From: a virus
IMG/VR virus record: IMGVR_UViG_3300035206_000470
Location: 1-31,048 of that record
Strand: one strand, 5' to 3'
Length of the DNA: 31,048 bases
The translations under genes were made by a program, and so were the position numbers. Below are positions 1 through 31,048 of this stretch, in pieces. Every line of letters starts with the position of its first letter. Within the stretch, counting starts at the first letter, position 1. The notes below the pieces were generated by a model. The model did not search any database. It saw nothing but the letters and a program-made list of their open reading frames with translations, and was not told where the DNA came from.

Positions 1-365
1 AAAACGGTGACTCTTTACGATACGTAAAGGATCAAACCGAGGCTATTTGTTTAGAGGCCGTGAAACAAAACGGTGACTCTTTACGATACGTAAAGGATCA
101 AACCGAGGCTATTTGTTTAGAGGCCGTGAAACAAAACGGTGACTCTTTACGATACGTAAAGGATCAAACCGAGGCTATTTGTTTAGAGGCCGTGAAACAA
201 AACGGTGACTCTTTACGATACGTAAAGGATCAAACCGAGGCTATTTGTTTAGAGGCCGTGAAACAAAACGGTGACTCTTTACGATACGTAAAGGATCAAA
301 CCGAGGCTATTTGTTTAGAGGCCGTTAAACAAGACGGTGACTCTTTACAATACGTAAATTTATAA
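1..365 (+). repeat. 66-bp perfect tandem repeat array
   Basis: Four identical 66-bp units start at bases 1, 67, 133 and 199. A fifth (265-330) differs by one substitution near 326, and a partial sixth (331-365) carries two more substitutions before the stop codon. The unit is 22 codons long, so the array stays in frame. The array runs into the window's 5' edge, so the true copy number is unknown. Identity at synonymous positions shows recent expansion or gene-conversion-like homogenisation; an assembly that collapsed or ended at the repeat is also possible. Confidence 0.95.
3..365 (+). CDS. 22-residue tandem-repeat protein, 5' truncated (DUF4116-like repeats)
   Basis: The frame is open from the window edge and ends at the TAA at 363-365, giving 120 residues with no certain start; a GTG at 60 lies inside the repeat and is not a convincing start. 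Each unit contains NGDSLRYVKDQT followed by EAICLEAVKQ, which would form an amphipathic helix-turn repeat. The AVKQNG...LRYV pattern resembles DUF4116-type repeats found in bacterial, phage and giant-virus proteins; this assignment is from memory of the pattern. Function is unknown, with protein-protein interaction the usual guess for such repeats. The gene lies next to the unknown gene at 369 and upstream of the endolysin, and its real start may lie at the other end of the molecule (see 31034). Confidence 0.75.
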   Translation, partial: NGDSLRYVKDQTEAICLEAVKQNGDSLRYVKDQTEAICLEAVKQNGDSLRYVKDQTEAICLEAVKQNGDSLRYVKDQTEAICLEAVKQNGDSLRYVKDQTEAICLEAVKQDGDSLQYVNL

Positions 366-368
366 AAC

Positions 369-785
369 ATGAAACTAATAAAAAACCCCAGAGGGGCAAT
401 ATTGACGATTTTAGATTTTGAAGCTTGGGACGGATTAAACGAACGTTTAGAGCTCTGCAGTAAAATAAAAGTAAATAGTACAGGCGAAACAACCGCGCTA
501 TTTTTTGAGTCGGTCGGCGGTTCTTACTGGGAAACATTCAAAAAAGACCCAACGGCGCAAATTTTCGAGCGCCCCAAGCTCGGCCAATTGTCGAAACCTG
601 ATTATTATTTAATAATATTAGATCTTGCCCGCTCCGATAACCAACCCCCGACCGTTATAAAATACTTAATCGAGTGTTATGAGTTAGCTATTAAGCATGA
701 GAAGCAAACAAAGCGTTTAGAATACGAATTAAAAAATGATTTAGACACATCAAGCCGAAAAAGTACAAAGGTTTGGCAATTTTAG
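369..785 (+). CDS. Hypothetical protein between repeat protein and endolysin
   Basis: 138 residues, soluble, with no signal peptide or membrane segment. It starts three bases after the stop of the repeat gene, so it is probably translated from the same message. The N-terminal half alternates short hydrophobic strands (GAILTILDF, TTALFFESVGG). The C-terminal half is helical and charged (residues about 100-135, rich in K, E and L). I do not recognise the family. Position just before the endolysin suggests a late or lysis-region gene, but nothing in the sequence shows a lytic role. Confidence 0.75.
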   Translation: MKLIKNPRGAILTILDFEAWDGLNERLELCSKIKVNSTGETTALFFESVGGSYWETFKKDPTAQIFERPKLGQLSKPDYYLIILDLARSDNQPPTVIKYLIECYELAIKHEKQTKRLEYELKNDLDTSSRKSTKVWQF

Positions 786-790
786 AAAAT

Positions 791-1243
791 ATGAAAAAAT
801 TAATATTAATAACCTTAGCGCTTTTGTTCTTTACGTGCTCAGGACACGCCCAGAACTTTAAGCAATACAAACAAGCTGAGTTTTTAACGTTTGCTTATGA
901 GTTTGCAATTATAGTACATTTTAAATACGATATACCGCCCGCGGTAACGATGGCCGTTTGTATTTTAGAAAGTGGTTGGGGGCAAAGTTACGCCGCCCGT
1001 GTTAGGTGCAATTATTTCGGGTATAATAAAGGCAAAAAGATTTACCCCAGTGCAACCGCTTCTTTTTTAGATTTTGGTTTGTTATTACGTACAAAAAAGA
1101 GATATAAACCATTATTTAAAAACGATCTTACAGACGTCGGGTTATTTTGCCACGGGCTCAGGGCTTGCGGTTATAACAATAGTGAGGATTACCCAACTAA
1201 ATTAATTCAAATAATTAAATCTTATAAACTAGATGAACTCTAA
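791..1243 (+). CDS. Secreted endolysin, glucosaminidase (GH73/LYZ2-like)
   Basis: 150 residues from the ATG at 791. This start is preferred over one at 773, which overlaps the previous gene, because it gives a clean Sec signal peptide: MKK, a hydrophobic core, then cleavage after GHA before Q21, the usual Bacteroidota A|Q site. The mature part carries the N-acetylglucosaminidase signature: ILESGWGQS with the likely catalytic Glu at residue 60, followed by NYFGYN at about 74-79. Enzymes of this family cut the glycan strands of peptidoglycan. A signal peptide lets the enzyme reach the periplasm without a classical holin pore. At 150 residues it is essentially the bare catalytic domain. TCSG near the cleavage region is not a proper lipobox, so a lipoprotein is less likely. 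Confidence 0.88.
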   Translation: MKKLILITLALLFFTCSGHAQNFKQYKQAEFLTFAYEFAIIVHFKYDIPPAVTMAVCILESGWGQSYAARVRCNYFGYNKGKKIYPSATASFLDFGLLLRTKKRYKPLFKNDLTDVGLFCHGLRACGYNNSEDYPTKLIQIIKSYKLDEL

Positions 1244-1346
1244 ACCACTTTCTAAAAGCCATTATAATATGTTTTGCGCCTTGCTCCAAATAAAAAATAA
1301 CAGGGCCTCAAGCTTAGCCCTATTTAAAAAGATTCTAAATAGTTAA
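1233..1346 (+). CDS. Possible 37-residue protein overlapping the endolysin 3' end
   Basis: An ATG at 1233 overlaps the last 11 bases of the endolysin gene and opens 37 codons to a TAA at 1344-1346. The product begins MNSKPLSKSHYN and ends LALFKKILNS; it is basic and could form one amphipathic helix. The coding stretch overlaps a hairpin followed by seven T's. The overlap is typical of phage coupled genes, but the ORF is short and has no recognisable motif, so it may be chance. Confidence 0.3.
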   Translation: MNSKPLSKSHYNMFCALLQIKNNRASSLALFKKILNS

Positions 1347-1358
1347 GAGCCTTTTTTT
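1313..1358 (+). terminator. Terminator closing the endolysin region
   Basis: CTATTTA (1320-1326) pairs with TAAATAG (1336-1342) around a nine-base loop, and CTTA (1313-1316) can pair with TAAG (1344-1347) below a small internal loop. The run of seven T's at 1352-1358 follows. The stem is AT-rich and imperfect, so strength is uncertain. It separates the lysis region from the replication region. Confidence 0.5.
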
Positions 1359-1388
1359 ATTGCAAAAGTTTTTGTATATTTGTTTAAG
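1354..1388 (+). promoter_or_regulatory. Bacteroidota-type promoter for the structured RNA / replication operon
   Basis: TATATTTG at 1375-1382 is a perfect match to the Bacteroidota -7 consensus TAnnTTTG. The -33 region is only a T-rich tract (1352-1358), a weak match to TTTG. Predicted transcription start is about 1387-1388, which is exactly where the first strand of the RNA helix begins. Confidence 0.65.
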
Positions 1389-1499
1389 GTCGTGGAAAAC
1401 CTCAAAGATACATTTTTATTTTAATAGCCTTTAAAGGTGCGGTTAACACTTCCTTTGTGTTAATGTTTCCACGACCGCCGTACCTTTAAAGGCTTTTTT
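1388..1499 (+). ncRNA. Structured leader RNA or small RNA with interleaved helices
   Basis: Three helices can be read directly. Helix 1: GGTCGTGGAAA (1388-1398) with TTTCCACGACC (1466-1476), 11 bp. Helix 2: 1426-1442 with 1478-1494, 17 bp with one G-U wobble, followed by six T's. Helix 3: TTAACAC (1443-1449) with GTGTTAA (1457-1463), a seven-base loop. Helices 1 and 2 are interleaved, so they form either a pseudoknot or alternative folds. The promoter at 1375 places the 5' end at helix 1 and the T-run marks the 3' end, giving about 110 nt. It lies directly before the replication initiator gene. It may be a free small RNA or an attenuating leader. No known riboswitch class is recognised. Confidence 0.6.
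1426..1499 (+). terminator. Strong intrinsic terminator upstream of the replication initiator
   Basis: AGCCTTTAAAGGTGCGG (1426-1442) pairs with 1478-1494 over 17 bp with a single G-U pair, and T's run to 1499, eleven bases before the initiator ATG. The position before rather than after a gene points to attenuation of the replication operon or to the 3' end of a small RNA. The core CCTTTAAAGG is itself a palindrome in both arms. Confidence 0.65.
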
Positions 1500-1509
1500 A
1501 TTCTCTACA

Positions 1510-2460
1510 ATGATATATAACACAATATACCACGATATAAGAAACGCCGCGGGGCTTAGTATGTTAGATTATTGTTTACTTGAGTCTATTTACTTACTTT
1601 CAACAAGTTCAAAAGCTAAATATAAAACTTGGTGCAATGCTACAAAACCCGCGTTTAATTACTTGGCGAGTTCTCGCACTATTGCAACCCGTTTTAAATA
1701 TTTAGAGGCTAAGGGTTGGCTAATATTTAAAGACGAAAAGCGATTTTTAAAAAAGACCTCGGACAAGTATTTTTGCGAGGTTTACGCTTACATTTTAGGC
1801 ATGAAGAAACTTCACCCCAAGCATGAAGAAACTTCACCCCCAGGCATGAAGAAACTTCACCCCAAGCATGAAGAAACTTCACCCAATAATAATAGTAACT
1901 CTATTGATAGTAATAAAAAAGAGAGTAAAAAAGGGGCCCCCTCTTCTGAGGACGCCTTAGAAAATAATTTTATTAAAAACCAAGACGAAAAAGAAAAAGA
2001 AAAAAGCCCCGCGAAAAAAGAAAAACATATTTTTCCAGATAACACCCCGAGAAAATCTTACAAGGTAACGCCCCCGCCAACTTTTGAAAATTCTAAAAAG
2101 CCTTTTGAAATATTTTTAAATAATTACCCTTTTGAGGCTAAGGGTTGGAGCAAGCAAATAATAAAAGATTTTTTATTGTATTGCGAAATTAGAGCCGAGG
2201 GCCGCCAACTTTCAACCGCTCAAATAAAACTAAGACTAACAGAAATAAACGAGGCATTAAAAAAACACGATAATAAAGATATTGTTATGATTTTAAAAGC
2301 CGCCCAAAATGGCCGCGGCGGCGGTTGGGCCTCTTTTGAGTTTGACGAACGAATAAAAGACCGCCTCGCAGCTAAGAACAAGAAAAAACATAATGTAACG
2401 GAAAGTTATGATATTGTAAAGGATCAATTAAACGACCCTAATTTTTTATTTAAAATGTAA
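1510..2460 (+). CDS. Replication initiator / replisome organizer-like protein
   Basis: 316 residues. The N-terminal third looks like a winged-helix DNA-binding domain, with a likely recognition region LASSRTIATRFKYLEAKGWL at about residues 52-71. Residues about 98-125 are encoded by four DNA iterons, and residues about 126-185 are a K/E/S-rich flexible linker. A helical C-terminal domain (about 190-316) would contact other replication proteins. This architecture, with DNA-binding domain, iteron-encoded linker and C-terminal interaction domain, matches phage initiators such as lambda O and Gram-positive replisome organizers, although no sequence homology to lambda O is claimed. It sits behind a promoter and attenuator-like RNA and is followed closely by a second replication-module gene. 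The exact family is not certain. Confidence 0.7.
   Translation: MIYNTIYHDIRNAAGLSMLDYCLLESIYLLSTSSKAKYKTWCNATKPAFNYLASSRTIATRFKYLEAKGWLIFKDEKRFLKKTSDKYFCEVYAYILGMKKLHPKHEETSPPGMKKLHPKHEETSPNNNSNSIDSNKKESKKGAPSSEDALENNFIKNQDEKEKEKSPAKKEKHIFPDNTPRKSYKVTPPPTFENSKKPFEIFLNNYPFEAKGWSKQIIKDFLLYCEIRAEGRQLSTAQIKLRLTEINEALKKHDNKDIVMILKAAQNGRGGGWASFEFDERIKDRLAAKNKKKHNVTESYDIVKDQLNDPNFLFKM
1799..1884 (+). repeat. Four 20-bp iterons inside the initiator gene
   Basis: GCATGAAGAAACTTCACCCC occurs at 1799-1818, 1821-1840 and 1844-1863, and 19 of its 20 bases at 1866-1884. Start-to-start spacings are 22, 23 and 22 bp, about two helical turns. Each copy holds the inverted repeat TGAAG-AAA-CTTCA. Because 22 and 23 are not multiples of three, successive copies are read in different frames (KKLHP versus HEETSP), so the conserved unit is the DNA, not the protein. 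Confidence 0.9.
1885..1932 (+). other. AT-rich stretch next to the iterons, candidate DNA unwinding element / origin
   Basis: Directly after the fourth iteron the sequence is almost all A and T, with AATAATAATAGTAA at its start and AGTAATAAAAAAGAGAG further on. It lies at the same relative place as the AT-rich unwinding region beside the iterons in the lambda O gene. Together with the iterons it is the best candidate for the replication origin in this window. Confidence 0.55.
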
Positions 2461-2472
2461 ATTATAAAAGCA

Positions 2473-3399
2473 ATGAACAACAAACCAACAACAACAAATA
2501 ATAAGCACGAAATTATTTTAAAACCTAGAAGCTCGGGCCGCACGTTTGCCGTTTTAGCTCAAAAATGCCATACAACCCCCGACGTACTGGCTACAATAAT
2601 AAAAGGCGAAAAAAACCGTATAAAAGAATGTTTAGAGTTTTCTCAAGAGGAAACTATTAAATCGCTGCAAAATAGAATTTTTGGAGTTTTAGAGCTTTAC
2701 ACTTCGGCCCCAGTACGAACCGAAACGGGAATAACAGACAACGCGCGGCAATTAATCGCCGCCCTAATGAATATAACAATATCTAAATTCTCTTTTTTGT
2801 CGGTTGACGAAATAAAGCAAGCTTTTGACTTGGCCGCCCTCGATGGCTTGGATTTATCGACATATTACGGAAAAATAACCGTTACTTTGTATATAAAAGT
2901 GTTGAAAAACTATGTAAACAAGCGTAATTTAATACGCCAAGAATACGACAAATCTTTAAAACTTTTAAATACACAAAGCGACGAGGACAAGAAAAACGAG
3001 CTCAACGCCGCCGCCGTTAATAATATTATACAACAATACACGGCCTTAGTTGCTCAGTACATTAGCGGCGAAAAAGTAACGATTGAAAATATACCTTATA
3101 ATTGGGGCGAGAATCTTAATAAAATAGGGCGTTTAAATGTAGAGTTAAGTACTAAGCAAGAAATAAAGAAAGAAGCTCTAAAAATGGCAATTAGTAGCGT
3201 AAAAAGGACAATAAGCGACGCAAAAGAAAACCCCTATACTAAAAAAGCACTAAGAGACACTCTTAAGAGTTATTTAAACAAGATCGCCGAGGGTGGCGAG
3301 CAAGAAACCCCCGAGAAAATAAAAGCTTTACAATTATCGTTTTATAAAAAACTCGTTGTTTTGGAATCAATTAAAAACGACGCTTTAGAACAATTTTAA
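2473..3399 (+). CDS. Replication-module protein of unknown function
   Basis: 308 residues, soluble and largely helical. A central conserved-looking block (about residues 110-160) reads SVDEIKQAFDLAA, then YYGKITVTLYIKVLKNY, a pattern I associate with uncharacterised proteins of Bacteroidota phages and mobile elements. No Walker A or nuclease motif is visible, so it is not a DnaC-type ATPase or primase by sequence. It begins 12 bases after the initiator gene and ends three bases before the methyltransferase. Its place beside the initiator would suit a helicase-loading partner of the lambda P kind, but that is inference from position only. Confidence 0.65.
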   Translation: MNNKPTTTNNKHEIILKPRSSGRTFAVLAQKCHTTPDVLATIIKGEKNRIKECLEFSQEETIKSLQNRIFGVLELYTSAPVRTETGITDNARQLIAALMNITISKFSFLSVDEIKQAFDLAALDGLDLSTYYGKITVTLYIKVLKNYVNKRNLIRQEYDKSLKLLNTQSDEDKKNELNAAAVNNIIQQYTALVAQYISGEKVTIENIPYNWGENLNKIGRLNVELSTKQEIKKEALKMAISSVKRTISDAKENPYTKKALRDTLKSYLNKIAEGGEQETPEKIKALQLSFYKKLVVLESIKNDALEQF

Positions 3400-3402
3400 G
3401 AC

Positions 3403-4692
3403 ATGAAAAACAAACTAAAAGAATATAATGTTTTGTCCTTATTTAACGGTATGTCATGCGGGTTTATGGCATTAGATAACCTAGGATATAAAAAGATAAA
3501 TTATTATGTTTCAGAAATAGACAGACAAGCTAACAAAGCGGCTAAGATAATAAACCCTAATACTATATTTTTGGGTGACGTTGTAATGCTACGCCGCGTT
3601 ATTTGTTGGAGCGATACGGTAATAAATAAAGCGCTTGCCTCTGCGTACTTAAGCCAGGGAACAAAAGACAAAATAAAGGCTTTGTTATTTGTTAGAAATG
3701 TAAAGTTTGATTTAATATTAGCGGGCTCGCCGTGTCAGGGTTTTAGCTTTGCGGGTAAACAACTTAATTTTGACGACCCAAGAAGTAAATTATTTTTTGA
3801 TTTTGCCAAAATATTGGATAAACTTAAAAAAGTTAACCCAGAAGTTAATTTTTTACTTGAAAATGTAAGAATGAAGCAAGAAAGCGCTTTTATTATATCG
3901 AATATTTTAAAAGTAATGCCTATAAAAATAAACTCGGCTTTGTTGTCTGCTCAAAATAGAGCACGCCTTTATTGGGTTAACTTTGGGCCTCAGTTTCAAA
4001 AGGCAATGTTTCAGCCAATAAGTAGCGCAATAGAACAACCAAAAGATAAAGGTATTTTGTTAAATGATGTTTTAGAAAATAATGTAAGTGATAAATATTA
4101 TTTAAGTGATAAGGGGATAAAAACGGTAACAAATGAAACTAGGCTAAAAAAGAGGTTTTCCGCTATTAATGGGGTAAAATCTCTTTGCTTGTTGGCGTCG
4201 GGCACAAACAATCTAAGCGGGACGCATATTGATGAGAATAAATTAACAATTTGCGCCGCGATGAGGGGCAGATACGACGACAACGGCGATATAAAACAAG
4301 AGATAGAAGTAAGAAAAGACAATAAAACCAATTGTTTAACCTCAGTACAAAAAGACAATTATTTAATAGTACCAGAGGCAACAAAAAAAGGATATACCGA
4401 AATAAAAGACGGCGAATGTGTAGATTTAACCTTTATTGATTCAAAGACAAGACGAGGGCGAAAAATGGATAAAAAAAGCAACTGTTTAACAGCCTCAAAT
4501 TATGATTTTTGCCAATGGAAAGATGCTAAGATCAGACGTTTAACCCCCTTAGAGTGTATGAGGTTGCAAACAATACCCGCCAAATATTCGGATTTACTGT
4601 TAAAAAGTAATATTTCAGATAGTCAACATTATAAAATGGCTGGGAACGGTTGGACGGTTGAGGTTATAAGCTATCTTTTAAGCCATATTTAA
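3403..4692 (+). CDS. DNA (cytosine-5) methyltransferase
   Basis: 429 residues with the C5-methyltransferase motifs in order. Motif I is SLFNGMSCG (12-20), binding S-adenosylmethionine. Motif IV is SPCQGFSFAG (109-118) with the nucleophile Cys111. Motif VI is LLENV (151-155), motif VIII is SAQNRARLYW (182-191), and motifs IX-X lie near the C-terminus, including AGNGWTVEVI. The roughly 185 residues between motifs VIII and IX hold the target recognition region, with two similar blocks (NCLTSVQKDN and NCLTASNYDF). The motif I form is shared by many phage enzymes and by the DNMT3 branch. It transfers a methyl group to C5 of cytosine; the site cannot be read from sequence. Likely roles are protection from host restriction or of self against the downstream nuclease. 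It is the last gene before a terminator. Confidence 0.92.
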   Translation: MKNKLKEYNVLSLFNGMSCGFMALDNLGYKKINYYVSEIDRQANKAAKIINPNTIFLGDVVMLRRVICWSDTVINKALASAYLSQGTKDKIKALLFVRNVKFDLILAGSPCQGFSFAGKQLNFDDPRSKLFFDFAKILDKLKKVNPEVNFLLENVRMKQESAFIISNILKVMPIKINSALLSAQNRARLYWVNFGPQFQKAMFQPISSAIEQPKDKGILLNDVLENNVSDKYYLSDKGIKTVTNETRLKKRFSAINGVKSLCLLASGTNNLSGTHIDENKLTICAAMRGRYDDNGDIKQEIEVRKDNKTNCLTSVQKDNYLIVPEATKKGYTEIKDGECVDLTFIDSKTRRGRKMDKKSNCLTASNYDFCQWKDAKIRRLTPLECMRLQTIPAKYSDLLLKSNISDSQHYKMAGNGWTVEVISYLLSHI

Positions 4693-4705
4693 AATAATTA
4701 TTAAC

Positions 4706-4752
4706 GGGGTCTTTGAGTCGCAATTAAGGAGCGCGGCAAGAGGGCCCCTTTT
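4706..4752 (+). terminator. Terminator after the cytosine methyltransferase
   Basis: GGGG (4706-4709) pairs with CCCC (4745-4748), TCTT (4710-4713) with AAGA (4738-4741), and GTCGC (4717-4721) with GCGGC (4733-4737), with a three-base internal loop on one side and GGG bulged on the other. TTTT follows at 4749-4752. It lies 14 bases past the methyltransferase stop and closes the replication operon. Confidence 0.6.
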
Positions 4753-4802
4753 AATTATCACTCAGCTTTTAATATATTACAATAATTTATTATCTTAGTT
4801 GT

Positions 4803-5327
4803 ATGATAAAGATACAATTAACCCCCGAAATACTTGAACGGGCAAAGTCTTATTTTGATTTTGAGGCTTTGCCTAATTCAATAACCAAGGGCGGCGGCAA
4901 TATTTACGGCGCTATTGGCGAAATTATAACGCTTGATCATTACAAAAAATTAGGAGTTAAGGCAGAGCGGGCGAATACTTACGACTATGATTTAATTATA
5001 GACGGTTTAAAAGTAGATGTAAAAGCCCGCCCTTTAAATAAGCCTTTGCGGCCTTGGAATAGTGCGAGTATACCCGCGTACCAAAAGCAACAAAAAACAG
5101 ATTATTATATCTTTGTGTTTATTTTAAAAGATTACTCGGCGGCATGGTTGGCGGGTTACCTGAGTAAAGAGGATTTTTACACAAAAGCCCGTTTGTATTT
5201 AAAAGACGAGCCGTCGGGGTTTAATTTTAACTTTCATTTAGATACTTATACAATCATTTCGCGACAACTCGACCCAATAACCCCCCTAAAAAGATATACT
5301 TTAATTACTGAGAATAAAAAAGCTTAA
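4803..5327 (+). CDS. PD-(D/E)XK-like nuclease
   Basis: 174 residues. The restriction-endonuclease fold signature is visible: GAIGE with Glu40, then YDYDLIIDG with Asp63, then KVDVKAR with Asp72-x-Lys74, in the usual order E...D...(D/E)xK. The rest is a mixed strand/helix domain with no other motif. It has its own transcription unit, with a terminator on each side. A near-match to the -7 box (TATCTTAG, 4791-4798) lies five bases before the ATG and would give a leaderless message. Proximity to the cytosine methyltransferase suggests a restriction partner. DNA repair, recombination or host DNA degradation are equally open. The fold call is from motif reading only. Confidence 0.62.
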   Translation: MIKIQLTPEILERAKSYFDFEALPNSITKGGGNIYGAIGEIITLDHYKKLGVKAERANTYDYDLIIDGLKVDVKARPLNKPLRPWNSASIPAYQKQQKTDYYIFVFILKDYSAAWLAGYLSKEDFYTKARLYLKDEPSGFNFNFHLDTYTIISRQLDPITPLKRYTLITENKKA

Positions 5328-5352
5328 CAGTTAATAACCGTTAAGCTTTTTT
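5316..5352. terminator. Bidirectional terminator between convergent genes
   Basis: AAAAAAGCTTAAC (5316-5328) pairs perfectly with GTTAAGCTTTTTT (5340-5352), 13 bp, and GTT/AAC extends the stem inside. A-runs and T-runs flank it symmetrically, so it can stop transcription both ways. It contains the stop codon of the nuclease gene and touches the stop codon of the minus-strand gene at 5353. Confidence 0.9.
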
Positions 5353-5541
5353 TTATTTGATTTTTAAGACCCAATTAAAAGCCTCTATTTTTACTTTATA
5401 CGCTTTTATGTTTGCTTTGCTTTCTTCAATTTCTTTTTTGCTTCTATTGAATTGGTTAGCGTGTTTTTGAAAGTTATTTTCGAGTTCTATAAACTTATTT
5501 AGGTCGTTTATTTTTTCTTTTATTTCTGCTTTTTTTCGCAT
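5353..5541 (-). CDS. Small coiled-coil protein, last gene of the minus-strand cassette
   Basis: 62 residues, highly charged and almost entirely predicted helix, rich in K, E, N and I with heptad-like spacing (for example KINDLNKFIELENNF). No membrane segment or cysteine. It starts five bases after the stop of the upstream minus-strand gene, so the two are surely co-transcribed. Its stop lies in the bidirectional terminator. I do not recognise a family. Its small size and coiled coil suggest a partner of the membrane proteins encoded before it. Confidence 0.65.
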   Translation of the reverse strand: MRKKAEIKEKINDLNKFIELENNFQKHANQFNRSKKEIEESKANIKAYKVKIEAFNWVLKIK

Positions 5542-5546
5542 GAGTT

Positions 5547-5897
5547 TTATTTTACCTCTGTAAATTCTATGTACTGGGCCCCGCTCCGAGCCCGTTTTTC
5601 TTGCTGTTTTAAATAATTCTTTGCGGCTTGTATATTTACCGACCCGTCGGGGTTTAGGAATTTTCTAACTTTACGGCACTCTATTTTTAAAGCCTTGTCT
5701 TTTGTTCTTGTTGTTTTCTTGGTCAACGCCTCGAGCTCTTTTTTATGTAGATCTGTTACATAATCGAAACCCGCTTTCATTACCCCAATAAACCAAATAA
5801 GCAATAAAGGGAAAAATAATAATTGCATAATTATAATATTATTTTGATTAAAAAGAAAAAGAACCAAGCTACAAAAATAAAAGTGAAAAATTCCCAA
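5547..5897 (-). CDS. Small membrane-anchored protein in the minus-strand cassette
   Basis: 116 residues from the first ATG. An alternative start at 5828 (Met24, MQLLFFPLLLIWF) would give 93 residues and is preceded by a more typical A/T-rich leader. The longer form keeps the usual short gap (15 bases) to the previous gene. In either form there is a strong N-terminal membrane segment (LLFFPLLLIWFIGVM), followed by a basic soluble domain with KKTTRTKDKALKIECRKVRK and a motif FLNPDGSVNIQAAKNYL. Topology is most likely N-out or N-anchored with a cytoplasmic basic tail. No family recognised. Confidence 0.62.
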   Translation of the reverse strand: MGIFHFYFCSLVLFLFNQNNIIIMQLLFFPLLLIWFIGVMKAGFDYVTDLHKKELEALTKKTTRTKDKALKIECRKVRKFLNPDGSVNIQAAKNYLKQQEKRARSGAQYIEFTEVK

Positions 5898-5912
5898 TAG
5901 TCGGTTTTGTTG

Positions 5913-7106
5913 TTATTGTTTTTCATTGTTCCAATTGTTTAATTTAATTAAATATTTTTCAAAATGTTTCGCCCGCTCTGGGTCGTTGCCTCTAATATGG
6001 TTGTTTATTTCTGATTTTCTGCAGAGCTCTAGCCGCTCGCCGTCGTCCAAGCTTACCCAAATACGAGGTACTTTTTGTTTACCGACGGGGGGCACTATAT
6101 CGCCCTCTCTTGGCTCGCCTTTACTTTCTTCTTTACCTTGCTTTATTTGTATGTTATTTGTAACTAAAGACGCCTCGGGGGTGTCGTTAGATACGTTTTT
6201 AACCTTTTCTTTAATGACGTCTTTAATTGACCTTTTAGCCTTTTTTGTCGGTTCTTTAATTAAAGTTTTAGCCTCTTTTAGTTCTCTTTTTTCAAAGTTA
6301 GAGCACCAAAATAAAGTTAAAAATAAAACAACCTCAAAACCTAAAGAAGCAAACGCCGAGTAGTTGCCAAAAGTAACAATCCAATCTTTATTAATAGATT
6401 TAAGCTCTTTGTTTTTGTTCTTTGCGGCTTGAATCTCTGAGCGCTCGCCCGCTTGAATTATAGCCGCGTATTTTACTAAGCTATCTTTGTAATTCTTTAT
6501 TAAGTTAAATTGTGCTTGCTCAGCTTTTACCGCTCTGGATCTTGTAACCCCTCGGCGGTTGTTGTTCTCGTTTATAAGTTTAGCTTGTCTTTCTGCCTCG
6601 GCTCCAAGCTTACCCCAGTACGCCGAGTTTTGGGCTAGTTTTTGGCTGTTGTTTTCTTTTATTAACTCAATATCTATTAAGTCAGGCTCAGCACTAAAAA
6701 ACTTTATAGCATGAGGGGCCCCAAGGTAAGACGAGCACACCGACAAAGACGCCCCAACGGCGCAAAAAATAAGAATCGTTTTACTAATCTGTTCTTTACT
6801 ATTTCTTTGTCGGTTGTATTCGTCGTAAGATATGCGCTTAAAAGCCTCTAATAATAGAAGCAAAGCAATTGTAGCAATAATAACAACCCCGAAACTTTTA
6901 GAGAATACCGCCGACAAAAGTAAAACCCCGCCCGCGGCAAAAATAGCGCTCAATATCTGCAGGCCGAAAGACAAGCCAATAAACATTTTATAAAACGGCT
7001 CTAACCGCTCCGAGTTAGTACGAAAAGAGTATTTCTTTTGTAGTTTTTCTAGTCTTTCTTTTTTGGCCAATAAGTCGGCCTCGTCGTTTATCTGTTCTTT
7101 GTTCAT
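5913..7106 (-). CDS. Four-helix integral membrane protein, minus-strand cassette
   Basis: 397 residues from the ATG at 7106 (MNKEQINDE). A start at 7163 would add 19 residues and run into the divergent control region. Membrane segments lie at about 42-68, 72-88, 110-127 and 242-270. Between the third and fourth is a roughly 110-residue charged helical domain (coiled-coil-like, rich in A, K, E, N). A C-terminal tail of about 125 residues (272-397) is K/E-rich and ends in a small domain with IWVSLDDGERLELCRKSE. It is the first gene of an operon transcribed against all other genes here. I do not recognise the family. The isolated opposite orientation suggests a moron or exclusion-type function, which is inference. 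Confidence 0.7.
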   Translation of the reverse strand: MNKEQINDEADLLAKKERLEKLQKKYSFRTNSERLEPFYKMFIGLSFGLQILSAIFAAGGVLLLSAVFSKSFGVVIIATIALLLLLEAFKRISYDEYNRQRNSKEQISKTILIFCAVGASLSVCSSYLGAPHAIKFFSAEPDLIDIELIKENNSQKLAQNSAYWGKLGAEAERQAKLINENNNRRGVTRSRAVKAEQAQFNLIKNYKDSLVKYAAIIQAGERSEIQAAKNKNKELKSINKDWIVTFGNYSAFASLGFEVVLFLTLFWCSNFEKRELKEAKTLIKEPTKKAKRSIKDVIKEKVKNVSNDTPEASLVTNNIQIKQGKEESKGEPREGDIVPPVGKQKVPRIWVSLDDGERLELCRKSEINNHIRGNDPERAKHFEKYLIKLNNWNNEKQ

Positions 7107-7155
7107 AAGTATTTTTTTTATTGTTCTAGTAGCTAAATTACAAAAAATAAAAAAC

Positions 7156-7170
7156 AATTCCATAAAACCG
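7156..7170 (+). promoter_or_regulatory. 15-bp motif shared with the prohead protease upstream region (copy 1)
   Basis: AATTCCATAAAACCG at 7156-7170 is repeated exactly at 21464-21478. Both copies lie in control regions upstream of a + strand gene. Here it is 12 bases before the -7 box and within the divergent region facing the minus-strand cassette, so it could be an operator or an upstream promoter element. Confidence 0.4.
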
Positions 7171-7182
7171 AAAATGTTTTAT

Positions 7183-7190
7183 TATATTTG
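7183..7190 (+). promoter_or_regulatory. Bacteroidota-type promoter for the adenine methyltransferase operon
   Basis: TATATTTG is a perfect TAnnTTTG -7 box and identical to the one at 1375-1382. No clear -33 TTTG is seen. Predicted start near 7195 gives a leader of about 33 bases before the ATG at 7228. It is the only strong box in the divergent region; the minus-strand cassette has only a weak match (TAATTTAG on the minus strand). Confidence 0.6.
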
Positions 7191-7227
7191 TATTGGAACA
7201 AGTTTAAATAAAACAACGTTTTTAAGT

Positions 7228-7440
7228 ATGAGGTTAACCAGAACAGAATTAAAACAAATAGCGGGCGAACTTTGGCTAAATGGCGAGAGTTATTTTCTTG
7301 ATCACTCGGAAATATTAAAGAAATTTCAACAAGCTATAAAAATAGTCGGTAAGAATTTAAAAGATAGTATTGTTATAGACTTAGACAAGAACGAAACCGA
7401 GCAAGTAACCCAAATAAAAAGAAAATTAAATTTAACTTAG
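7228..7440 (+). CDS. Small hypothetical protein, first gene of the rightward operon
   Basis: 70 residues from the ATG at 7228. A longer reading from 7063 would overlap the divergent gene and include the promoter, so it is rejected. The protein starts MRLTRTELKQIAGELW, a helix-rich beginning that could be a small DNA-binding or regulatory domain, and ends in a K-rich stretch. It is soluble. The gene lies directly behind the promoter and 22 bases before the adenine methyltransferase. First position in the operon would suit a regulator, but no family is recognised. Confidence 0.6.
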   Translation: MRLTRTELKQIAGELWLNGESYFLDHSEILKKFQQAIKIVGKNLKDSIVIDLDKNETEQVTQIKRKLNLT

Positions 7441-7462
7441 TCACTAATAACAACAACAACAA

Positions 7463-8218
7463 ATGATTTTAAGACGATTAGGCAATAAAAAAAAGATCGC
7501 AAAAAAGATTCAAGCTTATTTCCCCGCGCATAAGATATACATTGAGCCGTTTTTTGGTGCAGGGGGAATGTTTTTTAATAAGCCAAAAGCTAAGTATAAT
7601 ATTGTTAATGATTTAGACAGCGATGTTTTTAATTTATTTCAAGTTGTAATGAATCAAAAAGAGGAACTAGAAAAGGCGTTTTATCTTATGCCTATACATT
7701 CGGATTTATTGGAGTACTGGAAAGTGAACAAAGAGGCAGAACCTATTAAAAAAGCTTTAAGGTTTTTATTTTTGTCTAATTTCACTTTTATGGGTTCGGG
7801 TTCGGGTTTGAGGGTTCGAGGAGATAACGTTAAAAGTGGTTTTTATAAAGGATTAAATGATACTTTTGATTTATTGACAGATGTTAATTTTTCAAATAAG
7901 GATTATCGTAAGCTTTTAAAGTCTATTGAATACAGGGGCGGTGATTTTATTTATTGTGACCCCCCGTACTTAGGAACTATCGATAATTATAGTAATAGTT
8001 TCACAAAGTCCGATTCTTTAGACCTATTCGATACACTAGAACAAACAGGTTGCAAATGGGCTATGAGTGAATTTTTTAACCCTTTTATATTAGAACAAGC
8101 AAAGCAAAGAAATTTGAACGTAATAATAATAGGCGAAAGACAAAACCTAAAAAACAGAAGAACAGAAATATTAGTTACTAATTACGAAAACAGACAAACC
8201 GCCCTAAATTTCAACTAA
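7463..8218 (+). CDS. DNA adenine methyltransferase, D12 class (Dam-like)
   Basis: 251 residues. The N-terminus RRLGNKKKIAKKI and the motif EPFFGAGGMFF (28-38) form the S-adenosylmethionine site of D12-class enzymes. The catalytic motif IV is YCDPPY with DPPY at 166-169. The region between them (about 60-150) is the target recognition domain, with SNFTFMGSGSG resembling the loop seen in this class. It methylates N6 of adenine in a site that cannot be read here. Full length for the family. It overlaps the next ORF by one base (TAATG). With the cytosine enzyme at 3403, the phage can modify both bases, which suggests defence against several host restriction systems or methylation-dependent control. 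Confidence 0.9.
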   Translation: MILRRLGNKKKIAKKIQAYFPAHKIYIEPFFGAGGMFFNKPKAKYNIVNDLDSDVFNLFQVVMNQKEELEKAFYLMPIHSDLLEYWKVNKEAEPIKKALRFLFLSNFTFMGSGSGLRVRGDNVKSGFYKGLNDTFDLLTDVNFSNKDYRKLLKSIEYRGGDFIYCDPPYLGTIDNYSNSFTKSDSLDLFDTLEQTGCKWAMSEFFNPFILEQAKQRNLNVIIIGERQNLKNRRTEILVTNYENRQTALNFN

Positions 8219-8424
8219 TGAACCAGAAAATAAAAACAATCGAGCCCGACACGCTTTTATATTATATTGAGTTAAATTTAGGTAGTTTGACTATGTTTTT
8301 TAACAAGCTGAGCGAGCGAAAAAGGCCACACCCCCGACTATATAGGGATTTATTAGCCCGTCGTATAAGTTTAAACCATTTTAGCAAACAAATGAGAACG
8401 ACCGAAAATATAAGGTATAATTAA
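8218..8424 (+). CDS. Small basic hypothetical protein
   Basis: 68 residues. Its ATG shares a base with the stop of the adenine methyltransferase, so translation is coupled. The sequence is soluble with a basic middle (KLSERKRPHPRLYRDLLARR). No known motif. It ends 26 bases before the small-terminase-like gene. Its role is unknown; it may be a helper of the methyltransferase or simply a filler gene. Confidence 0.65.
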   Translation: MNQKIKTIEPDTLLYYIELNLGSLTMFFNKLSERKRPHPRLYRDLLARRISLNHFSKQMRTTENIRYN

Positions 8425-8450
8425 TCTATAATAGAGCAAAATAGAAAAAA

Positions 8451-8807
8451 ATGCAAGAGTTTGACCAAACCGAATACGAAGAGGGCCGCCCGCCCAAAGG
8501 GAACTTTAAAAAAGGGCGAAAAAAAACAGGGGGCCGACAAAAAGGGACACCAAACAAAGTAACCAAGGCTTTAAAGGCTCAGTTAACGGGGTTTGTTACT
8601 GATAATTTCGAGGCTTTTATAGAGGACTTGAACAATATGTACCCAGACCAACGGGCCAAACTGTATGTTAAAATATTTGAATATGTATTGCCAAAGCAAA
8701 AACAAATAGATTTGGACGGCGAGGTAAAAATTAACGCTTTAAAGGTTGAGTTTAAGAGCACAAACCGAGCGCCAAGGCATAACGAAAGCGATTTTATAGA
8801 CGACTAA
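8451..8807 (+). CDS. Terminase small subunit-like DNA-binding protein
   Basis: 118 residues. The N-terminal third is strongly basic with the motif KTGGRQKGTPNKVTKALK, a DNA-binding GRxKGTPNK signature (DUF5681-like) common in small-terminase-like proteins of Bacteroidota phages. A helical middle (AQLTGFVTDNFEAFIEDL) ends in FEYVLPKQKQI, also typical of these proteins. It would recognise the packaging start on phage DNA and deliver it to the large subunit. The gene for the large subunit starts about 300 bases further on, with one small membrane protein between. Recognition is by pattern memory; no search was possible. Confidence 0.6.
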   Translation: MQEFDQTEYEEGRPPKGNFKKGRKKTGGRQKGTPNKVTKALKAQLTGFVTDNFEAFIEDLNNMYPDQRAKLYVKIFEYVLPKQKQIDLDGEVKINALKVEFKSTNRAPRHNESDFIDD

Positions 8808-8814
8808 AAACAGT

Positions 8815-9105
8815 ATGAAGAAATTAAAAACGATTCTTAGCTTATCATTAGGGTTTTGTGTGTTTTATTTTATAGGCCCTTATATTAATTTATCGCCACT
8901 ATATAAGTATATAGTTTTGTATTTGTGTGCGTTTGGTGTGTTTTGGACACTTGAGGCGGTTTTTATCACTTACAAGTACATAAAAGACCAAAAAGAAGAT
9001 AGCAAAAACTTAGATTATACACTAACTCAAGTAAATAAAGAATTATCAAATATTGATAATAAAATAAAAGTAGCTGAGGATAATAGAAAAGATAAAAATA
9101 ATTAA
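8815..9105 (+). CDS. Small membrane protein between the terminase genes, holin-like topology
   Basis: 96 residues. Two membrane segments are evident (about residues 5-24 and 30-52), followed by a charged coiled-coil tail (about 57-96) rich in K, D and N. The two-helix hairpin plus a hydrophilic tail fits class II holins, but it equally fits a membrane anchor of unknown role. Its position between the small and large terminase genes, away from the endolysin, is unusual for a holin. It starts eight bases after the small-terminase gene and ends four bases before the large-terminase gene. Confidence 0.65.
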   Translation: MKKLKTILSLSLGFCVFYFIGPYINLSPLYKYIVLYLCAFGVFWTLEAVFITYKYIKDQKEDSKNLDYTLTQVNKELSNIDNKIKVAEDNRKDKNN

Positions 9106-9109
9106 ATAA

Positions 9110-10330
9110 ATGTTACAACCCTTTAACCCGTCGCCCGTTTTCGAGTGGAATTTTACGGCCAAACAAAGGATTGTAATAAACCAAGGCGGTACAAGCTCGG
9201 GTAAAACTTATAGTATTTTGCAAGTTTTACTTATAAAAATATGCGAGGCGGCCCAGTATCATAAAAATATAGTTGCCACGGTTGCGGGTCAAGATATGCC
9301 AAATTTAAGAGACGGAACCGCCCGAGAATTAGACAAGATTCTAAATAACGATTTTTTTGGATCAATGATAAGCAAGGTAAATAGATCTACTTTAAAATAT
9401 CATTTCCATAACGGGGCGGTTTTAGAGTTTAAATCTTACGACAACGAGCAAGACGCAAGAAACGGAAAAAGGCATTTTTTATTTGTAAACGAGGCCCAAG
9501 GTTTAAGTTTTGAAATATTTGAACAGCTGCAGACAAGGACGAGTATACAAACATTTATAGACTATAACCCAAGCGCCCCTTTTTGGGTGCATCATAATTT
9601 AATAGGAGCGCCCGAGGTTGTACGGTTTATTTCTAATTATAACGATAACGGGTATTTAAACGAGTCGGGGGCTTGGGTGTCAAATTTGCCCGAGGCGATT
9701 ATAAAAAATATAGAAAGCAAGAAAGACCGCCCGCAGTGGTGGCGGGTTTACGGTCTGGGGTTAACGGGGCAAGTGTCGGGCGTCGTTTTTCCTGATATTA
9801 ACTTTTTGCCAAGTATACCGCCGCCCGAGGATTGTAAACGGACGGTTTACGGCCTTGACTGGGGTTACGATAACGACCCGACGACATTAGTAAGGGCGAG
9901 TATTTACGAGGGTGAGTTATACGCTGAGGGGTTATTATACGAGACGGGCTTAAAATATCATCAAATAGCCGCAATAATTAACGAACTCGGGGTTGATACA
10001 CAAAAATATGATTTGATAGCCGATAACGATAGCCGAGGGATTGACACGCTAAAAGATTACGGGGTATATAGTACAAAAGCGAAAAAAGGCGCCAACTCAA
10101 TAATCGAGGGCATACAAATAATAAAAGAATACAAATTAAATATACTAAATAATTTAGATTGGAAAACCGAGCAATTAAGTTATATTTACAAAACAGATAG
10201 AAGAACAGGAAAGCCCAACGGCAGCGACCCAAAAGACGACTATAACCATTATTGGGACGCTTTACGCTATGCGATGGAAAAATTACACAGGCGCAAAGGC
10301 GGCGGCGGGATTTTAGCCAAATCTTACTAA
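9110..10330 (+). CDS. Terminase large subunit
   Basis: 406 residues, a normal length. ATPase half: Walker A GGTSSGKT (26-33), a Walker B-like FLFVNEAQ (123-130) with Glu128, and the coupling motif FIDYNP (149-154). Nuclease half: YGLDWGYDNDP with Asp250, LIADNDS with Asp305, and HYWDALRY with Asp383, the acidic triad of the RNase H-like fold. This is the Terminase_3 type. It pumps DNA into the prohead and cuts concatemers. The short C-terminus ends GGGGILAKSY. The next gene starts 11 bases later, so it is part of a long rightward operon. Confidence 0.95.
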   Translation: MLQPFNPSPVFEWNFTAKQRIVINQGGTSSGKTYSILQVLLIKICEAAQYHKNIVATVAGQDMPNLRDGTARELDKILNNDFFGSMISKVNRSTLKYHFHNGAVLEFKSYDNEQDARNGKRHFLFVNEAQGLSFEIFEQLQTRTSIQTFIDYNPSAPFWVHHNLIGAPEVVRFISNYNDNGYLNESGAWVSNLPEAIIKNIESKKDRPQWWRVYGLGLTGQVSGVVFPDINFLPSIPPPEDCKRTVYGLDWGYDNDPTTLVRASIYEGELYAEGLLYETGLKYHQIAAIINELGVDTQKYDLIADNDSRGIDTLKDYGVYSTKAKKGANSIIEGIQIIKEYKLNILNNLDWKTEQLSYIYKTDRRTGKPNGSDPKDDYNHYWDALRYAMEKLHRRKGGGGILAKSY

Positions 10331-10341
10331 AATTAGAACAA

Positions 10342-10584
10342 ATGAGCGACAAAAAAAAAGGTGTTTTAGAATTTAAAAAAAGTCAATTACCCAACTTTAT
10401 ATTTATTCATTCTATAATGAAAGCGGGTTACTACCTTATTTCTGGGGACGGCTCAACAAAGGAGCCTAATAAAATTACTTTAGGCTTTGGACATTCAAGG
10501 CTTAAAAACGTATCAAATATACATATATCTTTAGATAAAAACTTAGAAGAATTTTCTTTAATAAAAGACTTATTAAAACTTTAA
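10342..10584 (+). CDS. Small hypothetical protein after the large terminase
   Basis: 80 residues from the ATG at 10342; an in-frame upstream ATG at 10252 lies inside the terminase gene and is not used. The protein is soluble, with a basic N-terminus (MSDKKKGVLEFKKSQ) and a central GYYLISGDGSTKEPNK. No known motif. Followed nine bases later by the AT-hook protein. Phages often keep small genes of unknown role here. Confidence 0.55.
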   Translation: MSDKKKGVLEFKKSQLPNFIFIHSIMKAGYYLISGDGSTKEPNKITLGFGHSRLKNVSNIHISLDKNLEEFSLIKDLLKL

Positions 10585-10593
10585 ATAAACCAA

Positions 10594-10914
10594 ATGAAAA
10601 AAATAAAAGAAAAACTAAGCGAATTAGTTACATTATTAGAAGAGTACAAAGCCACAAGCCAAGAACAACGCTCTTTTACTTTAATTAAAAGTTATGTTTC
10701 TTTGGCTCAAAACGCCGCCTCTTTTAAGTCAAGAGTAAAAACAGATGTTAACCCCAAAGAACAGGCGGCAAAGTTAAATAAAACGTACAAAGACTATACC
10801 CCAGAGCCCAAGCCAACGGCCAAAAAGAAAAGAGGCCGACCAAAGAAAAAAGAGAACGTTTTAGCCTCGTCGACGGATCCAAAAACATTAACCGAAAAAT
10901 TAAAAAATGATTAA
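10594..10914 (+). CDS. Small AT-hook protein
   Basis: 106 residues. The N-terminal half is helical (about 1-45). The C-terminal half is a flexible, very basic segment containing KKKRGRPKKKE at about 78-88, a classic AT-hook core (GRP flanked by K/R) that binds the minor groove of AT-rich DNA. It may help DNA handling during packaging or condense AT-rich phage DNA. It ends eight bases into the next gene (overlap at 10907-10914), so the two are translationally coupled. Confidence 0.65.
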   Translation: MKKIKEKLSELVTLLEEYKATSQEQRSFTLIKSYVSLAQNAASFKSRVKTDVNPKEQAAKLNKTYKDYTPEPKPTAKKKRGRPKKKENVLASSTDPKTLTEKLKND

Positions 10915-11605
10915 ATTTAAAGGTTTTGAGTTGTACGGGAATATTTATAATATACCGCAAGACATTACAAAAGTAAAAATAGGGCGATATATTAAATACT
11001 TAAATAAAATTTTTCAGCATTGCCCCGACGAATTAAACGCGGTTTGTGATTTACAAGAGGGCGAGACTTTACGCGGTAAGTTTGACGCTTTGCCCGCTCA
11101 GGCACAAAAAAAGTGCTATGATTATTTTGTTAAGGTCGTCTCGTTTTGGAGCGGGGCCCCAGAGCAAAAATTAAAAAACTTAGATTTAAAAACTTTAGAG
11201 CTTGCCTTTTGGGGTATCGAATATTTGTTTGGATCTTACAAGCCAAACGAAGAGTTTGCAGGGTTTGAGGTTGACGGCGTCGAGTATTTATTACCCGAAA
11301 AACACATGGTACAAAGTACTCTTATAGAGTTTGCAGAGGCGGCCCAATATGAGGAAAACGTAAAAGATTTAAAAGCGGGCAACCATATTGCAATACTTGA
11401 CAACATGGCTATTTTATGCCGCCCAAAGGGCGAACAATACGACGACAAGAACAACGAAAAGAGGAAAAAGATTTTTTTTAATGTTGGTTTAGATGTTGGT
11501 TTAAACGTCTGTTTTTTTTTGACCAAGTTAAATGTTTCCTTGAATCAAACTTTGTTGATTTATTCGCTACTAGCGGGGCCTCAAGTGGAGCAAGTAAAGC
11601 AGTAA
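10907..11605 (+). CDS. Tail assembly chaperone, short form (gpG-like)
   Basis: 232 residues in the zero frame. The pattern CRPKGEQYDDKNNEKRKKIF followed by DVGLNVCFF near the C-terminus resembles Bacteroidota phage proteins at the tail-chaperone position. A run of nine T's (11512-11520) at codons 202-205 allows a -1 slip into a second open frame, just as lambda G and G-T are made. The zero-frame C-terminus after the run (LTKLNVSLNQTLLIYSLLAG and on) is short and low in features. In the G/GT system such proteins coat the tape measure protein and recruit tail tube subunits. The tape measure gene lies about 6 kb downstream rather than next door. Function is inferred from the frameshift and context. 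Confidence 0.6.
   Translation: MIKFKGFELYGNIYNIPQDITKVKIGRYIKYLNKIFQHCPDELNAVCDLQEGETLRGKFDALPAQAQKKCYDYFVKVVSFWSGAPEQKLKNLDLKTLELAFWGIEYLFGSYKPNEEFAGFEVDGVEYLLPEKHMVQSTLIEFAEAAQYEENVKDLKAGNHIAILDNMAILCRPKGEQYDDKNNEKRKKIFFNVGLDVGLNVCFFLTKLNVSLNQTLLIYSLLAGPQVEQVKQ
11512..11518 (+). other. Slippery heptamer T TTT TTT for -1 ribosomal frameshift
   Basis: In the zero frame the codons read TGT TTT TTT TTG. The heptamer T TTT TTT at 11512-11518, inside a run of nine T's, fits the X XXY YYZ rule, so both tRNAPhe can re-pair after a -1 slip. The -1 frame is open from there to the TAA at 11875-11877. Confidence 0.65.
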
Positions 11606-11877
11606 GCAAAAGTTACGGTTGGTATACCGTTATTATTAGGATCGCCGAAAGTGGATTATTTAACCAGACGGCGAGCGATTTTTATTTAAAGCTTTTGTTT
11701 TATGTACTTACTCGACCATTACCAAAACGGTACAAAAGAAAAAAGCCCGAAATAATAACCCCCCTAAAGGCGGCCCAGTTGGCCAATTTACACGAAGCTT
11801 TATTTTTTCTCAGTTATGACAATGCAAGAGTAAACGCCCAAAATTTAGAAATGAAAAGCCAATGGAACAAACCGTAA
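11518..11877 (+). CDS. -1 frameshift extension of the tail assembly chaperone (gpT-like)
   Basis: The -1 frame is open for 119 codons from the T-run to 11877, with no stop. A plain start within it (ATG at 11701) would give about 60 residues and leave the upstream 60 codons unexplained. Joined to the first 204 residues of the zero frame, the fusion would be 323 residues. The extension contains YGWYTVIIRIAES and SDFYLKLLFYVLTRPLP, then a basic stretch (KRYKRKKP) and a helical end. A long open -1 frame at a slippery run is the hallmark of siphovirus tail chaperone pairs. A sequencing error in the homopolymer is the alternative. The end overlaps the start of the next gene at 11862. Confidence 0.62.
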   Translation, partial: FDQVKCFLESNFVDLFATSGASSGASKAVSKSYGWYTVIIRIAESGLFNQTASDFYLKLLFYVLTRPLPKRYKRKKPEIITPLKAAQLANLHEALFFLSYDNARVNAQNLEMKSQWNKP

Positions 11878-12227
11878 AAGACGCGCTCGAGTTGGCTTTA
11901 TCTAACAATAATCAAGATAAAATAAAACTCGGGCGCTTACTTTCTAATAAAAGTTTTGATTTTTTTTGTATTTTTATAGAATATTTTGCAATAAGAGCAA
12001 AGTATAAGATAGATCGAGAGAAAAACAGTTACTCTTTTTCTCATTTTTTTATATTTAGCTCTTGTAATTTGATTATAAAGACCGAGAAAAACCCAAAGAA
12101 ACAAATATTTTTTAGTTTCGTTTATATAAATGATAATTTGGCTGTTTCTTTATTTGAGCACAAAGGGCGCTTTAAATTAAAATATACAAAGTACAACTAT
12201 AAGGATATACTAAACTCTTTAAAATGA
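11862..12227 (+). CDS. Hypothetical protein of the tail module
   Basis: 121 residues. Its ATG lies 16 bases inside the end of the frameshift extension, so it depends on coupled translation. N-terminal helix (KDALELALSNNNQDK), then an aromatic-rich middle (FDFFCIFIEYFAI, FSHFFIFSSCNLII) that looks like beta strands of a compact domain rather than membrane helices, given interspersed charges. No family recognised. Overlaps the next gene by four bases. Confidence 0.65.
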   Translation: MEQTVKDALELALSNNNQDKIKLGRLLSNKSFDFFCIFIEYFAIRAKYKIDREKNSYSFSHFFIFSSCNLIIKTEKNPKKQIFFSFVYINDNLAVSLFEHKGRFKLKYTKYNYKDILNSLK

Positions 12228-12784
12228 ACAATATAATACATTTACAAAATTTATTTGTCAAATTAGTACAAGCCGACCCAGATTTAAAATACTATCATTT
12301 CGGGTGGTTGTCTGACTTAGATTTAAACATAGAAAATGTATTTAACCAAGAGGCTAAGGCGGGGCGCCAATTCCCTTGTTTAGACTGGATTGTACCCGAC
12401 AATATAAGCTTTAATATTGACGACCCAGAAAAAGAAACTATTTCAATTTGTTTGTATTTTTCAGATCTACAAGGATACGACAATAAAGGGGCGATAGACA
12501 CAAGGACACAAATAACAGTTTGGCGCGACTTGTGGAAAGTGGCAAAACGTTTTTTATTGTTACTTAACCGCGGGTTATGTGAGTTAAAACTAGGCGGTTT
12601 CGATAGTAAAGGCGTAAGATACGAGCTAAACGCTTACGCGGGAAAACAACGCCGCCAAGATATTAAATTCACATTTAATATAATTTTAGATACTGAGTGT
12701 ATAGATGTGGAAAGCGAGCCTTTGCCGACCCTTGGGGAAAATTGCGACTTAGAAGATTATTGTAATTGTATAGAAATACCATAA
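12224..12784 (+). CDS. Putative neck / tail-completion protein
   Basis: 186 residues, starting four bases before the end of the previous gene. Mixed alpha/beta sequence with KYYHFGWLSDLDL near the N-terminus, FPCLDWIVP in the middle, and strand-rich C-terminus ending in an acidic, Cys-containing tail (ENCDLEDYCNC). This pattern occurs in Bacteroidota phage genes placed between terminase and tail genes, where a tail terminator or head-tail connector is expected. No catalytic motif. The functional label is inferred from position and is weak. Confidence 0.6.
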   Translation: MNNIIHLQNLFVKLVQADPDLKYYHFGWLSDLDLNIENVFNQEAKAGRQFPCLDWIVPDNISFNIDDPEKETISICLYFSDLQGYDNKGAIDTRTQITVWRDLWKVAKRFLLLLNRGLCELKLGGFDSKGVRYELNAYAGKQRRQDIKFTFNIILDTECIDVESEPLPTLGENCDLEDYCNCIEIP

Positions 12785-12790
12785 AACTAA

Positions 12791-12859
12791 ATGATAGTAT
12801 TAAACTTTATTTTACTTCTAATTTTAGCTATAATATTAATGTTAATTTTTGAAGATTAG
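12791..12859 (+). CDS. 22-residue single-helix membrane mini-protein (candidate)
   Basis: ATG at 12791, six bases after the previous stop, opens 22 codons ending with TAG at 12857-12859. The product is nearly all I, L, F and V (MIVLNFILLLILAIILMLIF) with an acidic ED end, so it would span a membrane once. The A-rich start region (AACTAA-ATG) is like that of the neighbours. It fills an otherwise empty 95-base gap. Confidence 0.45.
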   Translation: MIVLNFILLLILAIILMLIFED

Positions 12860-12879
12860 AACCAAACCAAAAAAGAACA

Positions 12880-13239
12880 ATGAAACATTTAAAAGAATTA
12901 AAAACGGGTAATTTATTAAAAACGACCAACGAGGCCGCGGCCGAAAAGGTTAAAAACGGGGGCTTTGCTTTTATTAAAAAAGGCAAGTTTAAACGATTCT
13001 TTAAAGAAGATCAAAAGCAAAAGAGCCGATTTAAGAAAAGAAAATCGCCCGTTTACTGCAGCGGTCAATTTAAAAAAGCTCAGGATTTTATAAGTACTAA
13101 ATGTACAACAAAGAAAGACGCAAACGGCGAGGATTTGTTAAATAAAAACGGCGAAAAGCAATTTAAAAAATTAACGAGCCACAAAAGAAACGAGCAAAAA
13201 CAAGCCGAGGCAAGAAATAAAAAAAGACGTCGTAAATGA
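12880..13239 (+). CDS. Small very basic protein
   Basis: 119 residues, with lysine and arginine spread throughout and a C-terminus ending NKKRRRK. Two cysteines only. A block KNGGFAFIKKGKFKRFFKE is followed by a lysine-rich middle. There is no hydrophobic core of note, so the protein is probably nucleic-acid binding or disordered. Its stop overlaps the ATG of the next mini membrane gene. No family recognised. Confidence 0.6.
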   Translation: MKHLKELKTGNLLKTTNEAAAEKVKNGGFAFIKKGKFKRFFKEDQKQKSRFKKRKSPVYCSGQFKKAQDFISTKCTTKKDANGEDLLNKNGEKQFKKLTSHKRNEQKQAEARNKKRRRK

Positions 13240-13358
13240 TTGATTTAATTAACTGGTTAACGCTCCCAATTTTGGGTTTATTCGTCGGGTTTGGTGTTAT
13301 CTTTAGCGCTTCTATTCTTTTTCTTTTATTGTACGCAAAAAGGCATTTTAAAGATTGA
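13236..13358 (+). CDS. 40-residue single-span membrane protein (candidate)
   Basis: ATG at 13236 overlaps the stop of the previous gene (ATGA), and the frame ends with TGA at 13356-13358, which itself overlaps the start of the next gene. The product has one strong membrane segment (LPILGLFVGFGVIFSASILF) and a basic end (YAKRHFKD), implying an N-out, C-in orientation. Overlaps at both ends argue that it is real. Confidence 0.6.
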   Translation: MIDLINWLTLPILGLFVGFGVIFSASILFLLLYAKRHFKD

Positions 13359-13840
13359 ACGAACTAATAAACATACTAACTAAAAATATTTTTATAGCCT
13401 TAGCCGCTCAGTTGAAGCGGCAAGGTCACCGACTAACGGGCGCCCTTGAGGAGTCTTTTGAAGATCAAATAAAAGAAACGGCCGAAAAGACAATAATTAA
13501 TTTTTTAATGAATAATTACGGGGTTTATCTTAACGACGGGATACCCCCCGAAAGAATACCATACACACCGCCGCCGCCCGCAAGGGGTGGAAAATCTAAA
13601 TATATTCAAGGTCTTATTCGATGGGCTAAGCTAAAATTTAGATATGACGAAAAACGGGCTCAACGTGTCGCTTTTGCGGTAGCAGCAAAACACAAAAAAA
13701 AAGGTTACCCCTTGACCGCTAAGGGGTTTATTAATATAACCTTAGCCGCCGAGGCTGAGCAAATCGAGGCTTTTGTATTTGATTATATACAAGAGATTTT
13801 CGACGATTTTTTTAAAGAGTTTTTAAGTAATACAAAATGA
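13355..13840 (+). CDS. HK97 gp10-like head-tail / neck protein
   Basis: 161 residues. It must start at TTG 13355, because an in-frame TAA lies six bases upstream and the next ATG is about 50 codons in. N-terminal pattern GHRLTGALEESF is typical of HK97 gp10-like proteins. Then YGVYLNDGIPPERIPYTPPP, and IRWAKLKF ... AFAVAAKHKKKGYPL, a block I associate with Bacteroidota phage neck proteins. C-terminal helix EAEQIEAFVFDYIQEIFDDF. It would help join tail to head. Overlaps the next gene by four bases. Confidence 0.6.
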   Translation: MNELINILTKNIFIALAAQLKRQGHRLTGALEESFEDQIKETAEKTIINFLMNNYGVYLNDGIPPERIPYTPPPPARGGKSKYIQGLIRWAKLKFRYDEKRAQRVAFAVAAKHKKKGYPLTAKGFINITLAAEAEQIEAFVFDYIQEIFDDFFKEFLSNTK

Positions 13841-14130
13841 TAACAACGGTAATACAAAAAACAACCGCCGCGGCCGAGGTAGACCGCCAAGTATACCAAA
13901 AGATAATAGAAGCTCAAGAGGTGGGCGATACTTTAACCGCCGCAACTGCTAATTTGGGTTTGTGTGCGGCTCTGGTTGTTCCGAATGCGCGTTTAGCTGA
14001 GTTTAACGCGGCTACTGAGTCCGACAAAGTACGCTTTGTTTTAGTTTCCCAAAGAACATTTCAAAGAACAACCGAAAGCGGCGACTTTGTAGCGGTATTT
14101 GAGGACGAATATTTAAAAGAATTTAGCTAA
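13837..14130 (+). CDS. Small structural-module protein of unknown function
   Basis: 97 residues, overlapping the previous gene by four bases and ending one base before the next start. Alanine-rich helical first half (AAAEVDRQVYQKIIEAQE), then strand-like LGLCAALVVPNARL and VRFVLVSQRTFQR, ending acidic. No motif recognised. The tight spacing shows it belongs to the tail operon. Confidence 0.65.
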   Translation: MITTVIQKTTAAAEVDRQVYQKIIEAQEVGDTLTAATANLGLCAALVVPNARLAEFNAATESDKVRFVLVSQRTFQRTTESGDFVAVFEDEYLKEFS

Positions 14131-14131
14131 T

Positions 14132-15409
14132 ATGGGAATTATTACACAACCGCCGAGGCCGATAGTTAGCGCTTATAGGCCTATACAATTCGAGGTTTTT
14201 ACAACTGGCGACGCCGTTTTAATACCTCAAAATGCAGTAGTAAAGCTATATGTAAAAGGCGTTTTAAAGTCTACTTTTAGCGTAAAAAGTACAGAAGTTA
14301 CGCCAAACGTTGCCCCTAATATAGACGACTATAAATTTTGTATTGATGTCTCGGACAAAATACAGGGCTTACTAGCACCATTTGCTGAGATTTCAAGCGT
14401 TTTTGTTTTAGATTGTCCAACTATTCCAACAGATAACACCGACTCAATAGCAAACTTTTATTTAGACATTTCTTACGAGTGGTTAAACACCGCTACAAAT
14501 TTAATTGAGACTCAATTAGGGGTTAATGATGTTACCAACGAGTTTTGGGCGGTTAATATAACACGCCAAGACTTAGAGCCAATGTATTTAGACACGTTCA
14601 CGGTAACAGGGAGCGAAACAAGAGCGCTAACAAATAGCCCGAAAAATATAGAAGTATGCAGAGAGGCAAATATATTTCTATCTTATGTTATTGCCCCAGA
14701 CATTTTCGAGCCCAACGCTTATAGGGTTGTTTTATATGACTCATTAGGCGGCGTTATTGGTGACGCTTACGGGCTTTTAAATTCGGTTAGTCAAACAGGG
14801 CACGTTTTTACATTTAATACAGGTATCGAAAACGGTTTAAAATGTTTAGTTAATGCCGTCGAAAGTGTCGGCTTTGATTTAGACGATCCTAACATTAGTT
14901 ATTATACTATTGATATAGGGTTTTATTTATTTGCGACTTATTTAATAGCGAGGGAAACTTTCACATATACTTTACAAAGCGGCTGTAAATGTTGCGAAAA
15001 AAGAAAATTTCGCTTACACTGGCTTAATTGTTTGGGGGGTGTTGATTCTTTTACTTTTTGTTCAATAAAAGAACTTAGAAAAAAGACAAGCTCAGTAACG
15101 GCCGAAAAGGCTTTACCTTGGGATAAAACTAGCTTAACGCCACATAACCCGACAAACTCGAGCCGATTTAAAACAAGAACTAACAACAACTTTATATATA
15201 GGGTTGTTAGTCAGGATATAAGTAATAGTACCGCCTCTTGGCTTTCTGAAATGCTCGGAAATGTTAGCGTATATCTGGAGCTCGAAAGCGGGCAATTTAT
15301 ACCCGTGTTGATTCAAGATAGCGAGCACTTAATAAACAAAGAGTCAGGCAAAAGAAAACTAGAATTAACTATTGAATTATCTAGTTGTGAAATAAAACAA
15401 AGTATTTAA
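14132..15409 (+). CDS. Tail / baseplate structural protein
   Basis: 425 residues, mostly beta-strand-rich with no signal peptide. The C-terminal part carries FRLHWLNCLGGVDSFTF at about 290-306, a W-N-x-x-GG-x-D-x-F pattern frequent in large tail proteins of Bacteroidota phages. A Cys cluster CKCCEKRKF precedes it. It sits immediately upstream of the 728-residue tail protein (one-base gap) and two genes before the tape measure. This order suggests a distal tail or baseplate component. No enzymatic motif. Confidence 0.6.
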   Translation: MGIITQPPRPIVSAYRPIQFEVFTTGDAVLIPQNAVVKLYVKGVLKSTFSVKSTEVTPNVAPNIDDYKFCIDVSDKIQGLLAPFAEISSVFVLDCPTIPTDNTDSIANFYLDISYEWLNTATNLIETQLGVNDVTNEFWAVNITRQDLEPMYLDTFTVTGSETRALTNSPKNIEVCREANIFLSYVIAPDIFEPNAYRVVLYDSLGGVIGDAYGLLNSVSQTGHVFTFNTGIENGLKCLVNAVESVGFDLDDPNISYYTIDIGFYLFATYLIARETFTYTLQSGCKCCEKRKFRLHWLNCLGGVDSFTFCSIKELRKKTSSVTAEKALPWDKTSLTPHNPTNSSRFKTRTNNNFIYRVVSQDISNSTASWLSEMLGNVSVYLELESGQFIPVLIQDSEHLINKESGKRKLELTIELSSCEIKQSI

Positions 15410-15410
15410 A

Positions 15411-17597
15411 ATGTCAAGATACGCGAAATTAATAATAAACGGTATAGAGGCCGACTCTTTTAGCTTAGAGGCAACCCCTTTAAATTTAAAAAAGCGTATA
15501 TCGAACCCCGACGGCGAGCCCGCGGGCTCTTTTACTAGATCAACAATAAAAATACCCGCAACAAAAAACAATAAATCTATTTTGTCGGGTAAATTGGGGT
15601 TTTTGCCTTTTCGTATAGATATAAGCGGCTCGACCCGTTTAAGCGGATTCTTACAGGTAAAAAAAGAGGAAATAATAAGCAATTGTTACGAATGTATTGT
15701 CGCTTCTTATGAGGTTGCCTTACAAGGTGGTAACTCTGATTGGTTTTTAGCTCTAAGAAATTGCAAACTAAGCGAAATAACCGCGGCTAAAGTTTTCTTT
15801 GATGTTGGGCCAATTGACGCGGGATTTAACGCCGACCCCGATTTAATAGATAACGGGTTCTTTTTTATGAAGTTTAAAGAGTGGGAAAACTCGCGACTAA
15901 TAACAGAAAATAACCCTTTTGGGGGGTCAATAACTAGGCAACTAGAAAGCCCCTCTTATAAAGAGGCAACGCCTTTTTTATTTATTAGGCCCTTAGTAAT
16001 AGAGGCGTTTAGAAAAGTGGGCTATACAATAGAAAGCGACTTTATAGAAAGCGACTTTTTTAAGCGGCTAATTATGCCCGTCCCTTTGCCTAATAAAATG
16101 CCTCAAATATATAGCGATAATTATTTAAATTTTCACGCGTCTAAAGATACGTTAACAATAAATAACCCCGCCGTTACTGTTTTTAATTTTCCTTTTGATA
16201 CGGTAACCTTACCCCCGTTAAATACTGGGGTTTGGAATGCTTTAACGTATGAGTATATTGTACCAAGTGATGGGTTTTATGAGCTAGAAACGGGCGCCAC
16301 GTTTGGCCCAGAGGTCGGAATGTTTAGTTTTATTTATTTACAAGTTGCAACGGTTAACGGTTCCGCGGTTATAGCGGGGCAGGGCGGCTTTGCTGAGGGG
16401 GGGTTGCTTGGTTTATTCCCCTTTCCAACAAATCAAACTAAAAAAGGCTCTGTTGTTGCTCAGGCGAGCGCGGGCGACATTATAGCGGTAACAGTTCAAA
16501 CGTTTACAGACACACCGTTTACTATCCTAAATTCTTATTTAAAAATTAACGGCGAGGCCATTCGGGCGCTTGGTTTGAATATAGATTTTGCCTCTTTGGT
16601 TGATAAATACGATTTTTTACCATTACTAAAAGACTTAACAACTATTTTTAAACTTGGATTTGATACGAACGCCGATAATAAAAAGGTAAAAATTGAACCC
16701 TTAGACCCGTATTTATATACTGATAGGCTGAGCAGTACAAAAGAAGTAAGAGAGGGGTACTATTATCTTTCTAATACTATCGACTATTCGGGCAAAATTG
16801 ATTTTAGCAAGAAAATAGACAACAAAATACCCGTTTTAGACGGCTTTTTTAAGTTTTTTTACCTTAGTGACGAGGACGAAACGACCAAGGCAAGAGAAGA
16901 AAACGAACGCTTTAAGATTTACGAGGCTATTTATAACAGTCCAGACGGATCTGACAAGAATAAAACAAAAGAGATTAAAACCGAATTTTTTGCAAAAAGT
17001 ATACACACAACCGACAATTTAGCAAGATACCCAGATACAGAAATAAACCCTCAATTTGTACTATCTTATCCATTTAACTATGTATTAGACCCAACGGCGA
17101 CCAATCAAGACGCTAATTATGATATAAGCCCGAGAATATTGTATTTTGGTGGCCAAAGGGGGGGGATTGATGGCTACATAGAAATAAACGAAAACCAAGG
17201 CGGCGACGTTGAGTTACCCGCCGCTTTTATGGTTAATTATAACGATGTTTCGGGGCTAGATCCTAATTTAAGTTTTGCGACTGAAATAATAGCGGGGCAA
17301 GAGGTCGCGGGAATAGTTGACAGGTTTCAAATACATTGTTTGAGTCGTAAGAGTCAGAGGGGGGAAAAAAAAGCGAGCGTATTACAAACGCCAACCGAAA
17401 GAGATAATTTTACTTTTAGAAAAAAAGCAATTATAAACGGTAAAAGGTACGTTATAGAATCAATTGAAAGTGTTAACCCGCTCCAAAATACCCCCGACAA
17501 ATTTTTATTTGTACTCGACGAGTTCGCAGATAAAGCAATAAAAGACGGAATAGAAAACAGTAACTTAAGCGGATTGTTTAGTATATTCCCAGTATAA
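15411..17597 (+). CDS. Large tail / baseplate protein
   Basis: 728 residues. N-terminal domain with MSRYAKLIINGIEADSFSLE, then FTRSTIKIPATKNN and LGFLPFRIDISG ... SGFLQVKKEE, a pattern typical of tail hub/baseplate proteins in Bacteroidota phages. A central jelly-roll-like segment (about 275-390) has strand repeats and glycine-rich turns (GQGGFAEGGLLG). The C-terminal third is mixed alpha/beta, ending in a helix. It precedes the tape measure gene by 15 bases. Likely role is tail tip or receptor-proximal structure; no lysozyme or peptidase motif is visible. Confidence 0.6.
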   Translation: MSRYAKLIINGIEADSFSLEATPLNLKKRISNPDGEPAGSFTRSTIKIPATKNNKSILSGKLGFLPFRIDISGSTRLSGFLQVKKEEIISNCYECIVASYEVALQGGNSDWFLALRNCKLSEITAAKVFFDVGPIDAGFNADPDLIDNGFFFMKFKEWENSRLITENNPFGGSITRQLESPSYKEATPFLFIRPLVIEAFRKVGYTIESDFIESDFFKRLIMPVPLPNKMPQIYSDNYLNFHASKDTLTINNPAVTVFNFPFDTVTLPPLNTGVWNALTYEYIVPSDGFYELETGATFGPEVGMFSFIYLQVATVNGSAVIAGQGGFAEGGLLGLFPFPTNQTKKGSVVAQASAGDIIAVTVQTFTDTPFTILNSYLKINGEAIRALGLNIDFASLVDKYDFLPLLKDLTTIFKLGFDTNADNKKVKIEPLDPYLYTDRLSSTKEVREGYYYLSNTIDYSGKIDFSKKIDNKIPVLDGFFKFFYLSDEDETTKAREENERFKIYEAIYNSPDGSDKNKTKEIKTEFFAKSIHTTDNLARYPDTEINPQFVLSYPFNYVLDPTATNQDANYDISPRILYFGGQRGGIDGYIEINENQGGDVELPAAFMVNYNDVSGLDPNLSFATEIIAGQEVAGIVDRFQIHCLSRKSQRGEKKASVLQTPTERDNFTFRKKAIINGKRYVIESIESVNPLQNTPDKFLFVLDEFADKAIKDGIENSNLSGLFSIFPV

Positions 17598-17612
17598 AAG
17601 ATATAAGAAAAA

Positions 17613-20420
17613 ATGGCTAATAAAAAAATAATTGCTTTCTCTATTGAGATAGACGGCAAAAAAGAAATAAAAGAAGTGACGCAATTATTTGCGCTTTTAG
17701 AGAAGCAAATAAAAGGCGTAAATAAAGAGCTCGACGAACTTAATAAAAAAACTAAAAAGATAGGTTCAGACGGTTTAAAAGAAGCCGACAAAGCTTTAAA
17801 AAACACGGGGACAAGTGCAAAGAGGTTGACAAACACTTTTAAGCAGTCGTTTCAGTCATTCGACCAAGGCAATAAAACGGTTAAAGATCTTGGAAACGGT
17901 TATTTTGAAGTAACAAAGGCAATTGATAAAGCTAGCTCAGAGGTAAGAGAAAACGCCGACTCAATAAGCGATTTAATTAAGCGTAATAAAACCCTTAAAA
18001 AAGTACTTTCAGAGACAAAACAAGGGGTTAAAGAGGTAGACTTTAACGGGCAAACGGTCGAAGTCTCAAAATTAACTAAAGAGTACTCAAGGAATAACGA
18101 CGCAATAAAGCAATTTAGAACCGAGCTAAGGACGGGGACAAAGGCCCAAGATATAGCCAAAGATTCTATTTTAGACCTAAGAAAAAGAGTAACTAACTTA
18201 AAAAAAGAATATTTAGGCTTAACACCCGCTCAACAAAAATTTACTTTAAGCGGGCGAAAAACGAGACGAGAACTTATTAAACTAACCAAGACCCTAAAAA
18301 AACAAGAGGAACAAATAGGGGATTTTAGGCGGTCGGTTGGTAATTATGAAAAGGCGCTTAAAAGAGTCGGGCGCTCAGCGTTAAAAGTTTTCGGCATTCG
18401 TGGCGCTTTTGAGGGCTTGCGCCGTGTCGGTCAAGGGTTAACCTCGTTAGTTGAAAAAGGCAAAGAAACAAACGAAACATTTGCAAATATAAGCAAGGCC
18501 GCCGCGGGTCTTTCTAATGCCGCGACTAATATAGGTACTAATTTATTGAGTACTTTTGGCGATACCATACAAGGAGCGCTCGAGAGTGTTTCTTTTGTTA
18601 TCTCTAAAGTTAGCGAGGCGTTTACTAATTTGGCCAACTCTGGCGGGTTGGTTGGTAAGGTTTTTTCTTTTATAGGTTTAATTATAAAAGACTTTCCGTC
18701 TGTTCTAGGCGGGGTTCGTGCTGTATTTGGTGAGTTTTTCGCTAAGATTGGCCGCGGGTTTGATAATGCAAGTTTAAAAGCTCAAGAGTTATTTTTAAAT
18801 GTTCGTCGTATTGCCTCGGCTATTACGGGCGAGGACGTCGGCGCAATAGACAAAAGACTGGGCGAGATTACGAAACGATTAGAAGAAAACAAAAACGCCG
18901 CGGTTTCTTTTACTGACGCCTTTAATGAGGGGTTTAAGGCGGTAAAAGACGAACAAGACGCTTTTATAAAACGAAACAACGAAGAAATCGAGGCAAGAGC
19001 AAGAGCCGAAAAGGCAATAGCAGCGGCCCAAGAGGCAGGAAAAGCCAACGCCGAGGCAGAAACAGCCCGACTAGATGAACTTAGCAAAGAGCGAGAGGCT
19101 CTTAATAAAAAATTAATAGAGGACGAAATAGCAAGGCTGCAGATAATAAAAGGCTTAACGGAACAATTAAAAGATTCTCAGATAGAGAACATTAAGGACG
19201 AGGGAGAAAAAGCAATACAGGCCGAAAACGAGCGCTTTAAAAGGGAGCAAGAAAATAGAAAAAATAATTTTAAAAAATTAGAAGATCAAATAAAAGAGCA
19301 AAGGGCCGAGCTTATTAGGCTAAATGAGGGGAACGCCGAAAAATTAAAAGAGTTTGACTTAAAAACGGGCGAGGATCTAAGAAAAGTAAATGAAATAAAT
19401 AATAAACTTGAATTAGAACAACAAGAAGCGCACGAAAAAACATTAACAAGCATTAGAGAAAAGGGCGCTCAGGATAGAACAAAAGCAACTAAAACCGCTT
19501 TTAGTAACTTGAGCTCAGCACTTACAAAGGGTTTAGAGAAAACAGTACAAGCGGCCCAAGAAGTAACAGAAAAAGCCGAGGAAACACGAAAAGAACAACT
19601 AGAAGCAACTAAAGACGCGTTAATAACCGCCGTAAATGGTTTATTAGACGGTATTAGTCAAATTGCGACAATAGCGGCCGAGGCTGAAAACCAACGCTTT
19701 GAAAACGCAATTTCAGAGCGTCAAAATAATATAGATAAATTAAATGAGGATTTAGCCGACGCGACGGGGTTACAAAAGAAATTTTTAGAGCAACAAATAG
19801 AGCAAGAAAAGAAAGCTCAAGAGCAACTAAATAAACAAGCAGAAAAAGCAAGAAAAGAACAAGCCGAGGCACAAAAAGCTATTGCAATAGTTCAGGCGGT
19901 TATTAGTACGGCTTTAGCCGTGGTTAACGCCTTGGGGAGCGCACCGCCGCCCGCCTCTTTTATACTGGCAGCGGCCGCGGGGGTTGCGGGGGCTGTTCAG
20001 ATCGCAACAATAGCGAGCCAAAAATTTGCCCTCGGGGGTATAGCTGAGGACGGGGGTATAATTTCGGGCCCCTCTCATAATGAGGGCGGCGTACCTTTTA
20101 CAATTGGTAAAAAGTCAGGCTTTGAGGCTGAGGGCGGCGAGGCTATTATTAATAAAAAATCAACGGCTCTATATAAGCCTCTATTAAGTAAAATTAACCA
20201 AGCGGGCGGCGGTGTTGCCTTTGCGGGTGGCGGTGTCTTGTCGGCCCCAGTTGTAGCCAACGAGGCAAACGCTAATTTTGACGCAATGTTAAAAGCGTTT
20301 GAGGGACAAACCGCGGCTATTAATAACCGTATTGATAATATAAAAGTAATTAACTCTATTGATGATTTTAACGAAGTGTCAGAACAAGAGACAATTTTAG
20401 ACGCCGAAAGCACTTTATAA
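17613..20420 (+). CDS. Tape measure protein
   Basis: 935 residues, the longest gene. Long coiled-coil stretches (about 1-260 and 420-680) rich in K, E, A and L. Hydrophobic segments at about 342-380 (VFSFIGLIIKDFPSVLGGV) and about 757-805 (IVQAVISTALAVVNALGS and AAAAGVAGAVQIA), as expected for a protein ejected with DNA through the membranes. The C-terminus has glycine-rich GGIISGPSHNEGGVPF and EAEGGEAIINKKST, typical of Bacteroidota phage tape measures. Using the known proportionality of about 1.5 angstroms per residue, the tail would be about 140 nm. This makes the virion a siphovirus. No transglycosylase or peptidase domain is evident. Confidence 0.9.
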   Translation: MANKKIIAFSIEIDGKKEIKEVTQLFALLEKQIKGVNKELDELNKKTKKIGSDGLKEADKALKNTGTSAKRLTNTFKQSFQSFDQGNKTVKDLGNGYFEVTKAIDKASSEVRENADSISDLIKRNKTLKKVLSETKQGVKEVDFNGQTVEVSKLTKEYSRNNDAIKQFRTELRTGTKAQDIAKDSILDLRKRVTNLKKEYLGLTPAQQKFTLSGRKTRRELIKLTKTLKKQEEQIGDFRRSVGNYEKALKRVGRSALKVFGIRGAFEGLRRVGQGLTSLVEKGKETNETFANISKAAAGLSNAATNIGTNLLSTFGDTIQGALESVSFVISKVSEAFTNLANSGGLVGKVFSFIGLIIKDFPSVLGGVRAVFGEFFAKIGRGFDNASLKAQELFLNVRRIASAITGEDVGAIDKRLGEITKRLEENKNAAVSFTDAFNEGFKAVKDEQDAFIKRNNEEIEARARAEKAIAAAQEAGKANAEAETARLDELSKEREALNKKLIEDEIARLQIIKGLTEQLKDSQIENIKDEGEKAIQAENERFKREQENRKNNFKKLEDQIKEQRAELIRLNEGNAEKLKEFDLKTGEDLRKVNEINNKLELEQQEAHEKTLTSIREKGAQDRTKATKTAFSNLSSALTKGLEKTVQAAQEVTEKAEETRKEQLEATKDALITAVNGLLDGISQIATIAAEAENQRFENAISERQNNIDKLNEDLADATGLQKKFLEQQIEQEKKAQEQLNKQAEKARKEQAEAQKAIAIVQAVISTALAVVNALGSAPPPASFILAAAAGVAGAVQIATIASQKFALGGIAEDGGIISGPSHNEGGVPFTIGKKSGFEAEGGEAIINKKSTALYKPLLSKINQAGGGVAFAGGGVLSAPVVANEANANFDAMLKAFEGQTAAINNRIDNIKVINSIDDFNEVSEQETILDAESTL

Positions 20421-20660
20421 ATGTTAGAAATTTATGCAAAAAAAATACCTATTGAGTTAAAAGCCGAGGTATTAGAAACTATTAACCGAGTCGAACGAAA
20501 CAAAATAAGAGCCGCTCGTAAAGATGTAAAATACTTATTTGAAATATATAAGCAATACTTAGCCCCGCACGATAAACAAAATATAGATTGTAAAGCTTGC
20601 CGCGCAAAAGTTTGCGGGATTTTTTTCTCAATAGCTAGAACATGGAAAACGAAAAACTAA
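20421..20660 (+). CDS. Small protein with a CxxC motif
   Basis: 79 residues, starting immediately after the tape measure stop. Helical N-terminus (IELKAEVLETINRVERNK), then IDCKACRAKVCGIFF, where CxxC plus a third Cys could bind a metal, although a full four-ligand site is not seen. Overlaps the next gene by 19 bases. Similar small proteins with a C-x-x-C-R motif occur in Bacteroidota phages. Function unknown. Confidence 0.6.
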   Translation: MLEIYAKKIPIELKAEVLETINRVERNKIRAARKDVKYLFEIYKQYLAPHDKQNIDCKACRAKVCGIFFSIARTWKTKN

Positions 20661-20971
20661 AAAACTTAAATAATCATTTTTCGGCGATATTGGCCCAACG
20701 GTTCGAGGTCTGGGCCGAGTCTCAAGGCGTCGCCTCTAACTCTGAAAACCTAATAAAATATTTAATTGGTTGCTCTTTAATTAAAAATAAGCAAGTAAAT
20801 AGATTCATGGTAATAGATAATTACCCGAAAATCTTAGAGGCTAACGAGGGCCGAAAAGAAAGAACTATCTACACGCTTGAAGATATAGTTTATATAAAAA
20901 GCACTCAGATAAAAACAACATTAAAGCACTATTCAAAAACTTTTAGATTTAATAAAAAATTAGTACAATGA
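20642..20971 (+). CDS. Hypothetical protein after the tape measure
   Basis: 109 residues, beginning inside the previous gene. Mixed helical sequence with WAESQGVASNSENLIKYLIG, then YTLEDIVYIKSTQIKTTLKH, possibly a small DNA-binding or adaptor domain. No recognised motif. Its stop overlaps the next start by four bases (ATGA). It is probably part of the tail operon, but its role is not shown. Confidence 0.55.
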   Translation: MENEKLKNLNNHFSAILAQRFEVWAESQGVASNSENLIKYLIGCSLIKNKQVNRFMVIDNYPKILEANEGRKERTIYTLEDIVYIKSTQIKTTLKHYSKTFRFNKKLVQ

Positions 20972-21330
20972 GAAAAAGAAATGTAACAGAATTAAAAACC
21001 CTTAAAAAGCTTTTAGGGGTGTCGATGGAAACGGCCGTCGAAATTATAGAGAAAAAAGGGCCTTTTGCTTTTATTAATAATGGGTTTACTATTATTAGTT
21101 TAGGTGGCGAGTTAAAAGAGTTAGGGGTTGAGGTCGAATATTTAAGAGACAAACCCGAGATTATAAACCAACTACAAGCCGAGGCGGTTAGCAAGTACCC
21201 TAAACACGCTAACGACATTATTATAAAAACATTTACTAAGGTTTACTCGGCCGTTATTTTTAATGTATCGACTGGGCTAAGTATCGCCGAGGATTGGAAA
21301 GAGTACAACCAAGGAAAACAAGAGCAGTAA
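20968..21330 (+). CDS. Hypothetical protein, last gene of the tail operon
   Basis: 120 residues. N-terminal TLKKLLGVSMETAVEIIEKKG looks like a helix-turn-helix-type helical pair. Then GFTIISLGGELKELGVEVEYL, and a helical end with KYPKHANDIIIKTFTKVYS. No family recognised. A strong hairpin terminator begins five bases after the stop, so this gene closes the operon that began at the terminase. Confidence 0.6.
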   Translation: MRKRNVTELKTLKKLLGVSMETAVEIIEKKGPFAFINNGFTIISLGGELKELGVEVEYLRDKPEIINQLQAEAVSKYPKHANDIIIKTFTKVYSAVIFNVSTGLSIAEDWKEYNQGKQEQ

Positions 21331-21335
21331 CAAAA

Positions 21336-21371
21336 AAAAGCTATCTAAATATAATTAGATAGCTTTTACTT
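21336..21371 (+). terminator. Terminator closing the tail operon
   Basis: AAAAGCTATCTAA (21336-21348) pairs with TTAGATAGCTTTT (21355-21367), 13 bp perfect, around a six-base loop. A-run before and T-run after make it likely bidirectional. It separates the tail genes from the head genes. Confidence 0.9.
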
Positions 21372-21384
21372 TTATAACCCTTTT

Positions 21385-21408
21385 TTGTAGTGCGGGCAAG
21401 CACTACAA
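21385..21408. other. 9-bp hairpin in the leader of the head operon
   Basis: TTGTAGTGC (21385-21393) pairs perfectly with GCACTACAA (21400-21408) around GGGCAA. T's lie before it and CAACAACAAC after it, so it is not a + strand terminator. It may be an operator, an RNA-stabilising 5' hairpin or part of a processing site for the head operon. Confidence 0.4.
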
Positions 21409-21463
21409 CAACAACAGTACAAATATAGTATTTTATTATTAATAAGATACGCTTTGCTTTATT

Positions 21464-21478
21464 AATTCCATAAAACCG
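21464..21478 (+). promoter_or_regulatory. 15-bp motif shared with 7156-7170 (copy 2)
   Basis: AATTCCATAAAACCG, identical to 7156-7170. It lies 37 bases before the prohead protease ATG. A weak -7 match, TATTATTG (21503-21510), lies further downstream and five bases from the ATG. Shared placement in two control regions suggests a common regulatory protein or upstream element. Confidence 0.4.
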
Positions 21479-21515
21479 CAAATAATTGCTTTTTTTTTGC
21501 CGTATTATTGCATAT

Positions 21516-22691
21516 ATGGACAAACAAAACGAAATAAAAAAGTTTTTAAGCCTTGATTTTTCAAAAATTTCGGCGGCTACACAAGAAGTAAAAGCCCAAG
21601 AAGTACGAATTTTTGGTGAAATATGGGAAAACTCACTTTATAGATTAGACGAGCAACTAAAAGCAGATTCAAAAGAATCTTTAGAATTACTCGTTAACTC
21701 TGGCGGGGGTTCTGTTTTTGATGGTGTCGCGATGGCTTCTTTAATTAAAAGACATGAGGGCGACACAACCGCGACGGGTTTAGGCTTTGTTGCTTCTATT
21801 GCAACCGTTATACTTTTAGCGGCCGATAAAGTAAGACTAAACAAAGACGCGTTTTTTATGATACATAACGCTTGGACTTGGGGAGCGGGCGACGCTGACG
21901 AGTTACGAAAAGAGGCCGATATATTAGAAAAGATTAGCGCCCAAATTGGCGAGGTCTATTTATCCCAAATAGAGAAAAATAACAAACTTATTGACGGCGA
22001 TTTAAAAAAGACTCGAAAAAGCATTAAAAATATGATGAAAAACGAGACTTGGTTAACCGCTGACGAGGCTTTAAACCTTGGGTTAATTGACGAAATAGCA
22101 GACAACGACGCAACGTTAAAACCATTAACCGAGGATCAAATAAATAATTTAGTAAATAAATACGGGGCGAGCGCTCCAAAATCTTTTTTAAATATGGCAA
22201 ATATAGAAGATAAACCAGAGGTTAAAGAGGTAGAAGAAACCAAACAAACCGAGGCTACTTTTTGGGATAACGTTAAGAACTTTTTTAAGTCTAACCCTGA
22301 TAAGATCCAAGAAATTAAAGGCGAGGTAGAAAAAGAGCAAGAGGCAGAAAAAACAACCGAGGTAGAAAACGCAAAGGCTTTATTAACTGAGGCGGGGTTT
22401 ATTATTTTGGATAAAGCACTGCTAGAAGAAACAAACAACGAGCTCGAAGCGCTACAAGACCAAGCAAATAAAAAAGATGAGGCTTTGGGATCTTTGCAAA
22501 ACGAGTACGACACTATTATGTCGAAATTAAAAGAGTTTGAGGCTGAGTTTAACGGCCCCTCAGCAAAAGCAGAGCTAGAAAAAGAAGCTCAAGAGCCTGA
22601 AAAAGTAAATACAAGAGAGACAATTTTAAACGAGCTAAACGAAGAAAGCGACTTTAAAAATTCTAAGTTTTTTAAAATGCTAAATAAATAA
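21516..22691 (+). CDS. ClpP-like prohead protease fused to scaffold-like C-terminus
   Basis: 391 residues from ATG 21516. An in-frame TTG at 21486 would place coding sequence over the weak promoter box. The protease domain (about 25-200) has LLVNSGGGSVFDG (59-70) for the oxyanion region, catalytic Ser94 in GLGFVASIATVI, and His117 in FFMIHNAW, as in the ClpP/S14-type prohead proteases. Residues about 230-391 are acidic coiled coil with no enzymatic motif, as in scaffolding proteins, ending KNSKFFKMLNK. Such fusions cleave themselves and the inner scaffold during capsid maturation. First gene of the head operon. Confidence 0.87.
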   Translation: MDKQNEIKKFLSLDFSKISAATQEVKAQEVRIFGEIWENSLYRLDEQLKADSKESLELLVNSGGGSVFDGVAMASLIKRHEGDTTATGLGFVASIATVILLAADKVRLNKDAFFMIHNAWTWGAGDADELRKEADILEKISAQIGEVYLSQIEKNNKLIDGDLKKTRKSIKNMMKNETWLTADEALNLGLIDEIADNDATLKPLTEDQINNLVNKYGASAPKSFLNMANIEDKPEVKEVEETKQTEATFWDNVKNFFKSNPDKIQEIKGEVEKEQEAEKTTEVENAKALLTEAGFIILDKALLEETNNELEALQDQANKKDEALGSLQNEYDTIMSKLKEFEAEFNGPSAKAELEKEAQEPEKVNTRETILNELNEESDFKNSKFFKMLNK

Positions 22692-22695
22692 AAAA

Positions 22696-23526
22696 ATGGC
22701 AAAACCTAACCAAGCGCCAAACAATCCGTTTGCTTGTGCTTCTAACGCTGTAAAAATGCACACTGTCGGCCCTTGTTGCGGTCAATTGTTGGCGGTTTAT
22801 GGCTACGAAGTCAAGGACGGCGGCGGGTCTATTGAGTTTACCCCTTTAACGGGTAATTTATCTGCAGACCTTAAATATTACCGTTGGTCTGTTGTGGATC
22901 AATACGGCCAAAGTGTCGGCGTATCTTTAGACTTAAGTAACCCAAGTACAGCGGTTACAGTTAACACTTCAACACTAGCAGTAAACGGGCCGTTTACGGT
23001 TAAATTTGCAGCTTGCAAAGCCGTTGGAGTAGAAGAACAAAGCGTTTCTTATAATACTGTAATTAATGACGTTACAAGCAACCCAAGCGGTAACAGTACG
23101 CCCGTTAATTATGAAAATGTAGCTATGTTATTAAAATTAACTAGTACAGACGACGCGAACTTTAGTTTGTTTCCCGTTGACGGCTTAGAAATTTCAAGCA
23201 AACAAGTTATTGACTTAACGGATTATTTGGACGGCTCGCCAACTATGGGCGGCGGTAAGTCTTATATATTTAGCTTAGAAGCAAAAAAATATTGGTACGA
23301 GCCAACGGCAGACGAGCCGAGCTTTCCGACTAACGACGTTGTAGCAAGTGCGACGGCCGAACCGTCTTACCCTATTGCTTTAGGTGTTGATTACGCGCAA
23401 ATTTTAAGCGCTATAACAATCGAAACGGGGTCTGCAGGCGCTTTTGCTGAGATAGTAACGACGGCGCTAAATGCCGAGGGGGTACAACCGTCTTTTATTT
23501 TCACCCTTAAAACTAATATAGCATAA
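22696..23526 (+). CDS. Head-module structural protein, decoration candidate
   Basis: 276 residues, beta-strand-rich. Starts four bases after the protease gene and its stop overlaps the capsid ATG (TAATG), so it is tightly coupled to the capsid gene. N-terminal Cys-containing segment (FACASNAVKMHTVGPCCGQ), then a segment (about 40-115) with alternating strands reminiscent of Ig-like or cell-surface-type folds (KYYRWSVVDQYGQS, GPFTVKFAACKAVG), and a second half with SLFPVDGLEISS. Position between protease and capsid gene suggests a capsid decoration or head fibre protein. No family recognised. Confidence 0.5.
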   Translation: MAKPNQAPNNPFACASNAVKMHTVGPCCGQLLAVYGYEVKDGGGSIEFTPLTGNLSADLKYYRWSVVDQYGQSVGVSLDLSNPSTAVTVNTSTLAVNGPFTVKFAACKAVGVEEQSVSYNTVINDVTSNPSGNSTPVNYENVAMLLKLTSTDDANFSLFPVDGLEISSKQVIDLTDYLDGSPTMGGGKSYIFSLEAKKYWYEPTADEPSFPTNDVVASATAEPSYPIALGVDYAQILSAITIETGSAGAFAEIVTTALNAEGVQPSFIFTLKTNIA

Positions 23527-24512
23527 TGCAAGATATAATATTAGATGTACAAGGAATTAAGGCAAACCGTTTATTAGTTAAGCCTATCTTTGAGGATCAA
23601 TTAAACGTTATGAACGTTTTTAAAATGTATCCAAACATCAAACACGGAAAAGAAAGAATACACCATTTAAACGAAATGGAATTCGATTTAGTAGAATCAA
23701 ACGGTTGCGACTCTCAAGATACGGGCTCTGTTAGTATTACAGATAGAACGTTACACGTTTATAACCTTGAGGGGCAATTATCCCAATGTGCTGATGAATT
23801 TAAATGTACATATTTAGACGAGTTGTTAAATACTGGCGTTGATAAGGCAGATTTAACAAATACGCAAGTACAAAGCGTTATTCTTGGCCAAGCTGAGCGC
23901 GCTTTAATAAAGACTTATGATAAATTAACTTGGTTTGGTGACAAGTCAAGCGACAACGCAAGTATTAACGGCGTTAACGGTCTTTGGTCTGTTCACTTCG
24001 CGCAAGGTATCGCGGACGACAAAATAAACAATGTAGATATTAACTCTGGCTCTGTTTTGAACGCGGGCGACGGTATCGACATTTTAACAAAAGTCTGGGA
24101 AAACTCACCAAACGAGCTTAAGGCTTGGGCGATGAATGAAAAAGCGTTTTATGTTTCTGGATCTGTTTATGAACAGTACATGAAAGACACCGAGGGGCAA
24201 GGCTTAACTTGTTGCGTTGATCAACAATATACTAACTTAGTTAGTGGACAAATGGCGTTAACTTTTAGAGGTATACCAGTAATTCCGTTTTATTCTTGGG
24301 ACTCTTATTACTCGGCTAACGGTCAAGATCTACAACATAGAGTTTTACTAACTGTTCCGTCTATGAATATCGTAATAGGTACGGATTCTGAAAGCGATCT
24401 AAATAATATCGAGAGTCGCTATTGGTGGAAAGACAAAAAGGTATATACTCGCATTGCCTCTGTCTTTGGTGTCGATTATGCGTGCGAATCTCTTTTATCT
24501 CTTGGCCTTTAA
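23526..24512 (+). CDS. Major capsid protein
   Basis: 328 residues, normal for an HK97-fold capsid protein. The C-terminal half shows the pattern found in Bacteroidota phage capsids: AFYVSGSVYEQYM, MALTFRGIPVIPFYSWDSYY, VLLTVPSMNIVIGTDSES, and RYWWKDKKVYTRIASVFGVD. There is a long alpha helix region at about 110-135 (spine helix). It forms the icosahedral shell. It follows the protease-scaffold in the usual order. No large N-terminal delta domain, because the scaffold function is supplied by the protease fusion. Confidence 0.82.
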   Translation: MQDIILDVQGIKANRLLVKPIFEDQLNVMNVFKMYPNIKHGKERIHHLNEMEFDLVESNGCDSQDTGSVSITDRTLHVYNLEGQLSQCADEFKCTYLDELLNTGVDKADLTNTQVQSVILGQAERALIKTYDKLTWFGDKSSDNASINGVNGLWSVHFAQGIADDKINNVDINSGSVLNAGDGIDILTKVWENSPNELKAWAMNEKAFYVSGSVYEQYMKDTEGQGLTCCVDQQYTNLVSGQMALTFRGIPVIPFYSWDSYYSANGQDLQHRVLLTVPSMNIVIGTDSESDLNNIESRYWWKDKKVYTRIASVFGVDYACESLLSLGL

Positions 24513-24524
24513 AAATATTTAACT

Positions 24525-25064
24525 ATGGGTTGTTTAACTACTGGGCGCTTAAGAACGTGCGGCTCAGGCACAACGGGCGGGGCTAAATGGATTTATTTAG
24601 CAGATATGCAAACTATCGACAAAGTCGCGACCGAGGCAACAAGAGCCGCCGACGGTTCTTATCCGTCTATTACTATGCTTAACGCCTTAACAGACTTTTA
24701 TTATAAGTTTACAGGCAAAAGAAACACTATTAATATAAACGAAAGTTTAACCGTTGTTGATGGTAACTCAAGCTCTGTTTTGACTATTACTATTGTTTTT
24801 GATGGTTCAAGTCACGCCGATAAAGTAATAATCGACGAGCTTAAAAACTGCGTTTGTGGTCTTAGTGCTGTTTGGTGCGATAACTCAGATAATATAAAAG
24901 TTAGTTCTTTTGTAGATAGTGAGGAATTGTTGTTAGCTACTGGCGTAAGAGACACGGGAACCGCTAAGGCAGACCCGAACCAAACAACGTTAACTTTTAC
25001 GGCTGAAATGGCTTGTTTTGCTGACGCTTACACAGGCGACGAGGCAAGTATACCACAAGTTTAA
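24525..25064 (+). CDS. Probable major tail tube protein
   Basis: 179 residues, starting 12 bases after the capsid gene. Cys-rich N-terminus (MGCLTTGRLRTCGSGTTGG), followed by AKWIYLADMQTIDKVA, a G-G-x-x-x-IYLA pattern seen in Bacteroidota phage proteins beside the capsid gene. Then strand-rich sequence with LTITIVFDGSS and LTFTAEMACF. The size and fold fit a tail tube monomer, but a head decoration role cannot be excluded. A strong terminator follows 30 bases later, so the protease-to-here block is a high-dose unit. Confidence 0.5.
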   Translation: MGCLTTGRLRTCGSGTTGGAKWIYLADMQTIDKVATEATRAADGSYPSITMLNALTDFYYKFTGKRNTININESLTVVDGNSSSVLTITIVFDGSSHADKVIIDELKNCVCGLSAVWCDNSDNIKVSSFVDSEELLLATGVRDTGTAKADPNQTTLTFTAEMACFADAYTGDEASIPQV

Positions 25065-25094
25065 AAATAAGTTTGGTTTTATTGTTCTAATAAC

Positions 25095-25125
25095 AAAGGC
25101 GACGGCTTATAGTCGTCGCCTTTTT
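25095..25125 (+). terminator. Terminator between capsid block and portal block
   Basis: AAAGGCGACG (25095-25104) pairs with CGTCGCCTTT (25114-25123), 10 bp with a GC-rich core, followed by TTTTT (25121-25125). Because the portal genes continue on the same strand with no clear promoter between, partial read-through could set a high capsid-to-portal ratio. Confidence 0.85.
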
Positions 25126-25137
25126 ATATTTTATATT

Positions 25138-25437
25138 ATGGCAAAGAAGAAAAATAAAAAAAAGGCCCCAGAGTCTAATAATTTAGAATTTAAAGAGGTA
25201 TTTTTAAGCCGAAAAATGCACGGCAAAATACAAGGGTTGGAGCTGCCAAAGTTATATAAAGACTTTACGGCAAAGGATAAGTTAACTTTATATTGGCACA
25301 ACCCAGAAAATACAAAAGTTTTATTTAAAGATGTTTCTTTTGTTGGCCCTCGATCGATAGAGGACGAAAAAGAACAAGAGCCAAAATTAGACAATGACGA
25401 GGAACAACAAGAAGAAACAAACACGGGCGACAAGTAA
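25138..25437 (+). CDS. Small charged protein upstream of the portal
   Basis: 99 residues from the ATG at 25138; an in-frame start at 25018 would lie inside the previous gene and span the terminator. Very basic N-terminus (MAKKKNKKKAPES), a middle with LSRKMHGKIQGLELPK, and a strongly acidic C-terminus (about 75-99, rich in E, D, Q). No motif known. It overlaps the portal gene by 44 bases. A head-tail joining or assembly helper role is possible but not shown. Confidence 0.65.
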   Translation: MAKKKNKKKAPESNNLEFKEVFLSRKMHGKIQGLELPKLYKDFTAKDKLTLYWHNPENTKVLFKDVSFVGPRSIEDEKEQEPKLDNDEEQQEETNTGDK

Positions 25438-26800
25438 GCCCCAAAAAAAAATACTAGCAAGCGCGCAAATTAAGCACGGGCAAGACACCGACGTACTAAG
25501 CGAGGATTTGTTTAATGAGGCTATTTTAGACAAAAACGGGCGCTCGGCTCAGCTTGTTAAGAATAAATGGGTGTTGATGTTTGACGAGAAACAAAGTTTT
25601 CTTAAGAACTTAATGAGTTTATTAAATAACTCGACAACATTAAGAAATGTAACCAACGCAAAAACGGCGTTTACCTTGGGCGATGGTTTCCAAGCGGTAG
25701 AGGCTGACACTATACCAATTTTAAAAAGTATAAAAAAGTTAGTTCGTAAATTCTCGGGCGATTCTAATAAGCTGCAGGGGTTAAATGATTGTTTAACTAT
25801 GGTTAACCCCGCGGGCGAAACTTTAGAAGATGTTAGTAATAAAATTATTTTTGATTTTTGCGCTTTTGGCAATGCCTTTGCCGAGTTGGTAAAAACGACC
25901 GAAAGCGGGCAACCCGTCGTTTATTTATATCATGTTCCAGTTTATAAAGTTGGACTCGAGAAACAAAACAAACGCGGATTTTCTGAAAATTTCGGCATTT
26001 GCCAAGATTGGCAAAACTTAGGGAATAAGGCCGAAAATATAGAAGTTGTACCAAGATACCCCCAATTCTCAAAGGGCGCGGCTAAGCGTTCAATTATACA
26101 TCTTAAGCAGTACGCCGCGGGCTTTGATTATTTCGGGTTGCCTGAGTGGATAAGCGCGCGGCTTTGGGCTAATATAGAGTACAGAATACCAAAGTATAAT
26201 ATTACTAAATTTAAAAACGGCTTTGTTCCCTCGGCTATTATGCAATTTTTTGGAGCCATGAACGAGGACGAGGCCGCCGAGTTAATAAAAGGAATAGATG
26301 CGACTTTCTCAGACACGGGGAAAAATAGTAAAATATTTGCTCAAGTACTCAGAGATGAAAGCTATAAGGCAGACGTGCAAATATTAGAAGATAAAAACGC
26401 GGGCTCTTTTTTAGACCTTAATAAGTTAGCTAGTCAGGCAATTGTAACGGCTAGCCGTTGGACTATGAGTCTAGCGGGTTTCGCTACTTCTGGCAAGCTT
26501 GGAACTAACCAACAGATAAGAGATGAAATAGAGTTAGTTACTAACACGGTAATAAAACAAATAAGGCGTTTATATTTGCAAAAAATAGCTAATGTATTTA
26601 TAAAGGAATTGAGCACGGCCAAGAGCGGCGAGTTTAAAGGGCTTCAATTAGAAATTGCAAATCTTACGCCCGTTTCAGTTGCTTCAAAAATTGACCCCGA
26701 AAAGTCGTTATTAACAAGCGAGAAAAGAAACCTTTTAGGATACGACACGCTAGACGAGGAACAAGAGAAGAAATTACAACAAGAACAACAAAGCCTTTAA
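25394..26800 (+). CDS. Portal protein
   Basis: 468 residues, the usual size. N-terminal lead, then KNKWVLMFDEKQSFLKNL; the central wing region contains FGNAFAELVKTTESGQPVVYLYHVPVYKV (read in parts), a typical portal pattern, with IIHLKQYAAGFDYFGLPEW and SARLWANIEYRI. The C-terminal helical region (about 340-440) has NQQIRDEIELVTNTVIKQIR. It forms the dodecameric gate for DNA. Starts 44 bases inside the previous gene and lies two bases before the next. Its location downstream of the capsid gene is unusual. Confidence 0.82.
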   Translation: MTRNNKKKQTRATSKPQKKILASAQIKHGQDTDVLSEDLFNEAILDKNGRSAQLVKNKWVLMFDEKQSFLKNLMSLLNNSTTLRNVTNAKTAFTLGDGFQAVEADTIPILKSIKKLVRKFSGDSNKLQGLNDCLTMVNPAGETLEDVSNKIIFDFCAFGNAFAELVKTTESGQPVVYLYHVPVYKVGLEKQNKRGFSENFGICQDWQNLGNKAENIEVVPRYPQFSKGAAKRSIIHLKQYAAGFDYFGLPEWISARLWANIEYRIPKYNITKFKNGFVPSAIMQFFGAMNEDEAAELIKGIDATFSDTGKNSKIFAQVLRDESYKADVQILEDKNAGSFLDLNKLASQAIVTASRWTMSLAGFATSGKLGTNQQIRDEIELVTNTVIKQIRRLYLQKIANVFIKELSTAKSGEFKGLQLEIANLTPVSVASKIDPEKSLLTSEKRNLLGYDTLDEEQEKKLQQEQQSL

Positions 26801-26802
26801 TT

Positions 26803-27396
26803 ATGAGCACAACTTTAATACAACCTCAAGAAGTGGTAAACGGCGGTATAGTAAACGCCGCGCCTATTTCTGATAGATTCGACGCGGCGTTATTAGGGGC
26901 CCACGTTAAGCCCGCCGAAATTAGATTTTTGCGGCCGATACTCTGCGAGGCTTTTTATTTAGATCTTATTGAAACTAAAGAGAATTTAATAAGTAGTTAT
27001 AATGCGGCTATATGTCCAATTGTTGAAGCTTACCCGAGCGACCCAGTAAAAGAAAAACTTTGGGTTGAGTACGTCTTACCGTTTTTGTCTTATTGCGTTT
27101 TGTGGCAGTCGGCCCCGTTTATAGGCACCCAGATTGCAAGTAATGGTATTTTAGAAATGAATACCCAATTCAGCACGCCAACGGGTAAAAGCGGCGCTAA
27201 ATATATACAAGATAGTCTTTTATCTACTATTGAAATATTAAGCGAGAACTTAAAACGTTATTTGTGCAAAAATAAAGAACTATTCCCTTTGTTTTGTGAC
27301 GAATGTCACTGCAAATGTGATTGTAATAAAACAGATTGTTGCGAGTGTTCAGATAGTAAGTTAAGCGGGCCCAAAATAGGCATTGTTTTTTATTGA
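26803..27396 (+). CDS. Head-tail adaptor (DUF6712-like) with Cys-rich tail
   Basis: 197 residues. The main domain has AHVKPAEIRFLRPILCEAFY, then VEYVLPFLSYCVLWQSAPFI, features of the DUF6712-type adaptor found after the portal in Bacteroidota phages. The C-terminal segment (about 165-187) reads CDECHCKCDCNKTDCCECSD, with ten cysteines and one histidine, followed by a short end. Such a cluster could bind metal or form cross-links. It would form the ring under the portal. Next gene starts 52 bases later after an AT-rich gap with no clear control signal. Confidence 0.65.
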   Translation: MSTTLIQPQEVVNGGIVNAAPISDRFDAALLGAHVKPAEIRFLRPILCEAFYLDLIETKENLISSYNAAICPIVEAYPSDPVKEKLWVEYVLPFLSYCVLWQSAPFIGTQIASNGILEMNTQFSTPTGKSGAKYIQDSLLSTIEILSENLKRYLCKNKELFPLFCDECHCKCDCNKTDCCECSDSKLSGPKIGIVFY

Positions 27397-27448
27397 GAAT
27401 AATAATAATAAAATAAAACATTAAACACTAAAAACGAAATTTTTAAAA

Positions 27449-28585
27449 ATGGGATTTATATACGATATATCTATAAAAAACGGGGCCTTAGTCGCGACTG
27501 ATCAAAAAAATATAGTTAGAAAACAATTGCATAATGTTGCAGACGTTTATACTTATGAGGCGAACGATACATTAGGGACGCCGAAAAATTTAAAAATAGT
27601 AGAAAAGTACGGCAATGAGCTAGAATTAGACGTTTTGAACGTTGGTTCTATTAGTGGCGTTCCTTTTACTGGCGATTTTGACGCGCTTTTACTAGCTGTA
27701 AACGGTCTAATTGAATCTCTTAACTCTTTTTCAGTAACGACAACTTTAGACCCCAACGCGTCAACGCTGAGCGAGCAAGAAAAACAAACACTTTCTTTAA
27801 ATGAGATCAGCACAAAGGAAAGCGAACAAATAATTTTGCAGGAAAGTATAAACAAGCAATTAGCCCAACGCGGCGTTTTAACTTTTGCCGACTTAACAAA
27901 CTCGGCCGTGACGCCTTGGGCGGGGTTTCCTTTAACTATTGATGAATTTCAATGGACTGACGGAACCTTTTTTCCCGCGACGACTTACTCCATTGCTTCG
28001 ACGGTTGTTAATAATGTGGCCGAATTGGTTGCTTTGTGGAATGCTAATGTATTAGATAATAAACTACAAGCAAGAGACGCGACGAGCGTTTATATTTTAG
28101 AGGGGGCGGCCCCAGTTCCGACGGATAACAACGGAACTATTCAATTCTCAGACACGGCCGCGCCTTTTGCTATTTTTGCTTATGTAAAAGTTTCCTCTTG
28201 GGCTGAGGAGCCCGACGCGGTTAAGTCATCTATTAATATAATAGAAGAAAAAACAACGCTATTGGCCGACGGTGCGGAAAGCCTTGTTTCTACTGAATTT
28301 CAAGTATCAACCTTAAGCGTCGGGAATGTAGCCGCGCCCCTTGTCACCTCTAACTCAAAACGCGAAAATGTGCACGTGCACTGTCATACTTTGGGGCTTT
28401 GGGTGCGTTTAAAACCCGCCGCAACGAACCCAAGTAATAGAGAGGGGTACTTTTTAGCCGCGGGCGAGAAAAGAGATTTTAAGACTTTTGCAAATGGCCA
28501 AAAATATACTTTAGATATATCTATAATAAATGCGGTCGACGGACAAGAGCCAACTTATTCTTTATCTATATTAAACAGACCTTAA
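27449..28585 (+). CDS. Tail fibre / receptor-binding candidate
   Basis: 378 residues. N-terminal domain (1-90) with SGVPFTGDFDALLLAVNGL, then a helical linker (about 105-140, ISTKESEQIILQESINKQL) that could trimerise, and a strand-rich C-terminal part with two similar sandwich-like regions. HVHCHTLGLWVRLKPA near residue 310 stands out for three histidines. Trimeric fibre-like domain layout and neighbours (fibre-like gene next) suggest a receptor-binding or tail-tip protein; no family recognised. Confidence 0.5.
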   Translation: MGFIYDISIKNGALVATDQKNIVRKQLHNVADVYTYEANDTLGTPKNLKIVEKYGNELELDVLNVGSISGVPFTGDFDALLLAVNGLIESLNSFSVTTTLDPNASTLSEQEKQTLSLNEISTKESEQIILQESINKQLAQRGVLTFADLTNSAVTPWAGFPLTIDEFQWTDGTFFPATTYSIASTVVNNVAELVALWNANVLDNKLQARDATSVYILEGAAPVPTDNNGTIQFSDTAAPFAIFAYVKVSSWAEEPDAVKSSINIIEEKTTLLADGAESLVSTEFQVSTLSVGNVAAPLVTSNSKRENVHVHCHTLGLWVRLKPAATNPSNREGYFLAAGEKRDFKTFANGQKYTLDISIINAVDGQEPTYSLSILNRP

Positions 28586-28588
28586 TAA

Positions 28589-29188
28589 ATGCCTTTTATA
28601 ACGACCGAGTACCCTATAAAACAATTTAACGGCTTTGATTCTTTCCCGACCGAGGGCGAGTTATTAACGTTTTACGTTGACACGGTACGTTATAAGGCTT
28701 ATTTATGGGACGCCTCGACAACTAGTTATAAATTTCACGCGGCACTAAACCCCGACGAGATAACTTCATCAGACCAAGCAAACGAGTTAGAACGCGGAAT
28801 TTTAGAAATAGCAACTCAGGCAGAAACAAACGCGGGAACAGACGACACGCGGGCAATTACCCCTAAAAAATTAGCGGGTTTTTTATCAAGTGGCTTTGTT
28901 ATTCCTTTTGTGCCTGAAAAGACAATAATACCCCCCTCTAACGCGGGGGCTTGGGTTGTTCGTGCCTTGGGGGTTGCTTATGCTAATAAATTAATACAAA
29001 TTAGAATATCAAAAACAAATAATAATTTGGCCGTTTGTGGAGCAAGAGAAACAGGCTCTATTTTAGATTTAAGTTTTGCTCTTGGTCGGGGTAATTCTTA
29101 TTTTGAAGTACTAGCAGACCCCGCGGGCAGTATTGAAATAAGGTCGAACAGACTAAACGCGCGTTTTTGGATAACGGGGACTAAATAA
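28589..29188 (+). CDS. Tail fibre-like protein
   Basis: 199 residues. The central motif LEIATQAETNAGTDDTRAIT followed by PKKLAGFL (about 72-98) is the well-known phage tail-fibre element (ATQAEtxAGTDdxraiTP). N-terminal part has beta strands with YKAYLWDAS. The C-terminal part (about 110-199) is strand-rich and would carry the receptor-binding tip. It starts three bases after the previous gene. Together the two probably form the fibre. It is short for a complete fibre. Confidence 0.72.
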   Translation: MPFITTEYPIKQFNGFDSFPTEGELLTFYVDTVRYKAYLWDASTTSYKFHAALNPDEITSSDQANELERGILEIATQAETNAGTDDTRAITPKKLAGFLSSGFVIPFVPEKTIIPPSNAGAWVVRALGVAYANKLIQIRISKTNNNLAVCGARETGSILDLSFALGRGNSYFEVLADPAGSIEIRSNRLNARFWITGTK

Positions 29189-29193
29189 ACAAA

Positions 29194-29877
29194 ATGAAAC
29201 TTTGTAAATATAATAATTACGACTTAACAACCCAGAAAATAACAGGGACGGAAAAAGCCGCGTTTTGTTTTTTTGACTTGGCCAATATACCCGCCGATTA
29301 TTCTAATATTAACACTATTGAAAATCTAAACCTTTACGGGTTTAATGCTTGCGATAGTTTCGATTACAAAAGAGTAAGGGACTTAATAAAAACAGAGGTC
29401 GAGGCGGTCGGTTGGTCGGCCTTAAGTTCTAACGAGAAAATAACAGCAGCGACCCACAAAATAGGGACAAACCCAGAGCGGGCCGCGGCTTTTAATAATG
29501 ATTTTGATCTAATGGACTCAGCAGGCGCCGAGTATCACGCTAATGTATTAAAAGTTAGATCAAACAGAATGCAAATAGTAAAATCTAAGATCCATAATAG
29601 GTTAGGGCATATAATGTACGGGCCTTACAACGCCCCCGAAATTATTTTATCAGAGATTACCGAAACGGTGTTATTAATGTACGAAAACGAGGGGCTCGGC
29701 GGTGTGTGTGATGGCGATAACGCCGAGGGGCTTTTAGATTACATTAACGAGACGGCGGGCACTTCTTACGAGTTAGGCGCGGGGCTTAGGTCTAAGCCTT
29801 GGACGCCTTACGGCTTTGCCGATATGTCAGTTTTTTGTGATACATTACTAAACATCTTACAAAAAGGAATTTTTTAA
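29194..29877 (+). CDS. Hypothetical protein of the fibre region
   Basis: 227 residues, soluble. Helical middle with ITAATHKIGTNPERAAAFNND, then NRMQIVKSKIHNRLG, and a final block with TPYGFADMSVFCDTLLNIL. No motif recognised. It lies five bases after the fibre-like gene and three bases before the patatin gene, so it may be a fibre chaperone, a tail-associated protein or a partner of the lipase. None of these is shown by sequence. Confidence 0.62.
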   Translation: MKLCKYNNYDLTTQKITGTEKAAFCFFDLANIPADYSNINTIENLNLYGFNACDSFDYKRVRDLIKTEVEAVGWSALSSNEKITAATHKIGTNPERAAAFNNDFDLMDSAGAEYHANVLKVRSNRMQIVKSKIHNRLGHIMYGPYNAPEIILSEITETVLLMYENEGLGGVCDGDNAEGLLDYINETAGTSYELGAGLRSKPWTPYGFADMSVFCDTLLNILQKGIF

Positions 29878-29880
29878 AAT

Positions 29881-30768
29881 ATGGCTATATTATTAAGCGG
29901 TTGCGGGGCAAGTACTAGGGGGGCTTTTGTCGGTACGGCCTTGGTTGAGATTGCAAAAAAAATAAAGTTTAATTATTTTGTCGGCGTTTCTTATTCGTCT
30001 ATTATTGGCGTACCGTTGGCGCTTGGTATGTATGACGAGATAATAAATAAAACTTTAAACCTTAAACATACCGACTTTTTTAAGGTTGCCCCTATGAATA
30101 ACAAAGGCAAGTTCACGCCCCAAGCATTAAGCCGAGTAATAGGCTCTATTTTTGCCCCTAATAAGATAAAGTCTTTCGGCGTGCAAGATGTTAAGCCAAT
30201 ATTAAAAGAGTTTATTACTGAGGATATTTTTAATAAATACCAAAACGGTAATTATCCTATTGTTTATATATGCGCGGTTAATGCTGACACTCAAAAACCT
30301 AAAATTTGGAATATAAAAAATAAAAGTGTCAACTATTGCCAATATTTAGATATTGTTAGCGCCTCGGCTAGAATCCCAGTTTGGACACAACCCCAACTAA
30401 TAGACGGCGTCGAGTATTACGATGGCGGGGTGACTGATACGAACGCCTCAACGCTAATAATACAAGCCAATAAGGATATAAAAGAAGTATACTCTATTTA
30501 TCCAAGACCTAAAGACTTTAAAGGGAAACAAGCGCCAAAAAGAAAAGGTATAGTCGGCTCTATTATTTGGACTATTGACACAATGTTAAAAGATGTAAGT
30601 AAAAACGACGAATTGCAAGAGCGCGACGTTTGCGAGCACAAAAATATAAAATTGGTTCAAATATTCCCGACTAGATACGTTTTAAGTAATTTATATGATG
30701 TTGATAAAAGTAAATTACTCGAATTGTCACAAATGGCTAAAAATATCGTTAATAAAGATATATTATAA
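29881..30768 (+). CDS. Patatin-like phospholipase
   Basis: 295 residues. Patatin motifs are all present: oxyanion loop GCGASTRGAF (7-16), nucleophile elbow GVSYSS with Ser37 (35-40; the usual GxSxG ends in S instead of G), a SASARIPVW block (160-168), and catalytic Asp181 in YYDGGV. The Ser-Asp dyad is therefore intact. Such enzymes release fatty acids from phospholipids. No signal peptide, so it acts in the cytoplasm or at the inner face unless released by lysis. It lies just before a small membrane protein, and if the molecule is circular it is close to the endolysin. It could help disrupt membranes at lysis. Another role such as countering or mimicking a defence effector cannot be excluded. 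Confidence 0.85.
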   Translation: MAILLSGCGASTRGAFVGTALVEIAKKIKFNYFVGVSYSSIIGVPLALGMYDEIINKTLNLKHTDFFKVAPMNNKGKFTPQALSRVIGSIFAPNKIKSFGVQDVKPILKEFITEDIFNKYQNGNYPIVYICAVNADTQKPKIWNIKNKSVNYCQYLDIVSASARIPVWTQPQLIDGVEYYDGGVTDTNASTLIIQANKDIKEVYSIYPRPKDFKGKQAPKRKGIVGSIIWTIDTMLKDVSKNDELQERDVCEHKNIKLVQIFPTRYVLSNLYDVDKSKLLELSQMAKNIVNKDIL

Positions 30769-30795
30769 TATATCAATTAACTAAATTATAAATAA

Positions 30796-31041
30796 ATGTT
30801 AACTAACTTAATAGACCTATTATTTACTATTTATTTAATCTCTGGGCTTGGCGCGGGGGCTTGGGTTTTCTATGAGTTTCTTTTTCAAAATAGATTTTTG
30901 TTTAAAGATGATCTATTAGTATTTGATTATGTAGAGAGTATAAAAGGCGATTATAAAAAAATAGAAAGCCGATTAGATACAATAGAAGAAAACCAACGAA
31001 TAATAATATCTTTATTAAGGCAAAATAAAAGAAATGATTAA
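30796..31041 (+). CDS. Small membrane protein with coiled-coil tail, holin/spanin-like topology
   Basis: 81 residues. One N-terminal membrane segment (about 5-30, LLFTIYLISGLGAGAWVFY), then an extended charged coiled-coil tail (about 42-81, DYKKIESRLDTIEENQRII). This topology fits a single-span pinholin-type holin or an inner-membrane spanin, but no specific family is recognised. It follows the patatin gene by 27 bases, and its end overlaps a new ATG at 31034. If the genome is circular, it sits next to the repeat protein and endolysin, which supports a lysis role. Confidence 0.6.
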   Translation: MLTNLIDLLFTIYLISGLGAGAWVFYEFLFQNRFLFKDDLLVFDYVESIKGDYKKIESRLDTIEENQRIIISLLRQNKRND

Positions 31042-31048
31042 CAAAAAT
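31034..31048 (+). CDS. Start of a gene cut by the window end
   Basis: ATG at 31034 overlaps the stop of the preceding gene (ATGATTAA), as many genes do here, and the frame stays open for five codons to the edge. It could be the start of the 66-bp repeat gene if the two window ends are neighbours, although a plain join would be out of frame by one base. Confidence 0.45.

Follow-up and report, generated by a model that had tools for sequence, protein, structure and literature searches.

A leader RNA with complementary hairpin loops upstream of replication-initiator genes of Bacteroidota-type phages, a candidate attenuator of the replication operon

RNA control of replication in described systems, compared with the phage leader

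ColE1 RNA I and RNA II, like similar copy-control RNAs, kiss through hairpin loops of 7-8 nt, and compatibility depends on the loop sequence; what these RNAs govern is a primer. Type III toxin-antitoxin loci like ToxIN are composed of a promoter, a structured or pseudoknotted RNA, a terminator and a gene, and exist in sequence-specific variants. Attenuation of replication initiators by antisense RNA is a classical theme of plasmid biology and is also known for satellite phage P4, while for Bacteroidota phages a limited search of open-access papers gave no report of it. In P4 the immunity RNA, CI, arises by processing of the leader and base-pairs with the target sequences seqA and seqC, terminating transcription of the replication genes (PMC4825925). 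In plasmid pIP501 (Inc18), RNAIII attenuates the repR mRNA, termination being controlled by loop-loop RNA pairing (PMC4981023).

The element described here was found in a linear IMG/VR virus record of 31,048 bases, called the window when its full length is meant, whose gene set (terminase, portal, initiator, methyltransferases) is that of a Bacteroidota-type phage. As in P4, the replication operon of the phage is preceded by an untranslated leader that contains mutually complementary segments. RNA-RNA pairing is linked in P4 to premature termination of replication-gene transcription (PMC4825925), a link that we infer for the present leader. The element differs from P4 in that both partners are hairpin loops of the same short RNA, the second loop belonging to an intrinsic terminator, and in its Bacteroidota promoter; no sequence likeness was seen. 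With pIP501 it shares the location in the leader of a replication initiator, and its terminator hairpin P2 with the T-run corresponds to the intrinsic terminator found in initiator leaders of the pIP501/pT181 type. In pIP501 a separate antisense RNA is made from the opposite strand; here the leader is complementary to itself, and a separate antisense gene was not seen. A perfect minus-strand TAnnTTTG box (TATCTTTG) within the leader at 1410-1403 could start a leftward antisense transcript. An antiterminator of the pIP501/pT181 type pairs the 5' arm of the terminator with upstream sequence; the crossing helix of the phage leader pairs with the terminator loop and not with the arm. Kissing loops are common to the element and to ColE1-type copy-control RNAs, the latter acting on a primer and not on a terminator before an initiator gene. 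The order of promoter, structured RNA, terminator and gene is that of ToxIN, without its tandem repeats. Membership of ToxIN was rejected: the downstream proteins match replication-initiation PHROGs, HTH_36, DUF6291, DUF1376 and Phg_2220_C, not ToxN.

Anatomy of the element and of its class

An earlier note on this DNA had proposed a structured RNA with a crossing helix and an intrinsic terminator upstream of the initiator. Its helices of 11, 17 and 7 bp are present as exact strings (Table 1). Given the terminator, an upstream/loop helix of equal strength is obtained in 4/20,000 dinucleotide shuffles; the arms of the terminator were excluded, and each of the two partner stretches was shuffled by itself so that its dinucleotides were preserved. 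The minimum free energy (MFE) of the leader is -36.6 kcal/mol (z -5.2 versus shuffles). The crossing helix runs past the loop of P0 into the P0 stem, and 10 nt separate the end of the T-run from the initiator ATG at 1510. The proposed TAnnTTTG promoter box is perfect but not distinctive by itself: with 50 copies on both strands of the record it is weak evidence, which gains weight because related elements carry one too. The 8-codon mini ORF suggested within the terminator arm was not upheld, as it is absent or different in other members and has no consistent counterpart.

Table 1. Features of the leader element and of the genes that follow it (positions in the window)
Feature	Position	Strand	Basis
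Bacteroidota -7 promoter box TATATTTG	1375..1382	+	sequence; TAnnTTTG box also upstream of most related elements
Predicted transcription start	about 1387	+	G at -5, spacing rule for the Bacteroidota promoter (PMC6847099)
P0, 5' hairpin AGGT[CGTGGAAA]ACCT, 8-nt loop 1391-1398	1387..1402	+	MFE fold; counterpart 8-nt-loop hairpins in most relatives
H1a, 5' strand of crossing helix GGTCGTGGAAA (P0 loop and 3 nt of P0 stem)	1388..1398	+	perfect 11-bp complement of 1466-1476
P2, terminator 5' arm AGCCTTTAAAGGTGCGG	1426..1442	+	17 bp with 1478-1494, one G-U; MFE
Side hairpin TTAACAC[TTCCTTT]GTGTTAA within terminator loop, 1443-1449 x 1457-1463	1443..1463	+	subtype marker common to L229 and L167
H1b, 3' strand of crossing helix, within terminator loop	1466..1476	+	complementarity to 1388-1398
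P2, terminator 3' arm and T-run (1494-1499)	1478..1499	+	sequence
Replication initiator, O-like/DnaD-like, first gene 3' of the element	1510..2460	+	weak PHROG matches phrog_391 and phrog_186
Second operon gene, no assigned family	2473..3399	+	distant homologues follow the initiator in relatives

Two other features adjoin or overlap these. An imperfect GGC..GCC hairpin followed by seven T (1303-1358, by eye) forms a second terminator-like structure, which ends the upstream glucosaminidase (lysis) gene directly 5' of the promoter box. The palindrome CCTTTAAAGG is present in both terminator arms (1428-1437 and 1483-1492) and is a possible DNA-level protein-binding site.

The window copy has no close relatives among viral contigs searched with the initiator, the terminase, the capsid and the exact helix pattern, nor among phage records searched with several window proteins and the window DNA. 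Distant relatives in viral contigs were reached via a two-row terminase alignment. A few of these encode a homologue of the second operon gene, preceded in each by an O-like initiator, and the gap 5' of those initiators holds the same elements in the same order, with sequences that differ greatly: promoter box, 5' strand, terminator 5' arm, 3' strand in the loop, terminator 3' arm, T-run and ATG. Further members came from searches with the C-terminus and the N-terminus of the initiator and with the second gene, and from protein families in cellular genomes; the first descriptor scanner required uninterrupted stems and missed members having interior loops. The curated set comprises 26 elements, from Bacteroidota-type phages and one prophage, mostly directly 5' of replication-initiator genes. 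Among 16 phages newly found by second-gene homology alone and having a readable upstream region, 11 carry the element (three of them, L199, L200 and L207, called by relaxed criteria or by eye) and five have no recognisable one; as a control, 5.8% of 1,433 other terminators have a match of member-typical strength. The A6 initiator type gave no match among 395 Bacteroidota-phylum genomes, and in Flavobacterium Fpv5 and FPSV-S2 and Cellulophaga phi39:1 a similar initiator lies inside the operon with no element nearby. DUF6291 genes of cellular genomes are mostly without leader; it is present in L228 and in L229, the latter lying in a cellular genome about 13 kb before a terminase and a portal gene and therefore in a prophage. 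In accordance with the earlier note, which recognised no RNA family, the Rfam 15 covariance models at gathering score match neither the window nor the element regions of the relatives. Below threshold the element is matched best by microRNA models, which are unrelated, and the only Rfam match in L194 is a tRNA at 344-437. No description of the element was found in a limited search of open-access papers, and it appears to be undescribed as an RNA family.

MFE folds computed blind to the crossing helix give the P0 and P2 hairpins with apical loops most often of 8 nt, and all 26 leaders have z < -2 versus shuffles (mean -4.3). The crossing helix, of 6-11 bp and mostly 7-8, links the P0 and P2 loops; judged from sequence, it is therefore a kissing-loop interaction (a pseudoknot) that leaves room for both stems and can coexist with the terminator. 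The earlier view that the crossing helices force a pseudoknot or two alternative folds thus stands for the pseudoknot, but no choice between folds is forced, since both hairpins with paired loops are conserved together in relatives. A small subtype (type B), characterised by a side hairpin 5' of the 3' strand inside the terminator loop, includes the window, L167 and L229, the latter with P0 TTTAAG[ATTGACAC]CTTAAA and an 18-bp terminator. MAFFT did not align the helices of these three, so that type-B membership rests on topology. The window itself would be assigned to the class by its topology, position and 11-bp match and by subtype resemblance to only two others, with flanks that are not alignable. 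A second complementary pair also seems to be present in L199, L200 and L207. In L199 (1500-1692) and L200 (2522-2703), which form a longer subtype, this second pair is TTGACA / TGTCAA and is conserved alongside loops that vary. The L207 contig carries at 6740-6905 a second unit of kissing hairpins and terminator (loop AGTGGTAT x ATACCAC), preceding a 110-residue ORF whose function is not assigned.

The initiators downstream of the elements have several unrelated N-terminal types (HTH_36, Phg_2220_C, DUF1376, DUF6291), and the counterparts of the window initiator in relatives match replication-initiation PHROGs. The place of the second gene is occupied by a DnaC-like helicase loader in L041 and L229. 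Since the T-run ends 0-18 nt from the ATG of the next gene in the members listed and additional promoter boxes between the box and the ATG are rare, read-through is the simplest route for initiator expression. An extra ORF, homing-endonuclease-like by eye, lies between element and initiator in L007 (3163-3423), L194 (2876-3135), L189 (2222-3132) and L228 (284-779), and two small genes separate them in L207. A gene with a DnaA-domain-IV-like C-terminus (by eye) ends directly 5' of the element in L229 (about 1150-1290) and L075 (before 1734). Elsewhere in the window, positions 60-365 hold an ORF of near-identical 22-residue tandem repeats (KQNGDSLRYVKDQTEAICLEAV), four stretches of which match DUF4116. 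A C5-cytosine methyltransferase (Pfam match) is encoded at 3403-4692 and an ORF at 7463-8218 is adenine-methylase-like by sequence look; this phage probably modifies its own DNA.

Loop-loop pairing and its conservation

The loop sequences vary widely among phages yet match inside each element. Own loops of the 26 members pair over a mean of 7.7 bp and swapped loops over 4.0 bp; 0/20,000 permutations reach the observed sum, in a test that is not selection-free as several members were found through complementarity searching. Across the nine members that can be aligned, 63/63 cells of the loop pair (100%) remain paired, 13 of them double-changed and none single-changed. None of 500 shuffles gives a loop covariation as high, and slid control partners are 24-65% paired. 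The whole structure has 47 double-changed cells versus 14.8 expected from shuffles. The outer terminator helix is misregistered in some rows of this alignment (A7), so its unpaired cells are at least partly alignment error. The compensatory changes that the earlier note anticipated at the same position in related phages are thus present, both as loop covariation and as own-versus-swapped matching, though only in distant members of the class.

Near-identical elements bear different, still matched loops. This is found for L041 (AGTAGCAG x CTGCTACT) and L123 (GTGGACG x CGTCCAC), L007 (GTAGTGG x CCACTAC) and L194 (GGTCGGAG x CTCCGACC), L190 (AGTAGAGA x TCTCTACT) and L191 (AGTAGAAG x CTTCTACT), L025 and L046, and L199 and L200; the loop pair of L188 is CGGGAAG x CTTCCCG. 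Over six close pairs identity amounts to 62/92 in the loops versus 569/658 in the flanks (p = 2e-5), the faster loop change being due to three of the six. Loops that change faster than their flanks would be as expected of a recognition code. Some loop sequences recur in otherwise different leaders (GTAGCAG in L041, L127 and L213; GTAGGAG in L042 and L020), as if certain loop codes get reused.

Candidate mechanism and alternatives

Our leading hypothesis, which we hold tentatively, is that the element is an attenuator in the leader of the replication operon, built of loop-complementary hairpins, whose short terminated RNA acts in trans as a dose-dependent brake, giving negative feedback or immunity according to the loop code. 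Transcription would begin directly 5' of P0, which would fold first and whose loop would then pair with the loop of the later-made hairpin P2. Because the terminator adjoins the ATG of the next gene and leaves little room for another promoter, expression of the initiator would require read-through. Most transcripts would end as a ~110-nt RNA bearing both loops. Through them this RNA could pair with P0 or with P2 of leaders still being transcribed from other genome copies or from phages sharing the loop code. Such pairing in trans would shift the balance to termination, braking replication according to dose, and would act between phages only if their loops match. The comparison shows the anatomy, the loop pairing with its conservation and sequence turnover, and the position before initiators. 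We infer attenuation of the operon and the trans action of the short RNA from the position of the element, the quick but matched turnover of its loops and the precedents of P4 CI RNA and pIP501 RNAIII, and presume that its effect favours termination. Conservation of the topology upstream of initiators from unrelated families also counts in favour of an attenuator. Against the trans action, matched loop pairs could drift without any trans role if pairing occurs only in cis. Two observations also count against the hypothesis: a separate antisense gene was not seen, and five of the 16 phages with a related second gene have no recognisable element.

The strongest rival is accordingly a purely cis-acting regulated terminator, the loop pair being part of a tertiary fold that adjusts termination in response to some protein or metabolite. 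Candidate effectors are the initiator, an antiterminator and a host factor. Many autoregulated leaders are known, and the likeness of topology, promoter and position in all members, together with the conservation of the stems adjoining the loops, is consistent with such a device. A site for a ligand or protein should keep its sequence, however, and the loops are the most variable part, in an RNA that precedes initiators of unrelated families. We consider this explanation rather unlikely.

The element could also be a stable stand-alone small RNA with host or phage mRNA targets elsewhere, ended merely by the terminator, the initiator being expressed by read-through or from upstream transcription. 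The promoter of its own, the strong terminator and a structure protecting both ends would suit this role. It is made improbable by the constant location close upstream of the replication operon, by loops that match each other and change quickly among related phages, and by the absence of the window's loop words elsewhere in its genome. The position upstream of the initiator, and the kissing loops that also serve ColE1 control, might alternatively suggest an RNA that primes or regulates DNA replication directly, in the way of RNA II and RNA I, instead of initiator expression. All members have an intrinsic terminator with a T-run, and the GC skew does not switch at this position, giving no hint of an origin; we regard such a function as quite improbable. 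That a commonplace terminator and an inverted repeat came together by chance is hardly credible: 11-bp repeats do arise by chance in the window, another one being at 6739/6804, but the rarity of the crossing helix in shuffles, the class-wide matching of loops and the covariation contradict this explanation.

As a mechanism, the attenuator with trans feedback would add a variant to the known ways in which RNA attenuates replication. The element is compact and self-contained, it stands upstream of initiators of unrelated types, and between near-identical copies its two loops are exchanged together and stay matched. It is possible, though more doubtful than not, that it represents a widespread undescribed RNA system of Bacteroidota phages, in which one leader bears both the lock and the key loop, gauges genome copy number and defines groups of replication immunity; a fast-changing loop code would decide which phages, on co-infection, silence one another's replication operon. 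If the trans role is true, the loops would provide a readable sequence code for phage replication compatibility, which genome sequences would suffice to test, and orthogonal RNA attenuators would be at hand for use in Bacteroidota. The loop lock and key may tell related phages apart.
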